Below, in pieces: positions 1-64,000 of a stretch of 64,000 nt of DNA. Each line of letters begins with the position of its first letter. Within the stretch, counting starts at the first letter, position 1. Origin of the DNA: Schistocephalus solidus (Eukaryota > Platyhelminthes > Cestoda > Diphyllobothriidea > Diphyllobothriidae); the NCBI GenBank assembly GCA_017591395.1, contig WEDG01003357.1, positions 22,320 to 86,319 of the forward strand, written 5' to 3'. The notes beneath the pieces were generated by a model. The model had not been told where the DNA came from. It saw only the letters and a list, made by a program, of their open reading frames with translations, and ran no database searches. The translations under genes and the position numbers were made by a program.

Positions 1-51
1 CGTGTGTTTTCTTGTTTATGCACTCCAATTTTAAAATATATTGTTTAATAT

Positions 52-233
52 CGGAGGAAATTAATGCGTGAACTTGGAGTAAATCTTTTCAGGCTCGGTC
101 TGAAAGTTGCTATGAATATTTGAGCTGACGTCGATCAGGTACTGCGGAATAGTCGCGTAATATTCACAAACTGCTAACAGGCAGGCAGCTTGTTACTAAG
201 GATTTACTCCAAATTTGTGCATTAATTCCCTCG
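52..233. mobile_element. Short inverted-repeat (MITE-like) element
   Basis: An arm at 52-85 is repeated in inverted orientation at 201-233, with about 28 of 34 positions matching; both contain ATTAATGC and TTGGAGTAAATC. The interior of about 115 bp has no coding potential. A short interior bounded by terminal inverted repeats is the form of a non-autonomous DNA transposon or foldback element. No convincing target-site duplication was seen, so a chance stem or another repeat class remains possible. Confidence 0.5.
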
Positions 234-1340
234 CAAAGTAAGTAAGGCATGAATTCCGTTAATGTCTGCAGGCAATAAACCTAAATGAGACATGCATCCA
301 TAAGGGACTTAAAAGGTCTCAACGACACGCGGAGGCGAACTCTTCCTATCCTGCCTGCGTGGTATGATGCAATGAAGGCTTCTTTGCACGTTGTCCATAT
401 GGCTGACGGTGAACTTGGAAACCACTCTGCCCGGTGACCGTCTTTCGTTATCTTTAAACGCACCGACCCTATCGGCTCACCCTACGTTTGCATACGTAAT
501 TTTTAACTTCCCAATCACCTATATAGTTCCTGATTTCGAGTTGCATGGTCATATATTGACGCTTATTCATCGTGCCGAGTGGTGCTCATCATTCATAAAC
601 AAGAAAACACATGGGAGACGCTGGGGTACCTACTGATGCTCCGAACCCCTCTCAGGTGCGTCAGGCAAACTGTGCATTTTGCATTCGCATTCACAAACAC
701 TGCAGCATCCTCAATTCATTGAGATCATTTTTAGAAGGAACATGACCGAAAGTGGCACTATGGTCTTCCAACTCTTGCTGAAAGGCCTCAAGTTTGTTAC
801 TGTTGATGAAATAGCACAACCCCGAAGGTAGCCGTAGGTGACATGAAAAGGGCCATACTCATTGTCATCAATTCGGACTTTGACCATTGTTATGTGGTTG
901 TAGGTAATAGTCCATCGTAGCAGCATGCCGTCCTGCAGCATGGTTGACCCCAGCAAATTCTGATGAATCAGTTTTGCGTGCACCTGACTAACGACTAATT
1001 CGTTATCTCTCCTGATGTCGGAACCTGGTTTTGTTTTCTATGACCAACTAGTTCAGTTCAGCGAAATTGCATGACTGTTCGCCGTATCCCCAGTGGTGGT
1101 GTCCCTGTAGCTTACTAATCAAGGCCTTCAGATGATCTCAGTCCGGTTAATTCCACGTGCGAATTTCGCCCCAAAACGGATTCATTACGAATAAAAACTG
1201 GATAACCACCAGGTAGCCAGATTGTTCACTAGCTATGCACTGCAGTATCGAAACGTAGTGCTGTAGCAATACGGTTCGTTCCTTCGAAACCATGTGTAGT
1301 GCTTGACGGCTGTCCCTGTCACCGTAATCGTCTATTTTTA
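234..1340. other. No recognisable feature
   Basis: Short open frames on both strands overlap one another and show no family motif, splice-site support or repeat similarity that I can recognise. Confidence 0.5.
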
Positions 1341-1344
1341 ATTT

Positions 1345-1975
1345 CCTGTGGTCGTGTGTGTGTGTGTCTGCCCGGCCAGGTCGTGCTGTGGCGCGCGAAG
1401 ATGGATACGCCGATCCGTCAGCCAATGCGCCCACTCCCACATCAGGCAACTGACCGGCTCGGACAGTGTCTGATGGTGGGGGTTGGGGAGAGAGTAACGT
1501 CGACAGCTCAGCGCATGTTCCTCCTTATAAACAATCTGACGCGCTTGAAACTATCACGGTGCGCTAAAAGCCGTGGCTTGGAAGGTTGCCAACTGACGGG
1601 ATAACTCGGACCGCGTGGTCAGCCCTATGTGTGTTTTGTGTGGAGTGGCTGACTGGCGGACTGAGAGTCAGGCTGCAATAGCTCCTTCTTAATGTGGCCT
1701 TTATGGCACTCCCACTCCGTGAAATCCGTGTCAGGTGTGGTGGTACGCCCAGTGGCGGCTCCGGCCGCGCCAGCCACCTGCGCCCTCTCCCATCTCCGGT
1801 TTTCTTGACTCTGTCTTGACACCGGGCTCAGATGGGGGAGAAGGAGAGAGTGCGGTAGCTGCAGCGTAAGGCTACTATCACTTAAAACTAATTCACGCGC
1901 AAATCACCGTCCCTGCTCCACCCTTCCATGAAGCATACGGTGGACATCGTCGGACTACGACGGTCGAACTATCGT
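1345..1975 (+). repeat. Interspersed repeat R1, copy a
   Basis: This copy has recognisable modules in order: a CCAGGTCGTG module near 1374, AGAGAGTAACGTCGACAGCT near 1490, GCCGTGGCTTGGAAGGTTGC near 1570, GTGTGGAGTGGCTGACTGG near 1637, GGCTCCGGCCGCGCCAGCC near 1757, and GAGAGTGCGGTAGCTGCAG near 1845. The same modules in the same order appear at 2815-3640 and 16940-17720, with relics elsewhere. It runs into the zinc-finger cassette at its right end, which suggests that the two belong to one mobile unit. I see no intact ORF in it. Confidence 0.75.
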
Positions 1976-1979
1976 CCCT

Positions 1980-2638
1980 CCTTCACCCCCTGCGCCGATC
2001 ATGGCGACGATCACCACTTGCCCCACTCTCACCACCTAAGCAGCCACCTCCGACTACCTGCTACCTCCAACACCACCACCGTCCACAGTACCAGCGATGG
2101 GGCCTCGGTACTAACCTGTCCTCATTGCGATCGCACATTCACCTTACACATCGGCCTGGTCGGTCACTTGCGATTCCATCGAACAGAGACAGGTGAACTA
2201 GTGCCTGGAGCACCAACACACAACGCATACCGCCGCCTCCAACGCCCTCACTGCCCACGCGCATTCGCTCATCGCATGGGCCTGTTCGGTCACATGCGCA
2301 TCCCACGAAAGCGGACTCCATCGCGATGACAGCACATCTTGCGCACCCATCAACACTTCCCATCTTCCTCCCAGGAGCTCGACTACCAGTACTCGCAGCA
2401 GAGCCCCGCAGACTCAGCACCTCCTGACCTATCTTGTCCTCATTGTCACCACACATGCACATCACGCATTGGCTTGGTTGGTCACTTGCGAATCCATCGC
2501 ATAGAGACTGGCGAACCAGTGCCCGGAGTACTAAAATACACCCGCCGCACCCGTCTCAACTGTCCGCACTGCTCATGCACATTCACACACCGCATGGGCC
2601 TATTGGGTCACATGCGTCTCCATAAAAACCTGTGGTAG
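1980..2638 (+). pseudogene. Degenerate C2H2 zinc-finger cassette of a mobile repeat
   Basis: One plus-strand frame from 1928 to 2638, interrupted by a TGA at 2327-2329, encodes four C2H2-like fingers as two alternating pairs. Finger 1 starts with CPHCDRTF and carries GLVGHLRFHR; finger 2 has RMGLFGHMRI; finger 3 starts with CPHCHHTC and carries GLVGHLRIHR; finger 4 has CPHCSCTFTHRMGLLGHMRLH. The linkers between pairs contain GE(L/P)VPG. Between fingers 2 and 3 the reading frame appears to shift as well. Similar cassettes recur in this window beside R1 copies. From memory, such finger pairs are common in diphyllobothriidean tapeworm genomes, often as part of non-LTR retroelement-related proteins. 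Given the stop, the lost zinc ligands in finger 2 and the repeat setting, I read it as a dead repeat-borne fragment and not a host transcription factor. Confidence 0.7.
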
Positions 2639-2814
2639 AACACCGCAGGCTATACCATAACACTATATCTTTCCTCATCAGCCTCTGCACCTTACATGAT
2701 CACACGCTACCACAAAAAAACATGCTCTCTGTCTGCATAGCTGATAAAGAGGCAAGTATGATCCTGGGCTCTTTCTCCATGTGACTCCTCAGTTGCCTGT
2801 GTGATCTGAGCTTG

Positions 2815-3640
2815 AGAATATCACGGGGTGATGAGTGCCGTGGGTTGGAAGGTTGCCAACTGACAATTACACTCAGACCTCGCAGTCAGTCTAATGTGTG
2901 TTGTATGGAGTGGCTGACTGGTGGTCTGAGAGTGAGGGTGCGATGGCTCCTTCTTAACGTGACCTCTGGCTATCTCACACATGTGTGATGTGAGCCGCTC
3001 AACTCCCTGTTGTGTGAAATTCTGGTGCTTGTGTTTGGGGGGGGGGGCAGGTCGTGTACATAATACACGTAGACGAGGTCACCAGCAGCTGTGCCTACTT
3101 CCGCATCAAACAACTGACCGGCTCGTACGGTGGTCTGATTATGGGGGTGGGGGAGAGAGTAACGTCGACAGCTCAGCGCATTTTTCTTCCTTATAAACAA
3201 TCTGACGCGCTTGAAACTATCACGGTGCGCTAAAAGTCGTGGCTTTAAAGGCTGCCAACTGACGGGAAAACTCGGACCGCAGGGTCAGCCCAATGTGCGT
3301 TTTGTGCGGAGTGGCTGACTGGTGAACTGAGAGTCATGCTGCAATGGCTCCTTCTTAATGTGGCCTTTATGGCACTCCCACTCCGTGGGATCTGAACCAG
3401 GTGTGGTGGTACGCCTAGGGGCGGCTCCGGCCGCGCCAGCCACCTGCGTCTTTCCCCGTTTCCGGTCTTCTTGACTCTGTCATGACACCGGGCTCAGGTG
3501 GGGGAGGTGGAGAGAGTGCGGTTGATGCAGCGCAAGTCTACTATCACTTTAAACTAAATCATGCGCAAGTCACCGCCCCTGCACCACCCTTCCGTGGAGC
3601 ATACGGTGGACCTCGTCGTAATCGACGGTCGAACTGTCGT
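2815..3640 (+). repeat. Interspersed repeat R1, copy b, with internal duplication
   Basis: Homologous to 1345-1975 and 16940-17720. The core module (CGTGG-TTGGAAGGTTGCCA) occurs twice inside this copy, near 2833 and 3228, so about 390 bp is tandemly duplicated; copy c has the same duplication. The module GGTCGTGTACATAATACACG near 3050 is near-palindromic. The copy ends near 3635, where it stops matching copy a at the point where copy a continues into the zinc fingers. Confidence 0.7.
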
Positions 3641-4795
3641 TTGTTTGTTTGTGTACGCCGCTGTTTCTCACGAATTTTCTGCATCTATTGGGTAGCTGGG
3701 AGTTTTCTCTTTCAGGCTGACGCACTGAGATTTTTTCAACCTTCGCCGCCTGATTAATGTGATTGTTTGTGTCTCGTGTTTTGTTGCTTACTTCCTTCCC
3801 GCTGCACTTCCTCTTCGTTGCTCGATGTTGTCTGTGACGAAAAGATCGAGGAAGCACTGCTGAAATTTCGTTTTTCATCGAAAAGGCATTGGTGAATAGA
3901 AACTCTTCAGACCCTTTTTTGAGGTTATATGTACTGGCTGCTGATTGGCAGAAGTATTGAAAGATAGGTGCTAATTTTTTGATCATGGCTCTCACATGAG
4001 TCCGAATGCTAAGGTGACCATACTGTGCGTCAGGATAATTGAATATCTCCCCTTTTTTCACTTCGGAAATTGTACGGGTATCTATTGGCTCGAATGTCCT
4101 TTTGTAGGACTGAAGTATAACCAGTGTCGTATTTTACTTCCTTTCTTTTTTTCATGATTTACAGAGTAAAATTTGCAAATATTTTCGCCTAGAATGCTGC
4201 TTTATTTACTTCAACAGCCCTAAAGACGGTGGACGCCGCAAATAAAATCTGGGTCCTCCTGCTGGGTGGTCACTCGAAAAAAATGGGGTTTTGCTCCAGT
4301 TTCCGTTGTCAAAACGTGCCCGAGATGTGACCCGCTGGGCCTGGACGCATATAATCTCAGCAAGACACCACTGTTGCCTTTGAGCATGTTTTTATGTAGG
4401 CGGAAAGAGCGAGGTCGTTGCTGCGTGTAGTCTCCTTTCTATATTTCTATATGCTCGCAACGTACCACTGCTCCCCAGGTATCGTGCTGGTCGTCGTCAA
4501 CTTTTACAAGCGACCCACCTATCCTGTGCAGCATATTAGTAGCGTTTTTAGAGTTGACCACTTTAGAAGCAGCAAAAATACAAGTACTGCCGATAGTGGA
4601 ACCAGCAGCTGCATAGGCCAACCACGCGTCCGCTGAAACATGCGATCGGTGATCTTTTGAAAATTGATCCCACTTGGGCCATTGCTATTACTGGTTTACC
4701 AACCCTACTATATCTGGAATAAGTAATGCTTTTAATAGCAGGCTTAATGCGATTCACAGGTGGTAAGGAAGATGGAAAGTTCACTAGGAGAGTTG
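3641..4795. other. No recognisable feature
   Basis: A 163-codon open frame on the minus strand (3570-4061) runs into antisense R1 sequence and shows no domain; I do not call it a gene. AT-rich intergenic DNA otherwise. Confidence 0.45.
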
Positions 4796-4797
4796 TA

Positions 4798-4872
4798 TTG
4801 TTTGTTTGACGTTTCGAGCAGTTGTTTCGTCTACCCATCTTAAGAGGAGTCATTCTCGCAGCTCCCATTATA
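4798..4872 (-). ncRNA. Decayed hammerhead-like PLE terminus (left arm)
   Basis: Read on the minus strand this carries AAGATGGGTAGACGAAAC, a stem II-like segment, then CTGCTCGAAACGTCAAAC. The downstream half, GAAACGTC, matches the 3' half of a PLE hammerhead (GAA, palindromic ACGU, cleavable C). The 5' core that should read CUGANGA reads CTTAAGA, so the ribozyme is probably inactive. About 75 bp match 6048-6118 in inverted orientation, so the decayed PLE at 5160-6075 is bracketed by inverted copies of the same terminus. Confidence 0.5.
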
Positions 4873-5159
4873 TACCTCTGTTTGCATTGTGGCTGGCCTG
4901 TCAATACTGGCTGTGCGCTGCGTCCCACTTGTGTCGTCGCTGCCGCCAGCCCCGCCGATCGCCTTTTCTGCCGCGTCACACTACGGCCAGGTTCAGCCCG
5001 GCCACCATCACTCCTGCTGACCCCCTGTGATGCCGCCTCTGTCGGCGTCTCACTGTACCATGTTCTACGCCATCCTCGTTGGACGCGGAGATAGTTTGCG
5101 GCCCCAGTTATTCCATGCCGTGATGGCCTCCTGGCAGGAAGGTTCTTAAAACCAGTTAG

Positions 5160-6075
5160 GGGACAGGTAAATTAATGGGACGGATGACTGAGCAGTTGGT
5201 AGACATCCAGGCTTCCTTTATCTGCCTTGATGTATTATCGTCACCTCGGTCCCCAATTTCGTCGGCATCAAAGTTGAAAACCGACTCATCTGGGCAGCAT
5301 GGATTGCTACCTCTGACTTTTATTTTTGCCTTCGTACAGCCAACTGACGCTCGTGCATTCGAGTTTGTAGCAGTCGGCCGGTCTCTCCAAAATATTTGCA
5401 CATCCCACAGCTGCATTAAAGTTGCTAGATGACAGTGGACCTCTCCTGACTGGGAATGGGGTCTTTTGACCGCATCACTTGCTGTTGGATTGTTGAGGTA
5501 GGCCGGTGGACAACTATTCCGAGAAGCGCGATGGATCTAGCTACGGTTTCAGAATGCTCCGCCATGACTTTAGTTAGCATCTCTCTTCGTTCCGCGTTTT
5601 CTGTGGCATTCGGTTCCGTTCAATGAACGTTTGCGGATAGCCGTTGGCTGTGAAAAGTTCCCGAAGAAGCTTCATCTCGTCCTGTTTGGCGGCTCGCGTA
5701 TAGCAGTGCATTTCTACCCGTCGGTGTAGCGCGCGTATATAACTTCGTTTGTGCTGCAGTGAGTGGTTGCTGTTGTAATTCAGCATTTGCAACGTGTTAG
5801 CTGGTTTTCGGTAGACTGACGTCACCGTTTTGCCGTCCGGTTGGTGGCAGAGGAGAACATCCAAAAACGAAAGTCTACCCTCCACTTCTACTTCCATCGT
5901 TAAATGGGGTTCAGGCGCTCTTTATGGTAGGTACTTCTCTGTCGATCGATGATGACGAAAGTTTTTTCAGTGTAGCGTGCCCGACATTTCAGTTCGTACT
6001 CTTCAAACAACCTTCTCTCGGATTTTTGCAGAACCACCTCGGCATATACTGGGAGCTGTGAGCATAACTTCAGTC
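5160..6075 (-). pseudogene. Penelope-like element relic: RT core to GIY-YIG endonuclease
   Basis: On the minus strand, fragments follow the order of a PLE protein. At 5930-6070: YAEVVLQKSERRLFEEYELK, then RYTEKTFVIID, which corresponds to the RT catalytic box RYVDDTFVII with both aspartates lost. At 5760-5895: LSFLDVLL and VYRKPANT, then HKRSYIRALHRRVEMHC (RT thumb). At 5430-5560: a linker with AHRPTST-like VHRPTSTIQQQVMRSKDPI. At 5330-5415: KYFGETGRLLQTRMHERQL, the YIG half of GIY-YIG with its arginine. At 5165-5290: FNFDADEIGD, ending EAWMSTNCSVIRPINLP (catalytic Glu and Asn region). The pieces lie in different frames with stops between them, and the RT is truncated upstream of motif B. This is an old, dead copy. 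Confidence 0.8.
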
Positions 6076-6118
6076 TCTGCAAATGGGTAAACAAAACAAC
6101 TACTGGAAACGTCAATGA
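6076..6118 (+). ncRNA. Decayed hammerhead-like PLE terminus (right arm, inverted)
   Basis: The plus strand reads AAATGGGTAAACAAAACAAC, then TACTGGAAACGTCAATGAAT, aligning with the minus strand of 4798-4872. GAAACGTC is kept, but no CUGANGA core is present (CTGCAAA instead). It abuts the truncated 5' edge of the RT fragment that runs the opposite way. Same arm arrangement as at 28, 31 and 47 kb. Confidence 0.45.
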
Positions 6119-7220
6119 ATACTGTATCTGAGTAGTCGGGTGCTTGGCACACTACTTACTTATCAGCTAGTCTGCTACTAATTTAATCCCTATATGGTAT
6201 CATTCGGTGTTTGAATGGACATCATTTGAGCCAAAGTGTTTAATGTCAGGTGGTACATTTTAATGGATATGCGATACCCAACAAGTTCGGTCACTTTTTC
6301 TTTGTACGATACAGCAAAGATCGCCTCTGTTAACTAATTTATAGAAAATTCCGACTGTAAATTTTGGTGATTGAGTCAAGGAATATTTCGGTTTTCCGGA
6401 AGTTTGCGATTTCAAGCACTTTGCGGACGTTCGCAGCACATATATTATCGCAGCCCACAAAGTATGCAGTCGGATGCAATTTATGGAGGTTTACGCTGTC
6501 TTTTAATTTGGGCGCGTGTTGCTGTTTTAATTCCCTTCGGAAAATATGCATAATATATACTCTGTAAACTGATAACGCGAGTTGTGCTTCAAAATAGATA
6601 GATATTAGTAATTAGCTTTCAATTCTTATTATCACCCTCAAACCATCTGTGTAAAATTTCGTATAGTATATGACTTTTTGTGTATTTCTTCTAAAATAAA
6701 GGATTCGCAGTTGCTCCTGCGTCACAAAATCCACTCAAAAGTACACGCATCTCAAGTAAAGCTTTTTCTGATCTGAATTTACAAGTGTCTCATTCAAAAG
6801 CCCCCATCTTGCCTCGTGAGACTTGACTTGTAACCATGTTGCCTGCTAAGGCTTTTACAACTTATGCTTAGTAATATTTTTTATGCGATGGCGTATCGAG
6901 AAAAGAATGGTCATGAATTCCGGTGCAAAGCGGCCATACACATGCATTGCACTACTTGAAGTGTGCGCGTATGTCAGCCCGTATAGGGAGGAAACTAGAT
7001 GAGTTTGTGACATGAAATTCCGACCACTTTGCTCGGGCCTTTTTCTGTCTGCTTTCTACCCAAAAGATGAAGATAGAGAGAAGGAGAAAAGGTCAAACTT
7101 ATTTTCTTATCTTTTTGGGTTAGAAGATCAGAGGCTGCAATTGCTGTTTCATTCCCCTCTACGTATTTAACATTGCAAGAGGGCGAGACAAAGCTTCCGT
7201 CACATCACAGACGTCTTCTT
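6119..7220. other. No recognisable feature
   Basis: AT-rich DNA. Short overlapping open frames near 6260-6567 on both strands lack recognisable motifs. Confidence 0.45.
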
Positions 7221-7225
7221 ATAGG

Positions 7226-7450
7226 TTAGCAGTCCAGCTTAGTATTCCCTGTAAAATTCCGGTGACCGGTCCCTGGCCTATTTAGGTGAATTGGCTGCAG
7301 TCGTGTGCATGCCCACGTGTTCCGTTGTTTTGATCTGCGCCGAGTAGCCAGTCTTCGTTCCTGTGGACTTATTGTATTGACAACAAGGCCGCCCAGTTGC
7401 TGAATATGACTGTGCTTCAAGAACGCTCGTACAGTTTGGGGGGAAGGTTC
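7226..7450 (-). pseudogene. Probable GIY-YIG fragment of a Penelope-like element
   Basis: Translated on the minus strand in shifting frames, this gives YSATGRP (compare YIGQTGRP), ERRLATRRRSK (compare EHQLAVRRRD) and TGHRNFTGNTKLD (compare TGH-FNF--T-IV). The order and spacing match the YIG half of the PLE endonucleases elsewhere in this window, but several frameshifts are needed. No RT part or hammerhead arm was identified next to it. The call rests on short motifs. Confidence 0.4.
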
Positions 7451-7499
7451 TATTGTTTGCTGCTGCACTACGCACCTGCCACACACAGCTAATAATCAA

Positions 7500-10003
7500 G
7501 GAGTTTCTGATTTCAAAAGGGAGGGATCCTAGAAGCCATTCCTGGGTTACTCCTGATGAGTCCGCTCATACACTTCTTGCTCTACAATTGTGCACGCACC
7601 TTCGAAACTTTCGGTATTTAGATTTCTACTTCACTGCCGATACGCACGTTCTGCCATCAAGGCAAGCCGTTTAATTTGACTACTCTTTTGTCAAATACTC
7701 CCGAGTTTCTGGTCGATGGCATTTCCCGTTCACCAAATGGATGGTTTGCGGTTATTTCCTCGGTTTCGCATCAGCCTTCACCCCCCTTTGTCCATGCTTT
7801 TTCCTGGCCTCTGTGTAATTTTTATGTGGACGCACTAGATCGAGCACCCATCCTCCCACCAGCTGCCGTTTATCTTCTTCTTTCCACCTCTGAACTCGCG
7901 GCTTTCTCAAAGTCTGCATCTTTTTGGTTTCGTGTAATACCACCACAGGCATTACCGGTATGGGCCTGCTAGTTACAATTGCCTTAAGAACTGTTTCGTT
8001 TTGTTTTTGGTACTTGCGACTATACTTTGCATTTCTACTTAGTGATTAAACTGTCGTGGGCGACGACATTCACAGCCTGTCCCATGGAATATTCGTACCA
8101 CCGTTGACTTGCGCAGCATTTAGCGCACTTCCTCGTCCTAAATGCACTTTGCTCTCATGACAAGACAGCCGAAGGTGGGCGCGCTTTGAGTTGCCGACAA
8201 ACCTAAACGACTCGTCTTCGTCTGTCACGCACCACCTGACCTCCATAAATATACTAGACGTCAGTACGGACCGTTCGTATCCCACATGCTTGCGTGTACT
8301 TTAAAGACTACATGCTGATGACGTGAGAGCAAATAAAGGCGTGGTACACGCTACCACAGATATTGTAATGTGTCGAAGACTTGGAACAGTTGGAATCGCC
8401 CAATGAATAAGAACAGTTTTTTTATTGTAGTCGACCACATACATTTAAAATCGATGAAGCCACTAAAAAAATAGGGTGCTACACAATCTAACCGACTATT
8501 CCCCAAGTTCGCCGGGCCCTATCTGTGGCAAATTTGTTTATTTCTTTATCTTCTAACGGTGTGGATCGTGTTGCGTATTTTTGTGCAATATTAGTGGATA
8601 GTAGGCTATTGAAATAGGTCGCGTGAACGTCTCCTCAAACCCAATTTTGGAGAAGGTGTACTTTCCAACAAAGCCTATCTTTTACTGATAATGTTTGTGT
8701 CTACTTTCTAGCAGGTATGTTTCAATTTATAACCTTATCGAAAACTTTTGGGGAACGTGGAGCCGTTTTGCCCGAGTGTGACTTTCAAATTCAAATGGCA
8801 GTCCACGTCTGTTTATAAACTTGATTCGGACCGTGTTCTATCTCAGTGGGTATTACTTATGGAGAGGTTCTTGTTTATATCAGCTGTCTTACCCGTCAAG
8901 TTAACTATGTACTCTGCCAAAATGCTCTTATTTCCGGCCTTGCTTCCCTTTGACACTGTGTCAGTGTTAATCGTGTGTTAACCCGAGTGGTTTTTTTTAT
9001 CCGCCCTTTCTTCCTGGCCTGTTAAATTGCGAACTACTTTTCTGAAAATGAATAAATGCTAAAAATAACAGAGGTGGCCATTGTTTTTTAACCACAGTTT
9101 CACTAAAAATCTCACAAACACTAGCCAAGAGACAAGGTGAAACATGTGTCTTCTAATTGTGGAGTTTCCTTGAATCCCATGCGGATTTTTATCCACTTGA
9201 TTATCGCTTTTCACGCGGAAAAAGTGGTTTGAACCTGTTTTTGCAAGAGAAAGATGATAGGGTTTCCTGAATTATAATATCAACTGTTCAGTGAGGGCAT
9301 GAATAGAGGCGGAGGAAGGGAGAGAGAATGGCATCTCAAGTTGTAAAGCGTGCGAGACTAGTTGTCCTCCCACCGCCATTTTTACGCTAGCTGTGAGTCT
9401 GGGATGGAAACCTTTCTGTGGAAGTTGCAGGTCAGCATATCTTTTTAAAACGGTAGACACCAAGTGGGTAAATTGGAAGATTGGTTAAAAATCCGTGCGC
9501 ATGATAGCAGGCTGGTGTGAAGGAACGTGGTTGGATAACTTTTATGAGATGGTGGATAGGCCGATCCCATAAACGCGGCACATGGGATGTTTGAAGAGTT
9601 GATACCTTGATTCAAATGTCCCAATTCTAGCACATAAGGGCGGCAGTCGATCATGTACATAGTTGAGACAGGTTCCTTTCGCATCCTCCTCCCGATTTAG
9701 AGACACCGTGTTGGGGTCTCAGGGTAAAACATCCGAAGCAGACACAATTTCCGATTCAAACATCTTTGTTCCTTCCAAACACTAATTTGCCTTTGGTATC
9801 TTGTAAGCCTTCTTGGATAGTTTTAGAATTGTTATTTTACCTTCCTTGAAAGTACTGTAAAGGAGCCACTGAATCTATTAATGTTCATTTAAAGAATCAA
9901 TGATTCATAAAATTAAACAAATTTTACACCACTGAAATATTCCCAGTAGTGTGTATTTTTTTGAAATAACATCATTTTCACTTGTGGGCGTGTACTGTTG
10001 TAG
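7500..10003. other. Mostly unassigned DNA; R1 relic near 8060-8170
   Basis: Minus-strand 8060-8170 has an R1-like tail (GCTGCGCAAGTCAAC; compare GCAGCGCAAGTCACC in R1). Nothing else could be assigned. The open frames near 8748-8981 and 9272-9684 have no recognisable motif or splice support. Confidence 0.4.
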
Positions 10004-10092
10004 GGCTTCTCATTCGTCGCGTCGAGCATTATCGAACCGACCCCGCGAGGCGTCCTACCTGATCTCAACCGGAACCGTGGCCCTTCTAGAGG
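10004..10092 (+). CDS. Candidate internal exon upstream of the polyQ/CaaX exon
   Basis: An 89-bp open segment is bounded by an AG acceptor (GTACTGTTGTAG just before it) and a strong donor (GTAAGTGG from 10093). The frame starting at 10004 reads GFSFVASSIIEPTPRGVLPD, then LNRNRGPSR, and leaves two bases at the donor. That phase is exactly what the acceptor at 11540/11541 needs to continue in the long open frame there, giving an intron of about 1.45 kb (10093-11540). The phase match and splice consensus are visible in the sequence; that the two exons are really joined is inference. The product is unknown. Confidence 0.4.
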
Positions 10093-10214
10093 GTAAGTGG
10101 GTTCCTTTGTACATTATTGCCATTCTAAGTTTTTTGAGGCATTTCAGCCCAAAACATCTGGATTTCAGATGATTTGTCTCACTAGTGATTAAGTGGCGCT
10201 CACCGATCAAGATA

Positions 10215-10370
10215 CGGAACATTCTTGACCCGTTGTGCCTTGGGGCTCAATCTAGAGCCCTCGCAGACAGTTGCATAGCGACTAGTAACATATACATATG
10301 ATGGAGTACCGACGGCTAGTAAGCCAGAACTGGCCATTCCGGTCTCCCTTGTCTTTGTCGATACTCCGTC
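10215..10370. repeat. SINE fragments in opposed orientation
   Basis: 10230-10295 is the reverse complement of the SINE tail found near 46855-46900 (CGCTATGCAACTG, then GAGGGCTCTA). 10308-10365 carries the SINE body in the forward sense (GCCATTCCGGTCTCCCTTGT, compare GCCATTTCGGTCACCCTTGT near 46799). The two parts face opposite ways, so the copy is rearranged. It lies inside the predicted intron. Confidence 0.6.
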
Positions 10371-10984
10371 CTATGTCTCATTAGTCTTTGGGAGTTAAAA
10401 TTATCTTCCCCAGCGAACAGGGCAAGAGTAGTTTAGTACCGTTCGGTTATCGTCAATTTAGTTCCATTTGACTGTCTTGCTGGTCAACAGCACCGGCAAA
10501 TAAAGTGACTGATTTATCAGCAACCCAGACTAATGTTATTTGATCGCTGAAACACGAACTTTTGCCTGAAGCATCATATCACTCAAATTGGACCTCATGC
10601 ACTGGCTGAAGATAACCGCTTGGTGTTAAATGTTGAGGCTGGGGTACACCCTGACATGGGCTTTGTCCCTGTTTGTGGGTCCGAATTAAACTATAGCAAC
10701 GCTGTAATGAAGCCCATGCACTTGAGCCTATAACAAGAAACCGAAAGTCGTGACTCTACCGTCTGTCTACTGGTAGGCTAATTCGAACCCCTCTTCCCCC
10801 TTCGGAAAGTGGGTTGGATTGCACTGTCACCATTTTAACATGCTATCTCATTTTTTTCCATCTTTGAGGCAGTGTATCGCACGCGTTGAGCAGTGACTGC
10901 ATCACTGCGCCAAATCTCATTCCAGTCGGTCGATCCAGCACTGAGTTTGCCCACGAGCCGCAACCAAATGCTTTTTAGATTATC

Positions 10985-11330
10985 GCGATGCGTTGCAAAT
11001 GGTAGCTTGAAAGTTGTTAATTTGAGGGACAGCGTGGATCTACTTATGTCGCACCACTATTGCTTCTTCCTAATGTAGCCTTTATGACCCTTCTACTTGA
11101 CGCGTAGTACATATGGAGCAGGGCCCAGGTAGTACGTGGCTGGGACAGAAGGACAGCTGGTCAATGCCTTTCGTGCCCACCTCTGGTCATTCAACCCTTT
11201 GTCTTATTATCTCAACACAATGCTTGTGGGAGAAGTGAGTGCTTTGAATGCAGTGCAACTCACTGCTGAGCCCACCTCAAGGGGCAGTTGTGGATCTTGT
11301 CCACCGAGACTGTCGTGCCAGTCTTTGTAG
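10985..11330 (+). repeat. Decayed R1-related repeat
   Basis: TTCTTCCTAATGTAGCCTTT near 11062 corresponds to CCTTCTTAATGTGGCCTTT of R1. GAATGCAGTGCAACTCACTG near 11247 matches an R1-like tail that is also seen near 23770 (GCTGAGCCCAC in both). Heavily diverged, non-coding, and within the predicted intron. Confidence 0.4.
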
Positions 11331-11540
11331 ACTGCTACCGCTCCTCGCAGACCTCCCTTGAATATAACATTTTGGCCAGCGTATTCCTCAATTTTTAAAG
11401 CCACTTTTTATGCTTTAAAGGATTAGTGCTGGTCACTTACTATTAACATGAAATTCTTCGTTTTGCAAGCCATATTCTCTTCCTGTTTTCTCTTTTTGGT
11501 TCACGTATTACTTAAGTTGTACAATTTTGTGGACTTTCAG

Positions 11541-12499
11541 CGTCCGCGGAGCCATTTCCATGGGCCGATTGAGTCGCATGAACGGGATCACCACAGCCCC
11601 AATGACTACCCCGACGGTAAGCGGCCAGCAAAACAAGAGTCGTTCACGTCAGGACTGTGCACCAGTCGCTAGCGTCGTCGCTAATCCCGCAGTTAACTCA
11701 GTTATGTGCCCTTCTATCTCAAACCGTTACGGTGGATACGAGGCAGACGATCCTCTGCCTTCCCATGGCTGCGACTTGAGTGATTTTGCATCTAATCCAT
11801 CAGCTCCCGTCATCAACTCTCCGGCTATGACTGCCTCACAGTCGTCGCACCTGCTGACCGCCGATCGAGGGAACCCTGAAAGGAATCAGATGGTTCTTGC
11901 CACCTATAAAACCACCGACAATCGAACGGAAGAAAACTGCATGGTCAACAGAAGTGAGGTACCGCCACTATCTTCACGAATCCTCAGCACCTTTCCGAGA
12001 AGCAGATGAGGAGAATGATGAAGACAACATTCCTGGAGCCCAGCGTATTGGCCAGCAAGTCGGTCGGCGGGGCCTAATGGCAGGAGAGTCCTGTACCGCT
12101 TCATCTAAAGCCAAGCAACTGGTGGTGGCCCCACGCGATCACCGTTCGCACGCGCCTGTCAATGGTAGTAAGACGCTGGCTGACACAAAGCCGTTCTCCT
12201 ACCCCAACCTCCTCGTCTCTCCAAGTGGTCTAAAGTTGCAACCAACACGGGCTAGTAGTAAACCTGTCGTGCGTTCAGTTTCTCCTGCTGAGTCTGTCGA
12301 ATCGGCCTCTAAACGGGGTTCCCATGCCACTAGTCCAGCCGGACAGTATAAGCCCAATCATCAGTATCACCAGCAGCAGCAGCAGCAGCAGCAACAACAA
12401 CAACAACTGCACCGAGTGGGCAGCGGTTCAACAGCCCCTTCTAATCCGTCCCAAGCTGTGGCTGGTGGTAGCAATAATGCCAAGTGTTCTGTGATGTGA
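11541..12499 (+). CDS. 3'-terminal exon(s) of a disordered polyQ protein ending in a CaaX box
   Basis: An AG acceptor (GTGGACTTTCAG) precedes an open frame from 11541 to 12009 rich in Ser, Thr, Pro and Asn (for example GQQNKSRSRQDCAP). Coding then appears to move to the +1-shifted frame, which is open from about 11858 to the TGA at 12497-12499. That second part holds an acidic patch (READEENDEDN), a Ser/Pro-rich stretch, 12 consecutive glutamines, and the C-terminus NNAKCSVM. CSVM fits the CaaX rule; Met at X favours farnesylation, and human RHEB ends in the same four residues. No GTPase or other domain is visible, so this is not called RHEB; it would be the tail of a longer membrane-anchored protein. 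The frame switch could be a small intron (one fit is 11959-12010, 52 bp), an indel or an assembly error. Identity unknown. Confidence 0.5.
12371..12406 (+). repeat. CAG/CAA glutamine repeat
   Basis: Seven CAG codons followed by five CAA codons, in the coding frame of the CaaX protein. The pure CAG block is the part prone to length change; the CAA codons keep glutamine while limiting slippage. Confidence 0.9.
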
Positions 12500-15400
12500 A
12501 CTCGTGTGTTTCCCTAATTCTACCATCAACTCCCCTCAGCACAACCGAAACCTAATCTGGCTGCGGTGCAGCCGTTCAGCCTGCTGCGCTGACGGTAGCC
12601 AGAAAATGATAGCGGCAGATAAACCCGTCTCTTTGCTGATCTCTTCACGCGCTCATCTCCGCCTTTCTCCCGCTCGCTTGCATCCTCTTTGTTTCACTGC
12701 TCCAGTCTCGCCCGAAGTTCTTTGGAGCACACTTTGAACCTCGGGTGGAATTCAGGCTGATAATTTCCATGTACATAACATTTCATCATTCATTTTACCC
12801 GAATTTTCACTTCTTGGCCTTGTTGGTCTCGCTCTCCCGACTGTTTATGATCCATGATACATGATGTCTCTTCACTGGAAGAAGGGCTTGTGGTTAATCT
12901 CACTGTGCTCTGTCCCCCCAGTCCAATTGTTTTTTGTTTGGGCGTAGGGGAGGAGTGAGAGGATATTAGTCGTCCATCTTCTATGGCGATTGGCGCAATC
13001 CTCGCGTTTCGTGTCCATATTTGTCACCAATAGCTCCGATTTAATTTGGGCAACTCGGAAAAGCTCGTGCTCATGTTTTTTTAGGCAGGGCTGTTAACTC
13101 GTATAGATTTTATATTCTGTCTCTACTGTGTCCACCCTCCCTTTCCCACTTGCTCCTTCTTACCGGCTTCCTACGCGACAATTATCGTCTTGTGGAGTTA
13201 ATTTTACCGGCCCTCTCCCACTGACCTCCAGCCAAGCTCCTTGGAGTTGCAGCCGTTACTAATATGTACAAATGCTTGTTGTTTGAATGTATGCGTGCGC
13301 GTCGCCATGTCAACTTGCATTCGGTTCGGCCTATCTGTCCATCTCGACCTCCTTAGAGACCGATGTTTGCTCACCAATTCACTAACACCACCATCCGTCC
13401 GACATTTTCTTTTTTATCTTCTGGCGATCTGTTACGCATGGTCCAGGGCTTCCATCCACGCACTTTCTTCAAAAATGTTTCTCACTTCTTCGATTTATTG
13501 AGTACATTTACTTTAGAACGGCTTGTTCCAGTCTTGCGTTTGAGTGCGGCTCGGTCAAAGGCCGAACTGTTGGCGATCATTGTCTCTTTGGCGCCCTCTT
13601 TCCAAAGAATGTCCATCTAAGCATACTTTCTTGGTCTACGTTTACCACATTATTTGGTCCCCTCGTTGTCCGCGGCGGTTCCGAGGTAAAATTCTGTCTC
13701 CCCGATGGGTTCCTTTTCGAATCGACAAAACGCGCGACCGAACCATTGGAGATAGGACCTTTTCCTGCATCATCAACGAGTGTCCTCGATTGGCGATATA
13801 TTCCATTTTTAGGATCCACACTCTTTGCTGATAGCATCATCTGTTCAACATATTAATATTTTAGCTGTCTAGTAGCGCATATGGGTTATGCTATGCAGCC
13901 GTAGAGCAGGCTGACCGTGGCTTTCGTAAGTCAAATTTTTAGCCTGAAAAACCACACGTACAAGGGTCTAAAAAGAGGTAATCACCGTGAATGCCACTTT
14001 AACAAAGAGTCATTAGAGCCCCTCAGTAGGTCCTCGTTATCTCCTCAGTTCGCAATTTTAAACGTGTCGTGATAATCTAAAAGAGCATTTGGTTGGATCT
14101 AGTGAGCAATCTATGCGCTGGGTTGACCTGTATTTCTCTCATTCTTCTTCCGTATACTGGGAACATGTCCAAGACATTATACCGGCGCAGTGATTGTGAA
14201 GTGAAATCTCTGTCTGATGAGACGTTCCTTCATTTACTGCCGTGGTGGAAGGTCTCAGTATCGCCACGTTGAAGCATGCCATGAATCACTTTAATGTGAC
14301 GTAGCGACAGCACAGTTGGCCACTTTCCACGATTGCGGAATATCCTGCAGGCTTAACAAGGGATTTGTTGATGAACGCTCACCAATCGCCAACGGAGCTC
14401 TCTTGTCCCGTTCTGCCTTGGGGACTCGCTCTCGAAACCCGCCAGCAGTCGCGCAGCGGATAGTATTAAAGGTAGAAGGCCATTACCGACAAAAATATGG
14501 ATGCAAGCATGTGACCCGGTTTGTCTCATTTGGTCGTTTTTCGTTGCAACTGGAGAGCAGGGCTTCTGACAGCCTGCAGGCTTTTTATTCTCAATTTCTT
14601 TTGCGAATATTATACATGTAAGAGTCCTTTAGTTGTTCGGCTGCTCTCTGCGTCAGATATCTATAAGGATTGTGTAAGCAACCGGTTACAGATACCACGT
14701 GCTCTAGGAGACTCTACTGTGATGCATATAACAGTCATCGAAGATTGTTTTATGGTTAGCCGAAAAGTTCATAATGGTTTAAGGTTTATTCCACCTTAAC
14801 GTTAAATAGTTCAACTCGGTTTTTTAAGGGTCTTCTTTTTTTCAGTGTATAGTCTCGGAACGTACATTAGCGCATGTATACATACATGCATTTATTGGAT
14901 GAAACGTTGGTACGCGGTACTGCCCCATGATGTGGACCAAGTAATAATTTGTGCATGAAGTTGTTTATGGTGAACCAGACGTGATCTGCGTACACCACAC
15001 TCGTGCCTCCCAAGACAAGGACGCTGTAAGCGACAAATTTAAAGGGTCTGTCTGCGCCTGTTGCAAGTGATTTTGTCCCTGCTTCGCGTGTACAGGCCCC
15101 CATGCCGACTGTGGAGGGAGTCAGGGATCTCATCCAAATGAGACTGTCTTGAAGCCTAAATTAGGAAGAATTCATTGTGGTCCGACTCTCAGTCCCCAGT
15201 AGATGCACGTTATTTCCTCAGTTGGCAACTTTGTATGCGACAAACGATGGCACGTCGAATTTGCCGTGGTGAGGAATCGGCTATAGGCTGTGAAGATGGA
15301 TTCCTCCGAATACACCGCGCTCCATCGCCCCTCTACTAGGCGCCAGTAAACTGTTCCTGCCTCCCAAACAACTGGTTATGAGACTGGGTTCAACGACTGA

Positions 15401-16490
15401 CAGGACATGAAGTCCTCGTCTATGGTCTGCCTACACGTGCTGTTCGTCTACGCCACATGCGCAGTCTTCATCAACTTAGGGGTAAATAATATGTGCATCT
15501 TTTCGTAGACATTCTTTAATCCGTCATCTTGTCGCTGGTAGGTTATATTGCACGGGTTTATTGGGTGCTGATACGTGTTGCGTATATGCACGTGGCCTTT
15601 TAGGTCCATATGTAGTCTATGTGCATTTGCGTGGAGGTAGGGTGCGTAGTTCTTGTGTGCTTCGGCTATGACGTTTTCCTAAGTGTCGTGGAAAATTCTC
15701 ATGCAGTGTAAGTTAGTGAGACGCGTGTAACGAATGCATGTTTGCCTCCAGGCACTGGTTCGCCGTGCGATGGAACCAAAAGCTACCAAACAGCCCGTTT
15801 GGGGGTTTTGAAGTATGGTCGCGACGAGAAAATGTTCAACCTGTGTTCAAATTTGTTCTAGCTAGTTTGATGCGGTTTATGCCGATTGTTGTGTTGCATG
15901 GAGTGGTCTTTTTCCTTATTTAAACTTAACTGGGTTCCAAAATGTCTAAGGTGTTGGCTATGTGCGGTGAATATCCGTTTTCATTGTGAGCATGGTGTCA
16001 GGTCTTGAAAGTTCACCTTGAGCTCCTTGTGTCTGCCTCTTTAGTCTTACCTCTTATCTGCGATGAGTTTTGTAGATTGTGGCTCCAGTCCTCGCTTCAG
16101 TGCGCTGGGCCGGCCGATACTGAGCAAGGTTCACCGACATAACCGGACTGAGTTACAGGTGACTCAGTTAAGTCATAAGCATTTTCTTCTAACGGGACTT
16201 TTGTTTGTCTCTTATCCTAGCGCTCATAGTGACGTCACTTTAGAATAATCGTTAGAGCTCCCACTCGTAGTTAATTCTCGCGACGTGGCTGCTCTATTGC
16301 TCTTTATTCTGTCTTGGCGCGGAGAAGGTACTTAATATAACGATTCTTTCCTTCCAGCCGCAATTTCTTTAGTATTATCAGGAGACAGCGGGTGCAAAGA
16401 ATCTGTCGAGACCAAAGTGAATTCCCGCTGCATGATAACATTTTGTGTTATTATGGTAAATGGTCAATCACCTATTAGGCTATGAGACAT
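12500..16490. other. 3' flank of the polyQ gene, then unassigned DNA
   Basis: 12500-13300 is pyrimidine-rich and may be the 3' UTR; I found no AATAAA in the first 1.3 kb. Open frames at 13241-13840, 14316-14799 and 14867-15133 have no recognisable motif. Minus-strand 15446-15686 is open without an ATG and reads like protein (MDLKGHVHIRNTYQHP), but I cannot place it in a family. Confidence 0.4.
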
Positions 16491-16494
16491 GCTC

Positions 16495-16570
16495 ATCCCG
16501 TTGTGCCTTGAGAGGCCAAACTAGCGTCCACATAGGTAGTCGCATAGCGACTGGTAGCATATGTAGTAGG
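16495..16570 (-). repeat. SINE tail relic
   Basis: CCCGTTGTGCCTTGAGAGGC, then GTAGTCGCATAGCGACTGGT, matching the reverse complement of the SINE tail, as at 10230-10295 and 49580-49610. The head and body are missing. Confidence 0.55.
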
Positions 16571-16694
16571 TGTTGTTGTTGCTGATCCTTTTTTAAATTC
16601 AAAAAGCACATGCGGTCCGAAACCTACAGCATAGATGTGACATTTTAATGAGGCGCCTATGCTAGCATTTCGCAGTGCGTACTAACAAGCAACG

Positions 16695-16860
16695 GGGATT
16701 ATATCCCAATTTGCCCTCACCTCATGCAACGGCCTAACCAGCCGCTAGTGAACCCATCGCATAGAGCCATGCGCACTAGTGCGGTAGAACATCTCCGGCC
16801 ATACAACCTCTGCTCACCAGCACCCGCATCACCCCTTACCACACCCAACCTCACAAAAGA
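16695..16860 (+). pseudogene. Zinc-finger cassette remnant beside R1 copy c
   Basis: CTAGTGAACCCATCGCATAG near 16743 matches CTTGCGAATCCATCGCATAG in the third finger near 2486, followed by a linker-like CACTAGTGCGGTAGAACATC. Stops break every frame. Its position just upstream of R1 copy c repeats the zinc finger-then-R1 order seen at 2-3.6 kb and 20 kb. Confidence 0.5.
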
Positions 16861-16939
16861 CGCATTTCACGTATGTGGGGAGTGTGTTCCTCATCTCCTC
16901 TTTGTGGCTCCTCTGCTACATGGGTGCTCCGAGTCGGAG

Positions 16940-17720
16940 ACTATTACATTGCGCTAAACGCCGTGACTTGGAAGGTTGCCAACTGACGATGGAACTCAGA
17001 CCTCGTTGTTAGTCCAATGTGCGGAGTGGCTGACTGGGTGACACTGAGAGTCAGGCTGCGCTTGCTTCTTCTTAACGTGCCCTCTGGCTATCTCACACAT
17101 GTGAGATGTGAGCCGTTCAACCCCCTGTTGTGTGAAATCATGGTGCTTGTGTTTGGGGGGCCTGGTCGTGTACGCATTACGCGTAGACGAGGTCACCAGC
17201 AGCTGCACCGACTTCCGCATCAGAAAACTGCCCGGCTCGGATGGTGGTCTGATTGTGGGGGTAGGGGAGAGAGTGACGTCGACGGCTCAGCGCATTTTGC
17301 TCACTATAAACAATCTGACGCGCTTGAAACTATTACAGTGCGCTTAAAGCCGTGGCTTGGAAGGTTTCCAACTGACGGGATAACTCAGACCGCGTGGTCA
17401 GCCCAGTGTGTGTTTTGTGTGGAGTGACACTGAGAGTCAGGCTAACATGGCCCCTTCTTACTGTGGCCTCTATGGCACTGTCACTCAACTGAGCTGGCAG
17501 CGCACTTAGGTATGACTCCGGCCGCGCCAGCCACTTGCAAACTCTTTTGACTCTGACCTTGACTCGCTCATGCCACCAGGCCCAGGTAGGGGAGGAGAGA
17601 GTGCGGTAGCTGCAGTGCAAGTTTACTATCACTTGAAACTAATTCACGTACAAGTCCCTGCACCGTCTCGCTGTCAGCTACACTCTGGACCTCGTCAGAT
17701 ACGATGCTCGAACAGTCATA
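16940..17720 (+). repeat. Interspersed repeat R1, copy c
   Basis: Same module order as copy b, including the doubled core (GCCGTGACTTGGAAGGTTGC near 16961 and GCCGTGGCTTGGAAGGTTTC near 17349), the CGTAGACGAGGTCACCAGCA module near 17182 and the GAGAGTGCGGTAGCTGCAG module near 17596. It ends close to the same point as copy b. Confidence 0.7.
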
Positions 17721-19950
17721 TACAGATACTGTTGTTGTTGATCCCTTTCTTAAATTCATGCAAGGTACATACGGTTAAATAAGCCATCAGCGACCCGAAA
17801 CCTACAAGATAGACGCGAAATTGTTATGATGAATCTGTACAAACAGCTCGCAGTGCGTAATAACGATTAAGAATCATTCTTTGTGGATATATCCGCGCTG
17901 CAATTAAAGCAACGCACCAGCTTCTTGAGAAATTTTGCTGTGAAACGAACGTGCAGTCGTATGTACCGGGAGCGCAAGTGATGACGCAGATCGTAATAAA
18001 CCATACTGGGATCATAAACCAAGCTGCTCATCAAAATATCGTGGTACTACAACCTCACTAGATCGTCTGGTATGAAATGTTCCGATCTGGTATTTAATGA
18101 AACTTTAGCCATGCAGGTACTTCATCCTAAACCTCGAAATAGCCTTCTTCTGAAATGGAACAAACCTCCAGCAATTATTTCAATTCCTCTCAGGGTTGTT
18201 GGTCCATCTCTTAACACTTTGAAGATACGTGTTTTTTATTTTTGTCTCCCAGTAAGTTCTTACTATAAGATAAAGCAGTCTCATATAACGCACTAGAGGC
18301 AAATCAAGCCTTCGTTAGCCTGCTTTGGCGTAGTAAATGTTTGTTAAAACATTGTCTGAAATGGACTTTTCAAATAAATGCCGCGAATGTCAAGTGGTAC
18401 TGCACTTTGACTAAGCACGCATCCATGAACTCATCGATTTAGACGTCGTTCTCAGAATGCTGCAGGAAACATGGTGAGGAACGCATTCAGTCCCGGCTGG
18501 GTGAGAGTGCACTTCGCACTTATCAGCACAAGATTTAGCCCACAATAATAGCTTTCGTTGGGCACAGGTAAATGCTGATGTTCGTTGTATATACGGTTCC
18601 TTTATACGTTTGCCGATGATCTGAAGAACCAGTAACGCAAATTCACATAGTAAAATTTTCCTGTTTCCAATGAATGTCGCATATTACAGAGTAAATTCAC
18701 TGGGATATCCTTTTTCGATGCCACAGGAAACAATAATTTTCAAACCTTGCAACCATAAATTCTTCCGTGAAATACTTTAAAAAACAGCTTGATACGTTTC
18801 TTAAAGCCAGTAGATACATAATTTTTCATTTTTATGCCAAATATTGTGAATGGGAAGCGCTAAACTTTAACATTTGACACAGGGAGCTTGAAGAAGTAAA
18901 AGATAAAGCTGAATTTTGACTGTGAAAGCTGATCTTTTCGGCTGTTGTCAGCCATACTCCTGATTAGTACCTACGAACAGAAACGCAGGCGTGCCTAACT
19001 ATACTGAGTAATGTGAACAGAGGAGGCCCAATCGGTTAGTCATTCAGACGAAGACCATCAGCATTTTACTAGCTGTCAGCAACTGACCGGATAGATTACA
19101 AACTTTTTACTCTGTGAAGGCGCGCAGACCGGTGTTTGGCATTTATCGCATTTCTCACCTGTTGCATTCTCTATAAAGGGTAGGAAAATCCGGTTCCCTT
19201 TGGCCAGAGAAGCCTTCTGGGTTCGAAGGTTTTAGTTGACGTTACCTCTCTAGAATACGAAAATTTCACGAAGCCCGTAATCCTTTATACTTCACATGTT
19301 GGACGAACCCGCGGTTCCTTAAAATGCAAAAAGCAACAAGCTGAGTAGTGGAGACTTGATCCACAACTAGCTTTCGCTGGCCTGAGGTCGGCCGTAAGAG
19401 TCCATAATATGAGCAAAAAAGTGACGGTATCTGTCAGGGCTCATGGCTTTAGGCAGGATAAAGTAAAATTCAAGCGCCTATGAAATTGCATGAAAGCCTC
19501 ACCGAAATACTAACAGGACGCGAACAGTAGACACAACCCTGCATATTGTCATTTCCAACGAAGTCCGACTGCAACCCCATAAAACGCATTTTATAAACTG
19601 GCATTTGTAATGAATGGACCTATGTCAACTTGCCTCACAATATTCACCTTTAACTTCTTAAGCATGCTTTTTTTATGCAAATTCGCTTTTCCACATGCAA
19701 TGAAAAGTGGTACACATCGTCTTCTTTTCTCCGAAAGCTTGTTTCTTTTTGAAATAGGTTGTACTGGCCTGCAGCTACCAAAACAAACAAACTTAGATTC
19801 CAGCGCTCTTAACTGGGCAGACGTTTAGGTAGAACTTGCAAAGTTGTCTTTCCAAACCACCCTACTTAATCAGAACTGAAGCGATATTAAAAGCAACGAT
19901 ACTTTACGACGCTACGACTGCGGGACCCATTGCATTGTAAAAAAACCGAC
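17721..19950. other. No recognisable feature
   Basis: AT-rich DNA. Short open frames at 18072-18296 and 19610-19828 have no motif or splice support that I can recognise. Confidence 0.4.
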
Positions 19951-19952
19951 AC

Positions 19953-20159
19953 ATGCATGTCCTACATCGGAAAGCTTCGTCGAATTCAGCACCACCAACT
20001 CCACCAACCGACGTTCCATATTGCCCTTATTGTAACCGCACAGTTAAATTACGCAAGGTTCTGGTCGGTCACTTGCAAACCCATCGAAGTGAGAATGGTG
20101 AATCAGAAACAGGAGCCCCAAAATATACCCATCGCTCCCGTCCCACCACTCCAAAATAG
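19953..20159 (+). pseudogene. Single degenerate C2H2 finger of the R1-associated cassette
   Basis: The frame reads CPYCNRTVKLRKVLVGHLQT, then HRSENGESETGAPKYTHRSR, clearly the same finger-plus-linker as at 2119-2230 (CPHC, LVGHL, H-x3-H, G-E, GAP). Only one finger is left, and its paired finger and flanks are lost. A decayed R1 copy follows at 20425. Confidence 0.6.
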
Positions 20160-20424
20160 CCTAGGATATTCATCCAGTGCATGGAAATTTTCCATAACAT
20201 GAGCCCCCTGAACATATTCAGTTCAAAAAAAACAGTTCCAGCCCAATATTAACGCCTCTGCTTACCAGTACACACATTAGCTTGCATATGAACCTATTCC
20301 AAAACACCGGCATGCACGAAACCACTCCGCAACACTTCATATATCACTCCTACTGCGCGCATACAAATCGCTTTGTCATCGCTAACATGGCGGACGAAAG
20401 GTCGCACGCATCACTTACTTAAGT

Positions 20425-20680
20425 GGAAAACAGGTCCTTTAATGCAGCCTTTTGTATGAAGTGGGAACCAGGTCGCCTGGGGTGGGCGTAGACGGTCAGC
20501 ATTGCGCCGAAGCCCAGTTCAGCTCTACCTGCCGGATGAGATGAGTGAGAGGGAGGCGAGAGTGCCGTAGATGCTGCACAGGTCCGCCTCGCTATCAACC
20601 CATTCACGGGCAAGTCACCGGTTGTGCACCAAACCCGTGACGCACGTTGTGGACCTCGTCGCTTGCCCCGGTCAATCGGA
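20425..20680 (+). repeat. Interspersed repeat R1, decayed copy e
   Basis: GAGAGTGCCGTAGATGCTGC near 20559 and CACGGGCAAGTCACCG near 20605, then GTGGACCTCGTCG near 20649, match the 3' third of R1 (3510-3625). Earlier R1 modules are missing or unrecognisable. Confidence 0.55.
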
Positions 20681-22490
20681 CACGTGCGCACATGTTGTAG
20701 GCGGTAGATCTTAGTAAGGTCAGCGCCTCCAGAACCGCTAGGCGGGGCTTGAATGACCTTGATGCAGCACAAGTTGAACAAATAAGCAAGCTGTTAGCTC
20801 CGGTCTGACTTTTCGAATGCGTACTCGAACCGACCATCGGAGACAGTGTGGTTGAGGTGCTGTATCTGATAGTGAGCTCGAATGTCTCGCTGGAAGTTTA
20901 GGCTCGTAAAAGTCATTTTCCGCCGATCGAATTTCCTTCCTCGCCATTCATCACCTGTTGTTTTCTCACGTAGCTGCAAAAGGGTTATGGAGCTTGTCAT
21001 TTTAAACGCCACCAAAAGGAATTTTCAGACCGAGTAGTTGTTTCTTACCTTGATTTACAAAGATGCCACTAATTACGCGAGTATTGTATTCCATGTAGTT
21101 TGACTTGATAGGTTTTTTTGTTGTTTTGCCTGTTGGATTGTCATCTGCAGTATTCCAAATTAATTGCAGTGATGCCTGATAGAGTTCAGTTTTTTCATAG
21201 ACCGATTATAAATTTACGTCTATTCTAACCAAACACTGCAGAGTTTTTTCATAGAAAAGCTGATTGCAGAACTTCGTTCACAGCAATCTGACATCATGGA
21301 CTAAAGTTAATATTGCCATAATCTCGGTTTGTGAATATGTACCGAACCTGTTGAATGACTCGCTGAAAGCAACGCCGTAGGGTCTCTTGTGCGCGTGAGC
21401 CCTTACCAGTGCCATGACTTTTAGCGGATTCTGCTAGCCGTATGAGTCAGCAACCCTATTTGGGAGAGCCTTTATTACCGCACACACCCCCCGCCCCCGG
21501 ATGAAGAATCTAAAATACTGGTGTAAGTGATTAAAAGTTCACGTCGTCTACAACCCTGGTAGTCGATATCGCCGCACTCACTGAGATCCGTTTCTTAGAA
21601 CAAGGACAGCGGGGATGAGTCCATTCAGGTCACCCCTTCTGCCCGAGGGACCGTCACAAGGAAGGAAGCCGGGACGCTGGTATCGCTCTCGCTATCACAA
21701 CCGACCTCATGGGGTAGCTGTATGCTCTCCTCCGCGGATTCCCTTCCCGCCTCATTGAAGTGAGGCTCCCACTCACTCGGGGCAAAGTGGCCGCCGTTAT
21801 CGGTGCCGGCGTCCTTGCTCTATCGAGCAACGACGGTACGGGAGTGTTCTACAAGGCTCTGCACGTCCTCCTCACGCTTGTACCGAGCACAAGTAAAGTG
21901 ATTGTCCTTGGCCACTCCAGCGCTCCAGCAGGCACATAACACGCCAGCTGAATAAGAGTGCTCGGAGGTCACGGAGGAGCCATCGCAACTTTGGCAGCCT
22001 CCTTTTGCTGAGGACCTGTGCAGATTTAAAACCTCATGCCCCAAACAACATCTTTCGAAGTCACAGTCGAAAGAAAACAGTATGCGTACAATCCGGTTCC
22101 AGCAGTGCCATCTGCTGAAAGACGTATGTACCAAGGTCAGTGCGAGGGGCTGGCGAGGATGCCGATGTACAGTACTCAGTACCAAACTACCATCGTTCTG
22201 ACATGCTAAGATTGAGACTCCATATCCAAGCGCAGAAACTACAAGGGAAACTGTACCAACGAAGCCGAATACGCCAGCATTGGATTTGGAGGAACGCAGG
22301 CCTGGAAATCTCAAATACCTAAGCATCAGTAGGAGATTTTTTTAGATTTGAATAATTAATTTGACCCGCCGAGGCCGCCAAGTTTCTCACAAATAGGTCA
22401 ACTGGATTATTTAAATCTCTCAAAATCGTCTACTAATTAATTATGTCTGGTAGTCATCGGGTGGATTCTATATTGACTAGAGAACCAGTC
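20681..22490. other. No recognisable feature
   Basis: A 168-codon minus-strand open frame (21820-22326) shows no domain and no typical splice or start context. Nothing else could be assigned. Confidence 0.4.
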
Positions 22491-22494
22491 CTTG

Positions 22495-22740
22495 CAGCCC
22501 CGGCCAGCACTCGTCACTCGCACATGGCTTCTCCACATTAAATACGCATTTTCAGTCACCGCATGCACGTATTCGTTCACTGCTCAGGCACGACAACGAC
22601 CGCTAAATCCATTTGACCCAGTTGTGAAAAACCTGGTGATCTCGGTGTGATTCGAACCCATGCCATCAAGTGGAAGGCTTTAGTACAGCCAACGTTCTAG
22701 CGCCTGGTGGTCATGTGGTGGATTCTAGATTGAATCTTAG
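22495..22740 (-). repeat. tRNA-headed SINE, minus copy
   Basis: Read on the minus strand: GTTGGCTGTACTAAAGCC, then GGGTTCGAATCACACCGAG, which holds a good B box (GGTTCGAATC), followed by a tail with CCAGGTTTTTCACAACTGGG. It aligns with the plus copy at 22847-22990. A further fragment of the same repeat is at 22448-22480 (compare GTCATCGGGTGGATTCTA with GTCATGTGGTGGATTCTA near 22712). Confidence 0.6.
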
Positions 22741-22846
22741 GAAACCTGCTTGGTCAGTCAGCTTAGAGTATCATAATTGGTGGATTCCTTACGTTGTGGT
22801 AGGCTGGGTGGGTAACGTAACCGATGTGTCATTAAACTCACGACTT

Positions 22847-22990
22847 CCGGTTGGGCTTCGTAGCTCAGTGGGCTAAAGCGATGGCTGTACTAAAGCTTTC
22901 CCTTGCTGCTGTAGGTTCAAATGCCACCGAGACTGCCGAGGTTTTCCAAAAGGGGTCGAATGAATTATCAAAATCTGTCAAAACCCCCTA
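22847..22990 (+). repeat. tRNA-headed SINE, plus copy
   Basis: TTCGTAGCTCAGTGGGCTAA gives an A box (TAGCTCAGTGG). GTAGGTTCAAATGCC about 45 bp later gives a B box. A tail (GAGGTTTTCCAAAAGGGGTC) matches the minus copy at 22495-22740. It is not a clean tRNA gene: the cloverleaf is incomplete and the sequence continues into a SINE body. Confidence 0.6.
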
Positions 22991-23299
22991 ATGACTGCTA
23001 AATTATCACACCACGTAAGTTCCCTCAGTTTCCATAGCATCAGTCTCTGAATTAACCCTCATAGCCATAGGCGCGGACATACATTACAGCATTACAATCA
23101 TGTTATCTAGAACCGGCAAGTATGTACGCATACGAGATACAACAAAGGCAGAGTCAAACAACCCGACAAAATGCGTCCAAGCTCTGTTCCAGTAGGCCGA
23201 TAGGCTTGGGGAGCCCACCGGTGTAAGGCTGAAAAGGGGATGTCAATTTCTTGGCAATTCGCACAATTCCTTCTATAAGAATCCTAACACACTTGCACC

Positions 23300-23860
23300 T
23301 ATCATGGCACGCCACAAGCCGCTGCTATGAAGTCTGCCCACTGACGGACTAACTCGATTCACCTCTGAAAGGAGGTTCGGTTAGCACTGGCACCCTCTCA
23401 ATGTGGCCGTTCACCTCTGCTAACTTTGGGCCCGCCTGTGGCATGGCAACTGAAAGTCCCTGACAAAACTTCACTCAATCTCATTTCCAGTCGGGGTAAC
23501 CTGTACCTCTTGAGGTCGGGCCAACACAGGACTTTCTTAAGGTGACCTTTATGGAATTCACACTTACGTGAGATCTAAGGCCCCCTACTGTGAATTGAGA
23601 CTATTGTGCGTGGCACCGATCGCGTGTGGCAGGCGCAGGCGGACTATTTATTTTTGTCGGCAACCGCGTTCACGTTCATTTCCGGTTGGCCCGCCTTCGT
23701 CTTTTTATCGGATCACGGTGGGGATGAGCGGAGCGAGTAGGGCCGGCTCAGCGAAAGTTTCTTTCCCCATGCATAAATTCAGGCACAACTGCCCGCTGAG
23801 CCCACTTGAAGGGCCGTAGGAGACCTCGCCGTACGCGACAGCCGATCTTGAGGGGCTTTG
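23300..23860 (+). repeat. Decayed R1-related repeat
   Basis: AAGTCTGCCCACTGACGGAC near 23331 corresponds to AAGGTTGCCAACTGACGGG of R1. Later, CACAACTGCCCGCTGAGCCC near 23783 matches the relic near 11260. Diverged and non-coding. Confidence 0.4.
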
Positions 23861-24990
23861 AAGTCTGCACTTCATGTCCGGATCTATCCTTGTAGCTGAA
23901 ACTTCCCTGTATGGAAATTGAGTCTGTGCCGTTAATGACGTCTTGCCTCGTCAGCACTACGTCAGTTTACTTGCGTACTGTTTGTCAAAGGTTCTTCACA
24001 CTCAGAAATCCTTAAGCGTTCCTTGGTTGTTTTTATAAGCCCCAGTCTATGAAATGCAAGGACGGTCGTGATTGGTTACCTGTTGTTCTCCTAGCAGACA
24101 AAAACTGCAAATTTGTCTACTCGCTATTCGTTGACGCGACTGTCTATTTGTTCTGCCAGCGAAATCTGTCCTTACAAAACTGTATGGTCATTGATCTCAT
24201 TTATTTTCTTCTCTACCAAAGACTTCTCTTCTACATTTTTTCTGAACATGTGGAGTGCATTTTAAACTCTGCTTAATTATCACTTTCAATAACTTATTGG
24301 TAATTTTCACAGCCTATTTCGCTGCAAAGTTTGGTTATTGCTTCCTGTCACTGCATTATGCTAATTCTGTGTAATATACTGACACCGTAAGGGTTCAAGT
24401 TTAGGATGCTTATACAAACTTTGTTGAAATAATTGGGATGGTGAAAATAGGCAAACTCCCATATCGTCCATCTTAGATCTATCTAATTGTACGTGTACCA
24501 CAGGGAACATAAAGCAAGTTAATCAAGATTTTTTCGTCTCTCCCTATTTGTTTTCGGTTGTACTGCGTGTAAGTGGCTTATTTTTTTAATTTATTGATTG
24601 TTGGAACTAAATATTGCGCTTACCATCCTAGGATGTGAAGACAATACCCATGGAAACCAAAGCAATATGCAAAAAGCATTAATTTTTCTGGCGGGTCCAA
24701 CATCGTTGAAGCGGGTTCAATAAGATGTTTTTATACAGCTTCCAGAACAGTCTTTCATGTTACTTAGATCAGGCACACGAGGCCTGTCAATGAATGAAAT
24801 TTTCTTACCTATAACAGCGGATGTCTTAGTATAGATTCTTTTTATGTTAGTCACAATCCCAGCGTGCTGTATCTGCTAAAATAAAACACCAGAAACTTTG
24901 TGCTAAAAATACTAAAAGGTGTTATGTCCAATCAGACGAAACAAATGGATGCAGATGGAGATCACAGGTTAGTTTACGAAAAGTTGGTTG
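23861..24990. other. No recognisable feature
   Basis: AT-rich. An open frame at 24049-24276 has no recognisable motif. Confidence 0.4.
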
Positions 24991-24995
24991 TAGCT

Positions 24996-25095
24996 GGCGA
25001 GCCCGTAGTTCAATGGTATGCCGGTTGACATAACTGCTTAATCACGAAAGAGCCTGGGGTTTAGGTATGAAGCTCTGACGATGGACAAAAAGTCA
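24996..25095 (+). repeat. tRNA-like SINE head, decayed
   Basis: GAGCCCGTAGTTCAATGGTA contains an A box (TAGTTCAATGG). GGGGTTTAGGTATGAAGC lies where a B box should be but is degenerate. The spacing is tRNA-like. No cloverleaf can be drawn with confidence. Confidence 0.4.
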
Positions 25096-25823
25096 GAAAT
25101 GATTATTCCAAACTTGCTTGCTAGGCAGGCCAATTTTAAATTATGAACCATTGTCAAAACTGGGTTAGGAAGGATTACTCCAGACACATAGTCCCTGCCC
25201 TGAACATTTGGCAGTCCGAGGACAGCATTGTTATTTTTTCTCCTGTTGAATGAATTGAAGAAGAATTTAAAGAATTTTTTTGAAATCGGAATCCAGATGT
25301 GCGAAGCCTTTTATTTCCTTCAAGATTTTGAACCGCAACCGATTCATCCATTCGCGGTTGGTATTTTAAACATTACCGCCTGCTGTTTAATCATTGATTG
25401 ACGGTCAAAATGCGCTGTTTACAAAAAAACTGTATTTGTATTTTCTCGACTATAGTTCCAGTACTGAAATTCTGTAAACCAACTCAGGAACGAGAGTTAC
25501 CCAGTCCATTGTATGTCTGTCTGTCAAATACCTAAGCACACAATCCGAATATTCAGAATCAAAAATACGCCTAGGCAGTTTTAAGGTCACAAGATTATCT
25601 TCACCGAAGCATACCTGAAAATGGCCTCTTTAATTAAGAAAATATATGATACCATGTAGGCATTACTGCTAGAACTAAAATTCCTCTCCTATAAGCTAGT
25701 ATTGGAAGAGGCAAGGGGTCTTACATTTATAGCGAAATCTCTAATAAAGTTATCACCTCTTCCTACCCCTGGGGAGTCATCCGCCGTAAACTAGTTAATT
25801 GGTACCGCAAGAACGTAATATCC
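25096..25823. other. No recognisable feature
   Basis: AT-rich DNA without supported genes. Confidence 0.4.
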
Positions 25824-26382
25824 GACCCCGCCCAGGGAACAAATAATAGGTCAGCGTGTAATATGCGACCGTGCTACATGTCCACGTATCCCTGACTCTA
25901 TCCATTGTGCTTGTTAAAGTTATCATTCGCTGCTGTCACACAATATTTCGTTGGCGGTAGCAGGACCGAAGTATCGGGTCAAATGGCAACTTTTCAGGTG
26001 GCGACTATTAGGACGCCGTGGTAGTTTCAATACGCATCCGTTTTATTTTGTTAATGAAAGATCGCGTGGAGCGGGCTTCATTCCTTCTCCTGTCAGGGGT
26101 CCGAATAAAAAAGTGGTTCAGATCAGGAAGCAATGGTATCGCGGATATTGGTTGGCATGAGATAACGCCACCGGATATCGCAATCCGCACACATGTCGGG
26201 GCAACAAACTATTGTGTGACCCTGCTAACCTAGCAACGAATGATAACCCTAACGAACACAAGGGAAATGGTTAGGATTAGATTGGTGCTCTCTTGTTCTT
26301 CATTTAGCCCCATCCATAAAAATACTATTACCACTGGTCCCGTATTACTCGCGGACATGTCCTTTGTTCCCTGATTTAGGTC
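25824..26382 (-). mobile_element. Foldback element with terminal inverted repeats, copy 1
   Basis: The ends are inverted repeats: GACC, then CAGGGAACA-A-TA-GTCAGCG-GTAATA on the left, and its reverse complement on the right (TTACTCGCGGAC, TTTGTTCCCTG, GGTC). Inside, AACGAATGATAACCCTAACG near 26236 is the inverse of TTAAAGTTATCATTCGCTGC near 25914, so much of the element can fold on itself. Copy 2 at 35950-36496 is the same element in the other orientation (GCCATTTGACCCGATACTTT there, reverse complement near 25970 here). No ORF for a transposase, so it would be non-autonomous. Confidence 0.65.
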
Positions 26383-28070
26383 ATATAGTATGATCTTGTC
26401 CTTGGTACTTCATTATTTATATTTTAGAACAATAAAGGTTCATTTATTGTTCCCAATACCGGTGAAGTAAATTCGTAGCAGAAGGAATGCAAATACGATT
26501 CCCATGCAGCATAGAAAAGAAAGGCAATAGATCGATGGTGATGTGTGCATTTGGGTTCTAACGCTTCAATCAGCTATGCCGATCACCTATCTTCAGAGAC
26601 TGTAATACTTTTAACGGTTCTCATTTTGATGACACCTGGGCTGCTTGGCGTGCGGATTGCCAATGCTAACTGTGTATGTGAAGCAACCTCCTATTTCGTT
26701 ATCGTCGACCGCAACGATAATTAGTGGCTCCGGCGGTCTTTCACTTTGCTTGCTTTTTCTTCAAGTATATTCGTAAAACCAGTGGGAAATAGGCAAGTTA
26801 ATGTGATAATTGACTGAATGCTCAATTAAAATTAAGATTTATACCCACTTGGGCTTGCAATCGTTGCTTTGAAGACATGCTTCGTCTGCCCAACCTTGGT
26901 CGCCACCTCTGACTTTGGATTCTAACCTCCTAACGGTCGACTAACCTTTATGCACCCCCACTTTCGCAGCTTTCAACTACTTTTTCCAACCTAGAAGCCC
27001 TCTCTTAAGTTGGACTTAAATCGGCAGATGACTGCTACATTCTCCTGGTTAGGATTTGAGTTATCTGACCGCATCATCCTCCGACGAAGTGCTGCGTCCG
27101 ACCTTTCGGTGCTTCCTATTCCGAGGGGTGCGAGGTGTAAGAAACAGTTACGGCCATCCACTAAAATCATTTGAGCTTCTAGCTAGGGTCGAGGTTAGGT
27201 TTAGGTCTGAAGATTGTGGTTTGGGTGGCTGTGAGCGCTTCTAAGTCTGCGAGGAATCTAGCTACGGTCCCGACGCCTTTTCACATACAGGATGCTTTTT
27301 AACAATCCGGCAGCTTGAACTCTTCAGTCCTGCGGTGCATATGAAACATCTCAACAAGTATGTGTGGACAACCATTGACTGAAGGTCCTATAAGGGAGCA
27401 CAATGTCGTCCGGCTTTGCGATTGACGCACTACTAGTCTCCAGTCGCTAGGATGGCATGCGCACATGGTCTCGTTAGTTTTGCAGCGGGTGATTGGTGTT
27501 GCAAATCCGCATCTGTGTGTACTGATCGATTTCCTTACTGTTTTTACATCCTGTTGGTTGTGTAATTGAGTTAAGTCGGTTTCTTGGTGCGTTTCGACGC
27601 CACCACGCTGCAGCCCTGAATGCTGAAATGCAGTTTAAGGTAACCACTCTTGTAATTGGCGGATTCAAATATGTCTATCACCTCAGAACGGAGATAACTG
27701 CATTGTTTTATTCTTTCACTCACCGGATCTTATCATCGTCTGCTCCACGTCGATCGACACAACCGGGAAGTTGGACGATGAGTTAGGGAACAAGAGTTGG
27801 GAAGATACTTCCACGAACCCTAATAACGTATCGATTTTCGAGAGTTCTGTACGGATGGCTACATATTACCATAATGGATAGTTCGTTTTCATAGTCTTTA
27901 TCAGGGCTAATCGGAATCTGCTCCTTTTTATGTCGTTAAGTTTTGCTCATTGTTAATGAAAACGTACATGATAGTATATTTATGTTTTACCGGTCTGGTT
28001 GCGGTTCATGAATTTCACCCTCGCAGAACCAGACAAACATCCATCCCGTTTCTTTTGACACTTGTGTGAA
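26383..28070. other. No recognisable feature
   Basis: No supported gene or repeat was identified. Confidence 0.4.
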
Positions 28071-28155
28071 TCCAAGAGACAATTTGGCGAGCATAAGTTA
28101 GCTTTCGATAAATTCTCGTCAGACCTTTACATTTATATCTCTGTGTCACTAAGTC
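28071..28155 (-). ncRNA. PLE 3' terminus with hammerhead-like core (left arm)
   Basis: On the minus strand: stem I strand GTAAAGGT, core CTGACGA (28122-28116), a short stem II segment GAATTTATC, GAA, the palindrome AGCU, A as the cleavable base, then ACTTATG. Stem I can pair GGT with ACT plus flanking A-T pairs. Stem II has only two good pairs, so activity is doubtful. The about 85-bp arm is repeated in inverted orientation at 28606-28690, at the other side of the PLE fragment. Confidence 0.55.
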
Positions 28156-28298
28156 AAATATGCGAGTAAGTTGAACAAATCATACGCTTGTTAGGACAGG
28201 GGAGGCAGGGGGAAAGAAACAAAATTGTGATCCGTCAGAGGGATGGCAACCGCCGGGACAGGTAATTAGATGTGGGTGGCTGAATTGGTGGCTTTCGG

Positions 28299-28613
28299 TC
28301 ACGGTACTTGCGGCGCCTGCATAAAGTTCTTTTGGGTGCACAATACCGGTTTACGTAGCCTGACTGCAGCCGTTTCTGTTGAGGGGGCCTTGTAACTCGC
28401 CCGGAAGGCTTCTTTGGCATCTAGAGGATGATTCGTGTCTGCCATATGCGCAAGAAAAGAGCTGTTTATGGTCTTTATTTGACCTTTTCCTAACCATGCT
28501 GGGAGGTCTTCTCTTATCCTTTTGGACAAACGCCGACTCGTGCGACCAATATATACTGCCCTACAGGATCAGGTGAAGAAATAGATGCACATAGAGGTGG
28601 TCTTAGTTACACA
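28299..28613 (-). pseudogene. Penelope-like element fragment: GIY-YIG endonuclease
   Basis: On the minus strand the frame reads MCIYFFT, stop, SCRAVYIGRTSRRLSKRIRE, DLPAWLGKGQIKTINSSFLA, then HMADTNHPLDAKEAFRASYK and a tail with VRLRKPVLCTQKN. YIGRT-R and the following basic R-I-E are the YIG half of GIY-YIG; the KEAF segment should hold the catalytic Glu. The stop (TGA, 28569-28571) sits where related copies have Cys (compare SVTCSCGAGYIG in the 31-kb copy). The RT part is entirely missing: the 5' edge is joined to an inverted copy of the 3' terminus at 28606. Same subfamily as the 31-kb element. Confidence 0.8.
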
Positions 28614-28690
28614 GTGATATAAATGTAAAGGCCTGTCGAGAATTTATCGAAAGCTAACGTATGCTCGCCAAATTGTCCTTTGAATTGTTC
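28606..28690 (+). ncRNA. Inverted PLE 3' terminus with mutated hammerhead-like core (right arm)
   Basis: The plus strand reads AAAGGCCTGTCGAGAATTTA, then TCGAAAGCTAACGTATGCTC, aligning with the minus strand of 28071-28155. The core is CTGTCGA, so the invariant A6 position is U, which should abolish cleavage. GAAAGCTA is intact. Confidence 0.55.
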
Positions 28691-30720
28691 AGTGGGAATT
28701 TTCGGAATCCTCAATGCATTATTTCGTGTGAAAGGCTTCAGGTAACATTGGCCTAGCCTAACGATTCAATTTTTTTCGAAGTAACCAGGCCACCCGTCCA
28801 GGAACATTTTGAAGGCATTTAGACTAGCCGACAGTTTTTACTGTCGCAGAGCGCACCGCCTGACTCTCGCCTACACTCGAGTGTATTTCACTACTGGAAT
28901 GGCCTACAAGTGACGTCACCACCGCCGCCGCCGCCGCCGCCGCCACAGCTACCCACGCACAGCCATGTCTGAGTGGGAGACGTCGCATTTGCAATCCTGC
29001 ATGCACCAAAAGGTACAATCAGCAGAGACTTAGCGGGCAATAGTAATGCACAGATTCAACTCTAATCTTTTAACTTTTGTAACTTTAATAAACAGAATTG
29101 AATCTGGAGTTGCCGCGGCTGCTTCAGCTAAACCTGCTTTCCAGACGGCCCTCGTGAAAGGATGTAGAGTTCATCCCTGTGGGTTATGGAGCGTTTCTTA
29201 CCCAAATAATTGAATGCCCGGTAAAATTACCCTCGCTCAGATCCCGCGGATTCCAATGGACCGTTTATTTGCGATCTTTTTTCTTTTTGTGTCCCGCATT
29301 CGTTCGCACGCACGGGTAAAAAAGCTACCTACAACCATCCTCAGGTGGGCCTAAACTTGAATAGAGAAACTCATTTCCTGCATAATTCATCGTCATGACA
29401 GTCTATCTGTTTACTTTGCATACCACTGAGGGAAGGTGGGGTTAGTAAAGAGAAAGGTCGCCTGGCTGGTCATGTCAGAACGATCTACTAAGGGTAAGGT
29501 GAAAAGTCGCAGAAGAAGCGCAGCGACGACAAATGTTACCAGGACAAGTAAACTCCTTGTGGAAATCAGGAAGGCGCCAGAGCTATACAGTGTTCTTAAA
29601 ACACAGTGGACATAATGGGGCGATGATGATGGCATTACTCGTCGGAGTTGAGACCAGGCGCTGCCTGAGCGGCTTATGATGGTTCAGCTACGCTCGCACT
29701 GGGCAATCAGATGAAGCAGTCCATAGTTCTATCTCATCGACTTGATCCAAATTAGTTCACCACTGGTGGTATCCGAGTTTGGCACCTTAACCAATATTCG
29801 TTGAATATGACGACGACTACGGGACATCGAGAATTCACATGTCCTGGTTGTGGTGCTGTGCGTCATCGAAGCGCACACTACTAACGCAAAATCACTCGTC
29901 ATCTACAAAGTTGGATTAGTGTCACCAGTCTGCGCCAGTCTGATTATAGGCAGATCGCACTGCTTAACTATACTACGATTTTGACAGCAATTATATGCGT
30001 GTGGTCATTAAGCTACTGTGTATGCGTACGAACCCATACAAGGCTAAAAGTTAGAATATGCATATGAGGGGTAAAAACAACGGAGAATACCAGCAACAAT
30101 GGACATGGGACACCGTTACAAGAACAAAAGTCGATTTAACATCTACAGGGACTTCAGCTACGTTTGAAAAATCACATACCTCTGGCACAGCACGTGCGAG
30201 CTATGCAGTGGCTAAATCATGATTCTTTTTGTGGGCCTAAATGGGCTTCGACCGCAATCAGGACCCACGTAGATTTACGCAGCTCTTAAAAAGGATACCA
30301 ACTATTTCAACCACAGCAGATTGAAGGCAGAGTTTCTTTAGTTCGTTTTTGGCACTCTTTCTACTTTATAAAGTTAATTTTCTTCATATAAATTCAGCCA
30401 CTTCTAATTAAAGTTATGCTATTACTATGAAAATCGTCAACTACCTGAGATAAACAGAGAAAATTGGCGGAGTTGCTAACTATAACAAAAAAACTTACGC
30501 CAGGCAAGGAGAAATAAATAAATCAAGTGGCCAAAAACATATTCAGACGTTCCATAGGCTGGCTAGATTTCACATCGGGTGTTCTGCAATTTGAGCTGTG
30601 TGGGGTATGTATGTTGCTGGTGCTGCCTTCGGTTCGCTGCACGAGCTATTTGTGCTCTTAATGACATTTCCGATAGAATTATTGAGTATAAGATAGTGGC
30701 TATAGCTACAATCGAAACAA
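28691..30720. other. Unassigned DNA with a short (CCG)n run
   Basis: A (CCG)n run of about eight units lies at 28919-28942. No gene or mobile element could be supported elsewhere; the open frame at 29411-29635 is hydrophobic but motif-free. Confidence 0.4.
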
Positions 30721-30724
30721 AAGG

Positions 30725-30905
30725 CCAGTTGGCGATACAACGCGTGCTTTCGATAAATTATCATCGGGCATGTGCGTTTTTATGGGAACAAGGTACGAGT
30801 TAAAACATGCGATCAATAATCTTTACCTTTTCATAAATGTGAGTCGTGCGAATAGGGATGGAGGTGGTCGATAAGAGACTGTGGTGGAACCGTTCCAGGG
30901 AGGAA
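30725..30905 (-). ncRNA. PLE 3' terminus with decayed hammerhead (left arm)
   Basis: The minus strand contains CCGATGATAATTTATCGAAA followed by GCACGC. It aligns with the 28-kb motif, with CUGAUGA changed to CCGATGA. A pyrimidine-rich 3' UTR (CTCTTATCGACCACCTCC) precedes it in the PLE sense. About 110 bp of this arm (30795-30905) recur inverted at 32085-32195. Confidence 0.55.
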
Positions 30906-30959
30906 GGTGGGAGAAGGAAGGAGTGAGAGGGTGCAGGGGAGGGCATGCAGTTAAGTGAC

Positions 30960-32020
30960 CGTTGGCCATGCTAAGCGCGGAGCTCGCAGGAGGTTCTTTT
31001 GTGTGCGCAAGATCGGCTTCCTCAACCTGATGGCGGTCGCAGACGCTAACGCAATTACTTGGGTAGTTTGTGGAGACCTTTTGAATCACAGGGAAGCCTT
31101 CGTTTGGGTCCACACTGCCCAGGATCAACAATCTGTGCGAGAATAACGCTGTTTATGCTCATACTTTCGCCTTTTCTCAGCCATGCCGGGAGATGTTCCC
31201 TTCTTCTTTTGGATTGGCATCGATTCGCGCGACCAATATAACCTGCTCCACATGAGCAAGTAACTGAGTAGATACATATGGAGGTGATCTGAGCTGGCAA
31301 CCTATCCTTACCTCCTACGTATAAAACCGGGTCGGTTGCGAATAATATCCGAACTCTCGCTGCGGGGAAGGTTCGTAAAACAGCTTGTTCAAGGCGTCTT
31401 CTCAAAAATGCATTTTCCGCATCCCCTTGAAAGAGGCCTTTGGTGAATATTGTTTTCATTTTCACCGTAAATGTGGTGGGTTTTACTGGTCATGCGACAG
31501 TATTCTTTGTAATAAATCTATCAGGATACCGGTTCTCGCGAAGCAGGTACTCATCTTTCTAAGCTCCTCCTTTATAATCTCTGTCGAACAATTTTTCTAG
31601 CCTTTTCACCAAAGCAGCAGACTAGCTTGCCTTTCTGTTGGATGGGTACGAAACTCCCGAAGCTCGTATATTGTCCAGACCAGATTTTCTTTCGACTAAC
31701 TCTCCTTCGAACGCTACCGTCAGGTTTTCGGTTTAGAAGGACGTCTAAGAACGGGAGTGAACCTGTCGGTTCTACCTCTAACGTGAACTTAATGGACGGA
31801 TGTGCTTGATTGACTGCATTTAAGACTCCATCTTCATTGGTTTCTGTAGTGGCGATGGCAAAGATGTCGTCAACGTGGCGACCATGTCCAAAATTGGATG
31901 AACTGGCAGGCCGTCCTTGTGGATCTTCGGTGTACCAGACAATCCAGGGATGGGCATGCCTACCGGTCCGAGGCGTTCGAGGTCACGGTCACTTGTAAAA
32001 CCCCCTGTGCCCTCCACGCC
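30960..32020 (-). pseudogene. Penelope-like element relic with internally deleted RT
   Basis: On the minus strand, in order: GTPKIHKDGLPVHPIL near 31960 (the RT block that normally reads PK-HK-G-P-RPI); then GRHVDDIFAIATTETNEDGV near 31880 (RT catalytic box, both Asp kept); HPSIKFTLEVEPTGSLPFLD then VLLNRKPDGS near 31770; and the endonuclease SICIYSVTCSCGAGYIGRAN then REHLPAWLRKGE near 31250. The C-terminal part (VSTNYPSN) is frameshifted. The PKIHK block runs within a few codons of the VDD box in a different frame, so RT motifs A and B (about 130 codons in the 43-kb copy) are deleted. Same GIY-YIG subfamily as the 28-kb fragment. Flanked by inverted arms. Confidence 0.8.
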
Positions 32021-32084
32021 CTCCGCGTCCTCTCTTCCCCCCCCCCCTGTCCCCTCTTTCGTTCCCCTGTAGTGGCTCCACGTA

Positions 32085-32270
32085 CCCCTCACTGCCGCCC
32101 ATACCACTGTCTCTTATCGACCACGCCCCCCCCCCTATTCACACGACTCCCTTGTATGAAAAGACCAGCATTATTGCTCATGTTTTAACTTGTTCCCCGT
32201 TCCCATCTCAATTCACCGACCCAACGAGAATTTATCCAAAGCCTTTTGATGGGAATTCTCGCGATTCCAA
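32085..32270 (+). ncRNA. Inverted PLE 3' terminus with decayed hammerhead (right arm)
   Basis: CTGTCTCTTATCGACCACGC and CATTATTGCTCATGTTTTAA repeat the left arm in the opposite orientation. The hammerhead relic near 32219 reads CCAACGAGAATTTATCCAAA, so both CUGANGA and GAAA are mutated. Confidence 0.5.
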
Positions 32271-35200
32271 AATAGAAAGATTTACTTTTCATTTCAGCAG
32301 TACCCTTCTACACTTCATGCTTTCAAAGGAAATGCTGTAGTGTTCTGTTTAAAGGTTCGCACGAAGGCATATAAACTGGAAACTTTTAGCTTCATATACT
32401 TCTGTTTTAAGAGAAAACGCATGGATAGGGTCCTTATATAGAGCTTTCACGCTTAAAGTTGCTATAAAAACTCCCGGACCCCTTTTCAGCACTGTAAGAT
32501 GAAGTATAATTGCGCAAGATCGTAACAACTTTGACATGTGTTAGCAGTTGCATAGAAACTCAATGTGTCTGAGCATTAATTTAGGTCATCTACTTTAAGT
32601 CAACTGCAACAAAACTTGTCGCTATGGTTCACAAAACCATTTAAGAAAGTGAAGGCAAACTTTCTTTAAAATGGTCACGTTTATCCATGATAACGTAAGA
32701 GTAGTAGCAAAATATGGCCATTTTCAGGTAAGGATCACGCTCTGAGCACAGATCTTATGATTGAGTTTGCTTTCAGCAATCAATAACTATGAATTGTTTA
32801 AACCAAACCATGCCCATTTGGCATAAGCCTTCCCACATTGCTTAGTGTGGATTGTCACGGATGAATACCTGCGTTTTCGCATGTTGTTAGAAGCAATCTT
32901 CAGCAAACAATAGGGTTTATCTTCCTCTTTCAAGTCGAACGATCTTTCTCCTAGGAAAATTTTCAAATACCTTTTTAAATAAGGAAAAATAGTTCGATGT
33001 CCGTGAAATTAACCTTGGCTGTCTGAAAGTTCAGAATTCGTCTGTCCGAGAATAGTATTGAAAAGTAAGATCTTGCCAACAATGAAAGCAGCAATGCGGT
33101 GCTGAGATCTTATTTGGAGAGTAATCGAATTAGCATTTGAACCCGGGGATCCCTTCAGCTCACCGGCCGCCTTTGTTAAGCTCAATGACTGCTGATGGTG
33201 GCAAGTCTTCCGTGGATGTCCCCCAAAGGACAGACAATTTGCAACAGTTCATCGCAAATTGTAAATACAGTCAGCAGTTGGTCTGGTGCCTAATTATCGC
33301 CTGTCGAGCACTTACCAGAATCTGAGTCATGGGCGACAGCTGGATCGCTCGCTTGGCTTACGAGAACTTTTATATACTGACTCGGCGTTGGATTGTGAAA
33401 ATATCTTATATCCCTTCGACTTTTTTGCTTCTGACAGCCTCTATGTAAGCTGTTGTATGTCATAACTTTCGGCGGAGGCTCCAAGTCCGCCGTTACTAAG
33501 TCCGTCCGCATTTCCGCTGATGAACTCCCAAAAGACGAACTATATAAATTGAATTTAGTAACATCTAGAACTTAATTATTCCGAAACTATTTTTTGAGGT
33601 CACGGACGTCAGGTCACATTAATTTTTCCAACGCTCTTGGTCACGTCAGCCTGACCAGTTAATTAATATGAGACGACCGAGCAGGACAACTTCGCTAAAC
33701 TTCGGATTGTAATGTTAATGTAAAAATGGTCAAAATTTGATTTGAAATTGTCCCCCTATACTGCGCCTGCATTTTGAGCTCGACACTTGATGTGTTATTT
33801 AACAAGCCATTTGTCCGTAATCTTATATTTTTAGTACGGAATGCATGTTTCGTCTCCCTTCAGATAGGATTCGTATATTACACAGTCAGCATTCTGGCTC
33901 ATTGCTCCCAAAACAGCTACCGAAGAAACTATTAGAGGCTTTCCTCGGCTTTTATTAATGTCGTCAGGACAGAATCAGCATCGTATTTATATCCTAGTTT
34001 CTGTTTGTTGGAAAACCTCAAAGATCCGGTTTGCCACTACTTACGCATTCACCTTGGCTTGTGAAACCCTACATCACTGAACTTGACCTTTTCGGTCGGG
34101 ATAAAGAAGTCTCACGTGGTTTGCAATTAGACGAGAAAGGGATAAACGGAAAACAGAAGTAAATTGCATTCACAGACTAGGGAAACAAGGATTTTTATTT
34201 TTTTGCTAGTTTGCGTCCCTAACGCGTGAAAACTTGGACACAAGCGTAAAAGAATTGAAGCTGGAATCGGCGTTCAACCGGACGGTCTAAAGATTGATTT
34301 CTGTCGACCGTTTTCAATAAAGTTCATAGAAAGGTGCGATAAGAGTTTACTGACTATTCTGGCAGAGGGACGTCATACAGCTTTCTGTCATGTTTTGACG
34401 CTCCGATCTAGGGCTCGTGAAACTGATCACATAGCTTTGAGAACACCAAGGTCTTTCCCGTCGGATCTTGAGGTCCGGCTGGTTGATGATAGCCTACAAA
34501 CAGTAATTACCGATTGCTGGTCCCTTAGTAACATGCGACTACCTGCGGATGTTCTGACTCAAAGTTCTAAGGCTAAGTGAACTACTCCTGTCTCATTGTA
34601 CCATCAGAATAAACCTGGAAAAGTCACTTCCACGCGAGATTAAAACCTCCTGTTCTACATGGTCCTCAAAAATTTTGAAACCTATAAGATTTGTGAGAAT
34701 GGATTGGGTACCGTGTTCAGAAGTAGTAACAGTTGACCTGAAGTCTGATTCCTGTCAGCCATCGAAAATACATCAAAATTTTGCCTAAAATGTTTTAATA
34801 TATGTTCTCCTGACCGATCGGGTTCTTTTTCGCTAAGGTGTTGGCGGTAGGGACAACAACTGAGCACGCATAAGGTTCGTGTTATTGCTGAATACCAGGC
34901 CGGGTCATAGCAATCCTGCTACGCATATTACCCGACAAAATGATGATCGGTCTCAGGTTATGAAATATGGAGACATTTTTTCAGCAGGTTAGTGACTTCA
35001 GAATTTCTAAGGATTCTAGTTTCATTCCACTTATGCATTTGCCTCGACTGTGAGTATAGGCATCTGTTTGCTTTACCTATTTTCACTTTGCTAATATCGC
35101 TGTTACATAAACACGGGATGCCACTATCGAAGCTCTCCTTAACACCCACCTCGTGAACCAAGCAGAGGAGGCGGCCGTTACGTCCTACAGTCAAAACATT

Positions 35201-35949
35201 GTGTCCTGGAGGTTTATGCAAAAGTGTAAAGTTCCACCACATTTTTCTCTGCGCATTATTAACGCAGTTATCTTACACATTCAAAGGGGCAAACATCACA
35301 CCGCGGGGTCAGGATTTTCCTGCCATCAGGCAAGTATGGGCTTACATGTAGACGTCTAGACGTCTGCAAAATTCTCCACTTACTCTGCTTGTCAATATGT
35401 TCCCAATCGGAAAGTGACTTTGAAAATGCAAAAACGGTGGGAAATTTTGCACATTTCATAGTCCTTGTATTTTGTGGCTGCCAACATAATGAATAAGCAG
35501 TTTCCAATCGGTATGTCAAGACCCCGATGCGTCATAAAACAGCGAAACTATTTTCTCCCTCTTCTCATCGGAGTCCTATTATAAACGGTATTTCAAAAGG
35601 AATATTTTATGACAGATAAAGAAAAAATACTTCACAGTTTTCTAAAATAGCCTACTGAACAGGTGACCAAAATTCTCAGGGAGAAAATTGCTATTTTGTT
35701 TTTCTACCGGTGACGGTTATGTTCATTTACTGTCTTTGACGGTTTCAATAAAAATCTGAGAGCCCTTCGCATGGTTTGCTCGTGAACGGAAATCATAGGC
35801 TTAGAGCATGCCTGTTCCGTCGCTAGGACCAAACTAGGAAACGTATCAATTACTGTGAATTTGCACAGGCAGTTCAAACCTTCGATTTGGAGCCCAAAGA
35901 CGGCATGCTCTGAGATGTATTCTATATAAGTGGCAAGAACGCAACATGC
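32271..35949. other. Mostly unassigned DNA; possible PLE endonuclease relic near 34960-35240
   Basis: Minus-strand 34958-35242 reads GIPCLCNSDISKVKIGKANR followed by CLYSQSRQMHKW. This resembles I-P-C-x-C, YIGKTNR and the following basic helix of a PLE GIY-YIG domain, but with an insertion and no supporting neighbours. Everything else in the stretch is unassigned. Confidence 0.3.
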
Positions 35950-36496
35950 AACCTCACTCGGGGAACAAAGGATAGGTCAACGACTAATACGGAGTGGGTG
36001 GCAATAGGGGGTTTTGTTTGTAGTGCTAAATTAAGGAAAGGAGAGTGCAAACCTAACCCAAACCCTATCCATTATTTTCGTTAGAGTTAGCATTCGTTGC
36101 CGGGTTAGTAGGGTGCCACAATAGTTCATTGCACCGACAGGTGTGCGACTTGCGAAAGCCGGTGGCTTTACGTCACGCCGGACACTATGCGCGACGTAAT
36201 TCCTAGCTGGCTTGACCCCTTTTACGGACACTCGATCGGAGCAATAATTTGGCCGGATCTTCGCGATCGTTCACAGTAAAACTGATACGTTTTGGAAACT
36301 TCTGCATCGTTCTAATAATCATCACTTGGAAATTTGCCATTTGACCCGATACTTTGGTCCTCACATGGCCAACGAAATATTGTGCGACCCTACCTGCTAA
36401 CCCTAAATAACACAGTGGATAGAGCTATGGTTAGTTTGGCGTGTAACAGGACCGCGGACTACACGCTGACCTATCCTATGTTCCCTGAGTTGGGTC
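35950..36496 (+). mobile_element. Foldback element with terminal inverted repeats, copy 2
   Basis: The left end GGGGAACAAAGGATAGGTCA matches the inverted right end TGACCTATCCTATGTTCCC. The interior holds TTAGCATTCGTTGCCGGGTT and an oppositely oriented TTGTGCGACCCTACCTGCTA, as in copy 1 but flipped as a whole. About 547 bp with no transposase. No clear target-site duplication was seen. Confidence 0.65.
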
Positions 36497-39400
36497 CCAT
36501 AATCCGTTCTTGCGTACAATTTACAGGTGGAATCATAGAAGGTGTCAGTTAATAAGGAAATTAACGTTACAAGGATACTTTATTACTCACTGCATTCTAT
36601 TCGGATGTGTTATAACCGATGTTGGATGACATTCCATAGGGATAATAGAATGCTTTCTGCCCCAAACCCCAGGAAAATGATGTTTAAAAAGTGAACGGTA
36701 CTTTCGCTGTCACTCTGTAGGCTTTTGTGAAAAAAACTAATATAGCATTTAGAGTTCGCGCCGCTAATAACATCCCGCGTATTTTAAACGGTTCTAGTTG
36801 AATATTAAAACTTTTTATGACCGTATTTCCAATTTTCAGCTAGAACTCCAATATAATTTAAAACTAACCAAACCAAATCAACCTGCGGCAATTTTTCGGT
36901 TAAATTTTGGGTGGGATGGTGCAGCTAGCACCGGCTTAAGATGAGGGAAGCGATTTCAGGTTAATCGTATGGTCCAGTTATTTGCCAGCCGCATATCCTC
37001 CTCCCGTTTGCGCGGTCTTAGATGCACGTAGAGGGTATGCCGACCTTGCGCGCAATATTATTTTTAACACTAATCACTCACTGCTAACGCAGTCAACGTC
37101 CAATAAGTGGTTTCTCGCTTAGTTTCTTTCCAAGTAGTTTTCTCCTCTCAACAGCCGCTTTGTTGGACATTTTGCCTGGAAGCTCTGTCAGTTGCGTGAG
37201 TTTGGGAGTCGGGTGCTTTGCATGGTTTGTTTTTGACTCACGATCCCTTCAAGAACCTGAAGATCACTTTTAAAAATTGAAAAATAAGGGCTTTATTTTC
37301 CGATGGAAGGACTTGTTTTAGGCTTGCAAGTTCCTGTCTGCTTTTCCAGCGACTTACTTGACAAATGTAACCTTCTGTTATCTGCGCGAGACCCGAAAAG
37401 CACTAACTTCCTCTCTCAGGAATAGTACACAATTTCTGACGAGTTTGGTTCTATCCTTTGGAACTGCACCATTTGTTTAAAACCGTGAAAGAACAAGGGG
37501 TGTTACCTAGTGACTGGTATTATAAGACAGAACAAAACTATTTTAAACTTCTTTCAAAATGCTTAACAGGTAAACGGGATAAAGATGAGTTTTGGATTTC
37601 AGGTTTGGCTTATTCGCACTCCAACGCAGTTCTGTCATCATTTTCCGTTCTTGCAGTCAACTGCCAGTTGTTTGAGTGGCCCATTTTAAATCTAACATTT
37701 AAACATATAGAATAATGTTACTTCATCAAAAACTAAATCTGGCTTTTTCGTTTTCTCATAGTATTGGTGTGGGTTTTTCGAGAATACTTATAAACCGTCT
37801 CGACGTATAAATTTGTGGGGTACGCTCATAGTTATTTGGTCTGTTTTTGTTTTCCGACAAAATTTGATGTCATTTTCGATGTTTTGATCATCTTGGACTG
37901 GATAACATTATGACGAGCGAATTATCTGATGATACATCCACTGTTAGGTCATATATTTTAATTAGAAATAAGAAAGTGTGTTCTACTGAGGCAGTGCCAT
38001 ATGGATGAAATAGAAAAGAATGTAAGCATTTCAAGATAATGAAAGGCGGGCAAAGCTGATAAATGAGATGGTCTTTTCTAATTGACATCATGCTTCGAGC
38101 AAATAGCTTGCAACTAAAAACAGGGTAGGGTTCGGGACGACGTAATCACATTCTATATCCAACAACAGCGAAAGTAAGTTCTCTGGATTAGGAAAAAACG
38201 TTGGGCAAAGGATAAAATTTTGCATTATCGCCAAGAAAACACAGTCCCCTGGCGTATGAAAACACAAAGTGCTAAAAAGATAACGTGTGCGGATCATTGG
38301 ACAAATATAAAGTGACTTTTCTTTATTTTCGCATGTATACATGTGGTTTAGCCTGGCCATGGAAAGAGTTCAACTGCATTCAGATCCAGGGAAAGCCTGC
38401 TAAATAACCAAAACGTTTTAAAGTTACACACGAAAAATACAAAAATATTTCCGTAAAGTGGTAAAGTGAAAGTTGCCTACTGAAAAAAAGCAACCCAGTG
38501 ATTTTATTATGTACAGGCAGTAAAATGTTCATCGGTTAAAGGAATACGCTGTAACTATCGCAAGTTTTGTTGTTATGTTTCATGAAAAACTATCTTGTGA
38601 TGGCACAGTAAGAGAATAAGGCATCTATCTAGAATTCTTCTGCAATACACAAAAGTTCCCCTTATCGCAGCAGCTTGACTTCCTAGGGAGATCTCAGCCG
38701 CTACGACCTTCTAGCCTGGTTGCTAATGAAAAAAGACGTGGGACGTCAGTTGGATAGTGTATTCTGGACCGAACTGTCGGCGAAGGGGTTGGAAAAAGTT
38801 GGCTGCCGGACGAGGGCACCTCCGACGCCGCGGCTGTGACGTTTCACGTGTGAGACCGCGCGGAGTCGTCACAGGGCATCCAGCGAGGTCGTGTGAGTCA
38901 GGCTTGAGTGTGATTGGCCAGTTTGGACAGGTAGGATTATCGCGGGCCAGACAGCCACTGGTGCGAATGTGCATGCAGTCGTCAGAGGATCAGCTTTGCA
39001 AACATGCGCACGGGGCCTGTGACTACAAGTGCTCCATTTTCAGACAGGAATTTGGCACACAACACACTCTTATCAACAGTTTCTAGGTCCATTCGATCTT
39101 ATCAGCGAAAATCAGAGTCCATATGAACGCCTGCTACCAGGAGGAGTTCTGTCCGCTTACACCTTCCGGCCCGTGTTTGGTTTACCAAAGCCCTCCCCGC
39201 TTAGATTTAATGTACGGCTATCTTTCAAGCACAACCAAACGTATACGACCAGCTGTAAAGGGCGAGGACCAGCAGCTCACATGGACGAAGTAGACCAAGC
39301 TGCTGTGTGTTAATGCTCTGTAAAATTAAAGTTTCTCCATAATGTTGACTTCCGATGTCTGTATATTTATGTGCCTCTGAAGTGACATATGTCCTTCGGT

Positions 39401-39715
39401 AAAAGAGGTTGTGGTTCGGAAATGAACAGTTCCGTTGAAGGGAGGAATCCTCTTACCGAGGTCATAGTGTTTTTATCCAATAGAGTCCACTTAGCTACTC
39501 TTCTAAGGCTGTTGCACAACCAGTTTCAGAAACATCTACATGCTAAGCGTGTGGGCGGTGGATCCTGTTTGGCACACGCAGGCAGGCTGTTTAGCCCCGT
39601 CAGCCACTGCACTCAATCCGCATGACAATCGACTGACCTGCTCACACAGTGGACTGATGCCTGAGAGATGAAAGAGAGAGTAAGGTCGACTGTGACGCAA
39701 TGGAATCTACCATGG
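36497..39715. other. Unassigned DNA with a GC-rich island at 38755-38990
   Basis: 38755-38990 is clearly richer in G+C and CpG than its surroundings and open on both strands (about 110 codons plus, 83 minus), but neither product shows a motif I recognise. A fragment near 39010-39085 (YKCSIFRQEFGTQHTLINSF) is vaguely finger-like, but the second cysteine and both histidines are not properly placed. Confidence 0.35.
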
Positions 39716-40350
39716 TGCTCTAAAAGCCGTGGTTTGGAGGACGGCCAACGGACGGGATAAGTCGATCCTGCGCTTAAGCCGGAGAATCAGGTTGTAATGT
39801 CTGCTTCTTAATATGACCTCTATGAAATTCCAACTCAGTTGGGATCAGAGCCAGCCACTTCTTAATTTTATGAAATTCTGGTCCATTATGCGCTGACCAG
39901 GCATGTGGCATGCGTAGTCGATCGGTGAACCCCATCCACCAATGTAGTCAGGTTGTGCCGAGGTACCAACCTAATTGACCTTTAACAATCTCATCACGCT
40001 TCCTTTACTGAGCCGCTTGTTTAAACGTGAGGATAAAAGAAATCGGCATGTCAACCCCCATCGCTTGCGTGCTACACAGGCGTGTCATTGGTCATGTTGA
40101 ATATCAAATTTATCCACACAATGGTTTACCTTGCAGCTCTTCTTACGTAGGGCTCGTACCATATCGGTAGTTTAATTCGTGAGAACGGTATTATATACGT
40201 TAGGGTTGTCTAGCTCTGTCACCCATTTCGCTCAATCTCGCCTACATTTTGGCTCTTTTATGACACCAGACCCGGGAGGATGGGGGAGGAGAGATTGCAA
40301 TAGATGTATCGCAAGTCTACGATTACCAGTCTCACACATCGTCACTGACT
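39716..40350 (+). repeat. Interspersed repeat R1, copy d
   Basis: GCTCTAAAAGCCGTGGTTTG near 39717, then GGACGGCCAACGGACGGGAT, GCTTCTTAATATGACCTCTA near 39803, and GGGGGAGGAGAGATTGCAAT near 40279. The module order is that of R1, but this copy is diverged and has an unrelated stretch between 39900 and 40250. Confidence 0.6.
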
Positions 40351-42990
40351 GATAACGACATACAATCCAGAAATGCCTATTTCTCTCCCTCTCTTGTCTT
40401 CCTGTGACACTATTAGTTTCAAGTGTGAACTAACGAGGAAATTTTGACTTAGGGAAAATCGGACAATTTGCTTTTGAAGATTCTTTTCCGCTTTTGATTT
40501 CCCAATTAACAACGAAAAATCTTCCCACAGTAATGCACCAACACTGGCCATATTGGGCTTATGCACGCAAGCGTAACTGTTGAATAGCGATTACCTGTAA
40601 GGTTAATAGCATTTAAAAGTCTGCATTTGAATACATTGTCTAAATCAGGGAAGTTGAATCGCGATATGCGTTACGAAACTTGGGGGTGCAGAAGAGTATG
40701 GCTGCAATTACTGTACGGTACAAACTGTACAAATACATATCCCTCTCGCTCAATGGTAAGTTTAATAGTGTCATTTACTATTTAATATCAGCCGTTACTT
40801 TATCTAAATTTATCCGATATACACGGTGAGAAAATTGTGAGATGTAGTCGCTGCTGAAACTGGGCTCAATATACATAAATGGACTACTCAGAATTCCTCC
40901 CAGGGTGTGACTGGTGACTAAGGCGCAGGGACAGTAGTGATCAAGCTGGCTGACACAAAACAACTGTTGCCGTAGTGATAGACTATTCAGGACCATTAAG
41001 GGGGCCAGATTCCATACATCATAACAAGCCCAAAAACAACTTCCCTATGAAATTAACCATGCCTCACATGAAAATTATAAAATAACTTTTGTTGTCTTTT
41101 GTCTTAAATTCAACTGCTAATGCATACTCTTTGTCAAAGTCACAAAACCGATACGGTGTCGAAGTTTTCAAGACCAATTTTCGACGCGCTTTGCCAAAAG
41201 AAGTCTTAAACTAAAAAAAATGGAACAACCAATCTTGTAGTTCTATGTTACAGCCTAAAAAGCAACCAATTTTAATTAACTCGAAAAATTACGAATGTAT
41301 TGTTTTGAAAGCTTCAGATGCGAGCTTTGGCTAACGCAAATTGTAGTTTGGTAAACAAACCTGCGTGCGTTTGCAGTAATTTTTTGTCGTAGGCTACCAG
41401 CCGCTACATTTGATTAAGTGCAGCGTAGCCATTCGTCGATTGAACTGGGACTTGGAATTACACTTTTTGGTGGTGAAGGCAATAAGCAACTGGAAGTTGA
41501 CGTTGAACACTTATAACCCTTGGAGTCAAACTGATTTGTTTTGACTGAATGCTTGGCTTGAACGTAAATCAGTTGCACCCACAGGACCAATTCGCAAAAT
41601 TTTATTTCCTTTTCTTCTTCCACTGCAACTGGGCGCTTTCGCAGTGAAGCTTCTTTGCTCTGCATCATGCAGTGCAGAATAAGGATGTCTGTGTTCATGC
41701 TCCAGGTGAGCTCCGGTTTCTTCAGTGTTCTTTTCTTTTTTTGCTGAGCCAATTTGGAAGCTGCTTTCGACTCGTCTAGTGCAAGCATTGGAACCTTCCA
41801 CCCGCTTGGGTGTCTAAAAAGTAAGGATTTAATGCACCTCAAAATCGCCTGAATTGGCAGTTTGCTGTGTTTTTTTTAGTTTTGCAGTGTGATTGGCTTG
41901 GCACAGTAACTACCACGTTGTTGTACGAGAGGCGGATCGATCAAAAATTGTTCGGAATGAGAAACAGTGTACATAACTGCGCAAACTGACGAACTAGTGA
42001 AGTACAATTAAAACCGCATTTCGTTAACAAGGGGACCTAAGCTAAAAAGTAACCAGCTATCGTACAAGCAAAGGCACCCGACACATGGTATCGAAGCAAG
42101 AGAATTTGTGACACCAATAGCAGAACAATTGAGTGGATAGTAAACAGTAGGAAAAAAAGGCCGAGGGGAGAAATGAGCCGTACATCAGAGCAGACGCCTG
42201 AAGAAGAAGCGCCAAAATTTAGCTGAGTGCCTAGAGACGCAAACAAAGGTAAAAAGCAGAAAACACGAGGAACAGACTAGCCGAGGAGGCTGCTCAAATG
42301 ACCAGCAACTTCAAAGAACGAAAAATGATAGCTCCATTGTTGAACTGAATCTAGAAAGTTTAAAATATGTTGGTAAGTAAGAAAATAGATATTAAGGGAA
42401 GATTTTATTTCTGTCTATGAAGGACAAATTAGGTGGAAGAGAAACGTATACATTTTCAGGACGGGCGATTTACATGCATAATGAAGGACGTGTTGGCATT
42501 CCTAGTAATTCCTAGTAATTTACGCTACTCTAAGTTTGACGAAATGAGTATGTGTTCATTCTGTATACTGAACAATTTCTAAAACGCTGCCTCTGCAGAA
42601 ATTCTCCTGATAAGCGACATGCTCAAAAAGAAGTTTGCTAGTACGGTTATATTTGCAATTTTTAAGTGCTACAGTGGAACCCTGTCCCACAGTAGGAAAG
42701 CAAATGTTTGCCCTTTGTGTTCATCCCAATGCTTAAATATTCCCACATGCATACAAATGCTCCTCTATTTACGCGCTCTCAACCAACGAACTTTCAGACA
42801 TAAGAACGAGGAGATGTAAGTATTACTGTATTGCTAGTAAGTTTTAGGATGAGAAAACATGTCTTGATTTGTTAGCATGCTTACTTATGGGTATCGACTT
42901 GAATATAGTATAGTGTCAGGTAACATTATGTTGAAAACCGAATACCGAGAATTTTAAGCTCCCAACGGCCAGTCGTAACGTTACCCGCTC
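40351..42990. other. Unassigned DNA; one 142-codon orphan frame
   Basis: Minus-strand 41414-41842 is open for 142 codons, starting at a TTG, with a Lys/Glu-rich middle (LAQQKKKRTLKKPE). There is no family motif, and the splice signals are weak. The rest is AT-rich and unassigned. Confidence 0.3.
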
Positions 42991-43002
42991 GTAAGTAGAG
43001 GA

Positions 43003-43051
<49 letters not shown>

Positions 43052-43150
43052 TGCGTAAAGATTCGAGGTCCCGATATCTTATCGCGTTCATCATCTCCTG
43101 AAGAAGATGAAGAAGAAGAGGGGGCGATTTCATGGACCAAATTGTATTTG

Positions 43151-43192
43151 TACTGACGTTTCGAAAGCCTTCTCGCTTCCATCATCAGAGTA
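43151..43192 (-). ncRNA. Type I hammerhead ribozyme of the PLE
   Basis: On the minus strand: stem I strand TACT (43192-43189); core CTGATGA (43188-43182); one extra U; stem II GGAAGC/GCTTTC with loop GAGAAG; GAA; the palindromic stem III ACGU; C17 at 43155; and stem I strand AGTA (43154-43151). All invariant core bases are present, and the predicted cut falls after GUC. Stem III has no loop of its own, so cleavage would be expected mainly in a dimer, as reported for PLE hammerheads. It overlaps the end of the ORF, so cleavage would set the 3' boundary of the element RNA. Confidence 0.8.
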
Positions 43193-45250
43193 AAGTGCTT
43201 GCTGTTCCTGGTGGTCTTGAGTTAGTCAGTCTTGCCGCGTGCCTCGTATTATATCTATGGTATACGCGTACACCATATATAAATATATAATGGATGTCCG
43301 GGTCAACATGGCGGTTGATACTGCCCGCACAGGAGTACCAAGCCTCGAGGAATTCCCTCGCTCCTTTCGTGTTGGCCATGGCGATGACCTCAGTTTCATC
43401 CCAATTGAATCGATGGTCGCACTCGAGTGCATGCGCAAAGACGAGGGACAAATGGTCTCGGCGGTGGACGGCTAGTTTGTGTTCATTAATGCGGGTGCCC
43501 AGGCGTCGACCCGTATGCCCAATATACACGCAAGAGCAATTTGCGCAAGGGATGCGATAAATTACGTTGGTTTGTTGATTTTTTTTGGGGATGGGATCCT
43601 TTATTGGGGATAGTGTGGTGCGTAGTGAGGATGCTGGCCTGTGAGCGACGTGTATACCAAGGCGATTAAACTGCCAAGCGATTACCTCAGAGGCCCCCTT
43701 CATATAAGGCAGGGAGTATAATTTTCATGCCACAATTTCTCCGTTTGGGATGGGGCCTTGCGGTTGTGCCTGGTGCCTGAGGCAGTTCTTTACAAAACTA
43801 ACCGGATACCCGTTACACCGCAACAACCGATATAGGTAAGCAAGCTCTTTTTTAAGGATATCCTCGCTGTTGCATTAACGGTATGTCCAGTGGAACAGAG
43901 TTGGGATGCAGCTTCTTTTGTGAGCTACTGGGTGGTTGCTTCCATAGTTGTGGATAATCTCAGCCTTAGATCCTTTCCTTTGGACGCTTTTTGCGAGACT
44001 ACCATCATGTAGATTTTGGATTCTAACTCCCAAAAATGGCAGGCTGGCTCCTACTGCCTCTTCACGAGTGAACTGTATGGCTGGGAAAACACCATTCAGC
44101 CTCTGATGCAGTTGCTCAACTTCGCAGTCCTTTATTACGACAAAGGTGTCATCTACATATCGAAGCCAGATTTTGGGCTTGAGAGTTTGGAAAAACTCTT
44201 CTTCTAGTCGTTGCAAAACCAATTCGGTGAGTAGTCCTGATATTGGCGAGCCCATTGGGGTACCCTTTACCTGTTGGTATTACTTATTGTCGAATTGACA
44301 GTAGTTCCTAAGGCAGAGCTTGTGCAGTTCTATAACATGTTGCGTTGGAATTTCAACGGGATTGTTCTGTAATCGTTGAGCTACGCATTCAATTGCCAAG
44401 TCATGCGGTATGGAAGAAAACAAGGCAACGACGTCGAAAGACAAGAGGCATTCATCAGTACTTACTTTGAGGCCTTTGATCCGTTGGAGGAATGCCTGAG
44501 AGTTGTTAATGCTGTTTTCGGATCCATGTGTTAGCTGCTTCAGGTGCCTGTACAACCACTTAGCTATGTTGTACGTAGGTGATCCGATCAGTGGCACTAT
44601 AATCCTCAGTGGGACATCTGGTTTGTGCACTTTCGGTAGACCGTATGCGCGTGCGATACGGGGATCTCCGAGGGTCATAAACTTTGAGTCAGCTGAACTT
44701 ATGACTTTCAGGCGAGCGAGCTCATTGGCCTTTTTCTTGATGACTGCGGCTTGCTTTTTTGTCGGGTCTTCGGCAAGAAAGGTGTAGGCCTCGATATCAC
44801 TGAATATGTTGTTCGCCTTATTAACGTAGTCATCTTTATCCATGATAACAGTAGCACCACCTTTGTCAGCGGGAACAACGACAATATTTTCATCCGATTT
44901 CAGTGATCGTAATCCTTGCGCTTCATCGGAAGGTAGGGTTAGCTGGCGTCTTTTTTGCCGAAGGATACCGGTGGCACAGCTGCGTATGTCCACGCGCATG
45001 TCACCTGGAAGGGCAGAAGTCAGTAGAATGGATTCAAGGTCAGCTAGGAAGTTGGTAGGTGTAGTATCCATGGGATTGAATCCTAATCCCTTCGATAGGA
45101 GGTTGAGTTCAGCAGGCAAGAGATTCCTTTAGAAAGGTTAACAACTCGAGTGGCCATGTTCTTTTTGGTCGTAAGGCGGACCAGAGATTGCAGTTTATCT
45201 TCTTCATTCTCGTATCTTTGACAGTTGCGTTAATTCTTTTCTTTACATTA
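43185..45250 (-). pseudogene. Penelope-like reverse transcriptase / GIY-YIG endonuclease, three in-frame stops
   Basis: One frame runs from 45119 to 43185 (about 645 codons), broken only by TAA at 44280-44282, TAA at 43875-43877 and TGA at 43725-43727. Upstream, DKLQSLVRL to RVVNLSKG (about 45130-45200) continues it after a 1-bp deletion near 45125. Domains in order: NLLSKGLGFNP; ADKGGATVIMDKDDY (N-terminal RT block); LPKVHKPDVPLRIIVPL; motif A SFDVVALFSSIP; motif B GTPMGSPISG; motif C RYVDDTFVVI with both catalytic Asp; LPFLGVRI; thumb HKRSCIPTL; linker VAHRPASSLRTTL; and GIY-YIG with VIYRIPCANC, YIGHTGRRLGTRINEH, EFLEAW (Glu) and INRHVDP (Asn). The CANC pair plus a later His fit the zinc-like motif of PLE endonucleases. 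The enzyme would nick DNA and copy element RNA in the nucleus. The damage is slight, so the insertion is recent. Confidence 0.92.
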
Positions 45251-45391
45251 TCGAATATGAATTCAAGTAGGGCTGAAGTGCATTGAGATTTGACGTCAAT
45301 GCACATCAGATATTATAGCATTAAAAACGCGCCATCCGTATTTGCACGCAAGTGATTTGCCAATCTCATTTATATATATATATATATATAT

Positions 45392-45458
45392 ACACACAAA
45401 ATGGGATCGAATGAGATCCTAACAACATCAGTGAGTGTTACGCGCTTGTTTGAGTTGC
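45392..45458 (-). repeat. Retrozyme-like segment between (TA)n tracts
   Basis: ATGGGATCGAATGAGATCCT and GTGAGTGTTACGCGCTTGTT match the reverse complement of about 54 bp of the 232-bp repeat unit (48667-48720: CACTCACTAATGTGG, GGATCTCACTCGATCCCATT). It is bounded on both sides by (TA)n. The hammerhead part of the unit is missing. Confidence 0.6.
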
Positions 45459-45589
45459 ATATATATATATCCATAAAAATGATTATTCGAGGTCCAGATA
45501 CTTTATCACATTTATAATCTCCGGAAGAAGTCGAAGAAGCAGAGAGAGCGTGTTCATGGCCCATGAACTGAACTCAACCTTATAGGAAA

Positions 45590-46665
45590 CACTTCCTCTT
45601 TCTCTTGGGTTGACTACAAAAACCGCTCATTTATTGTTGCATTCTCACCGTCTGTAATGATGGCCTCCTGAACGAGATCGAAAGCGCAGGTTAATATACA
45701 GTGAGGCTTATCTCCTGCAAAAACCAAAATGGCTAATTACTCGCCAACTGGTGCCAGCAAATGTACGAAAGCTTGGAAAATAATAATGATAAACATTAAG
45801 TAAATTTAACACTTAAAGGAAATACCAAATTTTTAAAAATACGGCAAATATCGAAAACGTGAAAATTCTTTCGGATAAAATCGTTAAAACACCATTTAGT
45901 GTATAACAAGAGAGCTTTTCTTTGGACAAATTTCTTTATTAGTATTTTTCTATTGGATTACAATCAGTTTCAGATCGTCCTGGAAATACCGGTAAATACC
46001 TCCAGATCTTCATTGTTTGCAAGCAATTTATCATTAATTTAGATTCTGTTCTATGTGTTTAGCAAAATCTGCAAAAAATATATTTTTTTAAAAAAGCACT
46101 ACCCAAAGTATTGAGTTTTTGATACTCTTTCTAAGGCAGATGGCCTTTTGGGCATATTTGTAAACTCGCCCAAACACGAAAACCCATTTGCGAGATTCTA
46201 TATGCAGTGTTTTTGAGTAAAACGTTTTCTGGGACCAAATTAATTCAAAAAACCAAAATAATAGGTCAAATGCATGCTAAACTTCTCACTCAAATTTCCA
46301 CACGACATTGCCTGAATTAGGTCATCTACTGTACGTACAGTCCCAGCGATCACGCGTTTATCGTCTTTGCGACAACAACGTGGGACTCACATAATCGCTT
46401 CCATGCATTTAGCAGAAAGTTTAGGTGCAATTTTAAACAAACCTTATTGTTAATATTGAGAGAACCTTACGTCTGTCAAAGATCTTTATCGGTATTTCTG
46501 GTGTTGAAGTACGATACGTTTCAGCTCGTCTTTAAACTAGTGGTAATGCTTCACGATTTTCAGTGTTTTCCATCGATTTCGCACAAATATAGATTTTATT
46601 ATGCGTTTAGGAAAAACTTCAAGGAACGCCCCAGCACTGCTGTTAATACAATACCCGAACGCAAC
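45590..46665. other. No recognisable feature
   Basis: AT-rich DNA. The open frame at 46447-46707 has no motif and runs into a SINE. Confidence 0.4.
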
Positions 46666-46667
46666 CA

Positions 46668-46925
46668 ACAGGTCAACTTGCCCGTGACTCAATGCTTAGG
46701 GCGTTGAATTTCTTGTCAACAGGTCACGGGTTCGAGCCCCGAGTGTCGCAACACCTAAGGTGGAAAGGCTGGCTGATAACGGCTACTGAGTCTGAAATGG
46801 CCATTTCGGTCACCCTTGTCTTTGTTGGTTCGAAATTATCATCATACACCAAAAGTCGCTATGCAACTGCCTGTGAGGGCTCTAACGTGAGCTCCCGGGA
46901 ACAATGGGGCGTACATGTTCCTTAA
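46668..46925 (+). repeat. tRNA-derived SINE
   Basis: The head has CCCGTGACTCAATGCTTAGG (A-box region), an anticodon-like arm GTTGA/TCAAC and a perfect B box in ACGGGTTCGAGCCCCGA. The body continues with GGCTGGCTGATAACGGCTAC, then GGCCATTTCGGTCACCC, and a tail GTCGCTATGCAACTGCCTGT, GAGGGCTCTA. It lies directly before a second SINE with a different head but the same body, so the two share a lineage. Confidence 0.75.
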
Positions 46926-46954
46926 TTCATCATCTGGATCACAACCGATACAAC

Positions 46955-47165
46955 AGCGGCCCCATGGCCGAATGGTAGAAGGTTACACCCAATGGCCAAA
47001 AGTCGCAGGTTCGAATCTCAGATGATCAACTCCTGAGATTGGGTTTGACTGGCTGATGACAGCTAATAAGCCCGAAAGAGCCATTTCGACCGTTACATCA
47101 TGTACCGCATGTCACTATATGACTGTTGCGAGGGCTCTTAAGTTAGCTCTAAGGTGCAATGGGAA
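46955..47165 (+). repeat. tRNA-Leu-like SINE
   Basis: GGCCCCATGGCCGAATGGTA carries an A box (TGGCCGAATGG). GTCGCAGGTTCGAATCTCAG carries a B box. The body TTTGACTGGCTGATGACAGC, TAATAAGCCCGAAAGAGCC and the tail GCGAGGGCTCTTAAG follow. The same body is recognisable in reverse at 49575-49705 and, more diverged, inside the 367-bp satellite unit. Confidence 0.8.
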
Positions 47166-47233
47166 ACATAGTTTACTAAAACAGGTCGGTGAACGTCACA
47201 CCAGCATATATATATATATATATATAAAATAAA

Positions 47234-47614
47234 GTTAAGTTCTTTGGGAACAAAATAACTTTATTGTGTAAATTTTCGAATCTGGTGCCCCAGTTCGTCG
47301 TCAGACAAATGGGAGATGTACAGAAAACAGTTAACCTTAAATAGTGCCTAACACAAGATTCTATGGTTGGCTAGAGTTTGAGCCAATAGACATCCAGAGT
47401 TTGAAGTTATCTGATCGATAGTGGCTGTTTTTGCATCAACTTGACCTTGAGAAATTTGTAATTGGTATCTAAATCGATATGCCTGTTAATGCATGCCTCG
47501 TCTGAGTGCATTACCTCCAGGAATTCGCGACCTCTTCTTGTTGGGCAGGCGCCAACGATGCGGGTATCCTCCCATCCAAATAGGTGTCCTGTGTCCAGTG
47601 TGTGCATGGCTACC
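47234..47614 (-). mobile_element. Inverted 3' end of a Penelope-like element (left arm of a 381-bp inverted repeat)
   Basis: The minus strand encodes the last 66 residues of a GIY-YIG endonuclease (GHLFGWEDTRIVGACPTRRG, REFLEVMHSDEACINRHIDL), its stop and the 3' UTR with hammerhead-like motif. It is nearly identical to 48110-48490 in inverted orientation, with only a few differences; the shared 66 residues differ at about three. The arm starts beside a (TA)n tract (47206-47226) and stops abruptly at 47614, where the opposite-strand RT sequence begins. Confidence 0.9.
47264..47310 (-). ncRNA. Hammerhead-like motif in PLE 3' UTR (left arm)
   Basis: Minus strand: stem I ATTTGT; core CTGACGA (47304-47298); one extra base; stem II built from CTGG/CCAG plus GAA/TTC; GAA; palindrome AAUU; U as the cleavable base; then ACACAA. 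Stem I pairs TGT with ACA. The core fits CUGANGA...GAA and H17 = U is allowed, but stems I and III are weak and AU-rich. Plausible but not certain. Confidence 0.5.
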
Positions 47615-48317
47615 TTGTCTCACAAACGCAGCTCTGTTAACAGCTTGCTACGCCGAGCAAAAACTCACTGTTCCGATGAAGAAACATATCGAACGGAAAT
47701 GAAATACCTTTTCAAATTATTTTCCCAAAATGGATATCCACCTGACTTTGTCCGTCGATGCATGCGACGACAACAGTTAAAAAGAAAAATGTATTCCCAG
47801 AGCTACGACCTCCCAGGCGTCAAAAACAAAAAACTGGCGAACCCTCCCGTATATAAAGAATGTATCTGAGCTCGTTGAAAGACAGCTCAAGAAACACAAT
47901 ATACAAATAGCGCACAAACCAACAACAACTTTGCGCACCCAGCTTGTACACCCTAAGGACAGGGTTGGCTATTTCAATAGAAAAGAAGTCGTCTACAAGA
48001 TACCGTGTACCAGTTGTGATGCAGTTTATTGTGGCCAAACCGGAAAACATATATCCACCCGTTTACAGGAACATCAGTTAGCGGTGAGGAGACGAGACAC
48101 TTTATCGCAGGTAGCCATGCACACACTGGACACAGGACACCTATTTGGATGGGAGGATACCCGCATCGTTGGCGCCTGCCCAACAAGAAGAGGCCGCGAA
48201 TTCCTGGAGGCAATGCACACAGACCAGGCATGCATTAACAGGCATATCGATTTAGATACCAATTACAAATTTCTCAAGGTCAAGTTGATGCAAAAACAAC
48301 CACTATCGATCAGATAA
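47615..48317 (+). pseudogene. 5'-truncated Penelope-like element: RT thumb and GIY-YIG endonuclease
   Basis: The plus strand begins inside the RT thumb (SHKRSSVNSLLRRAKTHC, then MKYLFKLFSQNGYPPDFVRR). A one-base shift near 47846 leads into SELVERQLKKHNIQIAHKPT, then LVHPKDRVGY, then the endonuclease: VVYKIPCTSCDAVYCGQTGK, STRLQEHQLAVRRRD, GHLFGWEDTRIVG, REFLEAMHTDQACINRHIDL. YCGQTG replaces YIGQTG; the Arg, Glu and Asn positions are kept. The palm motifs A-C are absent, so no RT activity. The left edge is joined to an inverted copy of this element's own 3' end. The 62.5-kb fragment belongs to the same subfamily (LVHPKDRVGY). Confidence 0.88.
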
Positions 48318-48490
48318 CTTCAAACTCTGGATGTCTATTGGCTCAAACTCTAGCCAACCATAGAATCTTGTGTTAGGCACTTTTTAAGGTTAACTGTTTT
48401 CTGTACATCTCCCATTTGTCTGACGATGAACTGGGGCACCAGATTCGAAAATTTACACAATAAAGTTATTTTGTTCCCAAAGAACTTAAC
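48110..48490 (+). mobile_element. PLE 3' end (right arm of the 381-bp inverted repeat)
   Basis: Covers the last 66 codons of the GIY-YIG ORF, the stop at 48315-48317 and a UTR of about 170 bp ending CCCAAAGAACTTAAC. Its partner is 47234-47614 and the spacer is 495 bp. Confidence 0.9.
48414..48460 (+). ncRNA. Hammerhead-like motif in PLE 3' UTR (right arm)
   Basis: ATTTGT, CTGACGA (48420-48426), stem II with CTGG GGCA CCAG, GAA (48447-48449), AAUU, U (48454), ACACAA. Same structure and caveats as the left-arm copy. A decayed relative is at 63032-63075. Confidence 0.5.
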
Positions 48491-48587
48491 ATTATTTAAT
48501 TAAATTTCTTGGGATGCCGATATTTCAGTATATATATATATATATATATATATAGCACAAATATGTTGCTAAGAGTGCAACAGGCAA

Positions 48588-48632
48588 GACGCAGACAGCT
48601 GTTTCACGGTCATTACCGATCATCAGTACATC
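48588..48632 (-). ncRNA. Type I hammerhead ribozyme, retrozyme unit 1
   Basis: Minus strand: stem I GATGTA; core CTGATGA; stem II CGGT/ACCG with loop AATG and an unpaired U on each side; GAA; stem III palindrome ACAGCUGU; C17; stem I TGCGTC. Stem I pairs over six bases (two G-U). All invariant core bases are present. The U-U apposition where a G-C pair usually closes stem II is the one unusual feature. Confidence 0.8.
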
Positions 48633-48819
48633 ATATGCCTTGTGCAGTGAGGTACATAAACAAGCCAAACAAGTGCGCAACACTCACTAATGTGGTAAGG
48701 ATCTCACTCGATCCCATTTGTCCGCCCGCCAGTTACCTACCGGCGATAAACGAACGTTGTGTCATAGGACACATACCATATATATAGCACAAATATGTTG
48801 CTAAGAGTGCAACAGGCAA

Positions 48820-48864
48820 GACGCAGACAGCTGTTTCACGGTCATTACCGATCATCAGTACATC
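48820..48864 (-). ncRNA. Type I hammerhead ribozyme, retrozyme unit 2
   Basis: Same sequence and fold as unit 1, exactly 232 bp further on. Cleavage at two successive sites on a minus-strand transcript would release a 232-nt RNA. Confidence 0.8.
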
Positions 48865-49051
48865 ATATGCCTTGTGCAGTGAGGTACATAAACAAGCCAA
48901 ACAAGTGCGCAACACTCACTAATGTGGTAAGGATCTCACTCGATCCCATTTGTCCGCCCGCCAGTTACCTACCGGCGATAAACGAACGTTGTGTCATAGG
49001 ACACATACCATATATATAGCACAAATATGTTGCTAAGAGTGCAACAGGCAA

Positions 49052-49096
49052 GACGCAGACAGCTGTTTCACGGTCATTACCGATCATCAGTACATC
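49052..49096 (-). ncRNA. Type I hammerhead ribozyme, retrozyme unit 3
   Basis: Same sequence as units 1 and 2. This unit is truncated 44 bp after the motif, at the inversion point. Confidence 0.8.
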
Positions 49097-49249
49097 ATAT
49101 GCCTTGTGCAGTGAGGTACATAAACAAGCCAAACAAGTGCCGGTAGGTAACTGGCGGGCGGACAAATGGGATCGAGTGAGATCCTTACCACATTAGTGAG
49201 TGTTGCGCACTTGTTTGGCTTGTTTATGTACCCTCACTGCACAAGGCAT

Positions 49250-49294
49250 GATGTACTGATGATCGGTAATGACCGTGAAACAGCTGTCTGCGTC
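49250..49294 (+). ncRNA. Type I hammerhead ribozyme, inverted retrozyme unit
   Basis: On the plus strand: GATGTA (49250-49255), CTGATGA (49256-49262), CGGT/ACCG stem II (49264-49267 and 49272-49275), GAA (49277-49279), ACAGCUGU (49280-49287), C17 (49288), TGCGTC (49289-49294). Because this copy is inverted, transcripts from either strand of the array contain a hammerhead. Confidence 0.8.
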
Positions 49295-49451
49295 TTGCCC
49301 TGTTGCACTCTTAGCAACATATTTGTGCTATATATATGGTATGTGTCCTATGACACAACGTTCGTTTATCGCCGGTAGGTAACTGGCGGGCGGACAAATG
49401 GGATCGAGTGAGATCCTTACCACATTAGTGAGTGTTGCGCACTTGCTTTGG

Positions 49452-49453
<2 letters not shown>

Positions 49454-49503
<50 letters not shown>
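49454..49503. repeat. (TA)n microsatellite
   Basis: About 25 TA units directly at the right end of the retrozyme array. Other (TA)n tracts are at 43004-43046, 45371-45391, 45459-45470, 47206-47226 and 48529-48554; all border PLE or retrozyme ends. Confidence 0.95.
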
Positions 49504-49505
<2 letters not shown>

Positions 49506-49559
49506 AGTGTATGGCTCACCGATCTGCTTAAGGAACATTGACGTTCCGTTGCACCCTGG

Positions 49560-49753
49560 AACTCAGACAAGAGTACTCACAGGAAGTCGCATAGCGACGT
49601 GTAGCATATGTTGATAATGTGGAACCGACAAAGACAAGGGAGACCGGAATGGCCATTTCTGGCTTATTAGCCGTCATCAGCCAGTCATACCCAATCCCAA
49701 GTGTGGAACAACTTGGAATTGGGTATGACTAGCTAATGATGGCTTATAAGACA
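49560..49753 (-). repeat. SINE in reverse, with inverted duplication of its 5' body
   Basis: 49575-49700 is the reverse complement of the SINE body and tail (GTCGCATAGCGAC, GGGAGACCGGAATGGCCATT, TTATTAGCCGTCATCAGCC). 49663-49707 (GTCATACCCAATCCCAAG) is then repeated inverted at 49709-49752 (CTTGGAATTGGGTATGAC), giving a palindrome with arms of about 40 bp. The satellite begins immediately after it. Confidence 0.7.
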
Positions 49754-52700
49754 GATCTAGTTGCTTCCCGAAGCAAACAAGCTCCGTATGGGTGGCAAAG
49801 GTCACGAACAGGCAACCAATTACCAGGCCGAAGTCGGCCAAGTTATAATTGCAGAGAGGAGACACGACAGAGAATATGGGTAGATTGATACAGTCTGTTT
49901 CGGGCTTATTCTGCCTTCATTCAGCCAATCATAACCCTGACTACCAGCTGGGACTGGAAACACAAACATGCACTCGAGTACGGCGCAGACAGTCCACACA
50001 CTGGGTCTAGCAGATGGGTCATAAGCACTTCATCGAACCGAAGTTCATCAGTGCCTCACCACCTGTCATTCTCTGTCGCTGCAGATCGGGTATTTATTCA
50101 AACAGGAATAGGCGCACACCGATCTAGTGGCTTCCCGAAGCAAACAAGCTCCGTATGGGTGGCAAAGGTCACGAACAGGCAACCACTACCAGGCCGAAGT
50201 CGGCCAAGTTATAATTGCAGAGAGGAGACACGACAGAGAATATGGGTAGATTGATACAGTCTGTTTCGGGCTTATTCTGCCTTCATTCAGCCAATCATAA
50301 CCCTGACTACCAGCTGGGACTGGAAACACAAACATGCACTCGAGTACGGCGCAGACAGTCCACACACTGGGTCTAGCAGATGGGTCATAAGCACTTCATC
50401 GAACCGAAGTTCATCAGTGCCTCACCACCTGTCATTCTCTGTCGCTGCAGATCGGGTATTTATTCAAACAGGAATAGGCGCACACCGATCTAGTGGCTTC
50501 CCGAAGAAAAACAAGCTCCGTATGGGTGGCAAAGGTCACGAACAGGCAACCAATTACCAGGCCGAAGTCGGCCAAGTTATAATTGCAGAGAGGAGACACG
50601 ACAGAGAATATGGGTAGATTGATACAGTCTGTTTCGGGCTTATTCTGCCTTCATTCAGCCAATCATAACCCTGACTACCAGCTGGGACTGGAAACACAAA
50701 CATGCACTCGAGTACGGCGCAGACAGTCCACACACTGGGTCTAGCAGATGGGTCATAAGCACTTCATCGAACCGAAGTTCATCAGTGCCTCACCACCTGT
50801 CATTCTCTGTCGCTGCAGATCGGGTATTTATTCAAACAGGAATAGGCGCACACCGATCTAGTGGCTTCCCGAAGCAAACAAGCTCCGTATGGGTGGCAAA
50901 GGTCACGAACAGGCAACCAATTACCAGGCCGAAGTCGGCCAAGTTATAATTGCAGAGAGGAGACACGACAGAGAATATGGGTAGATTGATACAGTCTGTT
51001 TCGGGCTTATTCTGCCTTCATTCAGCCAATCATAACCCTGACTACCAGCTGGGACTGGAAACACAAACATGCACTCGAGTACGGCGCAGACAGTCCACAC
51101 ACTGGGTCTAGCAGATGGGTCATAAGCACTTCATCGAACCGAAGTTCATCAGTGCCTCACCACCTGTCATTCTCTGTCGCTGCAGATCGGGTATTTATTC
51201 AAACAGGAATAGGCGCACACCGATCTAGTGGCTTCCCGAAGCAAACAAGCTCCGTATGGGTGGCAAAGGTCACGAACAGGCAACCAATTACCAGGCCGAA
51301 GTCGGCCAAGTTATAATTGCAGAGAGGAGACACGACAGAGAATATGGGTAGATTGATACAGTCTGTTTCGGGCTTATTCTGCCTTCATTCAGCCAATCAT
51401 AACCCTGACTACCAGCTGGGACTGGAAACACAAACATGCACTCGAGTACGGCGCAGACAGTCCACACACTGGGTCTAGCAGATGGGTCATAAGCACTTCA
51501 TCGAACCGAAGTTCATCAGTGCCTCACCACCTGTCATTCTCTGTCGCTGCAGATCGGGTATTTATTCAAACAGGAATAGGCGCACACCGATCTAGTGGCT
51601 TCCCGAAGCAAACAAGCTCCGTATGGGTGGCAAAGGTCACGAACAGGCAACCAATTACCAGGCCGAAGTCGGCCAAGTTATAATTGCAGAGAGGAGACAC
51701 GACAGAGAATATGGGTAGATTGATACAGTCTGTTTCGGGCTTATTCTGCCTTCATTCAGCCAATCATAACCCTGACTACCAGCTGGGACTGGAAACACAA
51801 ACATGCACTCGAGTACGGCGCAGACAGTCCACACACTGGGTCTAGCAGATGGGTCATAAGCACTTCATCGAACCGAAGTTCATCAGTGCCTCACCACCTG
51901 TCATTCTCTGTCGCTGCAGATCGGGTATTTATTCAAACAGGAATAGGCGCACACCGATCTAGTGGCTTCCCGAAGCAAACAAGCTCCGTATGGGTGGCAA
52001 AGGTCACGAACAGGCAACCAATTACCAGGCCGAAGTCGGCCAAGTTATAATTGCAGAGAGGAGACACGACAGAGAATATGGGTAGATTGATACAGTCTGT
52101 TTCGGGCTTATTCTGCCTTCATTCAGCCAATCATAACCCTGACTACCAGCTGGGACTGGAAACACAAACATGCACTCGAGTACGGCGCAGACAGTCCACA
52201 CACTGGGTCTAGCAGATGGGTCATAAGCACTTCATCGAACCGAAGTTCATCAGTGCCTCACCACCTGTCATTCTCTGTCGCTGCAGATCGGGTATTTATT
52301 CAAACAGGAATAGGCGCACACCGATCTAGTGGCTTCCCGAAGCAAACAAGCTCCGTATGGGTGGCAAAGGTCACGAACAGGCAACCACTACCAGGCCGAA
52401 GTCGGCCAAGTTATAATTGCAGAGAGGAGACACGACAGAGAATATGGGTAGATTGATACAGTCTGTTTCGGGCTTATTCTGCCTTCATTCAGCCAATCAT
52501 AACCCTGACTACCAGCTGGGACTGGAAACACAAACATGCACTCGAGTACGGCGCAGACAGTCCACACACTGGGTCTAGCAGATGGGTCATAAGCACTTCA
52601 TCGAACCGAAGTTCATCAGTGCCTCACCACCTGTCATTCTCTGTCGCTGCAGATCGGGTATTTATTCAAACAGGAATAGGCGCACACCGATCTAGTGGCT

Positions 52701-55700
52701 TCCCGAAGCAAACAAGCTCCGTATGGGTGGCAAAGGTCACGAACAGGCAACCACTACCAGGCCGAAGTCGGCCAAGTTATAATTGCAGAGAGGAGACACG
52801 ACAGAGAATATGGGTAGATTGATACAGTCTGTTTCGGGCTTATTCTGCCTTCATTCAGCCAATCATAACCCTGACTACCAGCTGGGACTGGAAACACAAA
52901 CATGCACTCGAGTACGGCGCAGACAGTCCACACACTGGGTCTAGCAGATGGGTCATAAGCACTTCATCGAACCGAAGTTCATCAGTGCCTCACCACCTGT
53001 CATTCTCTGTCGCTGCAGATCGGGTATTTATTCAAACAGGAATAGGCGCACACCGATCTAGTGGCTTCCCGAAGCAAACAAGCTCCGTATGGGTGGCAAA
53101 GGTCACGAACAGGCAACCAATTACCAGGCCGAAGTCGGCCAAGTTATAATTGCAGAGAGGAGACACGACAGAGAATATGGGTAGATTGATACAGTCTGTT
53201 TCGGGCTTATTCTGCCTTCATTCAGCCAATCATAACCCTGACTACCAGCTGGGACTGGAAACACAAACATGCACTCGAGTACGGCGCAGACAGTCCACAC
53301 ACTGGGTCTAGCAGATGGGTCATAAGCACTTCATCGAACCGAAGTTCATCAGTGCCTCACCACCTGTCATTCTCTGTCGCTGCAGATCGGGTATTTATTC
53401 AAACAGGAATAGGCGCACACCGATCTAGTGGCTTCCCGAAGCAAACAAGCTCCGTATGGGTGGCAAAGGTCACGAACAGGCAACCAATTACCAGGCCGAA
53501 GTCGGCCAAGTTATAATTGCAGAGAGGAGACACGACAGAGAATATGGGTAGATTGATACAGTCTGTTTCGGGCTTATTCTGCCTTCATTCAGCCAATCAT
53601 AACCCTGACTACCAGCTGGGACTGGAAACACAAACATGCACTCGAGTACGGCGCAGACAGTCCACACACTGGGTCTAGCAGATGGGTCATAAGCACTTCA
53701 TCGAACCGAAGTTCATCAGTGCCTCACCACCTGTCATTCTCTGTCGCTGCAGATCGGGTATTTATTCAAACAGGAATAGGCGCACACCGATCTAGTGGCT
53801 TCCCGAAGCAAACAAGCTCCGTATGGGTGGCAAAGGTCACGAACAGGCAACCAATTACCAGGCCGAAGTCGGCCAAGTTATAATTGCAGAGAGGAGACAC
53901 GACAGAGAATATGGGTAGATTGATACAGTCTGTTTCGGGCTTATTCTGCCTTCATTCAGCCAATCATAACCCTGACTACCAGCTGGGACTGGAAACACAA
54001 ACATGCACTCGAGTACGGCGCAGACAGTCCACACACTGGGTCTAGCAGATGGGTCATAAGCACTTCATCGAACCGAAGTTCATCAGTGCCTCACCACCTG
54101 TCATTCTCTGTCGCTGCAGATCGGGTATTTATTCAAACAGGAATAGGCGCACACCGATCTAGTGGCTTCCCGAAGCAAACAAGCTCCGTATGGGTGGCAA
54201 AGGTCACGAACAGGCAACCAATTACCAGGCCGAAGTCGGCCAAGTTATAATTGCAGAGAGGAGACACGACAGAGAATATGGGTAGATTGATACAGTCTGT
54301 TTCGGGCTTATTCTGCCTTCATTCAGCCAATCATAACCCTGACTACCAGCTGGGACTGGAAACACAAACATGCACTCGAGTACGGCGCAGACAGTCCACA
54401 CACTGGGTCTAGCAGATGGGTCATAAGCACTTCATCGAACCGAAGTTCATCAGTGCCTCACCACCTGTCATTCTCTGTCGCTGCAGATCGGGTATTTATT
54501 CAAACAGGAATAGGCGCACACCGATCTAGTGGCTTCCCGAAGCAAACAAGCTCCGTATGGGTGGCAAAGGTCACGAACAGGCAACCAATTACCAGGCCGA
54601 AGTCGGCCAAGTTATAATTGCAGAGAGGAGACACGACAGAGAATATGGGTAGATTGATACAGTCTGTTTCGGGCTTATTCTGCCTTCATTCAGCCAATCA
54701 TAACCCTGACTACCAGCTGGGACTGGAAACACAAACATGCACTCGAGTACGGCGCAGACAGTCCACACACTGGGTCTAGCAGATGGGTCATAAGCACTTC
54801 ATCGAACCGAAGTTCATCAGTGCCTCACCACCTGTCATTCTCTGTCGCTGCAGATCGGGTATTTATTCAAACAGGAATAGGCGCACACCGATCTAGTGGC
54901 TTCCCGAAGCAAACAAGCTCCGTATGGGTGGCAAAGGTCACGAACAGGCAACCAATTACCAGGCCGAAGTCGGCCAAGTTATAATTGCAGAGAGGAGACA
55001 CGACAGAGAATATGGGTAGATTGATACAGTCTGTTTCGGGCTTATTCTGCCTTCATTCAGCCAATCATAACCCTGACTACCAGCTGGGACTGGAAACACA
55101 AACATGCACTCGAGTACGGCGCAGACAGTCCACACACTGGGTCTAGCAGATGGGTCATAAGCACTTCATCGAACCGAAGTTCATCAGTGCCTCACCACCT
55201 GTCATTCTCTGTCGCTGCAGATCGGGTATTTATTCAAACAGGAATAGGCGCACACCGATCTAGTGGCTTCCCGAAGCAAACAAGCTCCGTATGGGTGGCA
55301 AAGGTCACGAACAGGCAACCAATTACCAGGCCGAAGTCGGCCAAGTTATAATTGCAGAGAGGAGACACGACAGAGAATATGGGTAGATTGATACAGTCTG
55401 TTTCGGGCTTATTCTGCCTTCATTCAGCCAATCATAACCCTGACTACCAGCTGGGACTGGAAACACAAACATGCACTCGAGTACGGCGCAGACAGTCCAC
55501 ACACTGGGTCTAGCAGATGGGTCATAAGCACTTCATCGAACCGAAGTTCATCAGTGCCTCACCACCTGTCATTCTCTGTCGCTGCAGATCGGGTATTTAT
55601 TCAAACAGGAATAGGCGCACACCGATCTAGTGGCTTCCCGAAGCAAACAAGCTCCGTATGGGTGGCAAAGGTCACGAACAGGCAACCAATTACCAGGCCG

Positions 55701-58700
55701 AAGTCGGCCAAGTTATAATTGCAGAGAGGAGACACGACAGAGAATATGGGTAGATTGATACAGTCTGTTTCGGGCTTATTCTGCCTTCATTCAGCCAATC
55801 ATAACCCTGACTACCAGCTGGGACTGGAAACACAAACATGCACTCGAGTACGGCGCAGACAGTCCACACACTGGGTCTAGCAGATGGGTCATAAGCACTT
55901 CATCGAACCGAAGTTCATCAGTGCCTCACCACCTGTCATTCTCTGTCGCTGCAGATCGGGTATTTATTCAAACAGGAATAGGCGCACACCGATCTAGTGG
56001 CTTCCCGAAGCAAACAAGCTCCGTATGGGTGGCAAAGGTCACGAACAGGCAACCAATTACCAGGCCGAAGTCGGCCAAGTTATAATTGCAGAGAGGAGAC
56101 ACGACAGAGAATATGGGTAGATTGATACAGTCTGTTTCGGGCTTATTCTGCCTTCATTCAGCCAATCATAACCCTGACTACCAGCTGGGACTGGAAACAC
56201 AAACATGCACTCGAGTACGGCGCAGACAGTCCACACACTGGGTCTAGCAGATGGGTCATAAGCACTTCATCGAACCGAAGTTCATCAGTGCCTCACCACC
56301 TGTCATTCTCTGTCGCTGCAGATCGGGTATTTATTCAAACAGGAATAGGCGCACACCGATCTAGTGGCTTCCCGAAGCAAACAAGCTCCGTATGGGTGGC
56401 AAAGGTCACGAACAGGCAACCAATTACCAGGCCGAAGTCGGCCAAGTTATAATTGCAGAGAGGAGACACGACAGAGAATATGGGTAGATTGATACAGTCT
56501 GTTTCGGGCTTATTCTGCCTTCATTCAGCCAATCATAACCCTGACTACCAGCTGGGACTGGAAACACAAACATGCACTCGAGTACGGCGCAGACAGTCCA
56601 CACACTGGGTCTAGCAGATGGGTCATAAGCACTTCATCGAACCGAAGTTCATCAGTGCCTCACCACCTGTCATTCTCTGTCGCTGCAGATCGGGTATTTA
56701 TTCAAACAGGAATAGGCGCACACCGATCTAGTGGCTTCCCGAAGCAAACAAGCTCCGTATGGGTGGCAAAGGTCACGAACAGGCAACCAATTACCAGGCC
56801 GAAGTCGGCCAAGTTATAATTGCAGAGAGGAGACACGACAGAGAATATGGGTAGATTGATACAGTCTGTTTCGGGCTTATTCTGCCTTCATTCAGCCAAT
56901 CATAACCCTGACTACCAGCTGGGACTGGAAACACAAACATGCACTCGAGTACGGCGCAGACAGTCCACACACTGGGTCTAGCAGATGGGTCATAAGCACT
57001 TCATCGAACCGAAGTTCATCAGTGCCTCACCACCTGTCATTCTCTGTCGCTGCAGATCGGGTATTTATTCAAACAGGAATAGGCGCACACCGATCTAGTG
57101 GCTTCCCGAAGCAAACAAGCTCCGTATGGGTGGCAAAGGTCACGAACAGGCAACCAATTACCAGGCCGAAGTCGGCCAAGTTATAATTGCAGAGAGGAGA
57201 CACGACAGAGAATATGGGTAGATTGATACAGTCTGTTTCGGGCTTATTCTGCCTTCATTCAGCCAATCATAACCCTGACTACCAGCTGGGACTGGAAACA
57301 CAAACATGCACTCGAGTACGGCGCAGACAGTCCACACACTGGGTCTAGCAGATGGGTCATAAGCACTTCATCGAACCGAAGTTCATCAGTGCCTCACCAC
57401 CTGTCATTCTCTGTCGCTGCAGATCGGGTATTTATTCAAACAGGAATAGGCGCACACCGATCTAGTGGCTTCCCGAAGCAAACAAGCTCCGTATGGGTGG
57501 CAAAGGTCACGAACAGGCAACCAATTACCAGGCCGAAGTCGGCCAAGTTATAATTGCAGAGAGGAGACACGACAGAGAATATGGGTAGATTGATACAGTC
57601 TGTTTCGGGCTTATTCTGCCTTCATTCAGCCAATCATAACCCTGACTACCAGCTGGGACTGGAAACACAAACATGCACTCGAGTACGGCGCAGACAGTCC
57701 ACACACTGGGTCTAGCAGATGGGTCATAAGCACTTCATCGAACCGAAGTTCATCAGTGCCTCACCACCTGTCATTCTCTGTCGCTGCAGATCGGGTATTT
57801 ATTCAAACAGGAATAGGCGCACACCGATCTAGTGGCTTCCCGAAGCAAACAAGCTCCGTATGGGTGGCAAAGGTCACGAACAGGCAACCAATTACCAGGC
57901 CGAAGTCGGCCAAGTTATAATTGCAGAGAGGAGACACGACAGAGAATATGGGTAGATTGATACAGTCTGTTTCGGGCTTATTCTGCCTTCATTCAGCCAA
58001 TCATAACCCTGACTACCAGCTGGGACTGGAAACACAAACATGCACTCGAGTACGGCGCAGACAGTCCACACACTGGGTCTAGCAGATGGGTCATAAGCAC
58101 TTCATCGAACCGAAGTTCATCAGTGCCTCACCACCTGTCATTCTCTGTCGCTGCAGATCGGGTATTTATTCAAACAGGAATAGGCGCACACCGATCTAGT
58201 GGCTTCCCGAAGCAAACAAGCTCCGTATGGGTGGCAAAGGTCACGAACAGGCAACCAATTACCAGGCCGAAGTCGGCCAAGTTATAATTGCAGAGAGGAG
58301 ACACGACAGAGAATATGGGTAGATTGATACAGTCTGTTTCGGGCTTATTCTGCCTTCATTCAGCCAATCATAACCCTGACTACCAGCTGGGACTGGAAAC
58401 ACAAACATGCACTCGAGTACGGCGCAGACAGTCCACACACTGGGTCTAGCAGATGGGTCATAAGCACTTCATCGAACCGAAGTTCATCAGTGCCTCACCA
58501 CCTGTCATTCTCTGTCGCTGCAGATCGGGTATTTATTCAAACAGGAATAGGCGCACACCGATCTAGTGGCTTCCCGAAGAAAAACAAGCTCCGTATGGGT
58601 GGCAAAGGTCACGAACAGGCAACCAATTACCAGGCCGAAGTCGGCCAAGTTATAATTGCAGAGAGGAGACACGACAGAGAATATGGGTAGATTGATACAG

Positions 58701-61700
58701 TCTGTTTCGGGCTTATTCTGCCTTCATTCAGCCAATCATAACCCTGACTACCAGCTGGGACTGGAAACACAAACATGCACTCGAGTACGGCGCAGACAGT
58801 CCACACACTGGGTCTAGCAGATGGGTCATAAGCACTTCATCGAACCGAAGTTCATCAGTGCCTCACCACCTGTCATTCTCTGTCGCTGCAGATCGGGTAT
58901 TTATTCAAACAGGAATAGGCGCACACCGATCTAGTGGCTTCCCGAAGCAAACAAGCTCCGTATGGGTGGCAAAGGTCACGAACAGGCAACCAATTACCAG
59001 GCCGAAGTCGGCCAAGTTATAATTGCAGAGAGGAGACACGACAGAGAATATGGGTAGATTGATACAGTCTGTTTCGGGCTTATTCTGCCTTCATTCAGCC
59101 AATCATAACCCTGACTACCAGCTGGGACTGGAAACACAAACATGCACTCGAGTACGGCGCAGACAGTCCACACACTGGGTCTAGCAGATGGGTCATAAGC
59201 ACTTCATCGAACCGAAGTTCATCAGTGCCTCACCACCTGTCATTCTCTGTCGCTGCAGATCGGGTATTTATTCAAACAGGAATAGGCGCACACCGATCTA
59301 GTGGCTTCCCGAAGCAAACAAGCTCCGTATGGGTGGCAAAGGTCACGAACAGGCAACCAATTACCAGGCCGAAGTCGGCCAAGTTATAATTGCAGAGAGG
59401 AGACACGACAGAGAATATGGGTAGATTGATACAGTCTGTTTCGGGCTTATTCTGCCTTCATTCAGCCAATCATAACCCTGACTACCAGCTGGGACTGGAA
59501 ACACAAACATGCACTCGAGTACGGCGCAGACAGTCCACACACTGGGTCTAGCAGATGGGTCATAAGCACTTCATCGAACCGAAGTTCATCAGTGCCTCAC
59601 CACCTGTCATTCTCTGTCGCTGCAGATCGGGTATTTATTCAAACAGGAATAGGCGCACACCGATCTAGTGGCTTCCCGAAGCAAACAAGCTCCGTATGGG
59701 TGGCAAAGGTCACGAACAGGCAACCAATTACCAGGCCGAAGTCGGCCAAGTTATAATTGCAGAGAGGAGACACGACAGAGAATATGGGTAGATTGATACA
59801 GTCTGTTTCGGGCTTATTCTGCCTTCATTCAGCCAATCATAACCCTGACTACCAGCTGGGACTGGAAACACAAACATGCACTCGAGTACGGCGCAGACAG
59901 TCCACACACTGGGTCTAGCAGATGGGTCATAAGCACTTCATCGAACCGAAGTTCATCAGTGCCTCACCACCTGTCATTCTCTGTCGCTGCAGATCGGGTA
60001 TTTATTCAAACAGGAATAGGCGCACACCGATCTAGTGGCTTCCCGAAGCAAACAAGCTCCGTATGGGTGGCAAAGGTCACGAACAGGCAACCAATTACCA
60101 GGCCGAAGTCGGCCAAGTTATAATTGCAGAGAGGAGACACGACAGAGAATATGGGTAGATTGATACAGTCTGTTTCGGGCTTATTCTGCCTTCATTCAGC
60201 CAATCATAACCCTGACTACCAGCTGGGACTGGAAACACAAACATGCACTCGAGTACGGCGCAGACAGTCCACACACTGGGTCTAGCAGATGGGTCATAAG
60301 CACTTCATCGAACCGAAGTTCATCAGTGCCTCACCACCTGTCATTCTCTGTCGCTGCAGATCGGGTATTTATTCAAACAGGAATAGGCGCACACCGATCT
60401 AGTGGCTTCCCGAAGAAAAACAAGCTCCGTATGGGTGGCAAAGGTCACGAACAGGCAACCAATTACCAGGCCGAAGTCGGCCAAGTTATAATTGCAGAGA
60501 GGAGACACGACAGAGAATATGGGTAGATTGATACAGTCTGTTTCGGGCTTATTCTGCCTTCATTCAGCCAATCATAACCCTGACTACCAGCTGGGACTGG
60601 AAACACAAACATGCACTCGAGTACGGCGCAGACAGTCCACACACTGGGTCTAGCAGATGGGTCATAAGCACTTCATCGAACCGAAGTTCATCAGTGCCTC
60701 ACCACCTGTCATTCTCTGTCGCTGCAGATCGGGTATTTATTCAAACAGGAATAGGCGCACACCGATCTAGTGGCTTCCCGAAGAAAACAAGCTCCGTATG
60801 GGTGGCAAAGGTCACGAACAGGCAACCAATTACCAGGCCGAAGTCGGCCAAGTTATAATTGCAGAGAGGAGACACGACAGAGAATATGGGTAGATTGATA
60901 CAGTCTGTTTCGGGCTTATTCTGCCTTCATTCAGCCAATCATAACCCTGACTACCAGCTGGGACTGGAAACACAAACATGCACTCGAGTACGGCGCAGAC
61001 AGTCCACACACTGGGTCTAGCAGATGGGTCATAAGCACTTCATCGAACCGAAGTTCATCAGTGCCTCACCACCTGTCATTCTCTGTCGCTGCAGATCGGG
61101 TATTTATTCAAACAGGAATAGGCGCACACCGATCTAGTGGCTTCCCGAAGCAAACAAGCTCCGTATGGGTGGCAAAGGTCACGAACAGGCAACCAATTAC
61201 CAGGCCGAAGTCGGCCAAGTTATAATTGCAGAGAGGAGACACGACAGAGAATATGGGTAGATTGATACAGTCTGTTTCGGGCTTATTCTGCCTTCATTCA
61301 GCCAATCATAACCCTGACTACCAGCTGGGACTGGAAACACAAACATGCACTCGAGTACGGCGCAGACAGTCCACACACTGGGTCTAGCAGATGGGTCATA
61401 AGCACTTCATCGAACCGAAGTTCATCAGTGCCTCACCACCTGTCATTCTCTGTCGCTGCAGATCGGGTATTTATTCAAACAGGAATAGGCGCACACCGAT
61501 CTAGTGGCTTCCCGAAGCAAACAAGCTCCGTATGGGTGGCAAAGGTCACGAACAGGCAACCAATTACCAGGCCGAAGTCGGCCAAGTTATAATTGCAGAG
61601 AGGAGACACGACAGAGAATATGGGTAGATTGATACAGTCTGTTTCGGGCTTATTCTGCCTTCATTCAGCCAATCATAACCCTGACTACCAGCTGGGACTG

Positions 61701-62481
61701 GAAACACAAACATGCACTCGAGTACGGCGCAGACAGTCCACACACTGGGTCTAGCAGATGGGTCATAAGCACTTCATCGAACCGAAGTTCATCAGTGCCT
61801 CACCACCTGTCATTCTCTGTCGCTGCAGATCGGGTATTTATTCAAACAGGAATAGGCGCACACCGATCTAGTGGCTTCCCGAAGCAAACAAGCTCCGTAT
61901 GGGTGGCAAAGGTCACGAACAGGCAACCAATTACCAGGCCGAAGTCGGCCAAGTTATAATTGCAGAGAGGAGACACGACAGAGAATATGGGTAGATTGAT
62001 ACAGTCTGTTTCGGGCTTATTCTGCCTTCATTCAGCCAATCATAACCCTGACTACCAGCTGGGACTGGAAACACAAACATGCACTCGAGTACGGCGCAGA
62101 CAGTCCACACACTGGGTCTAGCAGATGGGTCATAAGCACTTCATCGAACCGAAGTTCATCAGTGCCTCACCACCTGTCATTCTCTGTCGCTGCAGATCGG
62201 GTATTTATTCAAACAGGAATAGGCGCACACCGATCTAGTGGCTTCCCGAAGCAAACAAGCTCCGTATGGGTGGCAAAGGTCACGAACAGGCAACCAATTA
62301 CCAGGCCGAAGTCGGCCAAGTTATAATTGCAGAGAGGAGACACGACAGAGAATATGGGTAGATTGATACAGTCTGTTTCGGGCTTATTCTGCCTTCATTC
62401 AGCCAATCATAACCCTGACTACCAGCTGGGACTGGAAACACAAACATGCACTCGAGTACGGCGCAGACAGTCCACACACTG
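49754..62481. repeat. 367-bp satellite array, about 34.7 copies
   Basis: Successive units (landmark GATCTAGTGGCTTCCCGAAG) recur every 366-368 bp from 49754 to 62481. The copies are almost identical; the differences seen are CCACTACC for CCAATTACC in units near 50185, 52385 and 52751, and GAAGAAAAAC or GAAGAAAAC for GAAGCAAAC near 50505, 58579, 60415 and 60782. On the minus strand the unit contains a diverged SINE body (GATTGGCTGAATGAAGGCAG, AATAAGCCCGAAAC; compare GACTGGCTGATGACAGCTAA, TAAGCCCGAAAG near 47050) and a B-box-like GGTTCGATGA. Local hairpins include GGCCGA/TCGGCC and GCACT...AGTGC. Open frames of 66-67 codons exist only in variant units and are not genes. Confidence 0.95.
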
Positions 62482-63110
62482 CGACCAGCTGAACTCGTTG
62501 AAAGGCACCTGCGGAAACATCAAATCCAAGTGGCGCCCAAAACCAATGACTACACTACGAAATCAGCTTGTACACCCTAAGGATAGGGTTGGCTATTTAG
62601 ATAAAAAGAAGTCGTATACAAGATACCATGTAACAGCTGCAATGCGGTGTACTGTGGTCAGACATGAAAAGTCAGCCTCCACGAGGCATACATGAACATC
62701 AATTAGCAGTAAAGGAGGCTAGACCACTTGTCACAAGTTTCTATGCATACGCTAGAAACTGGACACAAATTTGCTGGGGAAAAAACCCGCATTGTTGCCT
62801 ACTGTCCATCTAAGAAAGGCCGAGAATTTTTAGAGGCCATTTTCTCAGATAACTCATGCATTAACTGACACATCAAATTGGACCATGTGTACGGCAATCT
62901 GAAAGAAAGCTGGAAGAGGCGAGAGCCAATCAAAATGCAAATTCATCCAAATAACAACAATTGGCAGGAATGACTAAGCGATATCGATTTTTCGGCACGT
63001 GTTAAGTGTGAACTGTTTTTGCACTATCCACAAGTCTGACGTCGACCTGGGGAACCAGCGTCAAAAATTTACATAATAAAAGTTACCAATTGTTTCCCAA
63101 AAGAACGTCT
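62482..63110 (+). pseudogene. Penelope-like element fragment between satellite blocks
   Basis: The plus strand reads AELVERHLRKHQIQV-like sequence, TTLRNQLVHPKDRVGYLDKK, then a decayed endonuclease with CNAVYCGQT before a stop, and downstream ETGHKFAG-, KGREFLEA- and SCIN-like pieces in shifting frames (about 62700-62900). The UTR ends CCCAAAAGAACG. Same subfamily as the 47.6-kb copy but older. No RT remains. It is followed by (TA)n and then more satellite. Confidence 0.75.
63032..63075 (+). ncRNA. Decayed hammerhead-like motif of the 62.5-kb PLE
   Basis: AAGTCTGACGTCGACCTGGG, GAACCAGCGTCAAAAATTTA: aligned with 48414-48460, CUGACGA has become CTGACGT and GAAA has become CAAA. Both changes hit invariant positions, so it should be inactive. 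Confidence 0.45.
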
Positions 63111-63153
63111 TTTGCTTCGAATTATACTTCTGGGAGGCCTCTTTTTCCAATTG

Positions 63154-63185
63154 ATATATATATATATATATATATAAATATAAAA

Positions 63186-63275
<90 letters not shown>
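63154..63275. repeat. Long imperfect (TA)n microsatellite
   Basis: About 120 bp of TA repeats with a few AAATATAAAAA and TGTA interruptions between the PLE fragment and the second satellite block. The Ile-Tyr open frames across it are artefacts. Confidence 0.95.
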
Positions 63276-63279
<4 letters not shown>

Positions 63280-63946
63280 AAACAGGAATAGGCGCACACC
63301 GATCTAGTGGCTTCCCCGAAGCAAAACAAGCTCCGTATGGGTGGCAAAGGTCACGAACAGGCAACCAATTACCAGGCCGAAGTCGGCCAAGTTATAATTG
63401 CAGAGAGGAGACACGACAGAGAATATGGGTAGATTGATACAGTCTGTTTCGGGCTTATTCTGCCTTCATTCAGCCAATCATAACCCTGACTACCAGCTGG
63501 GACTGGAAACACAAACATGCACTCGAGTACGGCGCAGACAGTCCACACACTGGGTCTAGCAGATGGGTCATAAGCACTTCATTGAACCGAAGTTCATCAG
63601 TGCCTCACCACCTGTCATTCTCTGTCGCTGCAGATCGGGTATTTATTCAAACAGGAATAGGCGCACACCGATCTAGTGGCTCCCCGAAGCAAACAAGCTC
63701 CGTATGGGTGGCAAAGGTCACGAACAGGCAACCAATTACCAGGCCGAAGTCGGCCAAGTTATAATTGCAGAGAGGAGACACGACAGAGAATATGGGTAGA
63801 TTGATACAGTCTGTTTTCGGGCTTATTCTGCCTTCATTCAGCCAATCCTAACCCTGACTACCAGCTGGGACTGGAAACACAAACATGCACTCGAGTACGG
63901 CGCAGACAGTCCACACACTGGGTCTAGCAGATGGGTCATAAGCACT
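63276..63946. repeat. 367-bp satellite, second block (about 1.8 copies)
   Basis: Same unit as 49754-62481, with more private changes (CTTCCCCGAAGCAAAAC, CATTGAACC, GGCTCCCCGAAG, CAATCCTAACC). Ends at GGGTCATAAGCACT, after which 63947-64000 shows nothing recognisable. Confidence 0.92.
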
Positions 63947-64000
63947 ATCATGGAATCTTGTTTGATGTTCGCAATACGTAACTGAACGAAGTATACCGAA

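Follow-up and report, generated by a model that had tools for sequence, protein, structure and literature searches.

A 232-bp tandem repeat of Schistocephalus solidus, a probable hammerhead retrozyme whose copies mostly end at (TA)n tracts

In a stretch of 64,000 nucleotides from the tapeworm Schistocephalus solidus (the window in the following), a 232-bp sequence is repeated in tandem and each full unit carries a predicted hammerhead ribozyme. This raises the question of what kind of element the repeat is, and by which route its copies reached their present sites. Our analysis suggests, with a probability of about 0.7, that it is a non-autonomous retrozyme, which would spread by means of a self-cut circular RNA, copied from (TA)n primers with the help of a Penelope-like element. 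In build and way of life the 232-bp element is probably a retrozyme; the cleavage, the RNA circle and the Penelope helper are what we infer from its sequence and its surroundings.

The repeat and its Penelope-like neighbours

As found with Tandem Repeats Finder, the direct array has a period of 232 bp, with 2.6 copies and 100% matches at 48546-49140. It runs on the minus strand (48546..49140) and comprises 2.56 identical units. An inverted block of 1.41 units on the plus strand (49139..49463) is 97.6% identical to the direct units and overlaps the direct array by 2 bp at the joint. The exact period and the near identity of the units given in the preliminary description were thus borne out. With unit positions counted from the predicted cut in the hammerhead sense, the direct array has its 3' end at position 48, at 48546 within the left TA tract, and its 5' end at position 150, at the inner joint; the inverted block has its 5' end at position 82 at the joint and its 3' end at position 164-173, in the right TA tract. 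The left (TA)n tract (48529..48554) lies between the repeat and a Penelope-like element, and the right one (49454..49501) between the repeat and a fragment of a 303-bp family. A 67-bp relic of the unit on the plus strand (45399..45465; positions 107-173, 83.6%) likewise ends in a TA tract, and any target site duplication at the 232-bp copies is masked by the TA tract. The unit has a GC content of 45.7% and is itself free of reverse transcriptase (RT) and GIY-YIG genes. No A or B box was found in it with our own box patterns, and no tRNA gene was detected by ARAGORN in the window and four sampled loci.

Penelope-like element 1 (43047..45128, minus strand) contains RT and GIY-YIG pieces, is split over several frames and has its 3' end in a TA tract. 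The Pfam search covered the Penelope pieces, and the eight longest open reading frames of the window were listed. The RT piece (43875-44279, minus strand) matched RVT_1 at 27.2 bits (E 3.8e-6), slightly under the cut-off of 29.6, and the GIY-YIG piece (43185-43724, minus strand) scored 23.3 bits, over the cut-off of 22.6. The upstream piece (44280-45128, minus strand) had no Pfam match and has RT relatives: it matched 155 proteins at E <= 0.001, and among the best 120 of these the nearest were from Spirometra, Sparganum, Schistocephalus and Dibothriocephalus. Near the 3' end of this element we found a minimal hammerhead of the Penelope type with an ACGU stem III (43155..43192, minus strand). 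Its CTGATGA...GAAACGTC is kept in three of seven aligned Penelope copies (element 1, L046:1232 and L046:321), and we read a compensated stem II change in the L046 copies. The Penelope copies in loci L057, L058 and L049 have a changed hammerhead core, and the copy at 45485 has no hammerhead.

Penelope-like element 2 (47224..48528) is arranged head to head, with its 3' ends outward at 47224 (minus strand) and 48528 (plus strand), both at TA, and its right end is 28 bp longer than its left. Its GIY-YIG piece (47781-48317; PF01541) scored 18.9 bits, below the cut-off of 22.6. We further found nine TA runs of at least 12 bp in the window, in seven tracts, all of them beside Penelope or hammerhead-repeat sequence; the run at 63154 lies about 48 bp from a Penelope match. 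By our count 11 of 14 Penelope ends are TA-flanked, which is not independent evidence because these ends were taken only near retrozymes. We name Penelope as the putative helper because of the RT and GIY-YIG pieces, the TA flanks and the head-to-head form of element 2, a circumstantial basis.

The copies could instead have been retrotransposed to TA sites by another enzyme, such as that of a LINE, or at spontaneous cruciform breaks of (TA)n, in either case without the Penelope endonuclease. (TA)n is known as fragile, and the tie between the Penelope enzyme and the copies is circumstantial, which speaks for such a route. However, the Penelope elements of the window, to which this comparison was confined, are themselves TA-flanked, one of them is head to head and one has its own minimal hammerhead, and we consider this route rather unlikely, though worth serious attention.

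The predicted hammerhead and its relatives in two other repeats

On the minus strand, each unit of the direct copies reads GCA-UAU-GAUGUA-CUGAUGA-U-CGGU-AAUG-ACCG-U-GAA-ACAGCUGU-C-UGCGUC-U-UGC. We searched with a descriptor comprising the core (CUGANGA, GAAA, U16.1-H17) and stems of at least 3 (II), 5 (I) and 2 (III) pairs. It matched five places in the window, compared with one hit in total in 300 Markov-simulated sequences of window length. Predicted type I hammerheads lie in direct copies 1 to 3 (48584..48638, 48816..48870 and 49048..49102, all on the minus strand) and in the inverted block (49246..49298, plus strand); the fifth place lies at 49640-49680 on the minus strand. The direct copies were also found with covariance model R1, which was built partly from the 232-bp family and from which the 73.5 bits of the first copy derive. 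The inverted hammerhead scored 62.9 bits and is without two of the three bases of the stem I internal loop. A slightly looser descriptor gave 280 matches in the window and 38 loci, a count in which one place may appear repeatedly.

The preliminary description had claimed a complete hammerhead in every full unit, and descriptor and family comparison indeed found the type I fold in each of them. All four positions that it gave were recovered by the descriptor, with the strand corrected to minus for the three direct copies and plus for the inverted one. The predicted cut falls after the C of ACAGCUGU-C, at 48594/48593, 48826/48825 and 49058/49057 on the minus strand and at 49288/49289 on the plus strand. 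Stem I does contain the 6 bp described before, but extends beyond them, through a UAU/U internal loop, into at least three further pairs. Stem III is present too, but its strand ACAGCUGU is a palindrome: a single RNA can close only about two pairs over a 4-base loop, and all four pairs require two hammerheads together. Pair 10.1-11.1 beside the core is U.U in the 232-bp hammerhead, whereas it is G-C in most known hammerheads.

Two neighbouring repeats share the hammerhead. The fragment of the 303-bp family (49497..49710, minus strand) reaches into the TA tract with its 3' end, at position 149, and has a predicted hammerhead at 49638..49692 (minus strand), found by descriptor and covariance model. 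The 303-bp family is tandem and has a tRNA-like head (RF00005, 33.4 bits, cut-off 29), A and B boxes and the hammerhead. A 367-bp tandem repeat (49754..62481, minus strand) was found with Tandem Repeats Finder in 34.7 copies and holds 35 hammerhead-like motifs by covariance model. This model was built from the 232- and 303-bp families and not from the 367-bp motifs, and was run over 37 of the 39 sources (226,464 bases). In the 367-bp satellite it matched 36 identical motifs at 37.6 bits, the 36th at 63428-63485, and a weaker one at 63795. The core of these motifs, CUGAAUGA, has one extra A compared with the standard one, and because of this extra base their activity is doubtful. A second stretch of the 367-bp satellite (63275-64000) begins at a (TA)n tract.

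Outside the hammerhead, the 232-, 303- and 367-bp units have no BLAST match of more than 10 bases to one another. At the 18 positions compared across the three units, ten pairs differ in both bases yet remain paired and six are unchanged, while one fails in the 367-bp unit. None of the three has a standard pair 10.1-11.1 in stem II: it is U.U (48816-48870), C.A (49638-49692) and A.C (50245-50302), possibly a trait of this lineage. Compensatory changes between the families occur in all three stems; stem III carries less weight as evidence because its strand is palindromic. In an 11-row alignment that includes old copies and the 367-bp unit, 10 of 17 pairs are changed on both sides and 94.7% of the cells pair, against 31-51% in slid structures, and in a seven-row alignment 99.2% pair, against 30-50%; the rows were picked among the hits of a descriptor or model that itself scores pairing, which inflates these percentages. 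All three units have the same unpaired UAU/U loop in stem I, which would fit the loop contact of type I hammerheads. This comparison between families shows the predicted hammerhead fold.

A match to a hammerhead model, which the preliminary description had named as a check, was not obtained from Rfam. In a search that had no positive control, its hammerhead models gave no match in the 232-bp region at E <= 10, none above the gathering score in the window and none to the 303-bp unit, and RF00163 matched in none of 14 control genomes. The lack of a match is likely explained by the shortness of stem III and by the U.U beside the core, where G-C is usual. Rfam rows for miRNAs and pestiviruses in the region were taken as chance, as all were below their cut-offs and most lay on the TA tract. 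A search of viral contigs with exact patterns for either hammerhead, that of the 232-bp and that of the 303-bp unit, gave no hit.

In the minimum-energy fold of the 232-bp RNA the hammerhead core does not form. Folding of 61 nt pairs the CUG of the core with the CAG of stem III (z -1.11; 30 of 200 shuffles equally good), and a fold of the 232 circle constrained to the hammerhead, with stem III left unpaired, lies 4.2 kcal/mol above the free fold; the figure for the 303 circle under the same constraint is 3.2 kcal/mol. An apparent extra conservation of the hammerhead inside the 232-bp family was dropped, as it came from an edge bias in units opened at the hammerhead itself; with four other cut points, the difference in conservation between the hammerhead and the rest of the unit was not significant.

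It might be argued from this that the motif resembles a hammerhead but does not cut. The Rfam result, the U.U beside the core, the preference of energy folding for other pairing, the lack of extra conservation inside the family and the extra base in the 367-bp core all point that way. On the other hand, the three units, otherwise unrelated, keep the core and the stem I loop and show ten compensated pairs, which makes a motif that does not cut improbable. In our view, the covariation between the families outweighs the absent Rfam match.

Ends and polarity of the genomic copies

With one unit as the query, the 232-bp unit has at least 278 matches in the 604-Mb genome (8019 contigs), so that the genome-wide search proposed in the preliminary description returned dispersed copies. 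The sample consists of the best of the 278 matches, on 37 contigs: the window and 38 further stretches, with 38 arrays (two on contig C1729). It represents young copies because best matches were favoured, and the array consensuses differ by 0-1.3% from the family consensus. BLAST and chaining yielded 60 blocks, of which 51, in 37 loci, were kept. Nine were excluded by hand, namely four relics of low identity (72.5-83.6%), three pieces of only 25, 75 and 92 bp, and both halves of the array on contig C191. Arrays reach 19.5 units in the analysed blocks and about 37 units on contig C191. As 43 of the 51 kept blocks exceed one unit, the template would have been circular or multimeric.

The 3' ends of the copies cluster at TA. 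Thirty-one of the 51 kept blocks end at positions 43-49, which fall in UAUAUAUAU after position 39 (site A), and 18 at 161-173, at GUUUAUGUA after position 164 (site B), where most copies exit the unit after GGCUU into TATATA. The remaining two end at position 136, also at TA, and at position 186, without TA. Over all 60 blocks the classes are 32 A, 20 B and 8 other. A TA run of at least 12 bp lies within 40 bp of the 3' end in 45 of the 51 blocks, compared with 2.0% of 18,500 positions taken from these loci as background. Ranked by how well they would pair with a TA primer, site A came first and site B fifth of the 232 unit positions. An apparent spacing of sites A and B by exactly half the circle was rejected as an effect of BLAST ends; the last copied bases are about 124 of 232 apart. 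The array of about 37 units on C191 (L064:1097-1485) ends at position 33, where it abuts 367-bp satellite without TA.

The 5' ends, in contrast to the 3' ends, are scattered over the unit (chi-square p 0.09, ten bins). Nine of the 51 blocks have theirs in a hot spot at 82-88 (p 2e-5, with the interval chosen afterwards), and two, against about 0.4 expected, have theirs at position 1 or 232, as template run-off at the cut site would leave them. Among single arrays, 12 of 23 have a TA run of at least 12 bp in the 5' flank. The hot spot at 82-88 coincides with a predicted hairpin of the unit RNA.

Head-to-head order (minus-plus, with both 3' ends outward) prevails: it was found in 14 of the 37 loci, and tail-to-tail order in none among the kept blocks. 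Without exclusions, the head-to-head order occurs in 15 of 39 sources and the tail-to-tail order in three: in L061, with blocks 102 bp apart that include the 92-bp piece of 87.8%; in L037, with blocks 940 bp apart that include a relic of 79.5%; and in the window, with blocks 3 kb apart, by way of the relic at 45399. Priming from the two 3' DNA ends of one break would produce this head-to-head order with outward 3' ends. In 13 head-to-head pairs both ends could be classed, and ten of these combine A and B, while the pooled frequencies predict about six (p 0.026), as if two primers had met on one circle. At the joints, the blocks overlap by 1-9 bp in seven loci (by only 1-2 bp, the chance level, in five of these) and by 31 bp in one, abut in one, and have 8-320 bp between them in five.

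If the repeat is a retrozyme, these features could be understood as follows. Tandem copies would be transcribed and the transcript cut by the hammerhead of each unit, which should work best where two copies form the palindromic stem III together, and the unit-length RNA would be circularised to 232 nt. A reverse transcriptase of the Penelope type, equipped with a GIY-YIG endonuclease, would open (TA)n DNA, whose TA 3' end would pair with the RNA where this is rich in UA, chiefly at site A or site B. Reverse transcription running round the circle would then leave a tandem cDNA that is fixed at its 3' end but variable at its 5' end; with both broken ends priming, two cDNAs would meet head to head and be joined. 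LINE-1 elements are known for twin priming, in which two primers from one break give rise to inverted insertions; here, in contrast, both primers would sit on a circle or multimer, and the target would be (TA)n.

The arrays are near-identical and head-to-tail, as would also be seen if ordinary satellite DNA had re-integrated from extrachromosomal DNA circles by recombination at TA, with the hammerhead as a passenger. The unit does hold TATATATAT, which could recombine with (TA)n, and re-integration of circles has been raised for the schistosome W elements in the available text of PMC8490949. However, such copies should start and stop at the same unit position, whereas only the 3' ends are clustered; the head-to-head excess would be left unexplained, and so would site B, where the unit has no TA run. 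We therefore regard this origin as very unlikely. Assembly or library artefacts from fold-back reads, which are known to give rise to inverted repeats, are a hardly credible source of the head-to-head forms: the joints differ between loci, and in 11 of the 14 head-to-head loci no 14-mer of one 700-bp flank recurs inverted in the other (the flanks of the remaining three, where this does occur, hold 303-family sequence).

In the 303-bp family, 37 blocks of at least 85% identity and uncut by a locus edge were counted, and there are again two 3'-end sites, with nine blocks ending at 26-39 and 14 at 139-150. TA runs accompany seven and 12 of these ends (19 of 23). The other 14 blocks end elsewhere, ten of them at the end of the query itself. 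These sites rank only 30 and 24 of 303 for pairing with a TA primer, and the pairing rule is weaker in this family.

Relation to known hammerhead repeats

According to the main text of PMC7229834, the non-LTR retrozymes of metazoans are tandem units of 150-450 bp with a GC content below 50% and a type I hammerhead each, present in many copies. They are further defined by the absence of LTR, PBS and PPT, by a target site duplication that, if any, exceeds 4 bp, by self-cleaving RNA, and by linear and circular unit-length RNA in tissue. In unit size, GC content, tandem and dispersed copies and one type I hammerhead per unit, the 232-bp repeat resembles them, in agreement with its first reading as a retrozyme; that reading is supported as to identity, but had missed the mode of insertion and the two neighbouring hammerhead families. 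In contrast to our copies, no (TA)n target, fixed 3' end or head-to-head array is described in the sections of PMC7229834 considered here; in its main text "microsatellite" and "target site" each occur zero times, and platyhelminths are named once, without detail. Penelope elements are given there as a strong candidate for the helper of metazoan retrozymes (PMC7229834; Cervera and de la Peña, 2020), and so far as those sections go the integration route and enzyme of animal retrozymes stand at this one candidate. Among the titles and abstract openings listed by our searches of the open-licence literature, none indicated a cestode hammerhead or a (TA)n target of retrozymes or Penelope elements. 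We judge the junctions to be a more valuable part of the finding than the identity of the retrozyme: copies keep them readable, and the circular-template model can thus be tested from sequence in any retrozyme genome.

More generally, animal hammerhead satellites might arise by rolling reverse transcription of ribozyme-made circles from both broken ends of (TA)n, through Penelope machinery. The three families, unrelated in sequence, would then share no more than the ribozyme and a priming site that contains UA. We put this forward tentatively, at slightly less than even odds. Satellite DNA could in this way originate from RNA and, if the reading is true, a sequence with a ribozyme and a primer site would need nothing further to become a satellite.

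The minimal hammerheads of Penelope elements have a short stem III and likely act as dimers (Cervera and de la Peña, 2014; Lünse, 2017, as reported in PMC7761336 and PMC6155905). The 232-bp hammerhead shares the short stem III and the likely dimeric action, but has a two-part stem I whose internal loop is kept between families. The hammerhead of newt satellite 2 is likewise part of a satellite DNA, in another host; as summarised in PMC6155905, it is most active in dimeric form, with helix III elongated, and it is likened to ours by this description.

The Sm-alpha and W elements of Schistosoma are repeats with type I hammerheads, one of them SINE-like, and three tested candidates were active (PMC8490949, available text); no TA target is described for them in that text. 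Compared with the SINE-like Sm-alpha, the 232-bp unit is without pol III (tRNA-like) promoter boxes, whereas the 303-bp family likewise has a tRNA-like part. With its tRNA-like part and its hammerhead, the 303-bp family (L057:798-1554; window 49497-49710) looks like a SINE and a retrozyme combined.
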